From: Rhizobium sp. Leaf371
Lineage (GTDB): Bacteria > Pseudomonadota > Alphaproteobacteria > Rhizobiales > Rhizobiaceae
Assembly (NCBI RefSeq): GCF_001424045.1
Contig: NZ_LMQB01000024.1
Location: 310,001 to 374,000, forward strand
Length of the DNA: 64,000 bases
Direction of reading: 5' to 3'
The notes beneath the pieces were generated by a model. It saw nothing but the letters and a program-made list of their open reading frames with translations. It searched no databases and was not told the origin of the DNA. Below, one piece after another: positions 1 through 64,000 of the stretch. The position numbers and the translations under genes were made by a program. Positions within the stretch are counted from its first letter, which is position 1, and each line of letters begins with the position of its first letter.

Positions 1-1322
1 CGGACGACAAGATGTCGGACGAGGACGTGCAGACCATCGAGCGCTCGGCCTGCCCGACCTGCGGCTCCTGCTCCGGCATGTTCACGGCAAACTCGATGAA
101 CTGTCTGACGGAAGCGCTCGGCCTGTCCCTGCCCGGCAACGGCTCGACGCTCGCCACGCATTCGGATCGCGAAAAACTGTTTCTGGAAGCCGGCCGCAGC
201 ATCGTCGGCCTGACCAAGCGCTACTACGAACAGGACGATGAAACCGCGCTGCCGCGCACGATCGCTTCCAAGGGTGCCTTCGAGAACGCCATGGCGCTCG
301 ACATCGCCATGGGCGGTTCGACCAATACCGTCCTGCACATTCTGGCTGCCGCTTACGAAGGCGAGATCGACTTCGACCTCGACGACATCGACCGGCTCTC
401 GCGCAAGGTGCCCTGCCTCTCCAAGGTCGCCCCGGCCAAGGCCGACGTCCACATGGAAGACGTGCACCGCGCCGGCGGCATCATGGCGATCCTCGGCGAG
501 CTGAACCGCGCCGGCCTCATCAATGCCGACCTGCCGACCGTGCATGCAAAGACGCTCGGCGATGCGCTGTCGCAGTGGGATATCGCCGTCACCGACAATC
601 CCGCCGCGCTCGAACTCTTTTCCGCAGCCCCCGGCGGCGTGCCGACGCAGGTCGCCTTCAGCCAGAGCGCCCGCTGGAAGGAGCTCGACTTCGACCGCGA
701 AAAGGGCGTCATCCGCGACGCGCAGCACCCCTTCTCCAAGGATGGCGGCCTCGCCGTGCTGAAGGGCAATATCGCGCTCGACGGCTGCATCGTGAAGACG
801 GCCGGCGTGGACGAGTCGATCCTGAAATTCTCCGGGCCTGCCCGCGTTTTCGAAAGCCAGGATGCCTCCGTCAAGGCGATCCTCTCCAACCAGATCGTCG
901 CCGGCGATGTCGTCGTCATCCGCTACGAAGGCCCGAAGGGCGGCCCGGGCATGCAGGAGATGCTCTACCCCACGAGCTACCTGAAGTCGAAGGGCCTGGG
1001 CAAGGCCTGCGCGCTCGTCACCGACGGGCGGTTTTCGGGCGGCACGTCCGGCCTCTCCATCGGCCATGTCTCGCCGGAAGCGGCCAATGGCGGCCTGATC
1101 GGCCTCGTGCGCGAAGGCGACATGATCGACATCGACATTCCCAACCGCACGATCTCGCTGCGCGTTTCCGAGGACGAACTGGCGCTGCGCCGCACGGAAC
1201 AGGACGCCAATGGCTGGAAGCCGACGGAAGAACGTAAGCGTAAGGTAACGACAGCGCTGAAGGCCTATGCCGCCTTCGCAACCTCGGCCGACCGCGGCGC
1301 CGTCCGCATACTGCCCGAGTAA
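1..1322 (+). CDS. ilvD: Dihydroxy-acid dehydratase, 3' part (5' end outside window)
   Basis: Catalyses dehydration of 2,3-dihydroxy-isovalerate and -methylvalerate to the 2-keto acids in valine/isoleucine synthesis; cytosolic Fe-S enzyme. The reading frame is open from the first base, and about 440 C-terminal residues of an expected ~612 are present. Two family signatures are visible: the cysteine-rich [18 protein letters not shown] segment near the start of the visible part, which supplies Fe-S ligands, and [17 protein letters not shown] near the C-terminus. The frame ends in TAA and is followed by a strong hairpin. Family identification is secure; only the true start is missing. The next gene is functionally unrelated. 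Confidence 0.97.
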
Positions 1323-1330
1323 CGGACGCG

Positions 1331-1360
1331 GCCGGGCCTGCAGCCGACCGCAGGCCCGGC
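1331..1360 (+). terminator. Hairpin after ilvD, terminator-like
   Basis: An 11-bp perfect stem (GCCGGGCCTGC pairing with GCAGGCCCGGC) with an 8-nt loop begins 8 nt after the ilvD stop. There is no T-run behind it, so it is either a weak intrinsic terminator or a 3'-end stabilising hairpin. Confidence 0.5.
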
Positions 1361-1572
1361 ACCCGACATCCCGCGCCAGCCGCCATCGGTGACGAGCGAT
1401 TGCGAAATCTATGACTTACGTCTGACCCGACGGCGCGCCGCGGCAGGCGAGACCGCGCATGGTCCCGGTCGCGTCCCTGCGGATGTCCTGCCGATTTTTC
1501 AGCCTTGCTTTATTTCGTTGCATTGCACACAGTCCGGGCGTGATGGCCACCATCCGTCATCGAGGGGACCGC

Positions 1573-4500
1573 ATGTCGATCAAAGCCAGCATCTACCATC
1601 TGACGCATTATACCTACGACCGACCGGTCCGCCTCGGTCCGCAGGTCATCCGCCTGAAGCCGGCCCCGCATTCCAAGACAAAGGTGCTGAGCCACGCGCT
1701 GAAGGTGACGCCCGCCAATCATTTCGTGACGCTGCAGCAGGACCCCTATGGCAGCTATCTCGCGCGTTACGTCTTTCCCGATCCGGTAACCGAGTTCAAG
1801 ATCGAGGTCGATCTCGTCGCGGACATGACCGTCTACAACCCGTTCGACTTCTTCGTGGAGGAAAGCGCGGAGACCTGGCCGTTCGACTATCCCGAGGACA
1901 TTCGCGAAGACCTGGCCATCTACAGCCAGCCCGAGCCGGCCGGCCCTGCGCTTCAGGCCTATCTCGACGGTCTCGACCGGACGCCGATGAACACGGTGGA
2001 CTTCGTCGTCGGCATCAACATGCGCCTGCAGCAGGCCGTCAACTACGTCATCCGCATGGAACCCGGCGTGCAGACGCCGGAGGAAACGCTGACGCAGGCG
2101 CTCGGCTCCTGTCGCGACTCCAGCTGGCTTCTCGTCCAGATCATGCGCCATCTCGGCCTCGCCGCGCGCTTCGTATCCGGCTATCTCATCCAGCTGGCGC
2201 CCGACCTCAAGGCGCTCGACGGACCTTCCGGCACGGACGTCGATTTCACCGACCTGCATGCCTGGTGCGAGGTCTATCTGCCCGGCGCCGGCTGGGTCGG
2301 TCTCGATCCGACGTCGGGGCTCCTGACCGGTGAGAGCCATATCCCGCTGTCGGCCACGCCGCACTATCGCAATGCCGCGCCGATCGCCGGCGGTTTTTCC
2401 GGCGATCCCGATACGAAGACCGAATTTGCCTTCGAGATGCGGGTCGATCGCGTCGCCGAACATCCGCGCATCACCAAGCCGTTTTCCGACGAAAGCTGGG
2501 ATGCGCTGAATGCGCTCGGCCATGAGGTGGATGCCGCGCTGACCGAAAGCGACGTCCGCCTGACCATGGGTGGAGAGCCGACGTTCGTATCCATCGACGA
2601 CTTCGAATCCGGCGAATGGAATACGGATGCCGTCGGCCCGACGAAGCGCGCCAAGGCCGACGACCTGATCCGGCGCCTGCGCGAGCGCTTCGCGCCCGGT
2701 GGCTTCCTCCATTACGGCCAGGGCAAATGGTATCCGGGTGAAAGCCTGCCGCGCTGGACCTTCTCGCTCTACTGGCGCCGCGACGGCGTGCCCATCTGGC
2801 GCAATCCGGATTTCGTCGCGCGCGAGGACGTCGATACCAAGGCCGGACCGGACGAGGCCGAAAAGCTCCTGACGGGCATCGCCGTGGCGCTCGGCATCGA
2901 GCCCGACATGGTCCTGCCGGCCTACGAGGATCCGGCGGAATGGATCATCAAGGAAGGCAGCCTGCCCGAGAACGTCGATCCCTCCAATTCCAAGCTGAAG
3001 GATGCCGAGGAACGCAGCCGCATCGCCCGCGTCTTCGAGCGCGGCCTGACGGTGCCCACCGGCTTCGTCCTGCCGGTGCAGGCCTGGAACGCGCAGGCCT
3101 CCGGCGGGCAGGCGGCCGGTCGCCGCTGGATGAGCGAGCGCTGGCGCACGCGGCGCGGCAAGATCTTCCTCGTGCCCGGCGACAGCCCCGTCGGCTACCG
3201 CATCCCGCTCGGCGCCCTGCCCTACATCCCGCCGTCGCAGTTTCCCTATATCCACGAGGCCGACCCCTCGATTCCGCGCACCCCTCTGCCGGACTTTCCC
3301 GTCGGCCCGGATCGTGCTGCCGATGCCAAAAAGCCGGACCGGGCGATGGCGGAGGCCTCTTTCCAAGCCGCCGAAGCCCAGCAGGACCGCAACGAGCAGG
3401 TGCTCGCCGAAATCGGCGGCGCCGTGCGCACCGCGATCACGGTCGAGCCCCAGAACGGTCGCCTCTGCATCTTCATGCCGCCGGTCGAGCGGGTCGAGGA
3501 CTATCTCGACCTGATCGCCGCGGCCGAAACCGCCGCCAGCGACCTCGGCCTTGCCGTTCATATCGAAGGCTATGCGCCGCCGCATGACGAGCGCATCAAC
3601 GTCATGCGCGTGGCGCCCGACCCCGGCGTCATCGAGGTCAACGTGCACCCCGCGGCGAGCTGGCAGGAATGCGTCGACATCACCTCGGTGATCTACGAGG
3701 AAGCGCGCCAGTCGCGGCTGGGGGCCGACAAGTTCATGATCGACGGTCGCCACACCGGCACCGGCGGCGGCAACCATGTGGTGGTCGGCGGGCGCAATCC
3801 GAACGACAGCCCCTTCCTGCGCCGCCCGGACCTTTTGAAGAGCCTCGTGCTGCACTGGCAGCGCCACCCGTCGCTTTCCTACCTGTTCTCGGGCATGTTC
3901 ATCGGCCCGACCAGCCAGGCGCCGCGCATCGACGAGGCCCGTCACGACAGCCTCTATGAGCTCGAGACCGCCATGGCGCAGGTGCCTCTGCCCGGCCAGG
4001 GTGTACCGCCACTTCCGTGGCTGACCGACCGCCTGTTCCGCAACCTTCTGACGGACGTGACCGGCAACACGCACCGCTCTGAAATCTGCATCGACAAGCT
4101 GTTCTCTCCGGACGGCCCGACCGGTCGCCTCGGCCTCGTCGAGTTCCGCGGCTTCGAGATGCCGCCGAATGCCCGCATGTCGCTTGCCCAGCAGCTTCTG
4201 GTGCGCGCGCTTCTCGCCCGCTTCTGGCAGAACCCGGCCGATGGCCGGCTGGTCCGCTGGGGCACGACCCTGCACGACCGCTTCATGCTGCCGCACTATG
4301 TCTGGGCCGACTTCCTCGACGTGCTCGCAGATCTGCGCGCCAACGGCTTCGATTTCCGCCCGGAATGGTTCGAGGCACAGCTCGAGTTCCGCTTCCCCTT
4401 CTGCGGCGAGGTGACCTATGAGGGTGCCAAGCTCGAACTGCGGCAGGCGCTGGAACCGTGGAACGTCATGGGCGAACAGGGCGCGATCGGCGGCACCGTG

Positions 4501-4941
4501 CGCTATGTCGACAGCTCGGTCGAACGCCTGCAGGTCCGCTTCGAAACCGCCAATCCCGGCCGCTATACGGTCGCTTGCAACGGACGCCCCGTGCCGCTCA
4601 ACCCGACGGGCGTCAACGGCGTCTCGGTGGCCGGCGTGCGCTACAAGGCGTGGCAACCGGCCGCGGGGCTGCACCCGGTGCTGCCGGTCAATACGCCGCT
4701 GACCTTCGACGTCTACGATACCTGGTCGCGGCGCTCGATCGGCGGCTGCATCTACCATGTCGCCCATCCCGGCGGCCGCAACTACGACACGTTCCCGGTC
4801 AACGGCAACGAGGCGGAGGCGCGGCGCCTTGCGCGGTTCGAGCCCTGGGGCCACACGGCCGGCGGCTATGCGCTGACGCCGGAAACCCCGTCGCCGGAAT
4901 TCCCCTTCACCCTGGACCTGCGCCGGCCTGCGGGACTGTAA
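1573..4941 (+). CDS. Transglutaminase-like / DUF2126 putative amidoligase fusion protein
   Basis: A 1122-residue, apparently cytosolic protein with no signal peptide. Residues 1-90 resemble the bacterial transglutaminase N-terminal beta domain. The core follows with an intact thiol triad: Cys180 in [12 protein letters not shown], His229 in DLHAWCEVY and Asp245 in VGLDPTSG. From about residue 330 to the end it matches DUF2126, a family described as putative amidoligase (glutamine-synthetase-fold COOH-NH2 ligase); [10 protein letters not shown], about residues 733-742, is characteristic. The start was chosen at an ATG preceded by GAGGGG; longer upstream frames lack a ribosome site. The next gene follows after 6 nt, so they are surely co-transcribed. 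The family is widely conserved in proteobacteria but its reaction is not established; peptide ligation or tag processing is inference from the domains. Confidence 0.88.
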
Positions 4942-4947
4942 AGCGAC

Positions 4948-7410
4948 ATGACACAGAAGCCGACGGCAGAGGCCATCAAGGCGAGGGAGGGTGGCGCAAG
5001 CGGCAGCGCAGGCGCCGGCCCGGGCACAGGAAACCCGAAGCGGGCCGGCAACCCGGTCGCGGAGTATCGCGCTTTGCCCGGCATCGCCGACGAGATGGTG
5101 GATGCCGACGGCAAGGTGCGTCCCGTCTGGCAGAATCTCGTCTCCGCCATCGGCCGCATGGATGCAGCGGAGCTTGCCAACCGCTTCGCCCGCGCCGATC
5201 GCTATCTGCGCGATGCCGGCGTCTTCTATCGCGCCTATGGCACGAAGGAGAATTCCGAGCGAAGCTGGCCCCTGTCGCATATCCCGGTGCTGATCGCCGA
5301 GCGCGAATGGGAAGAGCTGTCGCGCGGCCTCATCCAGCGGGCCGACCTCCTGGAACGGATCGCGGCCGACATTTATGGGCCGAACACGCTCGTCAACGAA
5401 GGTTTTCTGCCGCCGGCGCTCGTGGCCGGCAATGCCGAGTTCCTGCGCCCCATGGTCGGCGTGCAGCCGGCCGACGGCAATTTCCTGCACTTCGTGTCCT
5501 TCGAGATCGGCCGTGGTCCGGACGGAAACTGGTGGGTGCTCGCCGATCGGACGGAAGCCCCGTCCGGCGCCGGCTTCGCGCTGGAAAACCGGGTGGCGAC
5601 GACACGCGCCTTTTCCGACATCTATGCCGAGACCCACGTCCATCGTCTCGCCCGCTTCTTCGTCGCCTTCCGCGACGCCCTGCAGATGCGCAAGCGTTCG
5701 CCGGACGACCGCATCGCCGTTCTGACGCCGGGTCTTGCCAACGAGACCTATTTCGAACACGCCTATATCGCCCGCTATCTCGGCTTCATGCTGCTCGAAG
5801 GCGAGGACCTGACCGTGGTGGACGGGCGCGTGATGGTGCGCACCGTCGCCGGCCTGAAACCGATCGGCATTCTCTGGCGCCGTCTGGACTCGTCCTTCGC
5901 CGACCCGCTGGAACTCAACCAGCGCTCCCATATCGGCACGCCCGGCCTGTTGGCGGCACTGCGTGCCGGCACCGTGTCGATCGTCAATGCGCTCGGCTCG
6001 GGCATCCTCGAAACACGCGCCCTCCTCGCCTTCATGCCGACCATCTGTCATCATCTGCTCGGCGAGGACCTGCTGCTCCCGAGCATCGCCACCTGGTGGT
6101 GCGGGCAGAAGCCGGAGCGCGAGCAGGTGGCCCGCCACATCGAGAAGATGGTCATCGGCCCGGCCTATTCCACGCGCCCCTTCTTCGACGACAACGGCCT
6201 GTCGGTGCTCGGCTCCTCGATGCGCGAGAACGCCAAGCTGTCCATCCGCGACTGGCTGGAGAACGACGGCCAGAAACTGGTCGGCCAGGAGGTCGTCACC
6301 CTCTCGACCACGCCCGCCTGGGTGGATGGCAAGCTTACACCGCGTCCGATGAGCCTGCGCGTCTATCTCGCCCGCACGCGAAATGGCTGGCAGGTCATGC
6401 CCGGCGGCTTTGCCCGGATTTCGAGCGGCGCGGACGCCGCCGCCATCGCCATGCAGGCCGGCGGTTCCGCAGCCGACGTCTGGATCGTCAGCGACCGCCC
6501 GGTCGAGCGCACAACGCTGTTGACCTCCGACGAGACCTTCATCCGAACCATGCCCGGCAGCCTGCCGAGCCGGGCGGCGGACAATCTCTTCTGGCTCGGC
6601 CGCTATATCGAGCGCTCGGAAGGCGCCCTCCGCATTCTGCGCGCCTGGCACGGACGCTTCGCCGAAAATGCCAACAGCGAAATGCCGCTGCTGAAGAACG
6701 TGTCCGAATATCTGAAGGTGCTCGACATCGACAGTGCGCAGCCGGTGCCCGACAGCCTCGTCGCCAACATCGACAGCGCGCTTTATTCCGCAAGCAACAT
6801 CCGCGACCGCTTCTCCGCCGATGGCTGGCTGGCCCTGAACGACCTGTCGAAGACGGTGCGCAAGTTCCGCGCGACAGTGGAGGCCGGCGACGACGCAACG
6901 CATGCCATGACCATTCTCCTGCGCAAGCTCGCAGGTTTTGCCGGTCTCGTGCACGAAAACATGTACCGCTTCACCGGCTGGCGCTTCCTGTCGATCGGGC
7001 GCTATCTGGAGCGCGGCATGCACATGACCCGCCTGCTCGGCCACATGTCCGGCCGGGACGCGCCGGATGGCGCGCTCGACATGCTGCTGGAAATCGGCGA
7101 CAGCGTCATGACCCACCGGCGCCGCTACAACGTCAATACGGCGCCCTTGACGGTCACCGACCTCCTGGCGCTCGATCCGCTCAATCCGCGCTCGATCCTC
7201 TACCAGCTGAACGAGATTCGCGCCGAAGTCGAACAACTGCCGAACGCCTATCAGAACGGCCAGATGTCGCCTTTCTACCGCGAGGCGGTGCGGCTGCATT
7301 CAGGTCTGGCGGTGATGACGCCGGAGGGCATGACCGGCGAGGTCTACGACCATCTCGAGAAGGAAATGGAGCGTTTCTCCGACATTCTCGCCCAGACCTA
7401 TCTGAGCTGA
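4948..7410 (+). CDS. Circularly permuted ATP-grasp protein fused to alpha-E domain
   Basis: An 820-residue protein joining two families often encoded separately. A circularly permuted type 2 ATP-grasp ligase (old DUF404/DUF407) covers about residues 80-510 and an alpha-helical alpha-E domain (old DUF403) covers about 535-815, beginning near LPSRAADNLFWLGRYIER. Visible ATP-grasp features include the conserved stretch ALLAFMPTICHHLLGEDLLL and the downstream IGPAYSTRPFF. The first 35 residues are a low-complexity Ala/Gly/Lys-rich tail absent from typical family members. It is translated 6 nt downstream of the DUF2126 fusion gene and precedes a second transglutaminase by 135 nt. ATP-grasp enzymes activate carboxylates as acyl phosphates, so a peptide or amide ligase role is likely; the acceptor is unknown. 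Confidence 0.9.
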   Translation: MTQKPTAEAIKAREGGASGSAGAGPGTGNPKRAGNPVAEYRALPGIADEMVDADGKVRPVWQNLVSAIGRMDAAELANRFARADRYLRDAGVFYRAYGTKENSERSWPLSHIPVLIAEREWEELSRGLIQRADLLERIAADIYGPNTLVNEGFLPPALVAGNAEFLRPMVGVQPADGNFLHFVSFEIGRGPDGNWWVLADRTEAPSGAGFALENRVATTRAFSDIYAETHVHRLARFFVAFRDALQMRKRSPDDRIAVLTPGLANETYFEHAYIARYLGFMLLEGEDLTVVDGRVMVRTVAGLKPIGILWRRLDSSFADPLELNQRSHIGTPGLLAALRAGTVSIVNALGSGILETRALLAFMPTICHHLLGEDLLLPSIATWWCGQKPEREQVARHIEKMVIGPAYSTRPFFDDNGLSVLGSSMRENAKLSIRDWLENDGQKLVGQEVVTLSTTPAWVDGKLTPRPMSLRVYLARTRNGWQVMPGGFARISSGADAAAIAMQAGGSAADVWIVSDRPVERTTLLTSDETFIRTMPGSLPSRAADNLFWLGRYIERSEGALRILRAWHGRFAENANSEMPLLKNVSEYLKVLDIDSAQPVPDSLVANIDSALYSASNIRDRFSADGWLALNDLSKTVRKFRATVEAGDDATHAMTILLRKLAGFAGLVHENMYRFTGWRFLSIGRYLERGMHMTRLLGHMSGRDAPDGALDMLLEIGDSVMTHRRRYNVNTAPLTVTDLLALDPLNPRSILYQLNEIRAEVEQLPNAYQNGQMSPFYREAVRLHSGLAVMTPEGMTGEVYDHLEKEMERFSDILAQTYLS

Positions 7411-7545
7411 GCGGCGCGCCGTCCCGCGTCGCACGCTTCTGCCGTGTCGCTGCTTTTCTAATGCGCCGGGGGGCCAAACAGGGCATAGAGGTGGGTGAAC
7501 GGCCCTGCCACACGGCAAGAGCGGGACGACAGGCGCGGCGGATCC

Positions 7546-8424
7546 ATGTTCTACGATATCAGCCTCAAGATCACCTACAGCTACGAGATCCCGGTGTCCG
7601 GCGGTCGCCATATCGTGCGCGTCCTGCCGCTCTCCCTGCCCGCGCGCCAGCGGCTGGTGGCCGGCACCGTCACCTGCTCCCCCGTGCCGGAGGAGCGAAC
7701 CGATATGTTCGACTTCTTCCAGAATCCGGCAACGTCCATTCTGTTTCGAAAACTGCATGACGAGCTGGTCATCCACATGAAGGCGCGGGTGCAGCTGGAA
7801 ACGGCAATGCCGACCGCCGACTTCTCGCCGGACCTTGCCGCCTTTCCTGCCGAAATCGGCGCCGTCTGGTCGCTCGAACCCGGCTCGCCGCACCATTTCC
7901 TCGCACCGAGCCCGCGGCTTGCCGAGGACCCGACGATCGCGGCCTATGCCCGCGGGATCGTCAAGCCCGGCATGACGGTCCGGCAGATCGCCGGGCTCCT
8001 GTGCGAGCGGATCTACAAGGACTTCAAATACGATCCCAAGGCGACCTCCGTCGACAGCACCCCGATCGAGGCCTTCCGGTTGAAGAAAGGCGTCTGCCAG
8101 GACTTCGCGCATATCATGATCGTCGCGCTGCGCTCCCTCGGCATTCCCGCAGGCTATGTCAGTGGCTTCCTGCGCACGCTGCCGCCACCGGGCAAGGAGC
8201 GCCTGGAAGGCGCCGACGCCATGCATGCCTGGGTGCGCGTCTGGTGCGGGAAGATGCTGGGCTGGGTGGAGCTCGACCCGACCAACAACGTGCCTGCCGG
8301 CACCGATCACATCGTCGTCGGTCATGGACGCGACTATTCCGATGTCGCACCGGTCATCGGCGTTCTGAAGAGCTATGGCAGCCACAAGACGGATCAGGCG
8401 GTCGACGTTATCCCGGTGCACTGA
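7546..8424 (+). CDS. Transglutaminase family protein (stand-alone)
   Basis: A 292-residue cytosolic transglutaminase-like protein: an N-terminal beta-rich domain followed by a papain-like core. The triad is complete, with Cys184 (KKGVCQDFAH), His227 (DAMHAWVRVW) and Asp244 (VELDPTN). The start FYDISLKITYSYE is preceded by GGCGGATCC and fits the family better than the upstream GTG/ATG options. It is the third gene of the amidoligase/ATP-grasp cluster. Members of this family act as peptidases or amide exchangers rather than animal-type crosslinkers. In related clusters a proteasome-like Anbu protease gene often follows, but none is found here. Confidence 0.9.
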   Translation: MFYDISLKITYSYEIPVSGGRHIVRVLPLSLPARQRLVAGTVTCSPVPEERTDMFDFFQNPATSILFRKLHDELVIHMKARVQLETAMPTADFSPDLAAFPAEIGAVWSLEPGSPHHFLAPSPRLAEDPTIAAYARGIVKPGMTVRQIAGLLCERIYKDFKYDPKATSVDSTPIEAFRLKKGVCQDFAHIMIVALRSLGIPAGYVSGFLRTLPPPGKERLEGADAMHAWVRVWCGKMLGWVELDPTNNVPAGTDHIVVGHGRDYSDVAPVIGVLKSYGSHKTDQAVDVIPVH

Positions 8425-8619
8425 CAGCGTCCTTCCCTCCCGGCTGTGCCGTTCCGCGCCAGCTGTCCGCAATCCGGGACAGGTTGGCGGCCAATTTTCT
8501 CGATCCCCGTAAAAGTTTAATCTCTCTCGTAAGTCACTGCCAACAAAGCGCTGGTATGCCTGTGCGACGGTGGACATCGAGCCCATCGTCAGACGGGCCG
8601 TGAGCGCGGGAGAAGTGAG

Positions 8620-9888
8620 ATGACGGGCATTTTCGGCATGTTCGAGCGCAGCCTGCACGACAGGGGCGGCAACATCGCGCTGATGGCGGCCATGATCTTT
8701 CCCGTCGTTCTCTTCGGTGCCGGGGTCGCGATCGACACGACCAATATCGTCCTGCAGAAGAACCGGCTGCAGGCTGCTGTGGACAGCGGCGCGCTTGCCG
8801 CCGCGTCCGGGCTTGCCAACAAGCACATGAGCATTGACGACGCTAAGAAGACCGCGCGCGACTATCTGGTCCTGGCGATGCGGACCTCCACCTCAAGCGC
8901 CGTTCCGGATGGCGCCACCAGTGCGGCCGGTGCGGCCCGTGCGGCGGAGGCGAGCGCAAAGCAGGCCAAGGCGGATCAGGCGCTGATCGACAACACGCTG
9001 ATCTCGATCAATCCCAAAACGCTCCAAAGCGGCGCCAAGGCCTACGACATCAGCGTCGGGGCCACGCTTGCCGTCGAACTCAATGCCCTGACGCACCTCT
9101 TCGAAGGCGGCGTCGTCAACCTCGCCGCCACCGGCAAGTCGGAGGGCGTCTCGGAAACCAAGAATGCTCTGTCGATGGTGCTGGTGCTCGATCGCTCCGG
9201 TTCGATGGCCTGGAAGACCGACACGACCGATCCCTCGACCGGCGGCTGCTACATCTACGAAGAGTCCTACTGGCCGAAAGCCAAGTGGAACGTGCCCTGC
9301 TACGTCTCCAAGATCGACACGCTGAAAAAGGCCGTCAAAAGCCTCCTCACGCAATTGAAGACCGCCGATCCGAACGGGGACTATGTAAGAACCTCCGCCG
9401 TCTCCTATAACAATGCGCAGGATGCGGCCGGCACGCTCGCCTGGGGAACCGCAAGCACGGAAACCTATGTGAATGCTCTCGTCGCCACGGGCGGCACCGA
9501 CTCGAGCGACGCCTTCACCTCGGCCTATCGCGATCTGTCGAAGAACAGCGAGACACAGGCCCATGCCCAGAAAAGCGGGGCCGTGCCGACCAAATACATC
9601 GTGTTCATGACGGATGGCGAGAACAACTATTTCCAGAACAAGACCGGCGACGCACAGGCGACGCGATCCGACGACTCGACGAAGTTCTATTGCGACAAGG
9701 CCCGCGATGACGGCATCAAGGTCTTCACCGTCGCCTTCAAGGCTCCCAAGCGAGGCCAGACGTTGCTGCAGGGATGCGCGACGGATGCCAGCTACTACTT
9801 CCAGGCCGAAAAAAGCGAAGATCTCGTCGCAGCCTTCAAGGCCATCGGTGACAAGGCCAGCAGCCTTGTGGTCCGGCTGACGCAGTAG
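8620..9888 (+). CDS. TadG-like pilus-assembly family protein with VWA domain
   Basis: A 422-residue predicted inner-membrane-anchored protein with most of its mass in the periplasm. The N-terminus has the TadE/TadG hallmark: a short cytoplasmic stretch, RGGNIALMAAMIFPV and one hydrophobic helix (about residues 20-42), then the Ala-rich DSGALAAASGLA segment. A von Willebrand A domain starts near residue 184 with an intact metal site DRSGSM (Asp191, Ser193, Ser195) and a later FMTDGEN motif. A GAAGTGAG sequence precedes the ATG. There are no flp, cpa or other tad genes nearby, so it is an orphan member, and a cell-envelope role other than Flp piliation is possible. An intrinsic terminator follows. 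Confidence 0.88.
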   Translation: MTGIFGMFERSLHDRGGNIALMAAMIFPVVLFGAGVAIDTTNIVLQKNRLQAAVDSGALAAASGLANKHMSIDDAKKTARDYLVLAMRTSTSSAVPDGATSAAGAARAAEASAKQAKADQALIDNTLISINPKTLQSGAKAYDISVGATLAVELNALTHLFEGGVVNLAATGKSEGVSETKNALSMVLVLDRSGSMAWKTDTTDPSTGGCYIYEESYWPKAKWNVPCYVSKIDTLKKAVKSLLTQLKTADPNGDYVRTSAVSYNNAQDAAGTLAWGTASTETYVNALVATGGTDSSDAFTSAYRDLSKNSETQAHAQKSGAVPTKYIVFMTDGENNYFQNKTGDAQATRSDDSTKFYCDKARDDGIKVFTVAFKAPKRGQTLLQGCATDASYYFQAEKSEDLVAAFKAIGDKASSLVVRLTQ

Positions 9889-9917
9889 CCCGAATTCCGC
9901 CAATCGACAGGCCAGAG

Positions 9918-9945
9918 CCCGCGCGATCCGTTCGCGCGGGTTTTT
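9918..9945 (+). terminator. Intrinsic terminator after tadG-like gene
   Basis: An 8-bp stem CCCGCGCG/CGCGCGGG with a 7-nt loop is followed immediately by TTTTT. This isolates the VWA gene from the glycogen operon. Confidence 0.85.
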
Positions 9946-10062
9946 GCATGTCGAGGCTTACCGGCAAACCACATGGCGATCTCGGCCGGGAGCGCCCGAC
10001 GGCGGTCGGCATGCCTGCTCCGCCCGCCTGGGTTCATTTTACATCCTCTTGAAAACACTTAT

Positions 10063-10076
10063 TGCAAGCGCTTCGT
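10063..10076. promoter_or_regulatory. LacI-family-like operator upstream of glgP
   Basis: TGCAAGCGCTTCGT contains the perfect 8-bp palindrome AAGCGCTT centred on CG, the usual layout of LacI/GalR-family operators. It lies about 85 nt before glgP, where promoter elements would be expected. No glycogen-specific LacI regulator is encoded beside it, so the assignment is only by pattern. Confidence 0.35.
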
Positions 10077-10160
10077 ATCGGTGCATACATTGCGGAAATT
10101 CTCCGTCGGCATGCGCCATCGGTGGTGTCGGAACAACGTTCAAGAGGGTAGCCCGAATCC

Positions 10161-12626
10161 ATGGTCAGCCGTATCTCCAATGAGAAAATTCCGAACGCCG
10201 CACGCCGCGAGTCGAGCGCCGAAATTCTGGCGCAGGAAATCATCGAGCGCCTGACCTACCGCATCGGCAAGGACCCCAAGGTTGCCAAGCCGCATGACTG
10301 GCTGACGGCCGCGATCCTGGTCGTGCGCGACCGCATCACCGACAACTGGATGGAATCCACCCGCAAGGCCTATACCGACAACTCCAAGCGCGTCTATTAC
10401 CTGTCGCTCGAGTTCCTGATCGGTCGCCTGATGCGCGATGCCGTGACCAATATCGGCTTGATGGACGAGCTGAAGGAAGCTCTGGCCTCCTTCGGTGTCG
10501 ATATCGACGTGATCGCCGAACTGGAACCGGATGCCGCGCTGGGCAATGGCGGCCTCGGCCGGCTTGCCGCCTGTTTCATGGAAAGCATGGCGAGCGTCGA
10601 TATTCCCGCCTACGGCTACGGCATCCGCTACGTTCACGGCCTTTTCCGCCAGCAGATGGCGGATGGCTGGCAGGTGGAGCTGCCGGAAACCTGGCTGGCG
10701 CACGGCAACCCCTGGGAGTTCGAGCGCCGCGAAAGCTCGTACGAAATCGGTTTCGGCGGCTCGGTCGAGACGGTCAATATCGACGAGGAACTGACCCGCT
10801 ATGTCTGGAAGCCGGCCGAGCGCGTGATCGCCACGGCCTGCGACACGCCGGTCGTCGGCTGGCGCGGCAAGCGCACCAATACGCTGCGCCTCTGGAGCGC
10901 CCATCCGATCGATCCGATCCTGCTCGATGCCTTCAATGCCGGCGACCACATCGGCGCGCTGCGCGAAAGCAACAAGGCCGAGGCGCTTGCCCGCGTTCTC
11001 TATCCGGCAGACGCGACGCCGGCCGGCCAGGAACTGCGCTTGCGCCAGGAGTTCTTCTTCTCCTCCGCCTCGCTGCAGGACATCCTGCGCCGCCATCTCC
11101 AGCAATATCCCGACTTCACCTCCCTGCCGGACAAGGTCGCCATCCAGCTGAACGACACGCATCCCGCGGTCTCCGTCGCCGAGCTGGTCCGCCTGCTGAC
11201 GGACGTCCACGGCGTCGATTTCGAAACGGCCTGGGATCTCGCGCGCCGCACCTTCTCCTACACCAACCACACGCTGCTGCCGGAAGCGCTGGAAACCTGG
11301 CCGGTACCGCTGTTCGAGCGCCTGCTGCCGCGGCACATGCAGATCATCTACGCGATCAACGCGAAGATCCTGCTCGAGGCACGCAAGCTGACGGATTACA
11401 GCGACCAGCAGGTGCGCAACATCTCGCTGATCGACGAAAGCGGCGACCGCCGCGTGCGCATGGGCAACCTCGCCTTTGTCGGCTCGCACTCGATCAACGG
11501 CGTTTCGGCGCTTCACACGGATCTGATGAAGATCACGGTGTTTGCCGACCTGCACAAGCTTTACCCCAAGCGCATCAACAACAAGACCAACGGCATCACG
11601 CCGCGTCGCTGGCTGATGCAGTGTAATCCCGAGCTGTTCTCGCTGATCCGCGAGACGATCGGCGACGACTTCATGGACGATGCCGAAGCCCTGAAGGCTC
11701 TGGATGCCCATGCCGACAACGCGGTCTTTCAGGAGCGCTTTTCTTCGATCAAGCGCGACAACAAGGTGCGTCTCGCCCAGCTCGTCCAGAGCCGGATGGG
11801 CATTCGCATCGATCCGTCGGCGATGTTCGACATCCAGATCAAGCGGATTCATGAGTACAAGCGCCAGCTGCTGAACATCATCGAGGCGATCTCGCTCTAC
11901 GACCAGATCCGCTCGCATCCCGAACTGGACTGGGTGCCGCGCGTCAAGCTTTTCGCCGGCAAGGCGGCGCCGAGCTATCACAATGCCAAGCTGATCATCA
12001 AGCTGGCGAACGACGTTGCCCGGGTCATCAACAACGACCCTGCCGTGCGCGGCCTGCTGAAGGTCGTCTTCATTCCGAACTACAATGTCTCGCTGGCCGA
12101 AATCATGGTGCCGGCCGCCGATCTGTCCGAACAGATTTCGACTGCCGGCATGGAAGCATCCGGAACCGGAAACATGAAGTTCGCGTTGAATGGTGCGCTG
12201 ACCATCGGCACGCTGGATGGCGCCAATGTCGAGATGCGCGATTGCGTCGGCGAGGAGAACATCAAGATTTTCGGGATGACCGCTGAAGAGGTTTCCAATC
12301 TGCGTCGCGACGGCCACGAACCCCGGGCCGTCATCGAGGCGTCGCGCGAGCTGTCGCAGGCGCTCCAGGCGATTGCGTCCGGCGTCTTCTCGCCCGACGA
12401 CCGCAGCCGCTTCGCCGGCCTGATCGACGGTATCTACTCGCACGACTGGTTCATGGTCGCCGCCGACTTCGATGCCTATGCCAAGGCGCAGCGCGAGGTC
12501 GACGCGATCTGGACCGACACCAGCCAGTGGTACGGCAAAACCATCCGCAACACCGCTCGGATGGGCTGGTTCTCTTCCGACAGGACGATTCGGCAGTATG
12601 CCAATGAGATTTGGAGAGCCGGATGA
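10161..12626 (+). CDS. glgP: Glycogen phosphorylase
   Basis: Releases glucose-1-phosphate from the non-reducing ends of glycogen using phosphate and PLP. At 821 residues it is the normal length. The PLP-lysine motif EASGTGNMKFALNGA is intact, with Lys673 as the Schiff-base residue, and the conserved NGGLGRLAACF and THTLLPEALE-like segments are present. It is the first gene of a five-gene glycogen operon; the stop codon overlaps the glgB start as ATGA, indicating translational coupling. The same arrangement (glgPBCA-pgm) is known from Agrobacterium and Sinorhizobium. It is preceded by AGAGGG about 12 nt before the ATG. Confidence 0.98.
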   Translation: MVSRISNEKIPNAARRESSAEILAQEIIERLTYRIGKDPKVAKPHDWLTAAILVVRDRITDNWMESTRKAYTDNSKRVYYLSLEFLIGRLMRDAVTNIGLMDELKEALASFGVDIDVIAELEPDAALGNGGLGRLAACFMESMASVDIPAYGYGIRYVHGLFRQQMADGWQVELPETWLAHGNPWEFERRESSYEIGFGGSVETVNIDEELTRYVWKPAERVIATACDTPVVGWRGKRTNTLRLWSAHPIDPILLDAFNAGDHIGALRESNKAEALARVLYPADATPAGQELRLRQEFFFSSASLQDILRRHLQQYPDFTSLPDKVAIQLNDTHPAVSVAELVRLLTDVHGVDFETAWDLARRTFSYTNHTLLPEALETWPVPLFERLLPRHMQIIYAINAKILLEARKLTDYSDQQVRNISLIDESGDRRVRMGNLAFVGSHSINGVSALHTDLMKITVFADLHKLYPKRINNKTNGITPRRWLMQCNPELFSLIRETIGDDFMDDAEALKALDAHADNAVFQERFSSIKRDNKVRLAQLVQSRMGIRIDPSAMFDIQIKRIHEYKRQLLNIIEAISLYDQIRSHPELDWVPRVKLFAGKAAPSYHNAKLIIKLANDVARVINNDPAVRGLLKVVFIPNYNVSLAEIMVPAADLSEQISTAGMEASGTGNMKFALNGALTIGTLDGANVEMRDCVGEENIKIFGMTAEEVSNLRRDGHEPRAVIEASRELSQALQAIASGVFSPDDRSRFAGLIDGIYSHDWFMVAADFDAYAKAQREVDAIWTDTSQWYGKTIRNTARMGWFSSDRTIRQYANEIWRAG

Positions 12627-14824
12627 CCTCCGAGCTGAAAGAGGCCTCGTCGCCGGCGCATCTGTCGGGTGACGAGGTAGCAGCATTCATCGAGGGAACG
12701 CATACCAATCCGTTCGCGAGCCTCGGCCCGCACGCGGTCGGCAAGGATGTCGTGGTCCGCTGCTTCCTGCCGGGCGCCACCCAGGTCTCGGTCGAAACGC
12801 TGGCCGGCAAGGACCTCGGCACTCTGGCGCTTCGCCACGATGCCGGGTTCTTCGAAGGCATCGTCAGCCTGCGCAAGGCACAGCCGCTGCGCTACAAGGC
12901 CGAAAACGCCGGCGGACGCTGGACCGTCACCGACCCCTACAGCTTCGGTCCCGTTCTCGGGCCGATGGACGACTACTATATCCGCGAGGGCTCCCATCTT
13001 CGCCTGTTCGACAAGCTGGGCGCCCATCCGGTACGCCACGAGGGCGTCGACGGGTTTCATTTCGCCGTCTGGGCTCCGAACGCGCGCCGCGTTTCGGTCG
13101 TCGGAGCCTTCAATGCCTGGGACGGGCGTCGCCATGTCATGCGGCTGCGCCTCGACACGGGCATCTGGGAAATCTTCATTCCCGACGTCCACGCCGGCGT
13201 GCCCTACAAGTTCGAAATCGTCGGGCCGGACGGGCAATTGCAGCCGTTGAAGGCCGACCCGTTTGCGCGCCGTTCCGAACTGCGGCCGGAAACGGCCTCT
13301 GTCACCACGCCGGAAATCGCGCAGGTCTGGGAAGACGAGGCGCACCGCGCGCATTGGGCGTCTGCCGACGCCCGCCGCCAGCCGATCTCGATCTACGAGG
13401 TGCATGCAGGGTCTTGGCAGCGTGGGGACAATGGTGCCTTCCTCAGCTGGGACGAGATGGCCAGCCGGCTCATCCCCTATTGCGTCGACATGGGCTTCAC
13501 CCATATCGAATTCCTGCCGGTCAGCGAGTTCCCCTACGATCCCTCCTGGGGTTACCAGACCACGGGTCTCTACGCACCGACCGCCCGATTCGGCGAGCCG
13601 GAAGGGTTTGCCCGTTTCGTCAACGGCGCCCACAAGGTCGGCCTCGGCGTCATCCTCGACTGGGTTCCGGCGCACTTTCCGACCGACGCCCACGGCCTGC
13701 GCACCTTCGATGGAACAGCCCTCTACGAACATGAAGACCCCCGCCAAGGTTTCCACCCCGACTGGAACACGGCGATCTACAATTTCGGCCGCGCCGAGGT
13801 GTTCGCCTATCTCGTCAACAACGCCCTCTACTGGGCGGAGAAGTTCCATCTCGACGGGCTGCGCGTCGATGCGGTGGCCTCCATGCTCTACCTCGACTAT
13901 TCGCGCAAGCATGGCGAGTGGGTTCCGAACGAATATGGCGGCAACGAGAATCTCGATGCCGTGCGCTTCCTGCAGACGATGAACAAGGAAGTCTACGGCA
14001 GCCACCCCGGCATCCTGACGATCGCGGAGGAAAGCACCTCCTGGCCGGGCGTCTCGGCGCCGGTCCATGTCGGAGGCCTCGGCTTCGGCTTCAAGTGGAA
14101 CATGGGCTTCATGCATGACACGCTGCAATATCTCGCGCGTGACGCGGTCCATCGCAAGCACCACCACAACGACCTGACCTTCGGCCTGATCTACGCCTTC
14201 AGCGAGAATTTCGTGCTGCCGCTGTCCCATGACGAAGTGGTGCACGGAAAGGGTTCGCTGGTCGCCAAGATGCCGGGCGACGACTGGCAGAAGTTCGCCA
14301 ATCTGCGGGCCTATTACGGCTTCATGTGGGGCTATCCCGGCAAGAAGCTGCTGTTCATGGGGCAGGAATTCGCCCAATGGGCGGAATGGTCGGAGGAGCG
14401 CGGACTGGACTGGAACCTGCTCGAATATCCGCTGCATCAGGGCATGCGCCGCCTGATCCGCGATCTCAACGGCACCTATCGCAACAAGCAGGCCCTGCAT
14501 GCGCGCGACTGCGAGGGCGAGGGCTTCGAGTGGCTGATCGCCGACGACAGCGACAACTCGGTCTTTGCATGGCTGCGCAAGGCGCCGGGCCAGAAGGCCG
14601 TGGCCGTCATCTCGAACTTCACGCCGGTCTACCGCGAGGTCTACTCGATCCCCTTGCCGACCGAGGGCCGCTGGCGCGAAATCGTCAACACCGATGCCGA
14701 GATCTATGGCGGCAGCGGCAAGGGCAATGGCGGCGTCGTTCACGCCGTGCGCACCGCGTCCGGCGAGATCCGCGCGGACCTGACACTGCCGCCGCTGGCC
14801 ACGCTGATGCTGGAGCAGGACTGA
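12623..14824 (+). CDS. glgB: 1,4-alpha-glucan branching enzyme
   Basis: Introduces alpha-1,6 branches into glycogen (GH13). The 733-residue product has N-terminal carbohydrate-binding modules (DGFHFAVWAPNARRVSVVG), the TIM-barrel core with VDAVASMLYLDYSR (nucleophile Asp), the acid/base Glu in TIAEESTSWPG, and LSHDEVVHGKGSL, then the C-terminal all-beta domain. The ATG overlaps the glgP stop and has GGAG eight nucleotides upstream; a TTG 12 nt further upstream is less likely. It is followed by a 105-nt spacer that carries an inverted repeat before glgC. Confidence 0.98.
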   Translation: MTSELKEASSPAHLSGDEVAAFIEGTHTNPFASLGPHAVGKDVVVRCFLPGATQVSVETLAGKDLGTLALRHDAGFFEGIVSLRKAQPLRYKAENAGGRWTVTDPYSFGPVLGPMDDYYIREGSHLRLFDKLGAHPVRHEGVDGFHFAVWAPNARRVSVVGAFNAWDGRRHVMRLRLDTGIWEIFIPDVHAGVPYKFEIVGPDGQLQPLKADPFARRSELRPETASVTTPEIAQVWEDEAHRAHWASADARRQPISIYEVHAGSWQRGDNGAFLSWDEMASRLIPYCVDMGFTHIEFLPVSEFPYDPSWGYQTTGLYAPTARFGEPEGFARFVNGAHKVGLGVILDWVPAHFPTDAHGLRTFDGTALYEHEDPRQGFHPDWNTAIYNFGRAEVFAYLVNNALYWAEKFHLDGLRVDAVASMLYLDYSRKHGEWVPNEYGGNENLDAVRFLQTMNKEVYGSHPGILTIAEESTSWPGVSAPVHVGGLGFGFKWNMGFMHDTLQYLARDAVHRKHHHNDLTFGLIYAFSENFVLPLSHDEVVHGKGSLVAKMPGDDWQKFANLRAYYGFMWGYPGKKLLFMGQEFAQWAEWSEERGLDWNLLEYPLHQGMRRLIRDLNGTYRNKQALHARDCEGEGFEWLIADDSDNSVFAWLRKAPGQKAVAVISNFTPVYREVYSIPLPTEGRWREIVNTDAEIYGGSGKGNGGVVHAVRTASGEIRADLTLPPLATLMLEQD

Positions 14825-14864
14825 AACCGACCGGGCCGGACACCCGGCCGGGACGAAAGCATAA

Positions 14865-14902
14865 AGCCGGTCGGCCCGTTTGAGAGGGCGGGCAGACCGG
14901 CT
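14865..14902 (+). repeat. Inverted repeat in glgB-glgC spacer
   Basis: An 8-bp outer stem AGCCGGTC/GACCGGCT encloses a GC-rich inner pairing (GGCCCG with CGGGC). It is the largest hairpin inside the glycogen operon and lies in its largest internal gap. It could be a partial terminator or an mRNA processing site that sets different levels for glgPB and glgCA-pgm. No T-run follows. Confidence 0.4.
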
Positions 14903-14929
14903 AAGAGACCGCAAAATCGGGAGGATATA

Positions 14930-16189
14930 ATGGAAAAACGCATACAGCCGCTGGCCCGCGACGCCATGGCCTACGTTCTGGCCGGTGGCCGCGGAAGCCG
15001 ACTGAAAGAACTGACGGACCGGCGCGCCAAGCCTGCCGTCTATTTCGGCGGCAAGGCGCGCATCATCGATTTCGCCCTGTCGAACGCCATGAACTCCGGT
15101 ATCCGCCGCATCGGCGTCGCGACGCAGTACAAGGCCCATTCGCTGATCCGCCACCTTCAGAACGGCTGGAACTTCTTCCGGCCCGAACGAAACGAAAGCT
15201 TCGACATCCTGCCGGCCTCCCAGCGCGTGTCGGAAACGCAGTGGTACGAAGGCACGGCGGATGCCGTCTACCAGAATATCGACATCATCGAGGACCACGG
15301 CGTCGAATACATGGTCATCCTGGCGGGCGACCATATCTATAAGATGGACTACGAGCTGATGCTTCAGCAGCACGTGGACAGCGGCGCCGACGTCACCATC
15401 GGCTGCCTCGAAGTCCCGCGCATGGAAGCGACCGGTTTCGGCGTCATGCATGTCGATGAAAAGGACCGCATCATCGCCTTCGTCGAGAAGCCCGCCGACC
15501 CGCCGGGCATTCCCGGCAACCCGGAAATGGCGCTGGCCTCCATGGGCATCTACGTGTTCCACACGAAATTCCTCATGGACATCCTGCGCCGCGATGCGGC
15601 CGACCCGACCTCCAGCCGCGATTTCGGCAAGGACATCATCCCCTACATCGTGAGCCACGGGAAGGCGATCGCCCACCGTTTCAACGAGTCCTGCGTCCGC
15701 TCGGACTTCGAGCGCGAGGCCTACTGGCGCGATGTCGGCACGATTGACGCCTACTGGCAGGCCAATATCGACCTGACCCATGTGACGCCCGAACTCGACA
15801 TCTACGACAGCACCTGGCCGATCTGGACCTTCGCCGAGATCAAGCCGCCGGCGAAGTTCGTCCACGATGACGAGAACCGGCGCGGATCGGCGACCTCCTC
15901 GCTGGTGTCGGGCGATTGCATCATCTCCGGTGCCTCGCTCAATCGCAGCATGCTGTTCACCGGCGTCCGCGTGAATTCCTTCTCCCGCCTCGACGGTGCC
16001 GTGATCCTGCCAAGCGTCAAGATCGGGCGTCATGCGCAGCTGAAGAACGTCGTCATCGACAGCCGCGTCGTGATCCCCGAAGGCCTCGTGGTGGGCGAGG
16101 ATCCCGAACTCGACGCGAAACGGTTCCGCCGCTCGGAAAACGGCATCTGCCTGATCACCCAGCCGATGATCGACAAGCTGGGACTGTGA
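14930..16189 (+). CDS. glgC: Glucose-1-phosphate adenylyltransferase (ADP-glucose pyrophosphorylase)
   Basis: Makes ADP-glucose from ATP and glucose-1-phosphate, the committed step of bacterial glycogen synthesis. The 419-residue protein has the nucleotidyltransferase motif [20 protein letters not shown] at the N-terminus, the substrate motif FVEKP in the middle, and a C-terminal left-handed beta-helix region. A GGGAGG ribosome site lies 6 nt before the ATG. Enzymes of this rhizobial type are typically activated by fructose-6-phosphate and pyruvate; this is family knowledge. It ends 5 nt before glgA. Confidence 0.98.
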
Positions 16190-16194
16190 GGGCG

Positions 16195-17634
16195 ATGAAC
16201 GTCCTTTCGGTCGCCTCCGAGGTCTTTCCGCTGATCAAGACAGGCGGCCTTGCCGATGTCGCGGGCGCTTTGCCCGCGGCGTTGAAGCCGCACGGCATCC
16301 GCATGCGCACGCTGCTGCCCGGCTATCCCGCCGTGATGGCGAAGATCGGGCAGACCAAGCGGATCGGCGGTTTCGACACGCTGTTCGGCCATCCCGCAGC
16401 GATCCTGGCCGCCGATCATGACGGCCTGGATCTTCTGGTCCTGGATGCCCCCGCCCTCTTCGACCGCCCGGGCGGACCCTATCTCGATCCGCAAGGGATC
16501 GACCATCCCGACAATTTCCGCCGTTTTGCAGCCCTGTCGCTGGCCGCCGCCGAAATCGCGCATGGGCTCCTTCCCGACTGGACGCCGGACCTCGTCCACT
16601 GCCATGACTGGCAGGCGGCGCTGGCGCCGGTCTACATGAAGCATGGGGGTGCCGCCCATGTGCCGACCGTGCTGACGATCCACAACATCGCCTTTCGCGG
16701 CCAGTTTCCAGCCAGCACCTTTCCGGAACTCGCCCTACCCTGGAACGCCTTCTCGGTTCAGGGCGTCGAATATTACGGCGACGTGTCCTTCCTCAAGGGC
16801 GGGCTGATGGCGGCTACGGCCATCACCACCGTCAGCCCGTCCTATGCCCAGGAAATCCTCACCCCCGAATTCGGAATGGGGCTGCAGGGCGTTCTCGCCA
16901 CCCGCATCGCCGATCTCCACGGCATCGTCAACGGCATCGACACCGACGTGTGGAACCCCGAGGCCGATCCGCACATCGCCTCTCTCTATGCCGCCGGTAC
17001 TCTGAAGAAACGGGCTACAAACCGGGATGCCTTGCGCGAACGCTTCGGCCTCGTGGCGACGGATGGCCCGCTCTTTTGCGTCGTCAGTCGCCTGACGGAC
17101 CAGAAGGGCATGGACGTGCTTGCCGGCGTGATCGACATGATCGTCGAGAATGACGGCACGCTCGCCGTCCTCGGCTCTGGCGATCCGGCGCTCGAGGCCG
17201 CGTTCCGGACCGCCGCCGCCGTGCACCCCGGGCGCGTCGGCCTCGTCACCGGCTATGATGAGCCGCTGTCGCATCTGATGCAGGCCGGCGCCGACGCCAT
17301 TCTCGTGCCGTCACGTTTCGAGCCCTGCGGCCTGACGCAGCTTTATGGCCTGCGCTATGGCTGCGTGCCTGTCGTGGCGCGCACGGGCGGCCTTGCCGAT
17401 ACGATCATCGATGCCAACGAGGCGGCCGTGGCGGCCAATGTCGCGACCGGCTTCCTGTTTTCCCCCGTGTCCGAGGAAAGCCTGCGGCTCGCGCTGCGCC
17501 GGGTCTTTTCGCTGTGGCGCCAGCCGAAACTATGGGCGCGCCTGCAGATACGCGGCATGAAATCCGATGTCTCCTGGGATATGAGTGCAACGCGATATGC
17601 CGCGCTCTACGCCGGTCTTCTTTCGAAAGGTTGA
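16195..17634 (+). CDS. glgA: Glycogen synthase (ADP-glucose, GT5)
   Basis: Transfers glucose from ADP-glucose to the growing alpha-1,4 chain. The 479-residue GT-B enzyme begins [20 protein letters not shown], where [13 protein letters not shown] is the ADP-glucose-binding motif; the C-terminal domain has [19 protein letters not shown], including the conserved Glu and Cys. The frame is open 279 nt further upstream inside glgC, but the ATG five nucleotides after the glgC stop gives the right length. Next gene pgm begins 3 nt later. Confidence 0.98.
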
Positions 17635-19266
<1,632 letters not shown>

Positions 19267-19333
19267 TCCCTCACCGGGCTTCCCTCCCGTAAAGAGCGGA
19301 GGCCCGGTGACACCTCAGCGTCAATCCAGAAAC

Positions 19334-19363
19334 AAAAAACGCCGCTTCGAAGCGGCGTTTTTT
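19334..19363. terminator. Bidirectional intrinsic terminator between pgm and TPR gene
   Basis: A perfect inverted repeat: AAAAAACGCCGCTT followed by its complement with six T residues. The GC stem is flanked by A-run and T-run, so it works in both directions for two convergent genes. Confidence 0.92.
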
Positions 19364-19388
19364 GTTCATGTCGGGAGATGGACGAGCC

Positions 19389-20270
19389 TCAGGACGCCGC
19401 CTTCACGCGGGCGAGGCCGGCCCGGGCGGGCTCGTATTTCGGATCGAGCTGCAGGGCATGGCTGTAGGAACGCTGGGCCTTGGCCTTTTCACCGCGGCGC
19501 TCATAGACCAGCGCCTGGTTGGCCCAGGATTCGGCGATCTTGCCGTTCAGGTTGATGGCCGTGTTGAAATCGGCAAAGGCGTTGTCGTCGTCGTTCTGCG
19601 CGACATAGGAGATGCCGCGACCGTTATACGGCTCCGGCGAACTCGGCGACAGCGAGATGGCCGTCGAGAAATCCTCGATCGCCTGCCCATGCTGGTTGCG
19701 CGCCTGATAGATCAGGCCGCGATTGTGATAGGCGCGCGGATCGGTCGTGTCGTTCTCGATCGCCTTGTTGAAGTCGGCGAAGGCCTGATCGAGCCGGCCG
19801 CTCTGGCGGTAGAGATTGCCGCGGCCGATATAGGCGACGTCGTAGCGCGGATTGAGCTGCAGGGCCGTGTTGTAGTCGGCCAGCGCTTCGGCGAGATCGC
19901 CCATGTTGCGCTCGACCAGCGCGCGGTTCGCATAGGCCTGATAGAACCGGGGATTAAGCTCGATCGCCTTGTTGAAATCGGCAACGGCACGGCGGAACTC
20001 GCCGGCACGCCCATAGGCGGAGCCACGAACGTTGTAGCCTTCGGGATTGCTCGGATCATTGTTGATGACGCCCGAAAGCGACGCGATGTTCTGCTCGGAG
20101 CCCTGCGCGCGCTCGACCTGGAGCGTGCTGTCATTGGAAGGATCCGTCTGGCAGGCCGACAACAGCACTGCGGCGCCGAGCGCTGCGAGAATGCCCAGTC
20201 GGCTGGAACGCCGTGTGCCGCGGGACGCATCCCGGCCGGCGAAACCCTCTGTCGTCACAGTCGATGTCAA
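19389..20270 (-). CDS. TPR-repeat lipoprotein
   Basis: A 293-residue protein with a lipoprotein signal: basic stretch RRSSRLG, hydrophobic helix, and lipobox LSAC with Cys40. After it come about six tetratricopeptide repeats of 34 residues (for example AYGRAGEFRRAVADFNKAIE), ending near the C-terminus. It should be anchored on the periplasmic side of the inner or outer membrane and act as a protein-protein scaffold; NlpI-like roles in envelope growth are possible. The start is TTG: GAGGGA lies six nucleotides upstream, while the in-frame GTG 12 nt downstream has no ribosome site. No operon partner. Confidence 0.87.
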   Translation of the reverse strand: MTSTVTTEGFAGRDASRGTRRSSRLGILAALGAAVLLSACQTDPSNDSTLQVERAQGSEQNIASLSGVINNDPSNPEGYNVRGSAYGRAGEFRRAVADFNKAIELNPRFYQAYANRALVERNMGDLAEALADYNTALQLNPRYDVAYIGRGNLYRQSGRLDQAFADFNKAIENDTTDPRAYHNRGLIYQARNQHGQAIEDFSTAISLSPSSPEPYNGRGISYVAQNDDDNAFADFNTAINLNGKIAESWANQALVYERRGEKAKAQRSYSHALQLDPKYEPARAGLARVKAAS

Positions 20271-20570
20271 GATTGATCCCTCAAATCAAGAATGCCTCAG
20301 GCACGTCATATGTCCGCGGTCTTGGGCCCCGGCTGCCACTGTAACGCCGCAACGAGCGGTTCGTTCAGGCAAGTGCGTCATCCGTCGCGAATACACCATC
20401 GGCCGGCGGATACCAACCTTGATGACATGTCGCAGACAGGCCGTCTAGCTTTGCCAAAGCGAAACACGTCGCCATCAGGCGATCGTGAGGCCGGCATGCC
20501 GGCCATAGGGAAACGGCGGCGGCGCATGCATCGCCTCCGCCGTCACCAAATCCTCAAAGCGTGCCGCCGT
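20271..20570. other. 300-nt intergenic region between TPR lipoprotein and rpsU
   Basis: Holds the promoter side of the TPR gene and the 3' end of rpsU, both on the minus strand. A 16-bp perfect palindrome GGCCGGCATGCCGGCC sits at 20489-20504 and the rpsU hairpin at 20513-20543. No open frame with a ribosome site was recognised. The palindrome may be a REP-like or transcription-end element. Confidence 0.5.
20513..20543 (-). terminator. Probable rpsU terminator hairpin
   Basis: Reading on the minus strand, ACGGCGGAGGCG pairs with CGCCGCCGCCGT across a 7-nt loop with one mismatch, followed by TTTCCC. It lies 28 nt past the rpsU stop. The T-tract is short, so efficiency is uncertain. Confidence 0.55.
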
Positions 20571-20819
20571 TCAGCGTGCCTTGGCCGCAAACTTGGCAGC
20601 GGACTTGGGCATGGGCAGCAGGCCTTCGCGCTGCGCCTGCTTGCGGGCGAGCTTGCGGACGCGGCTGATGCCTTCGGCCTTTTCGCGCGCACGGCGCTGC
20701 GACGGCTTCTCATAGGCTTCGCGGGCGCGCATCTCGCGGAAGACGCCTTCGCGCTGCAGCTTCTTCTTCAGCGCACGAAGCGCCTGGTCAACATTGTTGT
20801 CGCGAACGAGTACCTGCAC
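20571..20819 (-). CDS. rpsU: 30S ribosomal protein bS21
   Basis: An 82-residue basic protein starting [20 protein letters not shown], with [20 protein letters not shown], typical of bS21. The start codon is GTG; AAGGA lies about 11 nt upstream and no in-frame ATG gives this N-terminus. bS21 helps the small subunit select initiation sites. The Ala/Lys-rich C-terminal tail ([11 protein letters not shown]) is longer than in enterobacteria, as is usual in alphaproteobacteria, which often carry two rpsU copies. Confidence 0.95.
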
Positions 20820-21266
20820 GTGCTTACCATTCCTTGATATCGAGCCGAGACATGCTCAGGCTATTGTCTGTGGGCCGATCTCCAGGCTGTGCTGGAAGCA
20901 GAGCCGAACGGCGCGGTTCGTTGATCGCAAGGGCCGAAACCCCGCGAGGATGGGCGGCAAGTAGCAGATGAATGCCCTAAAGTCCACCCGCGCCCGAAAC
21001 AGACGCCGATGAAACCTATCTGGCACGCGCAATCGACATCTCAAGGGGTACCCTGCCTCAGTCGTGCCACGACCCGCGCCTAATCGCGCCTGGATCATTT
21101 ACCGGCCGGCTTGCGGTCGAGGAACCGGGCGAGACGCAGACCGAAGCGCCGTCATTTTCGCAGTGTCGAAAGTGAGGGCGTGCCACGTCGCAAAATGGAC
21201 GTTGCGACGCGCTCCGATTTGCGATGTGTTGAAGAGACGGGGCGTCCCGGACAGGAGATCAGGCGA
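20820..21266. other. 447-nt divergent intergenic region rpsU / soxB
   Basis: Contains the rpsU promoter and 5' UTR on the minus strand and the sox operon promoter on the plus strand. AGGAGA eight nucleotides before soxB is its ribosome site. No convincing riboswitch, palindromic operator or small gene was recognised. Confidence 0.5.
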
Positions 21267-22520
21267 ATGCGCAAATATTCGGTTTTTGCCGTGGCACGCG
21301 AAGCCATGCGGGCGCACAAGGGCTGGGAAGCGCAGTGGGTCTCTCCGGAGCCGCGGGCCGCCTATGACGCGATCATCATCGGCGGCGGCGGGCACGGTCT
21401 GGGCGCAGCCTATTATCTTGCCAAGGAGCACGGCATCACCAATGTCGCAGTGCTTGAAAAAGGCTGGCTCGGCGGCGGCAATACCGGCCGCAACACCACC
21501 ATCATCCGGTCCAACTATCTCTATGACGAGAGCATGGACATCTATGAGCACTCGCTGAAGCTCTGGGAAAACCTGTCGCAGGATCTGAACTACAACGTCA
21601 TGTATTCGCCGCGCGGCGTGATGATGCTGTCGCACGGCATTCACGACCAGCAGGTGTTCAAGCGCCACATTCATGCGAACCGCCTCTACGGCATCGACAA
21701 TGAGTGGCTGTCTCCCGAGCAGGCGAAGGACTTCTGTCCCCCGCTCGACATTTCGGCTGCCGCCCGCTTCCCCATCAACGGTGCCGCCCTGCAGCGCCGC
21801 GGCGGCACTGCCCGCCATGATGCTGTTGCCTGGGGCTATGCGCGTGCCGCATCCGACCGCGGTGTCCACATCATCCAGAACTGCGAGGTCACCGGCATCC
21901 GCCGCGGGCCGGACGGCGCCGTCACCGGCGTCGACACCAATCGCGGCTTCATCGGCGCGAAGAAAATCGGCGTCTCGGCCTCGGGCCACAACTCCGTCAT
22001 CATGGCGATGGCCGGCGTGCGCGTGCCGCTGCATTCGGTGCCCCTGCAGGCGCTGGTGTCTGAGCCGCTGAAGCCGATCTTCCCCTGCGTCGTCATGTCG
22101 AACACGGTGCATGCCTATATCTCGCAGTCCGACAAAGGCGAACTTGTCATCGGCGCCGGCACCGACCAGTACAATTCCTATTCCCAGACCGGTGGCCTGC
22201 AGATCATCACCCACACGCTGGATGCGATCTGCGAACTGTTTCCGATCTTCCGCCGCGTCAAGATGATGCGCCAGTGGGGCGGCATCACCGACAACACGCC
22301 GGACCGCTCGGCCATCCAGGGCGTGACGCCCGTGCCGAACCTCTTCGTCAATTGCGGCTGGGGCACAGGCGGCTTCAAGGCGACGCCGGGTTCGGCGAAC
22401 CTGTTCGCCCATTTGATCGCCAAGGGCGAGCCGCATCGGCTGGCGGCGGGTCTGACGCTCGATCGCTTCCGCACCGGACGCCTGATCGACGAGGCGGCAG
22501 CCGCGGCCGTGGCGCACTGA
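21267..22520 (+). CDS. soxB: Sarcosine oxidase subunit beta
   Basis: FAD/FMN subunit of the heterotetrameric enzyme that demethylates sarcosine to glycine, with hydrogen peroxide and methylene-tetrahydrofolate as products. At 417 residues it is the usual length. The Rossmann dinucleotide motif AIIIGGGGHGLGAAYYLA begins near residue 34, and the NTGRNTTIIRSNY segment matches the flavin-binding region. The start at AGGAGATCAGGCGAATG was preferred over longer upstream frames. First gene of soxBDAG; the next gene follows 61 nt later. Confidence 0.97.
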   Translation: MRKYSVFAVAREAMRAHKGWEAQWVSPEPRAAYDAIIIGGGGHGLGAAYYLAKEHGITNVAVLEKGWLGGGNTGRNTTIIRSNYLYDESMDIYEHSLKLWENLSQDLNYNVMYSPRGVMMLSHGIHDQQVFKRHIHANRLYGIDNEWLSPEQAKDFCPPLDISAAARFPINGAALQRRGGTARHDAVAWGYARAASDRGVHIIQNCEVTGIRRGPDGAVTGVDTNRGFIGAKKIGVSASGHNSVIMAMAGVRVPLHSVPLQALVSEPLKPIFPCVVMSNTVHAYISQSDKGELVIGAGTDQYNSYSQTGGLQIITHTLDAICELFPIFRRVKMMRQWGGITDNTPDRSAIQGVTPVPNLFVNCGWGTGGFKATPGSANLFAHLIAKGEPHRLAAGLTLDRFRTGRLIDEAAAAAVAH

Positions 22521-22581
22521 CCATGGCTGTCCCGGCCCGCTTTATCCGCAGCCTGTCCTTCCCCGCATCAGGAACACGCCC

Positions 22582-22926
22582 ATGCTTTTGATCCACTGCC
22601 CCTACTGCGAGGAACAGCGCTCCGAACTCGAGTTCCGCGCGGTCGGCGACGCCCACATCGCCCGGCCCGAGAACATCGCCGCCATCTCCGATGCGGAATT
22701 CGAGGAATACTTCTTCCTGCGGGATAACCCGAAGGGCCTGATCTTCGAACGCTGGCGCCACATTTCCGGCTGCGGCCGCTTCTTCAATGCGGCGCGCGAC
22801 ACCGTCAGCGACCGGTTCCTGAAGACGTACAAGGCGGGCGAGCCGAAGCCGTCGCTGCCGATCGCCGCCATGACCGACGAGACCGTCGTCGAAACCTATG
22901 AAGCCACGGAAGGACGCGCGGAATGA
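22582..22926 (+). CDS. soxD: Sarcosine oxidase subunit delta
   Basis: Small 114-residue zinc-binding subunit of heterotetrameric sarcosine oxidase. CPYC at residues 6-9 and HISGCGRFFNAARDT are the metal-site and core signatures. The C-terminal about 20 residues (after SLPIA) are variable. The stop overlaps the soxA start as ATGA, implying coupled translation and stoichiometric assembly. Confidence 0.96.
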   Translation: MLLIHCPYCEEQRSELEFRAVGDAHIARPENIAAISDAEFEEYFFLRDNPKGLIFERWRHISGCGRFFNAARDTVSDRFLKTYKAGEPKPSLPIAAMTDETVVETYEATEGRAE

Positions 22927-25900
22927 GCGGCGCCAATCGGACTGCAAAAGCCGACAGCATGGGTGGAGCGAACCGCATTGCCGGCAAGGGCCGCCTGACG
23001 CCCGCGAGAACCGCGCGCTTCACCTTCGACGGCCGCACCTATCAGGGCCTGCAGGGCGACACCGTCGCCTCGGCGCTGATCGCCAACGGCGTCCACCTCG
23101 TCGGCCGCTCGTTCAAGTATCACCGCCCGCGCGGCATCGTCTCGGCCGGCCCGGAAGAGCCGAACGCGCTGATCGACGTGATGCGCGACAATGCCCGCCG
23201 CCAGCCGAACGTGCGCGCGACCGTTCAGGAAGTCTTCGACGGCATGACCGTCGCCTCCCAGAACCGTTACCCATCGCTCACCTTCGACGTCGGCGGCATC
23301 AACAACATCCTCGCGCCCTTCTTTGCCGCCGGCTTCTACTACAAGACCTTCATGTGGCCGAAACAGGCCTGGAAGAATATCTACGAGCCCCGCATCCGTG
23401 CCGCAGCCGGCCTCGGCGTCTCCCCGACCGAGGAGGACACCGACGAGTACGCCAGCCGCTACGCCCATTGCGACGTGCTGGTCATGGGTGCGGGCGTCGC
23501 CGGCCTGACCGCGGCGCTCGCCGCCGCTGCCACCGGCGCGCGCGTCATCCTCTGCGACGAGCAGCCCGAAGTGGGCGGCGCGCTGCACCACGATACCGGG
23601 GTGACGATCGACGGCCAGAGCGGCTATGCCTGGGCGCAGAATGCCGCCCGCCGGCTTGCCGCCATGGACAATGTCACGCTCCTGACCCGCACGACCGCCT
23701 TCGGCTACTACGCCCAGAACTTCGTGGCACTCGCCGAACGCGTCACGGATCACGTCTCCCGCCCGGCCCGCACCGCTCCGCGCGAGCGGCTGTGGCAGGT
23801 GCGTGCCAAGCGCGTCGTCATCGCCACCGGTGCCATCGAGCGGCACATGGTGTTTGCCAACAACGACCGTCCCGGCGTCATGCTGGCCTCGGCGGCCCGC
23901 ACCTATCTCAACCATTTCGGCGTCGCCATCGGCCGCAAGGTCGGCGTCTACACCGCGCATGACAGTGCCTATGAAGCCGCCTTCGACCTGCACCGCGCCG
24001 GCATCGCCATTCCGGCGATCGTCGATAGCCGCGAGCAGCCGGGTGCGGCGGTGCTGGCCGAGGCGCAGTCTCTCGGCATCGAGGTGCTGACCGGCCATGC
24101 GGTGACCGACACCAAAGGCAAGCTGCGCGTCTCCTCCATCTCCGTCCGTCGCGTCAGCGGCGGCAGCAGCGCCCGCTCGATTTCGGTCGATGCGCTCATC
24201 ACCTCGTCCGGCTGGACGCCGTCGGTGCACATGTTCTCGCAGTCGCGCGGCAAGGTGGCCTTCGACGCGGAAACGCAGCGCTTCCTGCCCGGCATCTACG
24301 CGCAGGACTGCGTCTCCGTCGGCGCCTGCAACGGCACCACCGACATCGCCGCAACCCTTGGCGAAGCCGCCGACGCCGGCGAACTCGCCGCACAGGCAGC
24401 CGGCTTCCCGGGCGGCACGCGCCTGGCCCTGACCGGCACGCAGGCCTTCGCCTGGACAGGCGGCATGGCGGGCGCCGCCTATGGCGCCGGCCCCGAGGAC
24501 GACGTCAAGGCCTTCATCGACTTCCAGAACGACGTCTGCGCCAAGGACATCCGGCTGGCCGTACGCGAGGGCATGCACTCGATCGAGCATATCAAGCGCT
24601 TCACCACCAACGGCATGGCCACCGACCAGGGCAAGCTGTCCAACATCCATGGTCTCGCCATCGCGGCGGAAACCCTTGGCCGCGGCATCCCCGAAGTCGG
24701 CCTCACCACGTTTCGCGCGCCCTACACGCCCGTGACCTTCGGCACGCTGATCGGCCATTCGCGCGGCGACCTGTTCGATCCCACCCGCAAGACGGCGATG
24801 CACCAGGCCGAAGAGGCCATGGGCGCTGCCTTCGAGGATGTGGGGCAATGGAAGCGCGCCTGGTACTATCCGCGCGCCGGCGAGGACATGCATGCCGCCG
24901 TCAACCGCGAGTGCCGCACCGTGCGCGAGACGGTCGGCATGTTCGACGCATCCACGCTCGGCAAGATCGAGGTCGTCGGCCCTGACGCGGCCGCCTTCCT
25001 CAACCTGATCTACACCAACAGCTGGGACACGCTGAAGCCGGGCCGCTGCCGTTACGGCATCATGCTGCGCGAAGACGGCTTCATCTATGACGACGGCGTC
25101 GTCGGCCGCATGTCGGAGGATCGCTTCCACGTGACCACGACGACGGGCGGTGCCGCCCGCGTCATGCATCACATGGAAGATTACCTCCAGACGGAGTTCC
25201 CGCATCTGAACGTCTGGCTGACCTCGGCCACCGAACAATGGGCCGTCATCGCCCTGCAGGGGCCGAAGGCCCGCGAGATCATCGCGCCGCTGGTCGAAGG
25301 CATCGACATTTCCAACGAGGCCTTCCCGCATATGAGCGTGGCCGAAGGCCGGATCTGCGGCGTGCCGACGCGGCTCTTCCGCATGTCGTTCACCGGCGAA
25401 CTCGGCTTCGAGGTCAACGTCCCCGCCGATTTCGGCCCGGATGTCTGGAACGCGATCCGCGAACGGGTCGAAGCCGTCGATGGCTGCGCCTACGGTACGG
25501 AAACCATGCACATCCTGCGCGCCGAAAAGGGCTATATCATCGTCGGACAGGATACCGACGGCACGCTGACGCCGGACGATGCCAGCCTCTCCTGGGCGGT
25601 CGGCAAGAAGAAGACCGACTTCGTCGGCATTCGCGGCATGAAGCGCCCGGACCTCGTGCGCGAGGGCCGCAAGCAGCTTGTCGGCCTTTTGACGAAGGAT
25701 CCGAACATGGTGCTGGAGGAAGGCGCGCAGATCGTGGCCGATCCCAACCAGCCGAAGCCCATGACAATGCTCGGCCATGTCACCTCGTCCTATTGGTCGG
25801 AAAACTGCGGACGCTCCATCGCCATGGCGGTGGTGGCCGGTGGCAAGGCGCGGCTCGGCCAGACCCTCTATGTGCCGATGGCCGATCGGACGATCGCCGT

Positions 25901-25955
25901 CGAGGTGAGCGACATGGTGTTCTTTGACAAGGAAGGTGGCCGCATCCATGGCTGA
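22923..25955 (+). CDS. soxA: Sarcosine oxidase subunit alpha
   Basis: Large 1010-residue subunit. It has an N-terminal ferredoxin-like domain (FTFDGRTYQGLQGDTVASAL), an NAD-binding Rossmann domain around VLVMGAGVAGLTAALAAA (near residue 190), and a C-terminal aminomethyltransferase (GcvT-like) domain that hands the methylene group to tetrahydrofolate, ending in the MVFFDKEGGRIHG type of tail. It overlaps soxD at its start by 4 nt and soxG at its end by 8 nt. No folate genes (folD, purU, glyA) accompany the operon here, unlike in several other bacteria. Confidence 0.97.
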   Translation: MSGANRTAKADSMGGANRIAGKGRLTPARTARFTFDGRTYQGLQGDTVASALIANGVHLVGRSFKYHRPRGIVSAGPEEPNALIDVMRDNARRQPNVRATVQEVFDGMTVASQNRYPSLTFDVGGINNILAPFFAAGFYYKTFMWPKQAWKNIYEPRIRAAAGLGVSPTEEDTDEYASRYAHCDVLVMGAGVAGLTAALAAAATGARVILCDEQPEVGGALHHDTGVTIDGQSGYAWAQNAARRLAAMDNVTLLTRTTAFGYYAQNFVALAERVTDHVSRPARTAPRERLWQVRAKRVVIATGAIERHMVFANNDRPGVMLASAARTYLNHFGVAIGRKVGVYTAHDSAYEAAFDLHRAGIAIPAIVDSREQPGAAVLAEAQSLGIEVLTGHAVTDTKGKLRVSSISVRRVSGGSSARSISVDALITSSGWTPSVHMFSQSRGKVAFDAETQRFLPGIYAQDCVSVGACNGTTDIAATLGEAADAGELAAQAAGFPGGTRLALTGTQAFAWTGGMAGAAYGAGPEDDVKAFIDFQNDVCAKDIRLAVREGMHSIEHIKRFTTNGMATDQGKLSNIHGLAIAAETLGRGIPEVGLTTFRAPYTPVTFGTLIGHSRGDLFDPTRKTAMHQAEEAMGAAFEDVGQWKRAWYYPRAGEDMHAAVNRECRTVRETVGMFDASTLGKIEVVGPDAAAFLNLIYTNSWDTLKPGRCRYGIMLREDGFIYDDGVVGRMSEDRFHVTTTTGGAARVMHHMEDYLQTEFPHLNVWLTSATEQWAVIALQGPKAREIIAPLVEGIDISNEAFPHMSVAEGRICGVPTRLFRMSFTGELGFEVNVPADFGPDVWNAIRERVEAVDGCAYGTETMHILRAEKGYIIVGQDTDGTLTPDDASLSWAVGKKKTDFVGIRGMKRPDLVREGRKQLVGLLTKDPNMVLEEGAQIVADPNQPKPMTMLGHVTSSYWSENCGRSIAMAVVAGGKARLGQTLYVPMADRTIAVEVSDMVFFDKEGGRIHG

Positions 25956-26496
25956 TCTCGCAACACGGACCCTGCCGCTTCGCGGCTTCCACGGCGGTTC
26001 CGCCACCGTTCGCCTGACGCCGGCCGCCCCCGCGAGCCGTCTGTCGCTCCGCGCCAAGCCGGATGCCGTCGGTGCGCTCGCAACCGCGCTTCAGCTGTCG
26101 TTGCCGACACGCCCGAAGACCTCGGCCACGAGCGGCACCCGCCACGCGCTCTGGCTCGGCCCCGACGAATGGCTCGTCATCGACGAAACGGAAACAGACC
26201 TTGTGGGCATCGCGGCCTCCGCCGGCGTGCTGCAGTCTGCGACCGACATCTCCCACCGCAACACGGCCATCCTTGTCGAAGGCCAGGGTGCCTCCGCCGC
26301 CATCAATGCCGGCTGCCCACAGGACCTGTCGCTCAAGGCCTTCCCCGTCGGCGCCTGCTCGCGCACCGTGTTCGGCAAGGCGGAAGTCGTGCTCTACCGC
26401 ACCGGCGAAACGGCGTTTCGCGTCGAATGCTGGCGCTCCTTCGCGCCATACGTCTCGGGACTGCTGGCAGCCGGGGCGCAGGACGCCGGCCACTGA
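25948..26496 (+). CDS. soxG: Sarcosine oxidase subunit gamma
   Basis: 182-residue gamma subunit, related to the T-protein fold, which completes the soxBDAG set. Conserved features are ALWLGPDEWLVI and DISHRNTAILVEG, plus FRVECWRSFAPY near the end. The ATG overlaps the soxA stop and has AGGAAGGTGG upstream; a TTG 24 nt earlier is in frame but less likely. The gene ends 17 nt from a convergent gene. Confidence 0.95.
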   Translation: MADLATRTLPLRGFHGGSATVRLTPAAPASRLSLRAKPDAVGALATALQLSLPTRPKTSATSGTRHALWLGPDEWLVIDETETDLVGIAASAGVLQSATDISHRNTAILVEGQGASAAINAGCPQDLSLKAFPVGACSRTVFGKAEVVLYRTGETAFRVECWRSFAPYVSGLLAAGAQDAGH

Positions 26497-26513
26497 ACAC
26501 GGCGTCGGGCCCG

Positions 26514-27590
26514 TCAGGACAGGACGGGCCAGCCGCGCCAATCGACCCAGCGGCCGTGAAAATCTGCGCGGCCGATCTCATGACGCTCGCCGGTCGGCCA
26601 CATTTGCAGCGTCAAAGCAGCTCCCGGCTCCGTTCCGTCGTTCTCGAGCGATAGACGCGCGAGCGGTGCCGCCTCGGTTGCGCCGCGGCCGGCGTCCGCG
26701 ATCAGCGCCTCACCCCGCTCGCGGTCCTCTCCGGACAGATATTGCCAGGCGATCGTGTGATAGACGACATGCACGCAGCCGGGGCGCGGGACCGCCAGAC
26801 GGCGCTGCAGCCACGATACCGCATCCGCAGCCTCGACCTTTCGCTCGGACGACGCCGCAACAGCGATCGCGGCGCGCGTCCGCGCGATCCGATCGGCCTG
26901 ATCCGCCCACAGATACGACAGGAGACGTTCCGCGTCCTCCGACCGTGCGGGATCGAGAGGCCGGAGATCGCAGCCGGCCCGATCCTGAACCCGAAGGGCC
27001 GCCTCGGGCGGCGTAGCGCCTGTCCAGTCGGGCGTCAGCCTCACCGGCGATTGCGGATCGCCCCAGGCGACATCTCCGAGACGATAGGCAAAGCGGTCCC
27101 AGTGAAGGTTCAGCCCGGCACTTGCGCCGACCTCCGAGAGGCAGAGCGGTTTGCCGAAACGCTTGGCGATGGTGAGGAAGCCCGGCAGGAGCGCGGACGA
27201 GCGTCGCACCTCGTTCGTCTGCGGCGGCGAGTCGAGGCGCGCAAGAATCGTCTCGGCGTGATCGCGACAGGCGCGCTCGACCGCCTCCCATAACGTCGCG
27301 GGTTCCGTTGTGCGCGGCGGATAGACGGCTGCGAGATCCGGATCGGCACCGTCAAGAACCAGCGCATGCAGCGCACCGGCAAGCCGCAGCGGAACCGAAT
27401 CGGCAGAGGAGGCCGGATTTCCCGTCCAGCCGAGAACACGGCGTCCGACCGGATGCGTATCCGTCAGGCGCTCGGCGGCAAGGTCGCAGAGCGTGGCGAC
27501 GAAAGGTGAGCCCAGCGCACGGCAGCTCGCTGCCTGCGAGCGGAAGGCCGCGCGGACGGCGGCGTCGCGTGTTGCCGCGTCAAGCATCAT
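26514..27590 (-). CDS. DUF2332 family protein
   Basis: A 358-residue cytosolic protein of unknown function. It resembles DUF2332 (for example EVGASAGLNLHWDRFAYRLG, a motif reminiscent of SAM- or nucleotide-binding loops, and WLQRRLAVPRPGCVHVVYHT). No signal peptide or membrane helix. It starts with ATGATG overlapping the end of the upstream MaoC gene by 11 nt, so the two are translationally coupled. Its role could be a methyltransferase-like one given the EVGASAG loop, but this is only a guess. Confidence 0.8.
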   Translation of the reverse strand: MMLDAATRDAAVRAAFRSQAASCRALGSPFVATLCDLAAERLTDTHPVGRRVLGWTGNPASSADSVPLRLAGALHALVLDGADPDLAAVYPPRTTEPATLWEAVERACRDHAETILARLDSPPQTNEVRRSSALLPGFLTIAKRFGKPLCLSEVGASAGLNLHWDRFAYRLGDVAWGDPQSPVRLTPDWTGATPPEAALRVQDRAGCDLRPLDPARSEDAERLLSYLWADQADRIARTRAAIAVAASSERKVEAADAVSWLQRRLAVPRPGCVHVVYHTIAWQYLSGEDRERGEALIADAGRGATEAAPLARLSLENDGTEPGAALTLQMWPTGERHEIGRADFHGRWVDWRGWPVLS

Positions 27591-28104
27591 CCGGCCGATC
27601 CTTCGGGTCGAACTGGATGATCGTCAGCCAGGTCGCGGTCAAGGCCGGCCGGCTCTCCTGTTCCACCTCGACGGAGACCTCATAGGTGACGGCGAGCATG
27701 CCGGCGCCGCGGAACCGCGCTTCCGTGAGCGTGAAGTGACCGCGGACACGCCCCCCGGACCGAACGGGCGCCAGAAACCGGACCTTGTCGAAACCATAAT
27801 TGATCGCCATCGTCTGTTCGCGCACCGTCGGCAGGCAATTGTAGTTCATGGCCGACAGCAGCGAGAGCGACAGGAAGCCATGCGCGATCGTGCCGCCATA
27901 GGGCGTCTCGGCCGCGGCCCGGATAGGGTCGGTGTGGATGAACTGGTGATCGTCCGTCGCATCGGCAAAGCGGTCGATCATGTCCTGCGACACGGTTATC
28001 CAGTCGGAAATTCCGAGTTCGCGCCCGACGAGATCCTTGACCTCGCCAAGCGCGATCTCCGTGACGCGGGTCGTCTTCTCACCGTTCGCATCCATCTCGC
28101 TCAT
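27580..28104 (-). CDS. MaoC-like (R)-enoyl-CoA hydratase / dehydratase
   Basis: A 174-residue single hot-dog-fold protein. The hydratase motif FADATDDHQFIHTDPIRAA followed by YGGTIAHGFLSLSLLS carries the catalytic Asp and His. Members hydrate 2-enoyl-CoA to (R)-3-hydroxyacyl-CoA and supply polyhydroxyalkanoate synthesis or fatty-acid oxidation. An acidic/basic N-terminal extension of about 20 residues precedes the domain; the ribosome site (ACGGGA) is weak. It lies 23 nt upstream of no further minus-strand gene except glgX, which stops 24 nt before its start, so the three may be one transcript. Confidence 0.9.
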   Translation of the reverse strand: MSEMDANGEKTTRVTEIALGEVKDLVGRELGISDWITVSQDMIDRFADATDDHQFIHTDPIRAAAETPYGGTIAHGFLSLSLLSAMNYNCLPTVREQTMAINYGFDKVRFLAPVRSGGRVRGHFTLTEARFRGAGMLAVTYEVSVEVEQESRPALTATWLTIIQFDPKDRPDDA

Positions 28105-28127
28105 TCCCGTTGCATCATCTGCAGCCT

Positions 28128-30083
28128 TCAGGCGGCGTCGGGCGCCACGTACCAGCCGACCGAGCGGGCCGAAAGCTCCGTCGGCGTGCCCGCCTCCGGC
28201 AGCAGCGACTGCCAGCCGTCGCCCGGAAGCGTCAGAGCCGCCCCCGCGTGCGCGCGGTTGAAGACCACGGCCAGCCGGCAGGTCTTGGCCGTCACCGCAT
28301 CGCCGGTCGAAAGGATCATCGCGAGCCCGTCGGTGCGCTCGCCCTGCCAGTCCGCAACCTCCATCGGCCGGCCGTCGAGCCGGACCCAGGCGACATCGCC
28401 CGCGCCGGTGAAGAATTGGTCGCCCGCAAACACATCAAAACGATGACGGAGCTCGGCAAGTGCGGCGCATTGCGCGATCAGGTCCGCGTCGGCCGCCGCC
28501 CAGTCGAGCCAGGTGATCGGATTGTCCTGGCAATAGGCATTGTTGTTGCCCCGCTGCGTCCGACCGAACTCGTCGCCGGCGGTGATCATGATCGCGCCGC
28601 GCGTGGCAAAGAGCGTCGCGAGCAGCGCCTTCACATCCCGCTTGCGGGCGGCAACGATCGTGCCGTCGTCCGTTTCGCCTTCGGAACCGTTGTTCCAGGA
28701 GTGGTTCTCGTTGTGGCCGTCGCGATTGTCCTCGCCGTTGGCCTCATTGTGCTTGTGATCGTGGGAAACGAGATCCCTGAGCGTGAAGCCGTCATGCGCG
28801 GCAATGAAGGTCACGCTGCGGCTCTGCGTGCCGCCACGCTGCGAGAAGATATCCGACGAACCGGCGAGCGCCCCCGCGAGCGAGCCGGTCATCCAGCCGT
28901 CACCCTTCCAGAACCGCCGCAGGTCGTCGCGCGCGCGGTCGTTCCATTCGAGGAAAGGGGCCGGGAAATGCCCGAGCTGATAGCCGCCCGGTCCGATATC
29001 CCATGGCTCGGCGATCAGCACGCGATCTTTGAGAAGCGGATCGGCCAGCATCTCGGTCAAAAGCGTCGCATCCCGGCGAAACCCCCCGGCATCGCGGCCG
29101 AGAATGGTGCCGAGATCGAAACGGAAACCGTCGATCCCCGCCGCCTCGACGAAGTGCCGCAGCGTGTCGAGGATGAGAGACCGGACCGTCGGATGGTCGC
29201 AGGCGATGGTGTTGCCGCAACCCGTATCGTTCACGAGCACGCCCGGCTGGGCATGCCGGTAATAGACGGCATTGTCGAGGCCGCGCATGGAGAGGGTCGC
29301 GCCCTCCCGATCGCTTTCGCCGGAATGGTTGAAGACGAGATCGAGAATGACGCCGATGCCGGCGCGATGCAGCGCCGCGACCGTATCCCTGAGCTCGATC
29401 AGCCCCCCTGGCACCAGCCGTGGATCGAGCGCCATGAAGGCGACGGGATTGTAGCCCCAGCCATTGGTGAGGCCGAGAGGCGGCAGATGGCGCTCGTCGA
29501 TCCAGGCGGTGATGGGCATGAGTTCGACGGCGGAGACGCCGATGCGCTTGAGGTGGGCGATGACGGCCGGGTGCGCCAGGGCCGCCACGGTCCCCCTCAG
29601 CTCGTCCGGCACGTCCGGATGCAGCATGGTGAACGGCCGGACCGCGACCTCGTAGATCAGCCCGTCTCTGGAAAACAGGGGGGCTGCAACCCGTGCCTTC
29701 GGCACCTTGGTCACAAGCGCCTTTGGCACCAGATCGGCTGTTTCCGCGCCGAACTGCGTCAGGCGGGCATTATGCCGAAACGGCCGGTCGAGCTCCAGCG
29801 CGTAGGGATCGACGAGAAGCTTTGCCGGATCGAACCAGAGACCGCGATCGGGGTCGTAGGTGCCGTGGGCGCGGAAGCCGTAGCGTGTTCCCATCGGCGC
29901 ATCGGGCAGGGTCAGGGCGAAGACGTCGCCCTCCTCGCGGCCCATCTGCAACCGGCGCAGCTCGGTCTCGCCATCGCCGTGGAACAGGCAGAGATCGATT
30001 CGGTCAGCCGTCTGCGAGCGCACGGCAAAGCGGGTCCACCGGCCGGTGATCGTGGCGCCGAGCGGCCGTGTCGTTTCCGTCAT
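28128..30083 (-). CDS. glgX: Glycogen debranching enzyme (isoamylase type)
   Basis: Hydrolyses alpha-1,6 branches of phosphorylase-limit glycogen. The 651-residue GH13 protein has an N-terminal CBM48-like domain (RTDRIDLCLF-like, FALTLPDAPMGTRYGFRAHG) and catalytic motifs DLVFNHSGES, DGFRFDLGTILG (nucleophile Asp) and LIAEPWDIGPG (acid/base Glu), with FIAAHDGFTLRDLV. AGAGGG six nucleotides before the ATG supports the start. It is separated from the glgPBCA-pgm operon by about 9 kb and lies on the other strand. Confidence 0.96.
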   Translation of the reverse strand: MTETTRPLGATITGRWTRFAVRSQTADRIDLCLFHGDGETELRRLQMGREEGDVFALTLPDAPMGTRYGFRAHGTYDPDRGLWFDPAKLLVDPYALELDRPFRHNARLTQFGAETADLVPKALVTKVPKARVAAPLFSRDGLIYEVAVRPFTMLHPDVPDELRGTVAALAHPAVIAHLKRIGVSAVELMPITAWIDERHLPPLGLTNGWGYNPVAFMALDPRLVPGGLIELRDTVAALHRAGIGVILDLVFNHSGESDREGATLSMRGLDNAVYYRHAQPGVLVNDTGCGNTIACDHPTVRSLILDTLRHFVEAAGIDGFRFDLGTILGRDAGGFRRDATLLTEMLADPLLKDRVLIAEPWDIGPGGYQLGHFPAPFLEWNDRARDDLRRFWKGDGWMTGSLAGALAGSSDIFSQRGGTQSRSVTFIAAHDGFTLRDLVSHDHKHNEANGEDNRDGHNENHSWNNGSEGETDDGTIVAARKRDVKALLATLFATRGAIMITAGDEFGRTQRGNNNAYCQDNPITWLDWAAADADLIAQCAALAELRHRFDVFAGDQFFTGAGDVAWVRLDGRPMEVADWQGERTDGLAMILSTGDAVTAKTCRLAVVFNRAHAGAALTLPGDGWQSLLPEAGTPTELSARSVGWYVAPDAA

Positions 30084-30164
30084 GCTGATCCCTCTCGCTG
30101 CATGGCAACCGGGCCAGCTAAGAGCAAATCACGCAAAGATACAACGACTTTCGTGGCCGTAGGC

Positions 30165-30389
30165 TCAGCGCAGAAGGACGACGCCGGCGATATTCAGGAG
30201 CACGAACAGCACGAAACCCGTGAACCAGCCGGCACTCGTGAAGAAGGCCGCAGCCATGGCGATCAACAGCGCCACGCAGAAGATGGTCAGGAACTTCGCC
30301 GCGCTCAGGAAGTGAAGATAGGTCTTCTCGTGCTCGGGATAATCCATCGGCGCACCGGTTTCGGAAGGTCCCATCTGATGTTCGGCCAC
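30165..30389 (-). CDS. aa3-type cytochrome c oxidase subunit IV
   Basis: A 74-residue small membrane protein. PMDYPEHEKTYLHFL is the family hallmark, followed by two hydrophobic segments with a glycine turn (FLTIFCVALLIAMAAAFF and GFVLFVLLNIAGVVLL). Start chosen at GTG, giving MAEHQMGPSE, with GGGGAGA seven nucleotides upstream; an ATG six nucleotides earlier lies too close to that site. In Rhodobacter-type oxidases this subunit is a small peripheral helix with an unclear role. It is not linked to the main oxidase genes here. Confidence 0.85.
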   Translation of the reverse strand: MAEHQMGPSETGAPMDYPEHEKTYLHFLSAAKFLTIFCVALLIAMAAAFFTSAGWFTGFVLFVLLNIAGVVLLR

Positions 30390-30556
30390 TGTCATTCTCC
30401 CCGCAAGTTTCCACGCCGCAAGATGCGGCACCTCTTGGTTTCAAGACATGCCCGCACTGTTCCGCGACGTCAAGGCCCGTAGAGCACGGGAGGCATTGAC
30501 GGCGCGGCCGGTTCCCGGCAAGTCGGTGGGCCAAGCCCACGCCAACGGAGAGTCTC

Positions 30557-31342
30557 ATGCCGAAGCCGATCATCGCCATACCCGCAGATTTCCGTGAGAT
30601 CGAGGGCAATGTCTGGCACGCGTCCCCGCATCAATATGTGCGCGCCGCCTTGAACGGCTCGGGTGTCATGTCGCTGCTGGTTCCGGCGCTCGAAGCCGGC
30701 AACGAGCCGGATGCGATTCTCGACCGCGTGGACGGGCTTCTGGTCAGCGGTTCCCGCTCCAACGTCCACCCGACGCTCTATGGACGGGAGGCGTTGGACA
30801 CAGATGGCCCGTTCGATCCCGGTCGCGACGCCACCAGCCTGCCGCTGATCCGCCGCGCGCTCGCCCGCGGCATCCCGGTGCTTGCCATCTGCCGCGGCAT
30901 CCAGGAACTTAACGTTGCGCTCGGCGGCACCCTCGCCTCCGAAATCCAGGATCTTCCGGGCCGGCAGGACCATCGCAAGCCGGACGTCCAGGAACTCGAC
31001 ATCGCCTATGGCATTCGCCAGACGGTCATGGTGGAACCGGGAAGCTGCCTTGCCGGCGTGGTCGGCGCCGGCGCGGTACAGGTCAATTCCCTGCACCGGC
31101 AGGCCATCTCAGACCTGGCACCGAATCTTGCCGTGGAAGCGGTTGCCGACGACGGTACGGTCGAAGCCGTGTCCGTCATCGGCGCAAAGGCCTTTGCCGT
31201 CGGGGTACAGTGGCATCCGGAATACTGGGTCGGCCGCGACAAGACCTCCAACGACCTGTTCGCAGCCTTCGGCGCGGCCGTGCGCGCCTACAGCGAGGCC
31301 CAGCGGCCAGCCAGCCGGCCGGCTACTTCGCCCGCCGCGTAA
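30557..31342 (+). CDS. Class I glutamine amidotransferase-like gamma-glutamyl hydrolase (PuuD/C26 family)
   Basis: A 261-residue cytosolic enzyme resembling gamma-glutamyl-gamma-aminobutyrate hydrolase, which frees GABA in the glutamylated putrescine route. The nucleophile elbow is VLAICRGIQELN and the catalytic His/Glu pair is in GVQWHPEYW. GGAG about 8 nt before the ATG. Other members hydrolyse folyl-polyglutamate or different gamma-glutamyl amides, so the substrate is open. Its 3' end overlaps the convergent dehydrogenase gene by 20 nt. No other puu genes lie next to it, though ornithine decarboxylase is 10 kb away. Confidence 0.9.
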   Translation: MPKPIIAIPADFREIEGNVWHASPHQYVRAALNGSGVMSLLVPALEAGNEPDAILDRVDGLLVSGSRSNVHPTLYGREALDTDGPFDPGRDATSLPLIRRALARGIPVLAICRGIQELNVALGGTLASEIQDLPGRQDHRKPDVQELDIAYGIRQTVMVEPGSCLAGVVGAGAVQVNSLHRQAISDLAPNLAVEAVADDGTVEAVSVIGAKAFAVGVQWHPEYWVGRDKTSNDLFAAFGAAVRAYSEAQRPASRPATSPAA

Positions 31343-32294
31343 ACGGCGTCTCGGTCACGGGCGTCAGCGCCTTGCCGCTTTCAAACCAGGAGACAAGATT
31401 GTCAACCACGAGGTCGGCCATCTTGTTGCGGGTGCCGACGGAGGCCGAGGCGACATGGGGCAGCAGCGACACCTGCGGCAACGCCAGCAGGCCCGCGGGC
31501 ACGTGCGGCTCGCGGTCGAAGACATCGAGCCCCGCACCGGCGATCACACCCTGTTCCAGCGCCGCGGTCAGTGCGGCTTCATCCACGGTGATGCCGCGCC
31601 CGACATTGATGACGACCCCGTCGGACCCGAGCGCCTGCAGGATGTCCGCATTGACCGTGTGCTTGGTTTCCGCGCTGCCGGGCACGATGACGATCAGCGT
31701 ATCCACGGCCTGCGCAAGCCCGAGCAGCGTCTCGTGATAGGCATAGGGCACATCGTCGCGGCGCGAGCGGGTGTGATAGGCGATCTCGAGGTCGAAGCCC
31801 TCCAGCCGACGCGCGATCGCCTGTCCGATGCGACCGAGCCCGTAGATGCCGATCTTGCGGCCGCTCAGGGACAACGGGCTGAGCGGAAAGGGCCCATCCT
31901 TGACCCAGCGCCCGTCGCGCAACCATTGCTCCGCGGCAGGCAGGCGGCGCAGCGTGTTGATCAGAAGCCCGATCGCCGTATCCGCGACCTCGTCGTTCAG
32001 GACGTCGGGCGTGTGCGTGACCACGATGCCGGAGCGCGCGGCGTGCCCCGCATCGACGCCGTCGTAACCGACGCCGAAGTTCGAGACGATCTCCAGCGTC
32101 TTCAGCGCATCCATCAGCGAAGCCGGGACATTGTTGAACGTCGCAATGCCCGCAACGCCGGCAGCAAGGTCCGGCGTGATCAGGCCTGCATCCGCGCCGT
32201 CCACCTGTCTCACATCGAAGAGGGCCGTCATGCGCTCCAGAGCGCGCGGGTGCATCTTGCCGGGGATGAGAATGATCGGGCGATCTTGCGACAT
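31323..32294 (-). CDS. D-2-hydroxyacid dehydrogenase (glyoxylate/hydroxypyruvate reductase-like)
   Basis: A 323-residue NAD(P)-dependent D-isomer-specific dehydrogenase. GLGRIGQAIARRL is the nucleotide-binding loop; catalytic residues are Arg in INVGRGITVDEAAL, Glu in DVFDREP and His in LLPHVASASVGTR. Such enzymes reduce glyoxylate, hydroxypyruvate or 2-keto sugar acids. It follows a LacI-family regulator gene by 170 nt on the same strand, which suggests carbohydrate-acid metabolism, but the substrate cannot be read from sequence. Confidence 0.93.
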   Translation of the reverse strand: MSQDRPIILIPGKMHPRALERMTALFDVRQVDGADAGLITPDLAAGVAGIATFNNVPASLMDALKTLEIVSNFGVGYDGVDAGHAARSGIVVTHTPDVLNDEVADTAIGLLINTLRRLPAAEQWLRDGRWVKDGPFPLSPLSLSGRKIGIYGLGRIGQAIARRLEGFDLEIAYHTRSRRDDVPYAYHETLLGLAQAVDTLIVIVPGSAETKHTVNADILQALGSDGVVINVGRGITVDEAALTAALEQGVIAGAGLDVFDREPHVPAGLLALPQVSLLPHVASASVGTRNKMADLVVDNLVSWFESGKALTPVTETPFTRRAK

Positions 32295-32464
32295 GGCTTG
32301 GTCCTTTCAGACGTCGGCGAAGAGGAAAAAGGCCGCAACGAGGATCGTCGCAGCGCGGTGAGCGCTGCGGAAACTACCGCAAGGATCTGCGGCGTCAATT
32401 GAACCTGAAGTTTACCGTTTCCCTGCGCGCCTTGTCGTAAAGCGGGCTCTGCAAGACCGATCGC

Positions 32465-33493
32465 TCATTCGCCCTGCTGCAATCGCAAGGGACCGGTCGA
32501 CTGGCGGATCCGCATTTCCGGCTTGATCAGGTGGATGCCATCCGGCTCGTGGCTGCCGTTGAGGCGGTCGAGCAGGGCGCGTGCGGCGCTCCGGCCCACA
32601 TCCGACTGCCCGTTCCAGACCGTCGTCAGCGCCGGCGTGGCGATGGCCGCTTCCTCCAGATCGTCGTAGCCGGTGACCGACACATCCCGGCCGGGCACAA
32701 GGCCCGCGCGCGCGATGCCGTTCATCATGCCGATGGCAACGAGGTCGTTCCAGCATACGACAGCCGTTGGCTTCTGCGGCAGCGACAGGAGATGCACGGC
32801 CGCCTCGAACCCGCCCTGCATGGAACGCGGCCCGGGAATGCGCAGGTCCGGATCGACATCGATATTCGCTTTGCGCAATGCCTGGACATAGCCGAGATAG
32901 CGGTCGCGGCCGGTCGAGGTCAGGTCGGTTCCCCCGACCATGGCGATGCAGCGGTGGCCGAGACTGATCAGATGGTTGGTGGCGAGCGAGATGCCATAGG
33001 CGTCGTCACCCCGGAAAATCGGCACATCGACGCCTTCGATCGACCGCGCCACGAGGATCGCCGGCATGCCGTTGTCCTCGGCCAGCTTGATATCCTCCGG
33101 CGGCGTGCCGATGGCCGGCGACATGATCACCCCGTCACCGCCGAGCTGCAGCAGGGTTTCGATGAAGACGCGCTGCTTTTCGACCGAGTCGTAGTGATTG
33201 GAGAGAATGAAGGTCTGGCGGTCGCGATCGAGTTCCGCCTCGATGGCCTTCAGAATCTCGCCATAGAAAGGGTTCATGATGTCGTGCACGACGACGCCGA
33301 TGATGCCGGAGCGAGAGGTTCGCAGGCTGGCGGCGCGACGATTGTAGATATAGCCGAGCGCCCGCGCCTGATCCTTGATCTTGTCCCGCGTGACCGACGC
33401 GACGAGGGGACTGTCCCGCAAAGCGAGGGAAACGGTCGCGGTGGAGACACCCAGTGTTTCCGCGATCGTCGACAGCTTGATCTTCTGCGCCAC
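32465..33493 (-). CDS. LacI-family transcriptional regulator
   Basis: A 342-residue repressor: N-terminal helix-turn-helix IAETLGVSTATVSLALRDSP, hinge region RRAASLRTSRSGIIGVVVHD, then a periplasmic-binding-protein-like effector domain of about 270 residues. AGGGCACGTG precedes the ATG. It lies upstream of and on the same strand as the 2-hydroxyacid dehydrogenase, which may be its target. A perfect interrupted repeat TTAAAC-T-GTTTAA lies 72 nt upstream, possibly its own operator. Confidence 0.95.
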   Translation of the reverse strand: MAQKIKLSTIAETLGVSTATVSLALRDSPLVASVTRDKIKDQARALGYIYNRRAASLRTSRSGIIGVVVHDIMNPFYGEILKAIEAELDRDRQTFILSNHYDSVEKQRVFIETLLQLGGDGVIMSPAIGTPPEDIKLAEDNGMPAILVARSIEGVDVPIFRGDDAYGISLATNHLISLGHRCIAMVGGTDLTSTGRDRYLGYVQALRKANIDVDPDLRIPGPRSMQGGFEAAVHLLSLPQKPTAVVCWNDLVAIGMMNGIARAGLVPGRDVSVTGYDDLEEAAIATPALTTVWNGQSDVGRSAARALLDRLNGSHEPDGIHLIKPEMRIRQSTGPLRLQQGE

Positions 33494-33565
33494 GTGCCCT
33501 CCCGGTCTGCCCGGCCATCTCCCTCAACGCCTTCGGCAGTGCCTGAAAACGCCCTTAAATCCTCT

Positions 33566-33578
33566 TAAACTGTTTAAA
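33566..33578. promoter_or_regulatory. Inverted repeat upstream of LacI-family gene, candidate operator
   Basis: TTAAACTGTTTAA is a 6+1+6 perfect inverted repeat in an AT-rich patch of a GC-rich region, between a LacI-family gene and the gene preceding it. Autoregulation is inferred; the odd-length centre is not the most common LacI spacing. Confidence 0.35.
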
Positions 33579-33617
33579 TCGAGACTGCAATCCCTGCGCG
33601 AGGCCGCGTGTCGAGGC

Positions 33618-34145
33618 CTACTCGACAGCCTGAAGATTGGCGTCGACCAGCTTCAGAAGCTTGGCCAGCGTCCGGATCTGCTTGTCGGTCATGCCCTTCA
33701 GCGCCGTTGCCTCGGACAGGTCGGCCGCCGCCTCGATCGCCTGCAGTCGCTCGCGACCGTTTGCCGTGAGGTAGACCTTGGTCAGCCGAGCATCCGCTGC
33801 ATCCGGCTTGCGCTCCAGAAAGCCCTGCGCCTCCATGCGGCCGATGGTCCGGGTCATTGTCGGCGCCTTGACGCCGAGATGACCGGCCAGCGCCCCGGCC
33901 GTCATGCCGTCGGTCTCCGCCAGCGCCAGCATCACGCCGTCCTGACCGGCGTAAAGCCCGCTCTCCAGAAGATTGCGCGACAGCACGGTCCGCATGGAGC
34001 GCGCCGCCTGTGCCAGCAAGGGTGCGAGCAACGGTGCGGCGGCCTCGAGACCACCCTCCCCGTCAATGGCTGCGGGATCGACGATCTTGTCGATCTTGAG
34101 CTTTTTCTGCTTGGCTTTCTTCTCGGACTTGTCTTTCTTGCCCAT
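33618..34145 (-). CDS. MarR-family transcriptional regulator with lysine-rich N-terminus
   Basis: A 175-residue winged-helix regulator. The MarR core covers about residues 45-170, with ALAETDGMTAGALAGHLGVK as recognition-helix region and DARLTKVYLTANGRERLQ as wing. The first 20 residues are strongly basic (GKKDKSEKKAKQKKLKIDK), an unusual extension that may add nonspecific DNA affinity. Start set by GGGGAG five nucleotides before the ATG; longer frames lack a site. It is divergent from the creatininase gene with 122 nt between starts, the classical position for a local repressor. Confidence 0.93.
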   Translation of the reverse strand: MGKKDKSEKKAKQKKLKIDKIVDPAAIDGEGGLEAAAPLLAPLLAQAARSMRTVLSRNLLESGLYAGQDGVMLALAETDGMTAGALAGHLGVKAPTMTRTIGRMEAQGFLERKPDAADARLTKVYLTANGRERLQAIEAAADLSEATALKGMTDKQIRTLAKLLKLVDANLQAVE

Positions 34146-34267
34146 GCTCGCTCCCCTGCCTGCCGAAGGCTTGCATCGCCTTGTCGAGCTTGTATGACTC
34201 ATATGACAATCGGGCCGCAAGGGCTTGCGCACGGCCGGATGTCGGGATGAAGCCCAGGAAGATACGC

Positions 34268-35077
34268 ATGACGAGACCCGCTGCCCGATTTGCGGACAAC
34301 GATCCGGCCCTTGCCCCATCCGCCCGCGCCCACTGGATCGCCGTCCTGCCGCTCGGCGCGCACGAGCAGCACGGCCCGCATCTGCCGTTCGAGACCGACA
34401 CGCTGATCGCAGACGGCGTGGTGGATCGCGTGATCGCAGCCCGCGGCGAATTGCCTGTGACCTTTCTCCCGACCGAGCCCGTGGGATACTCGATCGAGCA
34501 TATGGACGTGGCGGGGACGCGGACGCTGAGCTACAAGGAAGCCGTCGAACGCTGGCTCGGCATCGCCGCCAGGCTTCATGCGCAGGGCATCCGCAAGTTC
34601 GTCATGCTCAACGCCCATGGCGGCAATTCTCCGCTCATGACCATCGTCGCGACCGAAGCGCGTGTGCGCTACGACATGCTGGCGGTCGTCACCAGCTGGA
34701 CCCGGTTCGGACAACCCGCCGGATGGATCGACCCGGTGGCAAAATCCATCGACATCCACGGCGGCGACATCGAAACCTCGGTCATGCTCGCCCTTCATCC
34801 CGACAAGGTCGATCGGGCACGGGCCGAGGCATTTGCCTCGCGGCAGACCGACTGGCAGGCGCGATTTGCGCATCTGCGCGCCTATGGCCCCCATGCCTTC
34901 GGCTGGCGCATGCGCGACCTCAATCCAAAAGGCGCGGCCGGAAATGCCGCCGCCGCGACAGCCGAGCGCGGCGAGCAATTGCTTGAGCACGCCGTCTCCG
35001 GGCTCCTCGCGCTCCTGTCGGACGTGGATGCATTCGACCTCGCGCAGTTCGACCCCGGACCGACCGAAACGATGTAA
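34268..35077 (+). CDS. Creatininase-family amidohydrolase
   Basis: A 269-residue metal-dependent amide hydrolase. GAHEQHGPHLPFETDTLIA carries the metal His/Glu/Asp ligands and MLNAHGGNSPLM the substrate His. The family includes creatininase, formamidase-like and mycofactocin/FAPy-processing enzymes, so the amide substrate is open. AGGAAG seven nucleotides before the ATG. The stop codon lies inside a candidate Zur-like half-site for the downstream COG0523 gene, and the divergent MarR gene may control this gene. Confidence 0.9.
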   Translation: MTRPAARFADNDPALAPSARAHWIAVLPLGAHEQHGPHLPFETDTLIADGVVDRVIAARGELPVTFLPTEPVGYSIEHMDVAGTRTLSYKEAVERWLGIAARLHAQGIRKFVMLNAHGGNSPLMTIVATEARVRYDMLAVVTSWTRFGQPAGWIDPVAKSIDIHGGDIETSVMLALHPDKVDRARAEAFASRQTDWQARFAHLRAYGPHAFGWRMRDLNPKGAAGNAAAATAERGEQLLEHAVSGLLALLSDVDAFDLAQFDPGPTETM

Positions 35078-35087
35078 TGTTATAAAG
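35073..35087 (+). promoter_or_regulatory. Zur-box-like half-site before COG0523 gene
   Basis: TGTAATGTTATAAAG resembles the left half of zinc-uptake-regulator boxes of alphaproteobacteria (AATGTTATA core); the right half is degenerate. It is about 130 nt upstream of a COG0523 GTPase, a common Zur target. Confidence 0.35.
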
Positions 35088-35213
35088 ACTGGATTATCTG
35101 CGCGAGAGCATTTGCACTGCCGTGCGCCATCTCCTATATCACCGCGACGATCCCGCGCATCGACCGCCCAACGGCGCGCCGGTGGGCATCCCTCCTCAGC
35201 CCCCGAGGTTCCC

Positions 35214-36335
35214 ATGTCCGAAGCCCCTGCGTCCGAAGCCCCCGTTTCCGAAACGTCCGTCCAGAAGCCCATCCCCGTGACCGTCCTCACCGGCTATCTC
35301 GGTGCCGGCAAGACGACGCTGCTGAACCGCATTCTCTCGGAAAATCACGGTCGCAAGTATGCCGTCATCGTCAACGAGTTCGGCGAGATCGGCATCGACA
35401 ACGACCTGATCGTCGAATCCGACGAAGAAATCTACGAGATGAACAATGGCTGCGTCTGCTGCACGGTGCGCGGCGACCTGATCCGCGTGGTCGAGGGCCT
35501 GATGAAGCGTCCCGGCCGCTTCGATGCGATCATCGTGGAAACGACCGGCCTGGCCGATCCCGTCCCGGTCGCACAGACCTTCTTCATGGACGACGACGTT
35601 CGCGCCAAGACCGAACTCGATGCCGTCATTGCGCTGGTCGATGCCAAGCATCTGCCACTGCGCCTGAAGGACAGCCGCGAGGCCGAAGACCAGATCGCCT
35701 TTGCCGATGTCGTGCTCCTCAACAAGACCGACCTCGTGACCCCGGAAGAACTGGCGAAGGTCGAAGCGACGATCCGCGTCATCAACCCCTCGGCCCGCAT
35801 CCATCGCACCCAGCGCTCGGAAATCGATCTCGCCAAGGTTCTCGATCAGGGCGCCTTCAACCTGGAACGCGCCCTGGAAAACGAGCCGGACTTCCTGAAG
35901 GCGGACGATCATCACCACGACCATGATCACGCCTGCGGCCCCGACTGCGGCCATGATCACCATCATCACGGACACGACCATCACCACGATCATGGTCATG
36001 ATCACGCGCACGCACCGTCCGCCATCCATGACGTGACCGTTCAGTCGGTGTCGCTGCGCGGCGGCGAGATGAACCCCGACCGGTTCTTCCCCTGGATCCA
36101 GAAGATCACCCAGACCGACGGCCCGAACATCCTGCGCCTCAAGGGCATCATCGCCTTTGCCGGCGACGCCGATCGTTATGTGGTGCAGGGCGTGCACATG
36201 ATCATCGAGGGCGATCACCAGCGCCCGTGGAAGGACGGCGAGCCGCGCGAAAGCCGCCTCGTTTTCATCGGTCGCGATCTCGACCGCGAAAAGCTGGAAC
36301 GCACCTTCCAGGCCTGCGCGGCAAAGCCCAACTGA
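35214..36335 (+). CDS. CobW/COG0523 family GTP-dependent metal chaperone
   Basis: A 373-residue G3E-type GTPase. Walker A is GYLGAGKTTLLN; the metal-binding CxCC motif is Cys80-Val-Cys-Cys83 in NNGCVCCTVRGD; NKTD is the guanine-specificity motif. Between about residues 225 and 265 there is a His/Asp-rich linker of alternating HDHH-type units, followed by the C-terminal CobW_C domain. Members load zinc (ZNG1/YeiR type) or cobalt into client proteins; with a Zur-like half-site and no cobalamin genes nearby, zinc is the more likely metal. Its TGA overlaps the next ATG. Confidence 0.93.
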   Translation: MSEAPASEAPVSETSVQKPIPVTVLTGYLGAGKTTLLNRILSENHGRKYAVIVNEFGEIGIDNDLIVESDEEIYEMNNGCVCCTVRGDLIRVVEGLMKRPGRFDAIIVETTGLADPVPVAQTFFMDDDVRAKTELDAVIALVDAKHLPLRLKDSREAEDQIAFADVVLLNKTDLVTPEELAKVEATIRVINPSARIHRTQRSEIDLAKVLDQGAFNLERALENEPDFLKADDHHHDHDHACGPDCGHDHHHHGHDHHHDHGHDHAHAPSAIHDVTVQSVSLRGGEMNPDRFFPWIQKITQTDGPNILRLKGIIAFAGDADRYVVQGVHMIIEGDHQRPWKDGEPRESRLVFIGRDLDREKLERTFQACAAKPN

Positions 36336-37324
36336 TGCCAACCGTCGCTCCGCTCGATCTCGAAGCCCATGTCGTCGGCGTCGCCTATCTGGGCGACGTC
36401 CCCGTATTTGCCGATGCCGCCGGTTTCGTGCATCGCCTGAACGGCGGCCACGCCGTGACGCCGGCGCATGACGGGTTGCTCGTGGCGCTCCGGGACGACG
36501 CCACCGACACGCTGCTGACCGGCGGCGAGGACGGTCGGGTGCTGCGCATCACGCGCGACGGCGCCGTGACGGAGCTTGCCCACCAGCCGCGCAAATGGAT
36601 CTCCAAGATCGCGGCAGGCCCGCAAGGCGCGGTCGCGTTCACCACCGGCAAGACGGCCACCGTGCGTCTGGCGGACGGCACGACGCGCGACTTCACCGAA
36701 GAGCGAACCGTCGAAGGCATCGCCTTTGCGCCCAAGGGTCTTCGCATCGCTCTCGCGCGGTACAACGGCGTTTCCCTCCACTGGGTGGCAACATCGAGCC
36801 CGGCTATCGATCTCGACTGGAAGGGCGCGCATACCGGCGTGACCTTCTCCCCCGACGGACGTTTCGTCGTGACCATGATGCAGGAAAATGCGCTGCATGG
36901 CTGGAAGCTCGATACGAAACCCGGCGCCGAGGCGCGCCACATGCGCATGAGCGGTTACCCGGCTAAGGTCAAGTCCTGGTCGTGGTCGGCCCGTGGGAAA
37001 TGGCTTGCCTCTTCCGGCGCACCGGCCGCCATCGTCTGGCCCTTCCAGGCCAAGGACGGCCCCATGGGCAAAGCGCCGCTCGAACTCGGCACGCGCGCCG
37101 ACGTCATGGTCTCGCAGGTCGCCTGCCACCCTGCCGAAGAGGTCGCGGCCATCGGCTACTCCGACGGCATGGTGCTGGCCGTCCGCTTTGCCGACAGCAA
37201 GGAAGTCCTGCTCCGCCGCCCCGGCAAGGGCGCCATTTCCGCCTTCGCCTGGTCGAAATCCGGCCAGCAGTTGGCATTCGGCACCGAGGCGGGCGAAGCC
37301 GGGGTCATCGACCTGACAGCGTGA
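36335..37324 (+). CDS. WD40-repeat protein coupled to the COG0523 gene
   Basis: A 329-residue predicted beta-propeller with no signal peptide. Repeats of about 40-45 residues are visible (for example GLLVALRDDATDTLLTGGED, GVTFSPDGRFVVTMM and ISAFAWSKSGQQLAFGTEAG). The ATG overlaps the stop of the COG0523 GTPase (TGATG), so the two are coupled and probably act together. The propeller could be the docking partner for metal delivery to a client protein; that is inference from gene order. Confidence 0.88.
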   Translation: MPTVAPLDLEAHVVGVAYLGDVPVFADAAGFVHRLNGGHAVTPAHDGLLVALRDDATDTLLTGGEDGRVLRITRDGAVTELAHQPRKWISKIAAGPQGAVAFTTGKTATVRLADGTTRDFTEERTVEGIAFAPKGLRIALARYNGVSLHWVATSSPAIDLDWKGAHTGVTFSPDGRFVVTMMQENALHGWKLDTKPGAEARHMRMSGYPAKVKSWSWSARGKWLASSGAPAAIVWPFQAKDGPMGKAPLELGTRADVMVSQVACHPAEEVAAIGYSDGMVLAVRFADSKEVLLRRPGKGAISAFAWSKSGQQLAFGTEAGEAGVIDLTA

Positions 37325-37429
37325 GGCTTGCAACCCAGCGCACGCAAAGGGCGTATTTTCTGAAATATCCTATTTCTCATTGAATTAAACATTCCGCATG
37401 TCTAACCTTCCGGCAACCGGAGGATCGAC

Positions 37430-38788
37430 ATGCAACAGATCATCGACGTCGCCCACAATGTCGGGCCGTATGCGCAGAAGCTCGTCGATCTCGGGGTGGT
37501 CTCCGTGATCCGGTATTACAACATCCAGAACAGCACGACCCTGCCGTCGAAGTGCTTGACGAAGCCGGAGCTCATATCTCTGCATCGGGCCGGCCTCAGC
37601 GTGGCCGTCGTCTTTCAGGCCGGCGGCGGTGCCAACGGAAAACTGAGCGATCTTTCCGATGCCAAGGGCACCCGTGATGCGAAACGCGCCTCGGAATTGG
37701 CCGCGGAGCTTGGTCAGCCGACCGGCTCCGGCATCTACTTCGCCGTCGATCACGACTACGTCGCCCCGGACGATCTTGCCCAGATTGCGAGCTACTTCAA
37801 AAAGGCAAAGGCCGAGCTGGGCGGAAGCTACGTCCTCGGTGTCTACGGATCGGGTCTGGTTGCCCGCAAACTTCATGATGCCGGCCTCGTGGATCTGATC
37901 TGGCTCTCTGGTTCGTTGGGATGGTCGGGTACGCGGAGCGCGTTGCGGGATGGACTCTGGACCCTGTTTCAGAAAGACATGGAGCAGGATCTACCCTTTG
38001 GCGGTCTCGACTATGACGGCAACGTCTTTAATTCCGCAAAGGCCGATTTCGGTCAGTTTGCGACCGAAGGATCCGTCGAGACGCCGCGCAGCGTCGGGGC
38101 ATCCGCCACGTTTACGGTCACCGCCCGTGGCGGCCTCAATCTACGGGCCGGCCCGGGCGAAACCTTCGGGGTCATCCAGAAATACCCCTTGGGAACGCTC
38201 GTGCACGGCGTGCAGCAGATCGGCGACTGGACCCAGGTCGATATTCAGGGCGACGGCGCATCCGACGGTTACATGCACCGTTCCTACCTCGAAGCGACCA
38301 TCGGAGGCCTGCCCGCAGTCTTACAGGAAAAGGCTGCCATCGAGCCGATCGACGTCGCCAAGGCGGAACTCGCACTGGGCGTCAAGGAACTTCCCGGCTC
38401 GCAGCATAACCCCCGGATCGTCATGTATCATGCCACCACCAAGGGCGGAAAGGCATCCGACGAAACCGCCTGGTGCTCCTCTTTCGTCAACTACTGCGTC
38501 GAGCAGGCCGGACGACGGGGCACGGACAGCAAATGGGCGCGGTCCTGGCATGACGAACACTGGGGCCATGACGTCACCGCGCAACCCGCGGTCGGCGATA
38601 TCGTGGTCTTCAGCCGGGTCGGAAAGAAAGAAGAAGGCGGGCACGTCGCATTCTTCCAGTCGATGACAGAGACCGAGGTCACCTGCCTGGGTGGCAACCA
38701 GGGCGATCGCGTTAGCATCTCGACCTATCCGAAAGACGGCAAGAAAGGCCCCTTCCGCTACAAACTGCTCTCGATCCGCCGCGGCTGA
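37430..38788 (+). CDS. Three-domain cell-wall hydrolase: DUF1906-like, SH3, TIGR02594/CHAP-like
   Basis: A 452-residue protein without a classical signal peptide. Residues 1-205 resemble the DUF1906/Rv2525c glycoside-hydrolase-like fold (IIDVAHNVG, IYFAVDHDYV with Asp107). Residues 225-288 are a bacterial SH3 domain (GLNLRAGPGETFGVI). Residues 305-452 resemble TIGR02594/NlpC-CHAP hydrolases with Cys349 in TAWCSSFVNYC and His405 in GGHVAFFQ. GGAGG six nucleotides before the ATG. The two hydrolase domains could cut both glycan and peptide parts of peptidoglycan. Lack of a signal peptide suggests export by a contractile injection system, tailocin or lysis, or an immunity-like role. The upstream spacer is AT-rich. 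Confidence 0.8.
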   Translation: MQQIIDVAHNVGPYAQKLVDLGVVSVIRYYNIQNSTTLPSKCLTKPELISLHRAGLSVAVVFQAGGGANGKLSDLSDAKGTRDAKRASELAAELGQPTGSGIYFAVDHDYVAPDDLAQIASYFKKAKAELGGSYVLGVYGSGLVARKLHDAGLVDLIWLSGSLGWSGTRSALRDGLWTLFQKDMEQDLPFGGLDYDGNVFNSAKADFGQFATEGSVETPRSVGASATFTVTARGGLNLRAGPGETFGVIQKYPLGTLVHGVQQIGDWTQVDIQGDGASDGYMHRSYLEATIGGLPAVLQEKAAIEPIDVAKAELALGVKELPGSQHNPRIVMYHATTKGGKASDETAWCSSFVNYCVEQAGRRGTDSKWARSWHDEHWGHDVTAQPAVGDIVVFSRVGKKEEGGHVAFFQSMTETEVTCLGGNQGDRVSISTYPKDGKKGPFRYKLLSIRRG

Positions 38789-38853
38789 CGCTTCCGGTCA
38801 CGACAGTCGCGAACCGATGTTTCGTGAGGCGGCATCGGCGGCGCTGGAGGCAA

Positions 38854-39942
38854 TCACGCGCCCGCCGTGGAGATGATCCGGGCAAGGAGATCGTGGAGGT
38901 CGTCGCGGTAACCGGTGCGGGCGGAGGGAGCGCCTTCGTCGGAGGTCATGGCGACGGTCAGCTTCAGGTCGGGCACGATATAGAGCATCTGCCCGCCGAA
39001 GCCCCAGGCGAAATGCACGTCGTGCCCGCCGATCTCGCGCATGAACCAGCCATACCCGTAGCCGTCGCCGGAGAAGCGCGACTGCGTGCGCTCCGCCCAG
39101 GATTGGGCAACCCAATTCTCCGGCACCACCTGTCGCCCCTCGGGCGTTCGGCCGCCATTGCGATACAGCTCGCCGAATGCCAGCAGCGAACGGGCGCTCA
39201 TCGCCATCTGGTTGCCACCGAGATAGATGCCCTGGGGATCGCGCTCCCAGGCGCCGATGCGAAAACCATCGACAGGTGCAAACCAGTCGCGGGCAAGCGC
39301 CAGAGTGGATTTGCCGCCGACTTTCGTCAGGATCGCCGAAAGCAGATGCGTCGAGCCGGTGGAATAGAGCATCTGCCCGCCGGGCTCGTCCACGAAATCC
39401 GCCGCAAGCGCGAACCGGACCCAGTTGCCGCTCGAAACCCAGCGTCCGTAGTTCGGCCCCGACATCCGGTCGAGCCCTGCCTGCATGGAAAGAAGGTTGC
39501 CGATGGTGATCTTCGCAAGACGTGGATCGGGATTGGCCGGCAGGTCGCTCGCAAGAATCGGCGCGATCGGCTGATCGACACCTTTCAGCAGTCCCTTCTC
39601 GATCGCGATCCCCACCAGGGCGGAAATGACAGTCTTGGAGGCCGACTTGATATTGGTGCTATCGGTCGTCTTGTTCGACCGGTAGCCGCGCTCGGCAACG
39701 ATCCGGCCGTTGCGTGCGACGATGACCGTTTCCAACGGGGACAGTCGGGCAGCGTCGTTCAGGACAGTCGACAGTTCGGTCGTATTCAGTGCCGGAGCCT
39801 GCGCATCCGTCCCGGGAACGGCCGGGCTTTGGATGAGAGCGGCGCCCTTGATTTCGGCTGCCACCGCAGTTGGGACAGGAGAGCCGCAGAAGGCAAGCGC
39901 CAGAACGGTGACTGTGACGGATGTCGGAGAAAACGGTGTCAT
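38854..39942 (-). CDS. Serine hydrolase (beta-lactamase / class C family)
   Basis: A 362-residue secreted protein with a Sec signal (cleavage near PTAVAA-EIK, residues 28-29). The nucleophile motif SASK is at Ser100-Lys103, YSTG provides the second motif tyrosine, and HFAWGFGGQM carries a HxxG-type third motif. Family members include esterases, DD-peptidases and 6-aminohexanoate hydrolases. The start at the second Met gives a proper signal peptide; the frame is open 45 nt further upstream. Monocistronic. Confidence 0.9.
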   Translation of the reverse strand: MTPFSPTSVTVTVLALAFCGSPVPTAVAAEIKGAALIQSPAVPGTDAQAPALNTTELSTVLNDAARLSPLETVIVARNGRIVAERGYRSNKTTDSTNIKSASKTVISALVGIAIEKGLLKGVDQPIAPILASDLPANPDPRLAKITIGNLLSMQAGLDRMSGPNYGRWVSSGNWVRFALAADFVDEPGGQMLYSTGSTHLLSAILTKVGGKSTLALARDWFAPVDGFRIGAWERDPQGIYLGGNQMAMSARSLLAFGELYRNGGRTPEGRQVVPENWVAQSWAERTQSRFSGDGYGYGWFMREIGGHDVHFAWGFGGQMLYIVPDLKLTVAMTSDEGAPSARTGYRDDLHDLLARIISTAGA

Positions 39943-40021
39943 CCGGCCGAGGTAGGTGTTTTCGGCGGGGTCGCAAGGTGGCGGCACGTCCGACGTGCCG
40001 CCTTCACGTCAACGTGACGCT

Positions 40022-40474
40022 TTACCAGAGCAATTCGACATGCGGTCTGCCGTCCGACGTTTTCGCTGCCGTTCGCCCGGAGCCGTCGATCGTGCAGTGG
40101 ACACGCTTGCGAAAGGCCGAGAAGCTCTCGAAGGTCACGACATCGACGGGCTCGTCGAGATCGAGCGTCAACCGATAGTGCCCCTCGCGCGCCGTCAGCG
40201 CCTGCACGCCGAGAAGCTTTGCCTCGAACGGTTGACCGAGATAGTAACCGCGAACGCGGGCGCCGAGTTGATAGGGGTCGAGTGCCGGCCGGTTGCCGAC
40301 GGCGGCATGAAGCGTGTTCCAGTCCCGAAAGCCATATTGCTCGGCGATGGCTTCCAGAGCGCGGGAATAGGACATCTCCGTGCCACGCGCAGCAAGCGAC
40401 GACCGCAGTCGCTTCGCTTGCGCCTTGAGCGCGTCGAGGCAGGGTAACGGGGATGATGACGTCGATGATCGCAT
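40022..40474 (-). CDS. Glyoxalase-superfamily-type small protein
   Basis: A 150-residue protein. The first half, ALKAQAKRLRSSLAARGTEM followed by ALEAIAEQYGFRDWNTLHAA, matches a small helical domain annotated in many proteobacteria as part of glyoxalase-superfamily proteins. The second half is a beta-strand-rich domain (ARVRGYYLGQPFEAKLLG). GGAGAG six nucleotides before the chosen ATG. No biochemical function is known. Confidence 0.72.
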   Translation of the reverse strand: MRSSTSSSPLPCLDALKAQAKRLRSSLAARGTEMSYSRALEAIAEQYGFRDWNTLHAAVGNRPALDPYQLGARVRGYYLGQPFEAKLLGVQALTAREGHYRLTLDLDEPVDVVTFESFSAFRKRVHCTIDGSGRTAAKTSDGRPHVELLW

Positions 40475-40670
40475 CGGGATCTCTCCAGCAAAGGCATGCC
40501 GTGATATCCGTGGCGTTCGCATTGCCATCGGGGACATGCCGGGAGGGATGACCGAAACGCATCGAAAAGAGAGGCTTCACCAAAGCTTAAGGGCTTGCGA
40601 ACGGCCGGGGCTCTCACCCGTTTCTTGAAGACTAAGGCAGGCCGGCACCCGAGTCAAATGCCCGATTGAG

Positions 40671-40694
40671 CGGCCGACCGACGCGGGTCGGCCG
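40671..40694 (-). terminator. Hairpin after GNAT gene
   Basis: A 9-bp perfect stem CGGCCGACC/GGTCGGCCG with a 6-nt loop lies 16 nt past the stop of the minus-strand GNAT gene. No T-run. Confidence 0.4.
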
Positions 40695-40709
40695 GCCATC
40701 GAGATCGCG

Positions 40710-41303
40710 TCAGGCGACCCGCCGCATCGGCAGCGCCTGCGAGAGCTTGCGGCCGCTGGCTGTCAGCATGCCCGCAGCCCCCTTCAGCCAGCCATCCTTG
40801 AGCTCGAGGCCCAGGAACCGATGGCGCTCGAACGGGCCGGGCATGACGAGGTGCTGGGCGTGATGTGCCTGGAAGCCGAACCGTTCGTAGTAAGGCGCAT
40901 CACCGACGAGCAGGATCGCGCCGTGCCCCCGCAAGGTGGCTTCGCCGATCGCCGCACGCATCAACGCCCCGCCGACACCCTTGCCTTCCTGCGCGGCATC
41001 GACCGCAAGCGGGCCGAGCAGCAGCGCCGGAATGGTGCGACCTTCGGCATCCACGCCGGCATCGACATTCCACAGACGCACGGTGCCGATCACATGGCCG
41101 TCGCCGTCACGGGCAACGAGCGCCAGCCCTTCGGCCGGCACGCGGCCACGCCGCAGCTGCTCCGACGACTTGCGCCGGCGGTTCGGGCCCATGGCGCGAT
41201 CGAGCAGTCGCTCGCGCGCAACGACATCGCCGGGATTTTCGGCGTCGATGGTGAAGGCATTCTGCGCAAAGAAGGCGCGGACAGAATCAAGAACAGCGGC
41301 CAT
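40710..41303 (-). CDS. GNAT-family N-acetyltransferase
   Basis: A 197-residue acetyltransferase. LLGPLAVDAAQEGKGVGGAL is the acetyl-CoA-binding motif A, and AILLVGDAPYYERFGF is motif B, as in YhbS-type GNATs. The start is supported by GGGAGG seven nucleotides upstream. It lies just downstream of ornithine decarboxylase on the same strand (112 nt gap with a terminator-like hairpin between), so acetylation of polyamines is a possibility, not shown. Confidence 0.88.
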   Translation of the reverse strand: MAAVLDSVRAFFAQNAFTIDAENPGDVVARERLLDRAMGPNRRRKSSEQLRRGRVPAEGLALVARDGDGHVIGTVRLWNVDAGVDAEGRTIPALLLGPLAVDAAQEGKGVGGALMRAAIGEATLRGHGAILLVGDAPYYERFGFQAHHAQHLVMPGPFERHRFLGLELKDGWLKGAAGMLTASGRKLSQALPMRRVA

Positions 41304-41362
41304 GGCGAGGCCTCCCGTACTCAAAACCGTTTCAAACGGTATCGAAGGATCATTGTGAAGGT

Positions 41363-41386
41363 GCGGTTCCCGTGTTCGGGAACCGC
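41363..41386 (-). terminator. Terminator-like hairpin after ornithine decarboxylase gene
   Basis: A 10-bp perfect stem GCGGTTCCCG/CGGGAACCGC with a 4-nt loop, 29 nt past the stop. No T-run follows on the minus strand. Confidence 0.5.
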
Positions 41387-41414
41387 TGGCGTCCGTTACC
41401 GGAAGCCGGAAACG

Positions 41415-42548
41415 TCAGATGACGTAGGACTTCAGCGGGTCGAAACCGTTGAAGGCGACGGCCGAGTAGGTCGTCGTGTAGGCGCCGGTGCCTTCGATCA
41501 GAACCTCGTCGCCGATCGTGAGAGACACGGGCAGCGGGTACATGTTCTTCTCGTAGAGCACGTCGGCCGAATCGCAGGTCGGGCCGGCGAGCACGCAGGG
41601 CTCCATCTCGTCCGCATCATGCGCGGTGCGGATCGGGTAACGGATCGCCTCGTCCATCGTCTCGGCGAGACCGCCGAACTTGCCGATGTCGAGGAAGACC
41701 CAGCGATGGTTGTCATTGTCCGACTTCTTCGAAATCAGGATGACTTCCGCCTTGATCACACCCGCATTGCCGACCATGCCGCGGCCCGGCTCGATGATCG
41801 TCTCGGGAAGCTGGTTGCCGAAGTGCTTTCGCAGCGCACCATAGATGGCCTTGCCATAGGCTTCGGCCGAGGGCACGTCGCGCAGGTACTTGGTCGGAAA
41901 ACCACCGCCCATGTTGACCATCTTCAGCTCGATGCCCTGCTTGGCCAGCTGCACGAAAACGCGCTTGGCATCGGCAAGAGCCACGTCCCATGCATCGACC
42001 TTCGTCATCTGCGAACCAACATGGAACGAGACGCCGTGGGAGACGAGACCGAGCTGGTGGGCGTAGACGAGAACGTCGACGGCCATCTGCGGCACGCAGC
42101 CGAACTTGCGCGACAGCGGCCATTCGGCACCCTCGCCATCCGTCAGGACGCGGCAGAATACGCGGGCACCCGGAGCGGCGCGCGAGACCTTCTCGACTTC
42201 CTCATGGCTGTCGACGGCGAAGAGCGAAACGCCGAGCGCATGCGCACGGGCGATGTCGCGTTCCTTCTTGATCGTGTTGCCATAGGAAATGCGCGAGGCG
42301 GTCGCACCGGCTTCCAGCGCCATTTCGATTTCAGCCACGCCGGCGCAATCGAAGTTGGAGCCGAGACCGGCGAGCAGGCGAAGGATTTCCGGCGACGGGT
42401 TTGCCTTCACGGCGTAATAGATCGAGCTGTCCGGCATCGCGTGGCGGAAAGCCTTGAAATTGTCCTGCACGACATCGAGATCCACGACAAGGCACGGGCC
42501 TTCCGGGCGACGGGTGTTCAGGAAGTCGATGATGCGAGCAGTCGTCAT
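41415..42548 (-). CDS. odc: PLP-dependent ornithine (lysine/ornithine) decarboxylase, alanine-racemase fold
   Basis: A 377-residue group IV decarboxylase that makes putrescine (and possibly cadaverine) from ornithine or lysine. The PLP lysine is Lys48 in YYAVKANPSPE; the phosphate-binding turn is NMGGGFPTKY; the catalytic cysteine is Cys325 in GPTCDSADVLYE. It is close to rhizobial Odc2-type enzymes. Upstream lies a roughly 420-nt leader on the minus strand with many hairpins and two short coupled reading frames, so expression is probably controlled by polyamine level at the RNA stage. The ribosome site (GGGA) is weak, which fits translational control. Confidence 0.96.
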   Translation of the reverse strand: MTTARIIDFLNTRRPEGPCLVVDLDVVQDNFKAFRHAMPDSSIYYAVKANPSPEILRLLAGLGSNFDCAGVAEIEMALEAGATASRISYGNTIKKERDIARAHALGVSLFAVDSHEEVEKVSRAAPGARVFCRVLTDGEGAEWPLSRKFGCVPQMAVDVLVYAHQLGLVSHGVSFHVGSQMTKVDAWDVALADAKRVFVQLAKQGIELKMVNMGGGFPTKYLRDVPSAEAYGKAIYGALRKHFGNQLPETIIEPGRGMVGNAGVIKAEVILISKKSDNDNHRWVFLDIGKFGGLAETMDEAIRYPIRTAHDADEMEPCVLAGPTCDSADVLYEKNMYPLPVSLTIGDEVLIEGTGAYTTTYSAVAFNGFDPLKSYVI

Positions 42549-42718
42549 GGTTTCAATCCCAATACGTTAGGCTTCCCGATCAGCGAGGAGACCTCGCCGA
42601 GCGATGAAGGACAAAGGGCGTACGGGTGCGCGTTCGGATACCAGCCGGTGGAGACCCCGGAATCCTCACATGCGCTCGTACAGCGCGATTTGTGGATGAA
42701 GCCCGCCGAGGCGTTCAT
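42545..42718 (-). CDS. Candidate 57-residue leader ORF overlapping the odc start
   Basis: Begins at an ATG inside the odc leader and ends in a TGA that overlaps the odc ATG (ATGA). Its product starts MNASAGFIHKSRCTSACEDS and ends IGKPNVLGLKP. Its own start overlaps the stop of a tiny upstream frame (42735-42715, MADKAG). There is no good Shine-Dalgarno sequence. It may be a real leader peptide or a by-product of a structured RNA. Confidence 0.3.
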   Translation of the reverse strand: MNASAGFIHKSRCTSACEDSGVSTGWYPNAHPYALCPSSLGEVSSLIGKPNVLGLKP

Positions 42719-42850
42719 CCGGCTTTGTCTGCCATGGATTGGAGGTTGGAACCTACCGCACGTCCGGCAATGAAGGTGTGCCTCTTCAGTAACCCCGGCT
42801 GATGGAAAGCCGGCAGAGAACAAAAAGGCCCGCACCGTCGTTGCTTCAAG
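42549..42850 (-). ncRNA. Structured 5' leader of odc, speF-leader-like
   Basis: The odc upstream region folds into several perfect stems: GCGAGG/CCTCGC (42583-42597), CCGG/CCGG around 42643, GCGCT/AGCGC (42672-42686), GGATGAA/TTCATCC (42694-42720) and CCGGCT/AGCCGG (42795-42813). A conserved structured leader called speF is known upstream of ornithine decarboxylase genes in alphaproteobacteria. Boundaries here are approximate and the match is by location and structure, not by alignment. Confidence 0.55.
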
Positions 42851-43226
42851 ATGTCCTCGCAATTCCGGTTGGCCGGAAAAACGACTGGAGCGGTTAGATC
42901 CAGGTACCTTACCGATTTCCTCACCAAACGAGGGATCGGCGGACACCCACAGGCACGTGCGACTTTGGGCAGAGCGGAAATAAGAAATATCCCTGTCGTA
43001 ATCAAGCGTTATTTGACCCACGCCCGATTTTTTTACGTTGCGCCGCAAGCCTCGCACCAGCTTGCGGCTCCGTCAGGATCGGCTTTCCTGTCCCGCCGGA
43101 TCATCAAGAGGGTTGCAGACATTGCCAAGCCTATGTTTTGAATGACGCCGCGCGACAATGGTTCCCGGAGACGATCCCGGCCCAGACGCCTGAAGCTCCA
43201 GACCGGAGCCGCGCAGGGGAGCCGAG
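42851..43226. other. Intergenic region between odc leader and LysR gene
   Basis: Holds the candidate odc promoter, an AT-rich patch, a 7-bp hairpin CCGCAAG/CTTGCGG at 43043-43067, and the LysR gene's upstream region (GGGGAGCCGAG before its ATG). No convincing gene was seen. Confidence 0.45.
42977..43005 (-). promoter_or_regulatory. Candidate sigma-70-type promoter of odc
   Basis: On the minus strand TTGATT and TATTTC are separated by 17 nt in an AT-rich patch. This predicts transcription starting near 42970 and a leader of about 420 nt. Confidence 0.4.
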
Positions 43227-44126
43227 ATGGACACACTGACCCGTATTCGCGCCTTCATCGACGTCGTCGATGCCGAGGGTTTTTCCGCCGCCGGCCGCCG
43301 CGTCGGGCGTTCCAAGGCGCTGCTCTCGAAATATGTGCGTGAACTGGAGGACGAGCTCGGCGCCCTCCTTCTCAACCGCACCACCCGGCAGTTTTCGCTG
43401 ACGGAGGCGGGGCATATCTATTATCGCACGGCCTCCGAGATCCTGAAGGAGATCGACAATCTCGCCGATCTCGTGCGCGCGGGAAACTCGGATCTGAAGG
43501 GCCGCCTGCGCATTTCCGCACCGCGGACCTTCATCGATGCCGATATCGGCCAGTCGTTGATCGATTTCGGCCTTGCCCATCCCGAGCTTTCTCTGGAAAT
43601 CGTCTCCGACGATCGCTTCGTCGATCTGGTGGAGGAAGGCTTCGACGTCGCCATCCGCATCACCCGGCTGGAAGACTCGACCCTGATCGCCCGCAAGCTG
43701 GACGACTTCCACATCAAGATGTGCGCGTCGCCCGCCTTCCTCGAGAAATACGGGGCGATTACCCATCCCTCGGATCTGGCCCACCGGCCCTGCGTGATCG
43801 ACACCAACGGTCGCTCCTACAGCAACTGGCGGTTCGTGGATCGCGACGGGACGAATTTCTCGGTGCCGGTCAGCGGGCCGATGGAGGTCAACAGCCCGCT
43901 CGCCAGCCTTCGCGCCGCCGAATCCGGCCTTGGCGTCGCCGGCGTTCCCGATTTCATCGCCCGGCAGAAACTGGAGAATGGAAGCCTCGTGGCTGTGCTC
44001 GACGACTTCCTGCCGCACGATCGCGGGATCTACGCCATCTATCCCCACCGGCGCTATCTGCCGACGAAGGTCCGTACCCTCGTTGACTTCCTGCACGCCT
44101 GGTTTCGCAAAAGAGCGGATGCATAA
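43227..44126 (+). CDS. LysR-family transcriptional regulator
   Basis: A 299-residue regulator: helix-turn-helix within residues 1-60 (FSAAGRRVGRSKALLSKYVR), linker helix, and a substrate-binding-type effector domain (ISAPRTFIDADIGQSLIDF). It belongs to the CrgA-like group with PSDLAHRPCV and NWRFVDRDG motifs. GGGGAGCCGAG precedes the ATG. It stands alone between odc (divergent) and the DUF1007 gene; the target is unknown. Confidence 0.95.
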   Translation: MDTLTRIRAFIDVVDAEGFSAAGRRVGRSKALLSKYVRELEDELGALLLNRTTRQFSLTEAGHIYYRTASEILKEIDNLADLVRAGNSDLKGRLRISAPRTFIDADIGQSLIDFGLAHPELSLEIVSDDRFVDLVEEGFDVAIRITRLEDSTLIARKLDDFHIKMCASPAFLEKYGAITHPSDLAHRPCVIDTNGRSYSNWRFVDRDGTNFSVPVSGPMEVNSPLASLRAAESGLGVAGVPDFIARQKLENGSLVAVLDDFLPHDRGIYAIYPHRRYLPTKVRTLVDFLHAWFRKRADA

Positions 44127-44144
44127 GAACCCTGAGAGAGGCAC

Positions 44145-44159
44145 GGGACGTCCTGTCCC
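44145..44159. repeat. Inverted repeat between LysR gene and DUF1007 gene
   Basis: GGGAC-GTCCT-GTCCC, a 5-bp perfect interrupted repeat, about 105 nt before the metal-export pair. It could be an operator for a metal regulator or the end hairpin of the LysR transcript. Confidence 0.25.
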
Positions 44160-44264
44160 AATTCCGTCTACTTTCAGCTGGATGACAGGCCACCCCGCTC
44201 CGCGTCGCGCGTCGGATGCAAGACCGGCGCGCCGGATGGCCCACAAGGCAAGGACCCTGTTTTC

Positions 44265-44921
44265 ATGACACGTCAACGATTGTCGCGAGGCCTGCTTGCC
44301 GGGCTTGCCGCAGCCACCGTGCTTCCGGCGCAGGCCTTTGCCCATCCACACATCTTCGCGGAGGCGCGCCTCGAGGTCGTCTCGGACGATGCCGGTCATA
44401 TCAGCGAGTTGCGGAACGTCTGGCGCTTCGACGAACTTTTCTCCGCAAGCGTCCTTCTCGATTTCGACAAGAACTCCAATGCGACGCTCGATCCGGACGA
44501 ACTGGCGGAGGTCGGGCAGACCGTTCTGGATTCGCTCGCCGAATATAATTATTACACGACGATCTACGACAACGGGAAACTGGTGAAGGTCTCCAAGCCG
44601 GACGCGATCCATGCCGATTTCAAGGACAACCAGCTCCTGCTGATCTTCGCCGTCAAGCCGGCCGAGACCATTCCGCTGAAGGGGACCCTGTCCTTCGGCA
44701 TCTACGACCCGACGCTCTATACGGCGATCGACTTCCCGAACGACGGAGATCTCGCCGTCGTCGGCGACAAGCTCTCGGCCTGCCAGCACAAGGTCGTGCG
44801 ACCGGACCCGGACGAGGTAATCTCTCAGAACCAGTCGACGCTCACGGATGCCTTCTTCACGGATCCGACCGGCACCGACATGTCGAAGCTCTTTGCGACG
44901 AGGATAGAATTCACATGCTGA
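44265..44921 (+). CDS. DUF1007 family periplasmic protein, NiCoT partner
   Basis: A 218-residue exported protein. The N-terminus is a clear signal sequence (basic start, LAGLAAATVLPAQAFA, cleavage before HPHIF). The mature N-terminus HPHIFAEARLE provides histidines that could bind nickel or cobalt, and an EF-hand-like DKNSNATLDPDE segment follows. DUF1007 genes commonly precede NiCoT-type Ni/Co transporters; here the stop overlaps the start of the transporter gene by 7 nt. It probably delivers metal to, or senses metal for, the exporter. Confidence 0.9.
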   Translation: MTRQRLSRGLLAGLAAATVLPAQAFAHPHIFAEARLEVVSDDAGHISELRNVWRFDELFSASVLLDFDKNSNATLDPDELAEVGQTVLDSLAEYNYYTTIYDNGKLVKVSKPDAIHADFKDNQLLLIFAVKPAETIPLKGTLSFGIYDPTLYTAIDFPNDGDLAVVGDKLSACQHKVVRPDPDEVISQNQSTLTDAFFTDPTGTDMSKLFATRIEFTC

Positions 44922-46030
44922 CCCGCGCCCTTCGCCTGCCGCTGATCGTCGGCGCACTCCTCGTCCTTGCCGCGGCCGGCGCGCATGCCCAGTCCCCGCT
45001 CGGCATCGGCACCGCCGAGCCGGCCTTCAACACGTCCGGTTTCCTCGGCGGCTTTCTCTCCTGGGTGAACATGGAGCAGCAGGGCTTCTACCGAACCCTG
45101 ACCGACGCCCTGAAAGGCATGCGCGACGACCCGTGGCATCTCTGGTCGCTCGTCGGCCTCTCCTTTGCCTATGGCGTCTTTCATGCGGCAGGCCCCGGCC
45201 ACGGCAAGGCGGTCATCTCGTCCTACATGATCGCCAACGAAACCGAATTGAAGCGCGGCGTCACCCTCTCCTTCCTGTCGTCCTTCCTGCAGGGCGGCGT
45301 CGCCATCCTGCTCGTCGGCGCGGCCTATCTCGTGCTGCGCGGAAGCTCGATCTCGATGACGCAGGCCACCACCTTCCTCGAACGCATCAGCTATGCCCTG
45401 GTCGCCGCCTTCGGCGCCTGGCTGCTGTTCCGCAAGATGCGCGCGCTCGCCCGCGCGACGCCGTCATCCGAGCCGAGACTGGCGCTCGCCGGAGGCCTCG
45501 ATTTCGGCCATGAGACAGAGTCTGCCGACGATCATCACCACCGGCACGCGCATGGCGACGACCATCATGCCCATGCCCACCACGCCCATGCCCACCACGC
45601 CCATGCCCACCATGCCCATGCGCACGCGGCGCACGCCCATGGTCCGGGCGAGGTCTGCTCGAGTTGCGGCCATGCCCATGCGCCCGATCCGTCCATGCTG
45701 AAGGGCGATCGCTTCCAGCTGCGCGAGGCCTGGTCGGCCGTGCTGGCCGTCGGTCTGCGCCCCTGCTCGGGCGCGCTCATCGTGCTGTCCTTCGCGCTGC
45801 TGAACGGGCTTTACCTCGGCGGCGTGCTGTCGGTTCTGGCGATGTCGATGGGCACGGCGATCACCGTCTCGGTTCTGGCCACCCTCGCCGTCACGGCCAA
45901 GGATCTCGCCGTTCGCTATGCATCAAGCGCCGGAACGGCCATGCGGGTGACGAACGGTATCGAGATCTTCGGCGCCGTTCTCGTGCTCGGCCTCGGTCTG
46001 GCTTTGCTCGGCGCGTCGCTGCAGGGCTGA
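44915..46030 (+). CDS. Nickel/cobalt transporter (NicO/RcnA-like)
   Basis: A 371-residue inner-membrane protein with signal-like N-terminus and about six further membrane helices. Family motifs HAAGPGHGKAVISSYMIAN and AVGLRPCSGALIVLSFAL are both present. A long cytoplasmic or periplasmic loop (about residues 205-258) is extremely rich in His and Ala, built from repeats of the type HAHHA, and ends in CSSCGHAHAP. Such loops bind Ni/Co and are known in RcnA. With DUF1007 upstream and no cobalamin element, an efflux role is the best guess. Confidence 0.92.
   Translation: MLTRALRLPLIVGALLVLAAAGAHAQSPLGIGTAEPAFNTSGFLGGFLSWVNMEQQGFYRTLTDALKGMRDDPWHLWSLVGLSFAYGVFHAAGPGHGKAVISSYMIANETELKRGVTLSFLSSFLQGGVAILLVGAAYLVLRGSSISMTQATTFLERISYALVAAFGAWLLFRKMRALARATPSSEPRLALAGGLDFGHETESADDHHHRHAHGDDHHAHAHHAHAHHAHAHHAHAHAAHAHGPGEVCSSCGHAHAPDPSMLKGDRFQLREAWSAVLAVGLRPCSGALIVLSFALLNGLYLGGVLSVLAMSMGTAITVSVLATLAVTAKDLAVRYASSAGTAMRVTNGIEIFGAVLVLGLGLALLGASLQG
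45568..45625 (+). repeat. 15-nt in-frame tandem repeat in NiCoT His-rich loop
   Basis: Units close to GCCCATGCCCACCAC repeat about three to four times, each encoding a His/Ala pentad. Such repeats can change copy number by slippage without breaking the frame. Confidence 0.7.
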
Positions 46031-46037
46031 CAGCCCG

Positions 46038-46247
46038 TCAGCGACGCCGCTGATAGCGGGCCCGAAGCCAGAATACGAAGAAGAAGGCGAGCACGAACAG
46101 CGTGCCGACGGCGGCGGCGAGATAGGGCGAAATCGCGCCGAGATAGAGCATGACCCTCGGCAGCAACAGGAAACCCGCACCGAAGATCACCAGGAAGACG
46201 GCTGCGGCAATGGCGGCCGACCGGTCCCGCGGATCGAGCGGCTTCAC
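46038..46247 (-). CDS. Small two-helix membrane protein
   Basis: A 69-residue protein: short basic N-terminus (KPLDPRDR), two hydrophobic segments (AAIAAAVFLVIFGAGFLLL and YLAAAVGTLFVLAFFFVFW) and a basic end RARYQRRR. It starts at GTG overlapping the TGA of the upstream GNAT gene (GTGA), so it is translationally coupled. The long open frame running into the GNAT gene is rejected. Function unknown. It is convergent with the NiCoT gene, 7 nt apart. Confidence 0.7.
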   Translation of the reverse strand: MKPLDPRDRSAAIAAAVFLVIFGAGFLLLPRVMLYLGAISPYLAAAVGTLFVLAFFFVFWLRARYQRRR

Positions 46248-46942
46248 GCGGCACCCATGACGGCGGCGATGTCCGCCCTGAGGTCTTCGAGGCGCCGGCG
46301 CTGGCGCCCGTCCGCATCGAAATTCTCCGGTGCGAGCCAGGCCTTGAACGCGGCATCGAGCACCGGCCATTCGCCATCGATCATCGAGAACCAAGCCGTA
46401 TCGCGGTTGGCGCCCTTGGCGACCATATGCTGGCGAAAGATGCCTTCGAAGGTGAAGCCGAGCCGCACGGCCGCGACCTTGCTCGGCGTATTGTCGTTGT
46501 GGCATTTCCACTCATAGCGCCGATAGCCGAGATCCTCGAAGACATGCCGGGCCATGAGATAGTGGGCTTCGGTGGCGAGCGGCGAGCGCGCCATGGCATC
46601 GCCATGCGCGACCGAGCCCACCTCGACGACGCCGTAGGTCGGGTCCGGCCGCATATAGCTCGCCATGCCCACCACGTCGCGGCTCGCTCTGTCGCGAAAC
46701 ACCAGCGTCACCCAGTTGGCCTGCGCCGCGTCGAGCCATGCTCCGAACGCGTCCGCATCGGCAAAGGCGGCCTGCGGAAAATAGCGCAGGCGCTCGTTGA
46801 TCGCGAGCCCTCCGAAAGCGTCCCAGAGCGCCTGGAGATGCCGCGCCCGGTCGTAGGGTTCGAGCACGACATAGGCGCCCTCCAGCGTCACGGGCTTCGG
46901 CGCCGGGCAGCCGGACCAACGGGTGAGATCGCGTTTCGTCAT
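46244..46942 (-). CDS. GNAT-family N-acetyltransferase (RimJ/RimL-like)
   Basis: A 232-residue enzyme of the RimJ/RimL group: VTLEGAYVVLEPYDRARH at the start, VVEVGSVAHGDAMARSPLAT as central motif, and YEWKCHNDNTPSKVAAVRLG as the acetyl-CoA/acceptor motif, followed by GFTFEGIFRQHMVAKG. Substrates of this group are protein N-termini or small molecules. Its stop overlaps the start of a small membrane-protein gene. The ribosome site before the ATG (GAGGATGAC) is acceptable. Confidence 0.9.
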   Translation of the reverse strand: MTKRDLTRWSGCPAPKPVTLEGAYVVLEPYDRARHLQALWDAFGGLAINERLRYFPQAAFADADAFGAWLDAAQANWVTLVFRDRASRDVVGMASYMRPDPTYGVVEVGSVAHGDAMARSPLATEAHYLMARHVFEDLGYRRYEWKCHNDNTPSKVAAVRLGFTFEGIFRQHMVAKGANRDTAWFSMIDGEWPVLDAAFKAWLAPENFDADGRQRRRLEDLRADIAAVMGAA

Positions 46943-47086
46943 GTCATCCTCGCCGAGATCGAGACAGGGTCTGCCAGCATCTGCCGGCAGACCTTATCGT
47001 TCCGGCATAGGCGAAGGCGCGCGGCGGTGCAAACGCAATCCGGTGATGCGATCATCACCGCCGCGCATGGACAGGCAAGCCGACCG

Positions 47087-47941
47087 TCAGATGATCGAGG
47101 GATCGACCACGGACGGGCTGCTGCCGGCGGGAACCTTGGCGGAGGCGACCGTCGCCTCGATATGATCGACCAGCGCATCCGGCAGGCCGAGGCGACCCGC
47201 CAGCATATCGAGATAGCCGCGCTCGGTGCGGCTGTCCGGCTCGATCGTCAGGCGAGACGCCGTGTAGAGCTCGACCTTTTCTTCCTCGGTGCGGGCGGCG
47301 GCCACCAGACCGTCGATATCGACCGGGCTCGCCAGTTCGTCGCGCAGGAAGGCTTCTGCCTCGCTGTCGAGGCCGCTAGCACCGACGCGTTCCATGATGC
47401 GGGCGCGCTCGCTGTCATCGATGTGGCCGTCGGCACGCGCAGCCGCGATCATGGCGCGCACGAGCACCAGCACGAAATCGTTGCGGACGGCGGAGGGCGA
47501 GATGGAGAAGCCGGAATTGTCCGGCGGCGGAAGGATTTCCGGCGCCGTCTGGGCATCGACCCGCTGCGGCGCCTGGCCGGCCTGGTAATTCTTGTAGGCG
47601 GTGTAGCCGAGGCCCGCGATGGCGGCAAGACCGCCGAGCTTCAGGGCCGTGCCTGCGATATCGCGACCGGCTCCGGTCCCCAGAAGGACCGCGGCGAGAC
47701 CGCCGGTCTTCAGCGGATTGTTGCGGGCCATCTGCACGATCTGGCCGGCCTTGTCCTTCATCGAGCCGCCGCCGAGCAAACCGCCGATCGCACCGCCGAC
47801 GCCCCCCGCCCCGGCATTGCCGAGGAAACCACCCTGGGACGAACCCTGTGATCCCGAACGATCCTGCGTACCCTGGTTGCCCTGGCCACCAAGACCCTGG
47901 GAACCGAGAAACTGATCCAGCAGTTTTTTCGCGTCGAACAT
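47087..47941 (-). CDS. DUF533 / TerB-like protein
   Basis: A 284-residue protein. The N-terminal third is Gly/Gln-rich (LGGQGNQGTQDRSGSQ, GAIGGLLGGGSMKDK) with a predicted hydrophobic segment LGGLAAIAGLGYTAYKNYQ. The C-terminal part (about residues 165-280) is DUF533, a TerB-related helical fold with acidic motif RADGHIDDSERARIM. E. coli YebE is a homologue and is induced by envelope stress. AGGAGG lies upstream of the ATG. Likely an inner-membrane-associated protein of unknown function. Confidence 0.86.
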   Translation of the reverse strand: MFDAKKLLDQFLGSQGLGGQGNQGTQDRSGSQGSSQGGFLGNAGAGGVGGAIGGLLGGGSMKDKAGQIVQMARNNPLKTGGLAAVLLGTGAGRDIAGTALKLGGLAAIAGLGYTAYKNYQAGQAPQRVDAQTAPEILPPPDNSGFSISPSAVRNDFVLVLVRAMIAAARADGHIDDSERARIMERVGASGLDSEAEAFLRDELASPVDIDGLVAAARTEEEKVELYTASRLTIEPDSRTERGYLDMLAGRLGLPDALVDHIEATVASAKVPAGSSPSVVDPSII

Positions 47942-48120
47942 CCTGTCGTCAACCTCCTGATTGTGTCGTCTGCGGAGGAGACATAGGAAGCCGCATGGGG
48001 AAAACAAATGCGGCTCGGGATCGGCCGAGCGTGCAGCCGCGAGAGTTCGGAAACGCGCCCCACCCGACAAACTCTTGAACGGATGAGGCTTTTCGAGTGA
48101 CTTGGATTGGGCGGAGCCGA

Positions 48121-48759
48121 TCAGGCGGTCAGCGCGAAGGCTTCCGATGCCAGCTTTGTGATCCCCGCCCAGTCGCCGGCCGCGACCAGTTCCTTGGGCG
48201 CAACCCAGGAGCCGCCGATGCAGATTACGTTGGGCAAGGACAGGTAGTCCCTCGCGTTTTTCAGCGAGATGCCGCCCGTCGGGCAGAACAGCGTGCCGGC
48301 GAGCGGCGAGGACAGCGCCTTGAGGAAGGCGGCGCCGCCGGCCTGCTCGGCGGGAAAGAACTTCATGACCTCGTAGCCTTCGGCCCGCAGGATCATCGCC
48401 TCGCTGGCGGTGGAAGCGCCCGGCAGGAACGATGCCTCGTGATCGTCGGCGGCATCCAGCAGATCGGGCGTGGTGCCCGGGCTGACGATGAACTGCGCAC
48501 CGGCCTTCACGGCTGCGGCATAATGATCGGGGTTGAGGATGGTCCCGGCACCGGTCACGGCACCCTCCACTTCCTTGGCAACGGCCTCGATCGCCTCAAG
48601 CGCGACGGGTGTGCGCAACGTGATCTCGATCGCCTTCAGGCCGCCGGCCACCAGCGCGCGGGCGAGCGGCACGGCCGTCGCCAGGTCTTCGATGATGAGC
48701 ACCGGCACGACCGGCTGCAGCTTGAGGACGGACAGAAGGCGTTCGGTTTTCTCGATCAT
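48121..48759 (-). CDS. eda: 2-dehydro-3-deoxy-phosphogluconate (KDPG) aldolase
   Basis: Splits KDPG into pyruvate and glyceraldehyde-3-phosphate in the Entner-Doudoroff pathway, the main hexose route of rhizobia. The 212-residue TIM-barrel enzyme has the Glu motif [10 protein letters not shown], the Schiff-base Lys in [14 protein letters not shown] and phosphate-binding [17 protein letters not shown] lies before the ATG. A 12-bp palindrome sits 14 nt upstream. No edd or zwf gene lies nearby. Confidence 0.97.
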
Positions 48760-48772
48760 GCGGCTTCACTCC

Positions 48773-48784
48773 TCAATCGATTGA
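48773..48784. promoter_or_regulatory. Palindrome TCAATCGATTGA upstream of eda
   Basis: A perfect 12-bp palindrome 14 nt before the eda start codon, with the CG-centred AATCGATT core common in LacI/GntR-type operators. It may be an operator or a chance palindrome. Confidence 0.3.
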
Positions 48785-48964
48785 ATCTTCCTCCGCAATA
48801 CCGTCCGCATCCGCCAATGTCGAGACACATCGGCACGCATGCCCCAGTATCTGGGAGAGCAACTCGGCCAGCAAGGTGAAGAGCGACGTGGTGGACTTTC
48901 GCATTTTCTGAATTACGTTGTGACCGATGCAGAAGCGCGCTGCGAGAGCTGGACAAGGACCGGG

Positions 48965-49483
48965 ATGGCCAAGGAGATCGAGCGGAAATTCCTCGTGAAG
49001 CATGCAGGCTGGCGGGCCGAGGCGGGACCGGGCGCGGCCATGCGCCAGGGCTATCTCGCCGCCATGAACGACCGCACCGTCCGCATTCGCCTGATCGACG
49101 GCGAGAATGCGCGACTGACCATCAAGATCGGCACCGGCATGCTGACCCGCGACGAGTTCGAATATGAGGTGCCGCTCGCCGACGGCGAGGAGTTGATCGC
49201 ATCCGCCATCGGCACCGTGATCGCCAAAACGCGCTACCGCGTTCGCTGCGGGACACATGTCTGGGAGGTCGATGTGTTTGAGGAACCCTATGCCGGATTG
49301 ATCGTTGCCGAAGTCGAAATGCGCACGGAAACCGACGATCTCGCCATGCCCGATTGGATCGGCGACGAAGTGACGGACGACCGGCGCTATTCGAATTTTG
49401 CCCTGGCGACGCAGAGCGACAAGCAGCGCCCGGACCTCCATCCCCCTTCTGCCGCGGGCCCGAGCACGCGAAAAGCCCCATAG
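48965..49483 (+). CDS. CYTH-domain protein (triphosphate tunnel enzyme)
   Basis: A 172-residue CYTH protein. It begins with the ExExK signature EIERKF and continues with RIRLIDGENARLTIK and DEFEYEVPLADG, the tunnel-wall strands. Enzymes of this fold hydrolyse inorganic triphosphate or bind polyphosphate. AGGA six nucleotides upstream of the ATG. A CHAD-domain gene follows after 3 nt. The last 20 residues are Pro/Ser-rich and poorly conserved. Confidence 0.93.
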   Translation: MAKEIERKFLVKHAGWRAEAGPGAAMRQGYLAAMNDRTVRIRLIDGENARLTIKIGTGMLTRDEFEYEVPLADGEELIASAIGTVIAKTRYRVRCGTHVWEVDVFEEPYAGLIVAEVEMRTETDDLAMPDWIGDEVTDDRRYSNFALATQSDKQRPDLHPPSAAGPSTRKAP

Positions 49484-49486
49484 GAA

Positions 49487-50392
49487 ATGATCATGGCCTA
49501 CAGACTGAAACCTGCAAAACGCTTCACCGATGACTTCCAGCGCGTTGCAGGTCGGGAGCTCGACAAGGCCATCGCGGCACTCGAGCTGCGGCCTGACGGT
49601 ACCTCCCGGGCGATCCATGTCGCCCGCCGGTGCCTGAAGCGGACGCGTGCGCTCTATCGGCTCGCAGCCCCCGAAGCAGGCAAGTTCTACAAGCGCGAAA
49701 ACGCGCGCTTGCGCTCCGCGGCCCGCAGCGTCGCCGACCTGCGCGATGCAACGGCGCTCATCGACACGGCGACGATCCTGCTGGAGCGCCTGGCCGGCGA
49801 CGATCGGGCGGCAGCGGAACGCGCGGTCGAAGCGCTGCGGGTCCGCAAGGGCTGGGTGGTGACTGCCGAAGGCGATCTCGACGAAACGATCGACGCGATG
49901 ATCGGCGAACTGCGCGACGCCAAGCTTGCCGTGGGAAAACGCACCTTTGTCAACGGCGTGCGCCCGACGGCCTACATGCTGGCCGCGGCCTGGCGCAAGG
50001 CGGTGGAGCGGGCGCAGGTTGCACTGGCTTCCAGCCACGAACATCCGACGCCCGAGCACTTCCACACCCTGCGCAAGCGAACGCAGGACTATCGCTTCTA
50101 CCATCTTCTGCTGCAGTCGGCATGGCCCGGCGTGATCCTGGCGCGCGAGCGGCAGGTCAAGGCGCTGATCGACCGCCTGGGTCTCATCCACGATCTTGCC
50201 GTTCTGGCCGATACGCTCGCCCGCGAGCCCGAACTCCTGCCACCGCAGGACATCGCCATCCTGCGCCACGCGATCGGCCTCGAACTGCGCGCCGAAGAAC
50301 GGCAGGCCCTCGGCGAGGCCGACGCCCTTTTCGCCGATGTTGCCGGCAAGGAGGCGGAACGCATCGCCATCCTCTGGCTCGCGGCCGCCTGA
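49487..50392 (+). CDS. CHAD-domain protein
   Basis: A 301-residue all-helical CHAD protein (conserved histidine alpha-helical domain). Conserved basic/His motifs are AIHVARRCLKRTRALYRL and HFHTLRKRTQDYRFYHLLL. CHAD proteins bind polyphosphate granules. It is encoded immediately after the CYTH gene and was probably split from, or is a stand-alone version of, the CYTH-CHAD fusions seen elsewhere. An ATG 6 nt downstream has the better spaced AGGA site. Confidence 0.92.
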   Translation: MIMAYRLKPAKRFTDDFQRVAGRELDKAIAALELRPDGTSRAIHVARRCLKRTRALYRLAAPEAGKFYKRENARLRSAARSVADLRDATALIDTATILLERLAGDDRAAAERAVEALRVRKGWVVTAEGDLDETIDAMIGELRDAKLAVGKRTFVNGVRPTAYMLAAAWRKAVERAQVALASSHEHPTPEHFHTLRKRTQDYRFYHLLLQSAWPGVILARERQVKALIDRLGLIHDLAVLADTLAREPELLPPQDIAILRHAIGLELRAEERQALGEADALFADVAGKEAERIAILWLAAA

Positions 50393-50404
50393 GGCCAAGG
50401 GCGT

Positions 50405-50455
50405 CTGGCGTTCCGGTCGAGCTGGCGTTCCGGTCGAGCCGGCGTTCCGGTTGAG
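50405..50455 (+). repeat. Three 17-bp tandem repeats before WYL regulator gene
   Basis: The unit CTGGCGTTCCGGTCGAG occurs twice perfectly and a third time with two changes, then a partial fourth unit begins. It lies in the 93-nt gap between the CHAD gene and the WYL regulator gene. Confidence 0.85.
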
Positions 50456-50485
50456 CTGGACGTGCTGGACGGCTATTGCTTTGGC

Positions 50486-51178
50486 ATGTCCCGCTCCGCC
50501 CGTCTTCTCGACCTCGTGCAGATCCTGCGCACCCATCGCCGGCCGGTCAGCGGCGCGACCCTTGCAGAGGCGACCGGCGTCAGCCTGCGCACGCTCTATC
50601 GCGATATCGCGACGCTGCAGGCGCAGGGTGCCGATATCAACGGCGAGCCGGGTCTCGGCTACATTCTTCATCCCGGCTTCCTCCTGCCGCCGATCATGCT
50701 GTCGAGCGAGGAGATCGAGGCGCTGGTGCTGGGCGCCCGCTGGGTCCGCGCCAATACCGACGACCGCCTGCAGCAATCGGCAGCCCACGCGCTCGCCAAG
50801 ATCGCCGCGGTTCTCCCGGACGATCTGCGGCGGGACCTCGAAACATCCGCTCTCCTCGTCCCCAACACCCGCCGTGGCCAGCATCCTGAACGGGACATCG
50901 GCGCGTTGCGCGACGCGATCAGGGCCGGCATCAAGCTCGACATCGCCTATCGCGACGAGCGGGCTCAGGAGACGACGCGCCGCATCTGGCCCGTCGCACT
51001 CGGCTATTTCGAGGGCCTGCGCATCCTCGTCGCGTGGTGCGAACTGCGCGAAGGGTTTCGCCATTTCCGGATCGACCGCATGATCGAGGTGACGCAAACG
51101 CAGGAGACCTGTCCGCGCCGCAGCGAGGTCCTTCTGGCGGAATGGCGCCGCGAGAACGGTATCGTGCACGACCTTTGA
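50486..51178 (+). CDS. YafY-like WYL-domain transcriptional regulator
   Basis: A 230-residue regulator: DeoR-like helix-turn-helix (RLLDLVQILRTHRRPVSGAT, GVSLRTLYRDIATLQAQG) and a WYL domain (about residues 130-200, GIKLDIAYRDERAQETTRRI). The ATG at MSRSARLL was chosen; an in-frame GTG 24 nt upstream is possible. It is followed by a VOC-family gene, a common YafY-VOC pairing in which the regulator controls the neighbouring gene. Confidence 0.92.
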   Translation: MSRSARLLDLVQILRTHRRPVSGATLAEATGVSLRTLYRDIATLQAQGADINGEPGLGYILHPGFLLPPIMLSSEEIEALVLGARWVRANTDDRLQQSAAHALAKIAAVLPDDLRRDLETSALLVPNTRRGQHPERDIGALRDAIRAGIKLDIAYRDERAQETTRRIWPVALGYFEGLRILVAWCELREGFRHFRIDRMIEVTQTQETCPRRSEVLLAEWRRENGIVHDL

Positions 51179-51263
51179 CAGCGGCGCCCCATGCTGACAG
51201 AAACTGACAGGGTCACGGTCTAAACCCGATCTGCCGGACGATCCGGCGCATCAGGAGATCCCC

Positions 51264-51635
51264 ATGGAACCGACCTACATCATTCTTGCCGTCGACAATC
51301 CGCTCGCAAGCGCCGCCTTCTACGAAACGATCCTCGGCGCGCAACCTGTGGAAGCGCAGGCGACCTTCGCGCTCTTCCGCATGAACGCTGCGACCATGCT
51401 CGGCCTCTGGTCGAAGCACACCATCGAGCCGCCCGTCTCCGCGGCCGCCGGCAGCACCGAAGTCACCTTCGTGCTGGAAGGCCGCAAAGCCGTGGACGCG
51501 TGCCATGACAGATGGAAGGCGCAGGGCCTTCCGATCCTCCAGGCACCGGTCGAGAGGGATTTCGGCTACACCTTCACGGCCGCTGATCCGGACGGCCACC
51601 GCCTGCGCGCCTTTCACCCGGCAGAGCGGGGCTGA
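51264..51635 (+). CDS. VOC-family protein (glyoxalase/bleomycin-resistance fold)
   Basis: A 123-residue small protein of the vicinal oxygen chelate fold: YIILAVDNPLASAAFYETIL at the start and FGYTFTAADPDGHRLRAFHP at the end. Such proteins bind or modify small molecules including antibiotics. AGGAGA seven nucleotides before the ATG. It is 85 nt downstream of the YafY-like regulator, likely its target. Confidence 0.9.
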   Translation: MEPTYIILAVDNPLASAAFYETILGAQPVEAQATFALFRMNAATMLGLWSKHTIEPPVSAAAGSTEVTFVLEGRKAVDACHDRWKAQGLPILQAPVERDFGYTFTAADPDGHRLRAFHPAERG

Positions 51636-51699
51636 CGACCCCTCCCCGACGCATCCGGGGTGATTGCGCGCGCGCGCCGAACGCGGTATTTCACCGCCC

Positions 51700-52644
51700 A
51701 TGACGAACAGCGCAACGACACTGCCCCCGGAAGCCCAAGGCTCGTTTCTGGTCGCGGCCCTTTACCACTTCGCCCGGCTCCACCGGTTCGCGGATCTGCG
51801 CGATCCGTTGCAGGCGGTCTGCGACGACCACGGCGTGAAGGGCACGCTGCTTCTCGCGCAGGAAGGCGTCAACGGCACGATCGCCGGCACGGAGGGCGGC
51901 ATCGCCGCCGTGCTCGCCTTTCTGCGTGCGCAGCCCGAATTCCGGAATCTGGAACACAAGGAGAGCCGGGCAGCGGCCATGCCGTTCCTGCGCATGAAGG
52001 TGCGGATCAAGAAGGAGATCGTCACCATGGGCGTCGAGGATATCGACCCCCTGACGATCGTCGGCACCTATGTCGAGCCGAAGGACTGGAACGCGCTGAT
52101 TTCGGACCCGGAAACGCTGGTGATCGACACGCGCAACGATTACGAGACCGCGATCGGCACCTTCCGCGGTGCGCTCGACCCGCAGACCAAGACCTTCCGG
52201 GAGTTTCCGGACTGGGTGAAGAACCAGACCGGCCTGCACAACAAGCCGAAGATCGCGATGTACTGCACCGGCGGCATTCGCTGCGAGAAGGCGACCGCCT
52301 TCATGAAAAGCCAGGGCTTCGACGAGGTCTATCACCTCAAGGGCGGCATCCTGAAATATCTGGAGGAAACGCCGCCGCAGGAAAGCCTGTGGGAAGGCGC
52401 CTGCTTCGTATTCGACGATCGCGTCTCGGTGACGCATGGGCTGGGCGAAGGCGAGCACACGCTCTGCCATGCCTGCCGCCAGCCGCTGACGCTGGAAGAA
52501 CGCGCCTCACCCGTGCATGAAGAGGGCGTCGCCTGCGTCCACTGCCACGACACGCGCACGGACGAGGATCGTGAGCGCTACCGCCAGCGGCAGCGCCAGA
52601 TCGCGCTCGCGAAGATGCGCGGCTCAAAACATCTCGGAAGCTGA
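51700..52644 (+). CDS. trhO: tRNA uridine(34) hydroxylase (rhodanese-related)
   Basis: Hydroxylates U34 of tRNA as an oxygen-dependent step towards wobble-uridine modification. The 314-residue protein has an N-terminal acylphosphatase-like domain ([20 protein letters not shown]) and a rhodanese domain with the active cysteine in [16 protein letters not shown], plus a C-terminal zinc-like segment ([14 protein letters not shown]). The ATG at MTNSATT was preferred to the upstream frame. A GNAT gene begins 4 nt after its stop, so they are co-transcribed. Confidence 0.95.
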
Positions 52645-52648
52645 GCCG

Positions 52649-53116
52649 ATGCCGGACGACATCCTCGTTTCGGATTTGCGCGAGGTGCCGCACTTTCGCG
52701 AGATCATGACGGAGCGCCTCTGGACCGCCTGGTGGCGCGACGAAGGCCTGATCACGCGGGAGCAGCTCGCGCGGAAGATCGAGGACAATCTCACCTCTTC
52801 CGGCATTCCGTTCGGCCTGATCGCGCATCGCGGCGATGTCTTCTGCGGCACCGTTTCCGTCATCGAGGACGACCTGCCGGCGCGCCCGCAATACCGCCCC
52901 TGGCTTGCCGCGCTCTGGGTCGAGGACCACGCGCGCCGCCAAGGCGTCGGCGAACGCCTGATCGACGGGGCGCTCGCCAAGGTCGCTGGCCTGGCCCCCG
53001 AGATCCATCTCTACTGCACGCCCGAAAATACGCCTTTTTACGCGCGCCGTGGCTGGGAGAGGCTCGAAACCGATGTCGGCGGCGTCAACATCTTTCGCCG
53101 CCGCCTCGCCGGCTAA
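52649..53116 (+). CDS. GNAT-family N-acetyltransferase
   Basis: A 155-residue acetyltransferase with the motif WLAALWVEDHARRQGVGERL for acetyl-CoA binding and YCTPENTPFYARRGWERL as motif B. It is co-transcribed with trhO (4 nt gap). The long upstream frame overlapping trhO is rejected because the ATG MPDDILVS gives the canonical length. Substrate unknown. Confidence 0.9.
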   Translation: MPDDILVSDLREVPHFREIMTERLWTAWWRDEGLITREQLARKIEDNLTSSGIPFGLIAHRGDVFCGTVSVIEDDLPARPQYRPWLAALWVEDHARRQGVGERLIDGALAKVAGLAPEIHLYCTPENTPFYARRGWERLETDVGGVNIFRRRLAG

Positions 53117-53118
53117 AC

Positions 53119-54501
53119 TCACGCCGCCGTCGTTTCCGCGTGGTTGCCCTTCGGGAAGGCACTCGCGAGTTGTTTGTACCAGAGGCCGCTCTTCTTGATG
53201 GTGCGAACCTGTGTCTCGTAATCGACATGGACGATGCCGAAACGCATCCTGTAGCCTTCCGCCCATTCGAAATTGTCCATCAGGCTCCAGGCGAAATAGC
53301 CCTTCATCGGATAGCCCTCGGAAATCAGATCGGCCGTGACGGCGAGATGTTCGGCGATATAGTCGAGCCGCGGCTGGTCGTTCACTGCGCCGTTCTCGAC
53401 GCCCATGTTGTAGCAGGCGCCGTTTTCCGTAATGTAGCAGTCCGGAAGGTCGTAGCGCGCGTTGACGGTGCGGATGAGATCGCCGAGCGCCTGCGGGAAG
53501 ATCTCCCAGCCGATATCGGTCTTCGCCTCGTTGACGAAGGGCGCCGGCTTGGTGGCCGGAAACTCGGCACCTTCGGCCGGATCGTCGCTGACGCGCATCG
53601 GCGTGTAGTAATTCACGCCCCACCAGTCGAGCTTTTGGCTCATCACGGCCATGTCGCCGGCCTCGACCTCCGGCATGCGCGACCCCAGCGCTTCGAGCAC
53701 GCTGTCGGGATAGGCGCCCTTGAAGATCGGGCCGAAGAACACGCCATTGTGGAAGTCGAACGCCCGTTCGGCAGCGGCCTTGTCGGCTTCGCTGTCGCTG
53801 CCGGGATAGACATGCATGGGATTGATGACGATGCCGACCGGCAGGTTCGGCCGTTCCTCGCGCACCGCGGCAACGCCAAGGCCGTGGGCGAGGTTGGTCA
53901 CGTGCATGGCATGCAGCGCCGCCTCCATGTTCGTCTCACCCGGCGCATGAATGCCGTAGAGGTGGCTCAGCCACACCGAGCACCAGGGCTCGTTGAAAGT
54001 TGCGACCGCATCGAGCCGGTCGCCGAGGCGGGCGATGACGGTGCGGGCATAGCGCTGGAACGCAAAGGCCGTCGAGCGCGCCGTCCAGCCGCCGTCACCG
54101 GCGAGCGTCAGCGGCAGATCCCAATGATAGAGCGTCGCGAAAGCCTTGATATCGCGCGCCTTCAACCCGTCCACGAGCCGGTCGTAGAAATCGAGGCCCG
54201 CCTCGTTCACAGGTCCGGTGCCATCGGGAATGATGCGCGGCCAGGCGATAGAGAAGCGATAGGCCTGCACGCCGAGGCTCGCGATCAGGTCGAGATCGTC
54301 CTCGAGGCGATTGTAGTGATCGCAGGCGACATCGCCATTGTGCCGGCCGAAGACGCGGCCCGGCATGTTGGAGAACGCATCCCAGATGGACGGCTTGCGC
54401 CCGTCCGCCTTCGACGCACCCTCGATCTGGAAGGCGGCCGTGGCCACCCCGAACAGGAAATCGCCGGGAAAGCGCGCGGCGAGCGTCTTCGGATCGGTCA
54501 T
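53119..54501 (-). CDS. Beta-glucosidase (GH1)
   Basis: A 460-residue family 1 retaining glycosidase: FPGDFLFGVATAAFQIEGA at the start, acid/base Glu in TFNEPW and nucleophile Glu in YITENGA. It is homologous to the characterised Agrobacterium beta-glucosidase (Abg). No signal peptide, so it acts on imported beta-glucosides or cellobiose. AGAGGA eight nucleotides before the ATG. It ends 2 nt from a convergent gene; no transporter gene is attached. Confidence 0.96.
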   Translation of the reverse strand: MTDPKTLAARFPGDFLFGVATAAFQIEGASKADGRKPSIWDAFSNMPGRVFGRHNGDVACDHYNRLEDDLDLIASLGVQAYRFSIAWPRIIPDGTGPVNEAGLDFYDRLVDGLKARDIKAFATLYHWDLPLTLAGDGGWTARSTAFAFQRYARTVIARLGDRLDAVATFNEPWCSVWLSHLYGIHAPGETNMEAALHAMHVTNLAHGLGVAAVREERPNLPVGIVINPMHVYPGSDSEADKAAAERAFDFHNGVFFGPIFKGAYPDSVLEALGSRMPEVEAGDMAVMSQKLDWWGVNYYTPMRVSDDPAEGAEFPATKPAPFVNEAKTDIGWEIFPQALGDLIRTVNARYDLPDCYITENGACYNMGVENGAVNDQPRLDYIAEHLAVTADLISEGYPMKGYFAWSLMDNFEWAEGYRMRFGIVHVDYETQVRTIKKSGLWYKQLASAFPKGNHAETTAA

Positions 54502-54646
54502 CACTCGTGTCCTCTTCAATCATGGTCTTAGGCAACGGCCATAACGCCACCGCGTGGGGGAAAACCAGAGCCGCAGACCTTGGCAAGCGCGGAAGACTAT
54601 CCACGCGAACATGAACGCCGGATGACCGAAAAGACACGCGTCCACG

Positions 54647-54677
54647 AAAAAGCCACCGGATGCGGAACATCCGGTGG
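54647..54677 (-). terminator. Intrinsic terminator of the sugar oxidoreductase operon
   Basis: On the minus strand a perfect 10-bp stem CCACCGGATG/CATCCGGTGG with a 5-nt loop is followed by CTTTTTC, 26 nt past the oxidoreductase stop. Confidence 0.9.
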
Positions 54678-54702
54678 CGATAAACGGCCAAGATGTGGAA
54701 CG

Positions 54703-55887
54703 TCAGACCGAGACCCAGGCGCCGTTGCGCTTGGAGGAACGCACGCAGGCATCCACGAAGAACATGCCCTTCATGCCGTCATCGATGGTGGGATAGGTGA
54801 CGGCCGGATCGACCTTACCGCCGGAACGTTTGGCCTGAATGGCACGCGCGGCCTCGGCATAGATCGTCGCGAAGCCTTCGAGATAGCCTTCCGGGTGGCC
54901 GGAAGGAATGCGCGACACACGGTTGGCCTCGTCCAGTGCGCCTGCCCCCATGCGCGTCAGAAGCTGTTTCGGCTGGCCGAAGGGCGTGTACCAGAGATAG
55001 TTCGGGTCCTTCTGCGTCCATTCGAGCCCGCCCTTCGTGCCGTAGACGCGGACCTGCAGCCCGTTTTCGTGACCCGGCGCCACCTGGCTGCACCAGAGCA
55101 GGCCCTTGGCGCTCACGCCGTCCTTCTCCTTGAAACGCAGCATGACATGGGCGTTGTCGTCGAGAGCACGGCCTTCCACGAAACTGTCGAGATCGGCCGC
55201 AAGTTCCTCAAGCTCCAGCCCGGAGACGAAGGCACCGAGATTGTAGGCATGCGTGCCGATATCGCCGGTCGATCCGCCCGCGCCGGAGCGTGCCGGGTCC
55301 GTACGCCATTCCGCCTGCTTGGAGCCCGATTTCTCCACCGCATCCGTCAGCCAGTCCTGCGGATACTCCACCTGCACCAGCCGCACGCTGCCGATATCGC
55401 CGCGCGCGACCATCGCGCGCGCCTGCCGCACCATGGGATAGCCGGTGTAATTGTGGGTGAGAATGAACAGCGCCTCGCTCTCGTCGGCGAGCGTCTTCAG
55501 CTTCCGCGCGTCGCCCAGCGTCGAGGTCAGCGGCTTGTCGCAGATGACGTGGATGCCGCGCTTGAGGAATTCGCGCGCGACTTCGTAGTGCACATGGTTC
55601 GGCGTTACGATCGCCACGGCCTCGATGCCGTCCTTCAGCTTGGCCTCGCGGATCGCCATCTGCCTGTAATCGGCATAGGTGCGGGCCGGGTCGAGACCGA
55701 GCTCGGCGCCCGAGGCCTGCGCCTTTTCCGGCGTCGAGGACAGAGCGCCTGCGACCAGCGTGAACTGATCGTCGAGACGCGCCGCCATGCGGTGCACCGC
55801 GCCGATGAAGGCGCCCTGCCCGCCGCCCACCATTCCGAGCCGGATGCGCGGCTGGCGCGCCTCCGCTGCCTTACCTTCGATGGCCAT
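54703..55887 (-). CDS. Gfo/Idh/MocA-family oxidoreductase
   Basis: A 394-residue NAD(P)-dependent dehydrogenase: Rossmann motif LGMVGGGQGAFIGAVH and the catalytic HVICDKPLT-type Lys (EKP-like CDKP), with GGSTGDIGTHAYNLGAF in the C-terminal beta-domain. Members oxidise sugars or cyclitols. It follows the TIM-barrel isomerase gene by 42 nt and ends the ABC operon. The substrate is probably that of the transporter encoded upstream. Confidence 0.93.
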   Translation of the reverse strand: MAIEGKAAEARQPRIRLGMVGGGQGAFIGAVHRMAARLDDQFTLVAGALSSTPEKAQASGAELGLDPARTYADYRQMAIREAKLKDGIEAVAIVTPNHVHYEVAREFLKRGIHVICDKPLTSTLGDARKLKTLADESEALFILTHNYTGYPMVRQARAMVARGDIGSVRLVQVEYPQDWLTDAVEKSGSKQAEWRTDPARSGAGGSTGDIGTHAYNLGAFVSGLELEELAADLDSFVEGRALDDNAHVMLRFKEKDGVSAKGLLWCSQVAPGHENGLQVRVYGTKGGLEWTQKDPNYLWYTPFGQPKQLLTRMGAGALDEANRVSRIPSGHPEGYLEGFATIYAEAARAIQAKRSGGKVDPAVTYPTIDDGMKGMFFVDACVRSSKRNGAWVSV

Positions 55888-55929
55888 GTCTGTTCTCCAT
55901 TCTTCCTGTCGCGCGAATGCGGTGTCGTC

Positions 55930-56982
55930 TCAGATGCCGAGCATGCGCCGGTTGGCGGCTTCGTCGGTGCCGCCGGTCGCAAAATCGTCGAACGCCTTTT
56001 CCGTCACGCGGATGATGTGGTGCTTGACGAACTCGGCCCCCTCGCGGGCACCGTCCTCCGGATGCTTCAAGGCGCATTCCCACTCGACCACGGCCCAGCC
56101 GTCGAAATCGTTCGCCGTCATCTTGGAAAACACCGCGCCGAAGTCCACCTGTCCGTCGCCGAGCGACCGGAAGCGACCGGCCCGGTTCACCCAGCTCTGG
56201 AAGCCGCCATAAACGCCCTGCCGACCCGTCGGGTTGAACTCCGCGTCCTTGACGTGGAACATCCGGATCCGGTCCTTGTAGATGTCGATATTGTCGAGAT
56301 AGTCCAGGCACTGCAGGATATAGTGCGAGGGATCGTAGAGCATGCAGGCGCGCGCGTGGTTGCCGGTGCGCTCCAGAAACATCTCATAGGTGATGCCGTC
56401 ATGCAGGTCTTCGCCCGGATGGATCTCGTAGCAGATGTCGACGCCGCAGTCCTCGGCATGGTCGAGGATCGGCGTCCAGCGCTTCGCCAGTTCATCGAAG
56501 GCGGTTTCCACCAGCCCCGCGGGGCGCTGCGGCCAGGGGTAGAGATAGGGCCAGGCGAGTGCGCCGGAAAAGCTTGCCATCGCGCTCAGACCGAGATGCT
56601 TCGACGCGGTCAGCGCAAGCTTCACCTGATCGACGGCCCATTCCTGCCGGGCCTTCGAATTGCCACGCACCTCCGGTGCCGCAAACCCGTCGAAACCTTC
56701 GTCATAGGCCGGGTGGACAGCGACTAGCTGACCCTGAAGATGCGTCGACAACTCGGTGATGACGACGCCATTGTCGCGCGCCTGCCCTGCCAGATCGTCG
56801 CAATAGCCCTTGGATTCCGCCGCTTTTCTGAGGTCGATCAGACGTGCGTCCCAAGTGGGCACCTGTACGCCCTTGTAGCCGATATCGGCTGCCCATTTCG
56901 TGATGGCATCGAAGGAATTGAACGGGGCTTCGTCGCCCGCAAACTGTGCCAGGAACAGACCCGGCCCCTTGATCGTCTTCAT
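55930..56982 (-). CDS. Sugar phosphate isomerase/epimerase-like TIM barrel
   Basis: A 350-residue xylose-isomerase-like TIM-barrel protein (AP endonuclease 2 family). Metal-ligand segments are YEIHPGEDLHDG, MLYDPSHYILQ, FHVKDAEFNPT and VVEWECALKH. Such proteins isomerise keto-inositols or sugar acids next to Gfo/Idh enzymes. GGAGGA about 8 nt upstream of the ATG. The preceding spacer carries both a terminator and a large palindrome, so this gene may have its own controlled start. Confidence 0.92.
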   Translation of the reverse strand: MKTIKGPGLFLAQFAGDEAPFNSFDAITKWAADIGYKGVQVPTWDARLIDLRKAAESKGYCDDLAGQARDNGVVITELSTHLQGQLVAVHPAYDEGFDGFAAPEVRGNSKARQEWAVDQVKLALTASKHLGLSAMASFSGALAWPYLYPWPQRPAGLVETAFDELAKRWTPILDHAEDCGVDICYEIHPGEDLHDGITYEMFLERTGNHARACMLYDPSHYILQCLDYLDNIDIYKDRIRMFHVKDAEFNPTGRQGVYGGFQSWVNRAGRFRSLGDGQVDFGAVFSKMTANDFDGWAVVEWECALKHPEDGAREGAEFVKHHIIRVTEKAFDDFATGGTDEAANRRMLGI

Positions 56983-57069
56983 CTTGCAATTCCTCCATCC
57001 TGTCGATCGGCCACAGCGCAGCGATCTCTCGCGCAGACACCTTCGCCTGCCGTTTATTGAGCAAATTCC

Positions 57070-57095
57070 GCTCGGCTGCAACGTTGCAGCCGAGC
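57070..57095. promoter_or_regulatory. 26-bp perfect palindrome, candidate LacI-family operator
   Basis: A perfect inverted repeat centred on ACGT with the core CTGCAACGTTGCAG, the CG-centred TGCAA-CG-TTGCA pattern of LacI/GalR operators. It sits between the attenuator of the binding-protein gene and the isomerase gene, about 90 nt upstream of the latter's start. It could also fold as RNA. Confidence 0.55.
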
Positions 57096-57173
57096 CCTAC
57101 GGTATCACTCTGCCATGTCGGCGCAACCCATTCCGGCCACCGCATCGCGACCTGGCGTCCGTTCAGAGGCATG

Positions 57174-57204
57174 AAAAAGCCGCCTGCGAACGTCCGCAGG
57201 CGGC
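57174..57204 (-). terminator. Terminator/attenuator after the sugar-binding protein gene
   Basis: On the minus strand GCCGCCTGCG pairs with CGCAGGCGGC over a short loop and is followed by CTTTTTC; 13 nt past the binding-protein stop. It probably allows strong expression of the binding protein relative to the downstream enzymes. Confidence 0.88.
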
Positions 57205-57217
57205 TTTTGATCGATGA

Positions 57218-58174
57218 TCAGAACGGGGAATCCGGGAAATAGAACTTCTCGGCATTTTCCTTGGTCACGAGCGTCGCGTCGAGCGTGTAGGTGCCGCTGA
57301 CGGGCACCTGATCGTAGAGCGCGGACGCCGTCAGTTCCATCGCCGTGCCGACCATGGCCGGGGGATAGAGAACATCGACCGGGATCATCGTGTCGCCGTC
57401 CATGACTTTCTTGATCATGTCCTTGGAACCGGCACCGGCGACGACATACTGGATGTCCTTGCGGCCGGACTGCTCGATGGCCTGCAGCACGCCGACAGCC
57501 ATGTCGTCGTCCTGGCACCACACCACGTCGATCTTCTGGTACTTGGTCAGGAAGTCCTGCATGACCTTGAAGGCATCGTCGCGGTTCCAGTTGCCGAACT
57601 GGCGGTCGAGCACCTTGACGTTGGAGCCGGCGATACCCTTGTCGAAACCGTCCTGGCGCTGCTGATCGATCGGGATCGGCAGGCCGCGAATGACCACGAC
57701 CTGCGCGTCCGGCGTCTTGCCGGCGATGTACTTGCCGGCGACTTCGCCGAGCGCCGGATTGTTGCCGGCGACGTAAAGGTCGCGGATCGTGTCGTCATTG
57801 ACGCTCGGGGCACGGTCGACGATGGTGACGAACTTGCCCTTGTCCTTGACCTCCTTGATGGCGTTGACCAGCGGATCCGGGTCGGACGGCAGGATGACGA
57901 GGGCGTCGATGCCCTGCGTGTTCAGGTCCTGCACGGCATTGGCCTGGTTGGCGGCGTCCGGCGATGTCTTGACGATGACGTTGAGGCCGGGATGCTCGGC
58001 CATCAAGAGCTTCGCGACGCGCTCGGCATGGAAGACCACGCCGGAAGTCCAGCCGTGGTCGGCGGCCGGAATCGAGACGCCGATCGTCTTCGTCTCCTGC
58101 GCGAAGGCCCCGCCGGACAAGGCTGTGCCTGCCAGCGCCATTGCGAATGCCAGTCCCAGTATACGTTTCTTCAT
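57218..58174 (-). CDS. Sugar ABC transporter substrate-binding protein (ribose/xylose type)
   Basis: A 318-residue periplasmic protein with a Sec signal (LGLAFAMALAGTALSGGAFA). The mature part starts KTIGVSIPAADHGW, the type I periplasmic-binding fold (RbsB-like), with later GIDALVILPSDPDPLV and CQDDDMAVGVLQAIEQSG. GGAGGAG before the ATG. It is the third gene of an ATPase-permease-binding protein operon; the substrate is most likely a pentose, hexose or cyclitol. Confidence 0.95.
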   Translation of the reverse strand: MKKRILGLAFAMALAGTALSGGAFAQETKTIGVSIPAADHGWTSGVVFHAERVAKLLMAEHPGLNVIVKTSPDAANQANAVQDLNTQGIDALVILPSDPDPLVNAIKEVKDKGKFVTIVDRAPSVNDDTIRDLYVAGNNPALGEVAGKYIAGKTPDAQVVVIRGLPIPIDQQRQDGFDKGIAGSNVKVLDRQFGNWNRDDAFKVMQDFLTKYQKIDVVWCQDDDMAVGVLQAIEQSGRKDIQYVVAGAGSKDMIKKVMDGDTMIPVDVLYPPAMVGTAMELTASALYDQVPVSGTYTLDATLVTKENAEKFYFPDSPF

Positions 58175-58241
58175 GGTGTTCTCCTCCCAATGATGCGGGC
58201 TTCTGGGCATTGGCCCGGGCGCCCGCAAACCCTTATCCTGT

Positions 58242-59246
58242 CTATGGCCGGCGGATCAGGAACCTCTGGACCAGCATGGCGATGATGATGATGGCGCCCT
58301 GGATCGCGCTCAGCAGGTATTCGCTGACCACATTCGACAGGAGCATGATATTGCCGACGATCTCCAGAATGAACGCGCCGCAGATCGTCCCCCAGATGCG
58401 CCCGACGCCGCCACGCAGCGCCGTGCCGCCGACCACGACCGCGGTGATCGCCTGCAGTTCCCAGAGAATGCCGGTGGTGGCAGAGGTCGAGCCGAGCCGG
58501 GGCACGTAGATGAGGACCGCGATGGCGACGCAGAGACCCTGGATGATATAGGCGATGGTGCGGACGCGGTTGACCTTGATGCCGGAATAGCGCGCGACAT
58601 CCTCGTTGGAGCCGACGGCCACGACATGCCGGCCGTAGCGCGTGCGATAGAGCACGAAGGCACCGATGGCGGCGGTGACGAAGATGACGACGATCGGCAC
58701 GGGAACGCCGAGAATGGTGCCGAAATAGGCCGGACGATAGAGCGACTGCACGGCGGGATCGCGAAGCGTGATGGCGCCGCCCTGCGACAGCCATGTCGTG
58801 AGACCACGATAGATGCCCATCGCCCCGAGCGTCGCGATGAAGGGCTCGATCCGCCCGACGGTGGTGACGAGACCGTTGGCAAGGCCGCAGACGGCCCCCA
58901 CGAGCACCGCGATACCGACGCCCGCGAGCAGCGTCATCGTGGGATCGCCCCCCGCCCCGCTGTTGAGAAACAGGATCATGACGCTCGCGACGAAGGCGAC
59001 CATGGCGCCGACGGAGAGATCGAGCCCGCCCGACGAGATGACGAAGGTCGCGCCGACGGCGATGACCGCGATGAAGGCGCTGCGCGCAAGCACGTTGGTC
59101 AGGTTGTCGATGCTGAGAAAGTTCGGATGCGCGAAGGCACCGAGCACAAGAAGAAGCGCCAGCGCGATGAACGGCGCGACGGCCCCCAGATCGATGTTGC
59201 GAATGGATCGCGCCGGCTTTGCGCCGTTTGCCGTCATATTGGTCAT
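58242..59246 (-). CDS. Sugar ABC transporter permease (RbsC-like)
   Basis: A 334-residue integral membrane protein with about nine helices; SSGGLDLSVGAMVAF and VGGTALRGGVGRIWGT are RbsC-type motifs contacting the ATPase. The stop of the upstream ATPase gene overlaps an in-frame GTG (GTGA) 15 nt before the chosen ATG, so the true start may be either. The product forms a homodimer channel with the single fused ATPase. Confidence 0.93.
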   Translation of the reverse strand: MTNMTANGAKPARSIRNIDLGAVAPFIALALLLVLGAFAHPNFLSIDNLTNVLARSAFIAVIAVGATFVISSGGLDLSVGAMVAFVASVMILFLNSGAGGDPTMTLLAGVGIAVLVGAVCGLANGLVTTVGRIEPFIATLGAMGIYRGLTTWLSQGGAITLRDPAVQSLYRPAYFGTILGVPVPIVVIFVTAAIGAFVLYRTRYGRHVVAVGSNEDVARYSGIKVNRVRTIAYIIQGLCVAIAVLIYVPRLGSTSATTGILWELQAITAVVVGGTALRGGVGRIWGTICGAFILEIVGNIMLLSNVVSEYLLSAIQGAIIIIAMLVQRFLIRRP

Positions 59247-59257
59247 TGTCCCCCGCG

Positions 59258-60787
59258 TCACGCGGCCTCCCCAGAAACGCCGCCGGAAACCCCCGTCGCC
59301 AGCACGACGATATCGTCTTCCGTCATCCGCTCGCCTGCGACCTCGCCGACGATGTGCCCCGACCGCATGACGACGATCCGGTCGCAGATGCCGATCAGTT
59401 CCGGCATTTCCGAGGAGACCACGATGATGGACCGGCCCTCCTCGGCCAGACGGGCAATGAAGGCGTAGATCTGTTCTTTCGTGCCGATATCGATGCCGCG
59501 CGTCGGCTCGTCGATGATGACGATCTGCGGATCGAGCAGCATCATCTTGGCGATCAGCAGCTTCTGCTGGTTGCCGCCGGAGAGCTGGCCCGCGAGCAGG
59601 TCCTTGCGGCCGGTGCGGATATCGAAATCCCGGATCGCCGTATCGAGCGCCGTCTCTTCTTTCCTGCGATCCACCTGCAGGCCGCGCACGAAGCGACCGA
59701 GCGAAGCGAGCGTCAGATTGACCCGCAGATCCTTGGCAAGGAGAAGCCCCTTGCCTTTGCGATCTTCCGAGAGATAGACGATGCCGGCCTTGAGACTGGC
59801 ATGGACGTCGCGAAACTGTGCCGGGCGGCCATGCAGCATGACCGTGCCATGCGCCGGGCGAAGGCCGACCATCCCCTCCATCAGCTCCGTACGCCCTGCC
59901 CCGACGAGACCGGCGAACCCGAGGATCTCGCCCTTGCCGAGCCTGAAGGCGGCATTGGTTGCGTAACCGGGAACGGACAGACCGGAAACCTCCAGCACCG
60001 TCTCGCGCGATGCGACAGACACGCGGTCGGGATAAAGCTTGGCGACATCGCGGCCGACCATGAGCCGCGCCATATCGGCGGGCTGAAGCGTGGACGCCGC
60101 ATGCGTCGCGACGGTGCGGCCATCGCGCAGCACGGTGACCGTGTCGGCGATATCCTTCACCTCCGGCAGGCGGTGCGAAATATAAAGGACTGCAATGCCA
60201 CGGGCGCGAATGTGCCGGATCACCTGCAGCAGTGCTGCCGTCTCGTGCGGCGTCAGCGACGCGGTGGGTTCGTCGAAGATGACGACGCGATGCGGCACCA
60301 GCAGCACGCGGGCGATCTGCACGAGTTGTCGCTGGGCGATCGACAGCCGGGAAACGACCGTTTTCGGATCGATGTCAGCGCCCAGCGCACGGACCGCCGC
60401 ACGCGCGCCCTCGTTCATCGTCTTGTCGTCGAGCGTCAGCCCGCGGACGACTTCGCGGCCGAGATAGATGTTCTGGGCAACGGTGAGATCGGGCGCGAGC
60501 AGAATCTCCTGGTGAACCAGCACGATGCCGCGGCCTTCCGCATCGACGGGTCCCGACAGCACCACCGGTTGGCCATCGATCAGGATCTCTCCCCGCGTCG
60601 GCGGAAGATTGCCGGCGATCAGCTTCATCAGCGTCGATTTGCCGGCCCCGTTCTCGCCGATGATCGCATGCACCTTGCCGGCCTCGATCGTGAGATCGAT
60701 CCCCTTCAAAACCTCGACGATCCCGAACGTCTTGGAGAGCCCGTTCGTCTGCAGCACCGGCGAAGCCGACAGGGGAGCAGCGCTCAT
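59258..60787 (-). CDS. Sugar ABC transporter ATP-binding protein (RbsA-like, fused)
   Basis: A 509-residue protein with two nucleotide-binding domains. The first has GENGAGKST, LSIAQRQ and VVIFDEPTA; the second has the degenerate Walker A GLVGAGRTEL usual for this subfamily, LSGGNQQK and IVIIDEPTRG. GGAG eight nucleotides before the ATG. First gene of the operon. Its upstream region is described separately. Confidence 0.96.
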   Translation of the reverse strand: MSAAPLSASPVLQTNGLSKTFGIVEVLKGIDLTIEAGKVHAIIGENGAGKSTLMKLIAGNLPPTRGEILIDGQPVVLSGPVDAEGRGIVLVHQEILLAPDLTVAQNIYLGREVVRGLTLDDKTMNEGARAAVRALGADIDPKTVVSRLSIAQRQLVQIARVLLVPHRVVIFDEPTASLTPHETAALLQVIRHIRARGIAVLYISHRLPEVKDIADTVTVLRDGRTVATHAASTLQPADMARLMVGRDVAKLYPDRVSVASRETVLEVSGLSVPGYATNAAFRLGKGEILGFAGLVGAGRTELMEGMVGLRPAHGTVMLHGRPAQFRDVHASLKAGIVYLSEDRKGKGLLLAKDLRVNLTLASLGRFVRGLQVDRRKEETALDTAIRDFDIRTGRKDLLAGQLSGGNQQKLLIAKMMLLDPQIVIIDEPTRGIDIGTKEQIYAFIARLAEEGRSIIVVSSEMPELIGICDRIVVMRSGHIVGEVAGERMTEDDIVVLATGVSGGVSGEAA

Positions 60788-61122
60788 GCGGCGCTCCGCG
60801 CCGTGCAGCCCAGGGCACCGCAGCATCGATCAGACAAGACAATGAGTACGGGATGGCTTACGGACGGATCTCCCCCGCAAGCGCGCAATGGTGCTGTCGA
60901 AATCACGCTCAATCTCCTCCGGGATCGAAGCTAGCGCAATTGATGAGGTACGTAAAGCAGCTTTGTGGGCCCGATCACGGAGAGGTGTTCACCCTCCCTA
61001 AGATATTGTTAAATTACGATTTACCGGAATTCTGAGGGTATCGGCACGTGGAAACGCGATCGGCGCGTCCGCTTTCACGAACGCGCCGATCTTCCGATGC
61101 CAGAAGAGGGGCCAAACCGGCC
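60788..61122. other. Intergenic region upstream of the sugar ABC operon
   Basis: 335 nt that hold the ABC operon promoter and the xylA 3' end. Visible elements are the 11-bp odd-centred repeat AAAGCAGCTTT at 60954-60964, an imperfect repeat around 60979-60997, an AT-rich stretch at 61000-61030 that may hold the promoter, and the xylA hairpin. No gene was seen. Confidence 0.45.
61058..61091 (-). terminator. Hairpin after xylA
   Basis: An 11-bp perfect stem GATCGGCGCGT/ACGCGCCGATC with a 12-nt loop, 32 nt past the xylA stop. The following T-run is only three bases. Confidence 0.6.
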
Positions 61123-62430
61123 TTAGACGTAGCGGTTGACGACGTTCTCCAGGTATTCCTGCCGGCCCGAGCGTGGGGTCGGATTGAGATCGGTCGCTTC
61201 CACATGGGCTGCGAGATCTTCGAGCGACATTGAAGTGAGCCGCTTGCGACCCTCCTCCGTGCTCCAGCCCGCATAGCGCTCGTCGAGCGGACCGGACAGC
61301 GCCTTGTCCTCGATCATCTTTGCGGCAGCCTTCAGACCGCGTGCGCAGCAATCCATCCCGCCGATATGACCGATCAGCAGGTCTTCGGCATCCAGCGACT
61401 GACGGCGCAGCTTGGCGTCGAAATTGGTGCCGCCCGTTGTGAAGCCGCCGCCGGCCAGAACCTGATAATAGGCCAGCGCCATTTCCGGCACATTGTTGGG
61501 GAATTGGTCGGTATCCCAGCCGGACTGATAGTCGTTGCGGTTCATGTCGATCGAGCCGAACAGGCCGAGCGCGTTGGCGAGCGACAGCTCATGCTCGAAG
61601 GAGTGGCCGGCAAGGATGGCATGGCCCTGCTCGATGTTCAGCTTGACCTCGTTTTCGAGCCCGTAGGACTTGAGGAAGCCGTAGACCGTCGCGACGTCGT
61701 AGTCGTACTGATGCTTCGTCGGTTCCTGCGGCTTCGGCTCGATCAGGATCGCGCCCTTGAAGCCGATCTTGTGCTTGTATTCCACAACCATGTTGACGAA
61801 GCGGCCGAGCTGGTCGAGTTCCTGCTTCAGATTGGTGTTGAGCAGCGTCTCGTAGCCTTCGCGCCCGCCCCAGAGCACATAATTTTCGCCGCCGAGCTTC
61901 ACGGTCGCGTCCATGCAGGTCTTGACCGTTGCAGCCGCGAAAGCGAACACATCCGGATCCGGATTGGTCGCCGCACCCGACATGTAGCGGCGGTGGGAGA
62001 AGAGGTTCGCTGTGCCCCAGAGCAGCTTGACGCCGGTTTCCTGCTGTTTGCCGGCGAAGTAATCGACGATCTCGTTCAGGTTCCTGGTGTTTTCCGCAAA
62101 GGTCTTGCCCTCGGGACGCACGTCGGCATCGTGGAAGCAGTAATAGGGAACGCCGAGCAGATCGAAGAATTCGAACGCCACGTCGGCCTTCAGCTTGGCC
62201 GCCTTCATGCTGTCCTCGAACCAGGGACGCTCGAAGGTTTGCCCGCCGAAAGGGTCGCCGCCCGGCCAGACGAAGGTGTGCCAGTAGGCAACGGCAAAGC
62301 GCAGATGCTCTTCCATCCGCTTGCCCATGACCACTTCGTTCGGGTCGTAATGGCGGAAGGCCAGCGGGTTCGTGCTGTCAGGGCCTTCGAAGCGGATCTT
62401 CTGGATATCCTTGAAATAACCCGTGCTCAT
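61123..62430 (-). CDS. xylA: Xylose isomerase
   Basis: Converts D-xylose to D-xylulose. The 435-residue metal-dependent TIM-barrel enzyme has the catalytic His/Asp segment [25 protein letters not shown], the metal-ligand region [15 protein letters not shown] and [25 protein letters not shown] seven nucleotides before the [11 protein letters not shown]; the longer frame into xylB is rejected. Second gene of xylBA, 31 nt after xylB. Confidence 0.98.
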
Positions 62431-62461
62431 GATGTTTCCTCCAATAGGTCGATGTTCGGGA

Positions 62462-63913
62462 TCAGTAGGCGGCGCGGATGGCGGGGTAGAGCCGGCCATA
62501 GCGCTGATAGGCATCGTCGTAAGCCTCGCGCAGCGAAGCGACCGGCGCGACCGTGTGGGCGGTCTTCGGCGGCGTGAAGACGGAAAGGGGATCGGCAGCG
62601 GTGGCCGCGACCAGGCCGAGACGGGCAGCACCGAAGGCCGCGCCGAAATCGCCATCGGCCGGCACATCGACCGGCAGGTCGAGCGCGGTCGCGATCGATG
62701 CCAGCCAAAGGGTCGAGCGCGAGCCGCCGCCGATCGCCGTGACCCGGTGCAGCTGGGTGCCCGCACGTCTCAAGGCTTCGAGGCTGTCGCGGATGGCGAA
62801 GGACACGCCTTCCAGAACCGCCTGCGTCAGCACGGCCCGGCTGCTTTCATGGCCCAGCCCGATGAAGGCGCCGCGGATGGTGGCGTCGTTGTGCGGCGTG
62901 CGCTCGCCCGAGAGATAGGGAAGGAAGGTGACGCCCGTCGGGGCCTGGAGCGTGTCCCCCAGCTCCCGCGTCAGCTCCGAGGCGCTGCGGCCGGTGACGC
63001 CGGCATGCCAATTGAGCGCATCGGTCGCCGACAGGATCACGCCCATCTGGTGCCAGGTGTCCGGCAGGGCATGGCAGAAGGCGTGGACCGCACTTTCCGG
63101 ATTGGGCAGGTAGCGCGCATTGGCCGCAAACAGCACGCCCGAGGTGCCGAGCGAGACGAAGGCCTGGCCCTCGCCGATCGTGCCCATGCCGCAGGCGGAC
63201 GCCGCATTGTCGCCCGCACCGCCCGCGACGACGACACCGGCGCCCATGCCCCAGCCGGACGCGAGGTCCGACTTCAGCGTGCCCGCGGGCGCCGTGCCCT
63301 CGACCAGCGACGGCATCTGTCGCTCGCTCAGGCCGGTTGCCGCCAAGAGGCTCTCCGACCAGGCCCGCTTGCCCGTATCGAGCCAGGACGTGCCGGCCGA
63401 ATCCGACATGTCCGACATATGCTCTCCGGTCAGCCAGAGGCGCAGATAGTCCTTCGGCAGCAGCACCCAGCGGACCTTGGCAAACACCTCCGGCTCGTGC
63501 TTGGCCACCCAGGCAAGTTTCGGCGCGGTGAAGCCGGGGAAGACGATATTGCCGGTGATGGCGCGGAACTGCGGATCGGCATCGAGCGCCGCGGCCTCGG
63601 CATGCGAGCGCGTGTCGTTCCAGAGAATGCAGGGGCGCAGCACGCTGTCGCTGTCGTCGAGCAGCGTTGCGCCATGCATATGACCGGAAAGTCCGATACC
63701 GCGCACGGCGGCAAGCTCCGTCGGATGCGATGCCTTCAGCCCCGCGATCGCTTCCTGCGTCGCGCGGATCCAGTCGGCGGGGTCCTGCTCGGACCAGCCG
63801 GGATGGGGGCGCAGCACGTCGCAGGCGCCGGTCGCCGAACCGACGATGCGCTGTTCGCCGTCGATAAGCAGCGCCTTGACGCCCGATGTGCCGAGATCGA
63901 TGCCGAGATACAT
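62462..63913 (-). CDS. xylB: Xylulokinase
   Basis: Phosphorylates D-xylulose to xylulose-5-phosphate. The 483-residue FGGY-family kinase starts [17 protein letters not shown] (phosphate loop), has the base/substrate motif GHMHGATLL, and [19 protein letters not shown] near the C-terminus. AGGAG seven nucleotides before the ATG lies just after the stop of the upstream gene, indicating an operon with a regulator followed by xylB and xylA. Confidence 0.98.
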
Positions 63914-63922
63914 GAAATGCTC

Positions 63923-64000
63923 CTAGTTTTCGCCGCTTGCCAAACCGAATGGGCGAAGCGCGTTGCCGTCCGCCTCGTCTGCGAACGGCAGGTTGTCTTT
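63923..64000 (-). CDS. 3' end of a gene upstream of xylB, probably a LacI-family regulator
   Basis: Only 25 residues are inside the window (KDNLPFADEADGNALRPFGL and then ASGEN, stop TAG). The frame is open to the window edge. Position directly before xylB and the type of C-terminus suggest the xylose regulator, as seen in rhizobial xyl loci, but the fragment is too short to prove it. Confidence 0.55.
   Translation of the reverse strand, partial: KDNLPFADEADGNALRPFGLASGEN

Follow-up and report, generated by a model that had tools for sequence, protein, structure and literature searches.

In the 64,000-nucleotide stretch of Rhizobium sp. Leaf371 DNA analyzed here (the window), a cluster of three genes that we call cluster B (B1, B2 and B3; positions 1573 to 8424) appears to combine one plausible ligase, the DUF2126 domain of B1, with a conserved but ligase-dead ATP-grasp domain in B2. 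We see about an even chance that cluster B supplements, as an add-on amide-ligase module, the system of a second cluster, A, in which a circularly permuted ATP-grasp, an Alpha-E protein and a transglutaminase-like (TG) protein form the Anbu operon, here without Anbu. The module, which is predicted to form peptide-like bonds, is of a common but poorly characterized type: in a phylum sample of 249 Pseudomonadota genomes, DUF2126 is found in 75 and Alpha-E in 145. Telling the likely ligase from the unlikely one, and finding that B tracks A, turns a vague picture of two ligases and two peptidases into an ordered, testable pathway; it also cautions against testing B2 by itself as a ligase.

Gene Order and Domain Content

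All three genes lie on the forward strand. B1 (1573..4941) fuses a TG-like domain (residues 6-246) to a DUF2126 putative amidoligase domain (residues 281-1117); it is 1122 amino acids long from the ATG at 1573, while the longest listed open reading frame begins at 1459. B2 (4948..7410; 820 amino acids) fuses a circularly permuted ATP-grasp domain, the apparent pseudo-ligase, to an Alpha-E domain. B3 (7546..8424) is a 292 amino acid TG-like protein, whose start we set at the ATG at 7546 instead of the GTG at 7495 of the listed frame because its homologues begin at 7546. An earlier note, made from the sequence alone, had read the same domain content in these adjacent genes, and it is borne out by Pfam matches far above cut-off: Bact_transglu_N (80.9 bits), Transglut_core (58.8 bits) and DUF2126 (1331.7 bits; cut-off 27) in B1; CP_ATPgrasp_2 (455.8 bits), CP_ATPgrasp_1 (278.4 bits) and Alpha-E (PF04168; 205.5 bits) in B2; and Transglut_core (PF01841; 71.8 bits) and Bact_transglu_N (59.1 bits) in B3. 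Three further Pfam families in these genes fall below cut-off and were disregarded. The adjacency is also kept elsewhere, with the order B1-B2-B3 on a single strand in 70 of 80 named relatives; among the remaining ten, the contig stops within 2.3 kb of B1 in five cases, and in the other five no B2 or B3 lies in the 10 kb downstream. Sigma-70 promoters and terminators occur at positions 1200-8800 of the window no more often than at chance level.

The complete Cys-His-Asp triads that the note had assigned to both TG domains are likewise present. In B1 the triad consists of C180 (codon 2110-2112), H229 (2257-2259) and D245 (2305-2307) and is invariant in all 81 aligned proteins (the window and 80 relatives); in B3 it consists of C184 (8095-8097), H227 (8224-8226) and D244 (8275-8277) and is conserved in all 70 proteins aligned. 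The Alpha-E domain of B2 (residues 539-819; 6562..7404) keeps both of its E-R pairs, E555-R556 and E688-R689, and these four residues are retained in 71 to 72 of 72 B2 proteins.

Near the loci of relatives we also observe clusters of genes that, by sequence, are putatively glgP-like (14 loci), glgB-like (14 loci) and glgC-like (8 loci), in a neighbor clustering that still includes antisense frames after identity limits were applied. As partners of cluster B these glycogen genes were set aside; we treat them as a presumably inherited neighborhood.

An ATP-Grasp Domain without Ligase Residues

The ATP-grasp domain of B2 (residues 113-491; 5284..6420) matches its family well, and its ligase residues are replaced. 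Where stand-alone paralogues have the motif E-D-N-x-R, B2 has A199-D200-R201-T202-E203 (5542..5556). The Asn of this motif is replaced by Arg in 70 of 72 B2 proteins in a first alignment against 58 stand-alone ATP-grasps (including one near-identical pair), and it is found in none of 108 B2 proteins in a later one; both B2 sets took in only proteins with sufficiently long matches. Further downstream, G404 and residues 408-419 (6157..6204) stand in place of the ATP lysine and the GGYG loop. The ATP lysine is retained in nine of the 108 proteins and the last lysine in twelve, while the Gly-rich loop is retained in none, a few B2 proteins, among the most divergent, being poorly aligned at the loop. 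In ATP-grasp structures the E-x-N residues are Mg ligands, and the lysine and the Gly-rich loop serve ATP. Counting seven such ligase features, the B2 of the window retains none; among the 108 fused B2 proteins, 89 keep none, 13 keep one and six keep two. The stand-alone relatives keep all seven in 69 of 70 distinct proteins and six in the other one (76 proteins before we dropped six near-identical duplicates, which came from genes fetched twice or from near-twin genomes). Fused B2 and stand-alone ATP-grasps separate cleanly in a tree of 184 Pseudomonadota proteins (support 1.0), and an actinobacterial B2-type protein, which lies outside this tree, shows the same losses.

The domain is nevertheless constrained. 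Its dN/dS ratio is 0.06-0.19 (13 chosen pairs from 18 loci), indicating purifying selection, and the B2 consensus carries a new conserved motif, DRTQAPSG. Because B2 lacks the ligase residues yet is under purifying selection, cluster B would pair a single plausible ligase, DUF2126, with a pseudo-ATP-grasp that has been conserved. The note had counted two ATP-dependent ligases; both folds are indeed present, but with at most two of seven features left, B2 is probably unable to act as a ligase. The strong constraint and the new motif could also be read to mean that B2 is still an enzyme, one that makes non-canonical use of ATP or of another cofactor, so that the cluster would have two working synthetases besides its TG domains. 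The few B2 proteins that keep a lysine would suit such an enzyme, but the loss of the Gly-rich loop and of the Asn ligand from all 108 proteins makes it quite improbable in our view.

DUF2126 as the Candidate Ligase

The DUF2126 (PF09899) domain of B1 spans 2413..4923 and matches nearly the full length of its profile (positions 3-826 of 826). Candidate ligase motifs lie at residues ~333-337, 380-390, 683-690, 724-735, 831-842 and 857-862, and residues such as E335, K385, E390, E688, N690, G731-H735, H834, R835, E857 and R859 are identical in all 81 proteins. Since the ATP-grasp of B2 lacks the ligase residues of its paralogues, DUF2126 is the only domain of cluster B with conserved candidate ligase residues, and the assignment of a ligase to it is plausible. 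The structure model of B1 is mediocre (pLDDT 66.9) and glutamine synthetases match it weakly (E-value 0.2-0.35); a glutamine synthetase (GS)-like fold for DUF2126 is thus weakly supported.

These folds also bring to mind the synthesis of a small, glutathione-like peptide, in which a GS-superfamily ligase and a glutathione-synthetase-like ATP-grasp would build the peptide and a papain-fold enzyme would transfer or extend it, as phytochelatin synthase does with glutathione. The structure model of B2 (pLDDT 84.6) has 3n6x as its top Foldseek match (E-value 2e-29), and the next nearest solved folds are eukaryotic glutathione synthetases, with the ligase Cp1B (9cjn) at rank 18; the name Cp1B appears in the accessible part of a study of E-64 synthesis in fungi (PMC12568646). 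However, a similar fold leaves the choice of substrate open, and B2, without its ligase residues, is unlikely to be the ATP-grasp at work in such a pathway. We consider small-peptide synthesis of this kind rather unlikely.

Cluster B Is Nested in the Distribution of Cluster A

The genome has a second cluster, A (A1, ATP-grasp; A2, Alpha-E; A3, TG), on a different contig from B, and it holds the genome's only member of this ATP-grasp family whose residues are intact. The distribution of B is nested in that of A. Among 121 genomes, DUF2126 occurs only alongside Alpha-E (51 of 51 DUF2126 genomes), and two Alpha-E matches are present in 50 of these 51 as against one (a split hit) of the 70 genomes without DUF2126; the genomes are related, and P values of co-occurrence overstate their independence. 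The 75 DUF2126 genomes of the phylum sample include 47 from outside the order. With the coordinates of split DUF2126 matches merged, 31 of these 47 have the Alpha-E of A no more than 10 kb from DUF2126; in the other 16 this Alpha-E is on another contig, more than 10 kb away, or far.

In Burkholderia arboris the genes A1-A2-A3-B1-B2-B3 are consecutive. Several merged A and B loci have no A3 within the stretch that was fetched, as if B3 served both clusters. One relative locus (L251) has A3-A2-A1, B1 and Anbu, and B2 is absent from the 16 kb fetched; DUF2126 without B2 therefore exists, and B2 is not always needed. As A and B lie on separate contigs in our genome, we infer their joint action from these relatives.

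Anbu and Other Peptidases

We found no Anbu in this genome: the only PF00227 match is HslV, and a search with the Anbu of a relative, which the Pfam model does match, returned nothing. With an assembly completeness of 98.97% over 29 contigs, an Anbu gene could have fallen into a gap, though this is improbable. On these searches, Anbu was ruled out as the peptidase of cluster B in this genome. No association between Anbu and DUF2126 is seen either, DUF2126 being present in 27 of the 54 genomes scored as having Anbu and in 24 of the 67 scored as lacking it (P = 0.14). A genome was scored as having Anbu if it gave at least two PF00227 matches, a rule by which some split genes are counted, and one genome (G104) was added by hand for a sole match (E-value 1.2e-8) beside Alpha-E.

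This bears on the idea of peptide tagging, raised in the note and, for the wider family, reportedly by Iyer et al. in 2009. Here the ligases would link amino acids or a peptide to target proteins, to be taken off again by the TG domains and, where present, by Anbu. The context of the Anbu operon and published proposals, as far as their accessible text goes (PMC6376114, PMC5666114), point that way, and a zinc metallopeptidase gene (PF15887) adjoins cluster B in nine of the 26 order-sample genomes having both, showing that peptidases gather around the ligases. But none of our analyses points to a protein target, a tag or a cleavage, and the accessible text reports no covalent modification of proteins. 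Anbu was not found here and, by match counts, is missing from 24 of the 51 DUF2126 genomes. In the portion of the Yersinia bercovieri study available, moreover, the operon proteins had no specific interaction and Anbu was inactive on the substrates tested (PMC6376114). We therefore regard tagging as unlikely.

Nitrogen Response and Promoters

Related genes respond to nitrogen. According to the excerpts available, nitrogen limitation raises Pseudomonas putida PP_2686-PP_2688 by 11- to 15-fold in the wild type (PMC7801951), nitrate raises PP_2685 and PP_2688 (PMC8050072), and B. cenocepacia I35_5080-5083 (DUF404/407, DUF403, TG, large TG) are shared targets of NtrC and sigma-54 (PMC5491218); the order of the latter genes fits A1-A2-A3-B1 of B. 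arboris. These reports would favor a role in nitrogen starvation, with amide nitrogen being salvaged or rearranged. However, from the same partial text, PP_2685 (Anbu) rises only 1.1-fold in the wild type, and PP_2686-2688 still rise 14- to 20-fold in an rpoN mutant, which speaks against sigma-54 control in that study (PMC7801951).

Our own scan for sigma-54 sites is equivocal. Of 79 related alphaproteobacterial loci, 10 have upstream of B1 a best sigma-54-like site with no more than two mismatches, where composition shuffles give about 6; with up to three mismatches allowed, the figures are 44 for the loci, about 27 for the shuffles and 26 for the opposite strand. In B. arboris the scan found no site upstream of A1, though one was expected. 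Regulation, in any case, names no reaction, and we think it doubtful that amide-nitrogen salvage is what the cluster does. As a separate raw observation, candidate sigma-54-like sites with one mismatch lie upstream of A1 at three relative loci (L239, L253 and L241).

How A and B Might Work Together

The add-on module remains our preferred reading. The intact ATP-grasp of A would activate a carboxylate and form a first amide, and Alpha-E may bind the acceptor or the product. B2, a ligase-dead ATP-grasp with an Alpha-E domain of its own, would retain the groove and present the product of A, a role suggested by the loss of residues under retained constraint. The putative GS-like DUF2126 of B1, whose invariant residues argue for this step, would form a second ATP-dependent amide, and the two papain-fold TG domains might then cleave, hydrolyze or transfer the amide through Cys-His-Asp chemistry. 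It is tempting to go further and see in B2 an ancient pseudo-ATP-grasp that, among the 184 proteins of the tree, arose once and serves as a substrate-presenting adaptor, letting the putative GS-like DUF2126 use the product of a separate ATP-grasp/Alpha-E system. We rate this adaptor role at somewhat less than an even chance; if it is true, the two clusters form a two-stage assembly line with the dead ligase as the hand-over station. Full-text literature searches, with most subscription papers outside their reach, found no characterized product of such clusters.

Comparison with Known Systems

Iyer et al. in 2009 reportedly predicted a system of circularly permuted ATP-grasp, permuted GS-like ligase, Alpha-E, TG and Ntn-peptidase, and the note had correctly linked cluster B to families with a predicted role in making or modifying peptides. 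The domain families and the type of cluster are the same; unlike that system, ours has no Anbu that we could find, a fused ATP-grasp without ligase residues, and A and B on separate contigs.

Two proteins known from structure only come close to single domains. The circularly permuted ATP-grasp of Methylobacillus flagellatus (3N6X) shares the fold of the first 516 residues of B2 (E-value 1e-63 by sequence, 2e-29 by fold), but it has the loop KEVQGSGGYGM, which B2 lacks, and no Alpha-E in its chain. The TG-like cysteine protease of Cytophaga hutchinsonii (3ISR) resembles the TG parts of B1 and B3, although it is not fused to DUF2126 and its sequence similarity is only distant.

The Anbu operons of Yersinia bercovieri and Pseudomonas have the ATP-grasp, Alpha-E and TG families of cluster A, B2 and B3, whereas DUF2126, present in cluster B, goes unmentioned in the accessible parts of their descriptions (PMC6376114, PMC5666114). 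For one homologue, the Yersinia ATP-grasp, that text demonstrates only the release of phosphate from ATP (PMC6376114), which we would not expect of B2. RloABC of Pseudomonas aeruginosa likewise brings together a TG fold, an ATP-grasp and a peptidase, but in another arrangement: judging from the available part of its description, the ATP-grasp is likened to RimK, the transglutaminase is inactive and membrane-bound, and the peptidase is an aspartic one (PMC12239564).

Gene Content and Conservation of the Cluster

Cluster B consists of three genes on the plus strand: B1 (1573-4941), with the Pfam domains Bact_transglu_N, Transglut_core and DUF2126; B2 (4948-7410), with CP_ATPgrasp and Alpha-E; and B3 (7546-8424), with Bact_transglu_N and Transglut_core. 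The three-gene cluster that an earlier note had read from the sequence is borne out, in coordinates and domain content, by these matches, all far over the cut-off, and by gene order: among the named relatives (the best 80 of 593 fetched with a profile built from 14 B1 proteins), B1-B2-B3 are collinear on the same strand in 70. Five of the remaining ten have a contig end less than 2.3 kb from B1; in loci L168, L169, L186, L198 and L218, B2 and B3 are absent from the 10 kb downstream of B1. The gaps are 6 bp between B1 and B2 and 135 bp between B2 and B3 (the start of B3 being taken at 7546). On the minus strand, a 1929 amino acid open frame (1510-7299) runs antisense to B1 and B2; such frames are found again in many relatives and would seem to be a side effect of GC-rich codon use.

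Loss of Ligase Residues in the Fused ATP-Grasp

The genome has two CP_ATPgrasp_2 matches, B2 and a protein on contig C1, whose 491 amino acid stop-to-stop frame supplies the residue numbers. Across 58 stand-alone ATP-grasps (57 distinct), E177, D178, N179 and R181, the lysines K338, K385 and K484, and the loop G391, G392, Y393 and G394 are each conserved in at least 57. By analogy with ATP-grasp structures, and from the alignment with 3N6X, we take these to be Mg ligands, ATP lysines and the Gly-rich loop. Of 72 fused B2 proteins, 71 retain D178, but 70 have Arg in place of N179, 61 Gln in place of R181, 66 Arg in place of K338 and 66 Ala in place of K484; at K385, Gly or Ala predominates.

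Seven ligase features (E177, N179, R181, K338, K385, K484 and the loop) were then scored in a larger set, comprising the earlier proteins and 40 regions from the same and other families and classes. All seven are present in 69 of the 70 distinct stand-alone proteins and six in the other; of 108 fused B2 proteins, 89 keep none, 13 keep one and six keep two. N179 and the Gly-rich loop occur in 0/108, K385 in nine and K484 in 12. The earlier proposal of two ATP-dependent ligases does not hold, since B2 lacks the ligase residues, with at most two of seven features in all 108 proteins; ligase activity can be expected of only one of the two ligase folds of cluster B.

B2 is not decaying: over 13 pairs, its ATP-grasp part has a dN/dS of 0.06-0.19. 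Alpha-E ranges lower (0.03-0.16), and its E-R pairs are conserved in B2. The B2 structure model is good (pLDDT 84.6), with 3n6x as best match (E 2e-29), followed by eukaryotic glutathione synthetases. Judged from its sequence, the B2 ATP-grasp is predicted to be a constrained pseudoenzyme (pseudo-ligase). In a tree of 184 proteins, Tsukamurella being left out, fused B2 and stand-alone ATP-grasps separate cleanly (support 1.0). The same losses are seen in a B2 encoded on a Tsukamurella (Actinomycetota) plasmid. There, fused ATP-grasp/Alpha-E and TG genes lie between aspS and alaS (locus L273, 8995-12377), with no DUF2126 match within the 20 kb fetched.

Triads and the DUF2126 Domain

The Cys-His-Asp triads noted earlier in both TG domains are indeed complete, and kept throughout the alignments: C180, H229 and D245 of B1 in 81/81 proteins (the window and the best 80 of 593 relatives), and C184, H227 and D244 of B3 in 70/70. 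In the same B1 alignment, the DUF2126 residues E335, K385, E390, E688, N690, G731-G733, N734, H735, H834, R835, E857 and R859 are each present in 81/81, as would be expected of an active site. The predicted B1 structure has a moderate pLDDT (66.9); in Foldseek its TG part matches 3isr (E 6e-11), and glutamine synthetases match at no better than E 0.2-0.35.

Relation to Cluster A

Elsewhere in the genome, a second and canonical cluster, A (L005 6099-9296; G000:C1, minus strand), comprises an ATP-grasp with intact ligase residues, and Alpha-E and TG as separate genes. In its distribution, cluster B is nested within cluster A. Among 121 Rhizobiales genomes, DUF2126 is found in 51 and Alpha-E in 87, including all 51; co-occurrence P values are indicative only, the sampled genomes being mutually non-independent. 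Fifty of the 51 have two Alpha-E matches (the exception, G089, is 84% complete), as does one of the 70 without DUF2126, by a split hit. Among 249 Pseudomonadota genomes, all 75 with DUF2126 fall among the 145 with Alpha-E, and of 47 DUF2126 genomes outside the order, 31 have the stand-alone Alpha-E no more than 10 kb from DUF2126.

Merged loci also occur. Burkholderia arboris has A1-A2-A3-B1-B2-B3, and L237 all six genes; several others, e.g., L243, L244, L247, L249, L253 and L254, have A1-A2 and B1-B2-B3, with A3 not found in the stretches fetched. In Pseudooceanicola pacificus (L180), Anbu-A3-A2-A1 stands head to head with B1-B2-B3. Against a strict rule pairing B with A, or B1 with B2, are L251, where B2 was not found in the 16 kb fetched despite DUF2126, A and Anbu, and G278 and G280, from the same family as the window, each with two Alpha-E matches and no DUF2126 match. 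At L252 (G324:C1:3606000-3622000) the DUF2126 gene is strongly diverged, neither B2 nor B3 was found in the 16 kb fetched, and Alpha-E is more than 3 Mb away. Cluster B looks like an add-on to a cluster A elsewhere in the genome, and a hand-over mechanism might connect the two.

Peptidases and Downstream Neighbors

Anbu was not found in this genome: the only proteasome-family match is HslV, and a relative's Anbu as query gave no match. Cluster A is here without Anbu; in G069 and G105, of the same family, Anbu adjoins it (L271, L272). A zinc-ribbon metallopeptidase (PF15887 and PF10005) is over the cut-off in 35 of the 121 Rhizobiales genomes (any match in 38), 34 of the 35 with Alpha-E and 26 with DUF2126. 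It adjoins cluster B in nine of these 26, and a relative is present in 9/80 named loci (best 80 of 593). This Peptidase_Mx protein is a probable further partner of cluster B. The copy in this genome (L227; G000:C12:173166-173912) is unlinked to cluster B.

Directly 3' of cluster B is a TadG-like protein with a von Willebrand A domain (8620-9888); TadG-like genes occur in 13-14 fetched loci, the window counted. Further downstream (10161-14824) are genes that, from their sequence, we take to be glycogen phosphorylase and branching enzyme; genes like these occur in 14 fetched loci.

Regulation and Comparison with Known Systems

In wild-type Pseudomonas putida, nitrogen limitation raises PP_2686-PP_2688 11- to 15-fold and PP_2685 1.1-fold (PMC7801951, Table 2). 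An rpoN mutant still shows a 14- to 20-fold rise of PP_2686-PP_2688, although that paper puts NtrB/NtrC forward as the putative regulator. Nitrate raises PP_2685 and PP_2688 (PMC8050072). In B. cenocepacia, I35_5080-5083 are targets common to NtrC and sigma-54 (PMC5491218). Their order and annotation match A1-A2-A3-B1 of B. arboris, and I35_5083 would be a TG-DUF2126 protein. Promoter scans of the region upstream of B1 in 79 mutually related alphaproteobacterial loci gave 10 sigma-54-like sites with no more than two mismatches (shuffles, about 6) and 44 with no more than three (shuffles, about 27; other strand, 26); upstream of A1 in B. arboris no such site was found.

For the Anbu operon of Y. 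bercovieri, it is reported that the ATP-grasp releases phosphate from ATP, that Anbu was inactive on the substrates tested, and that the operon proteins showed no specific interaction with one another (PMC6376114). Judging by the four-gene operon described in that paper, this ATP-grasp is probably a stand-alone one. The cluster in the window is an ordinary representative of its kind of system, and a widely conserved one. It might build and remove a tag, as the earlier note suggested. Such systems were reportedly predicted in 2009; to this the present analysis adds that only one ligase fold can be expected to be functional, that the other is a likely pseudoenzyme under constraint, and that cluster B is add-on-like.
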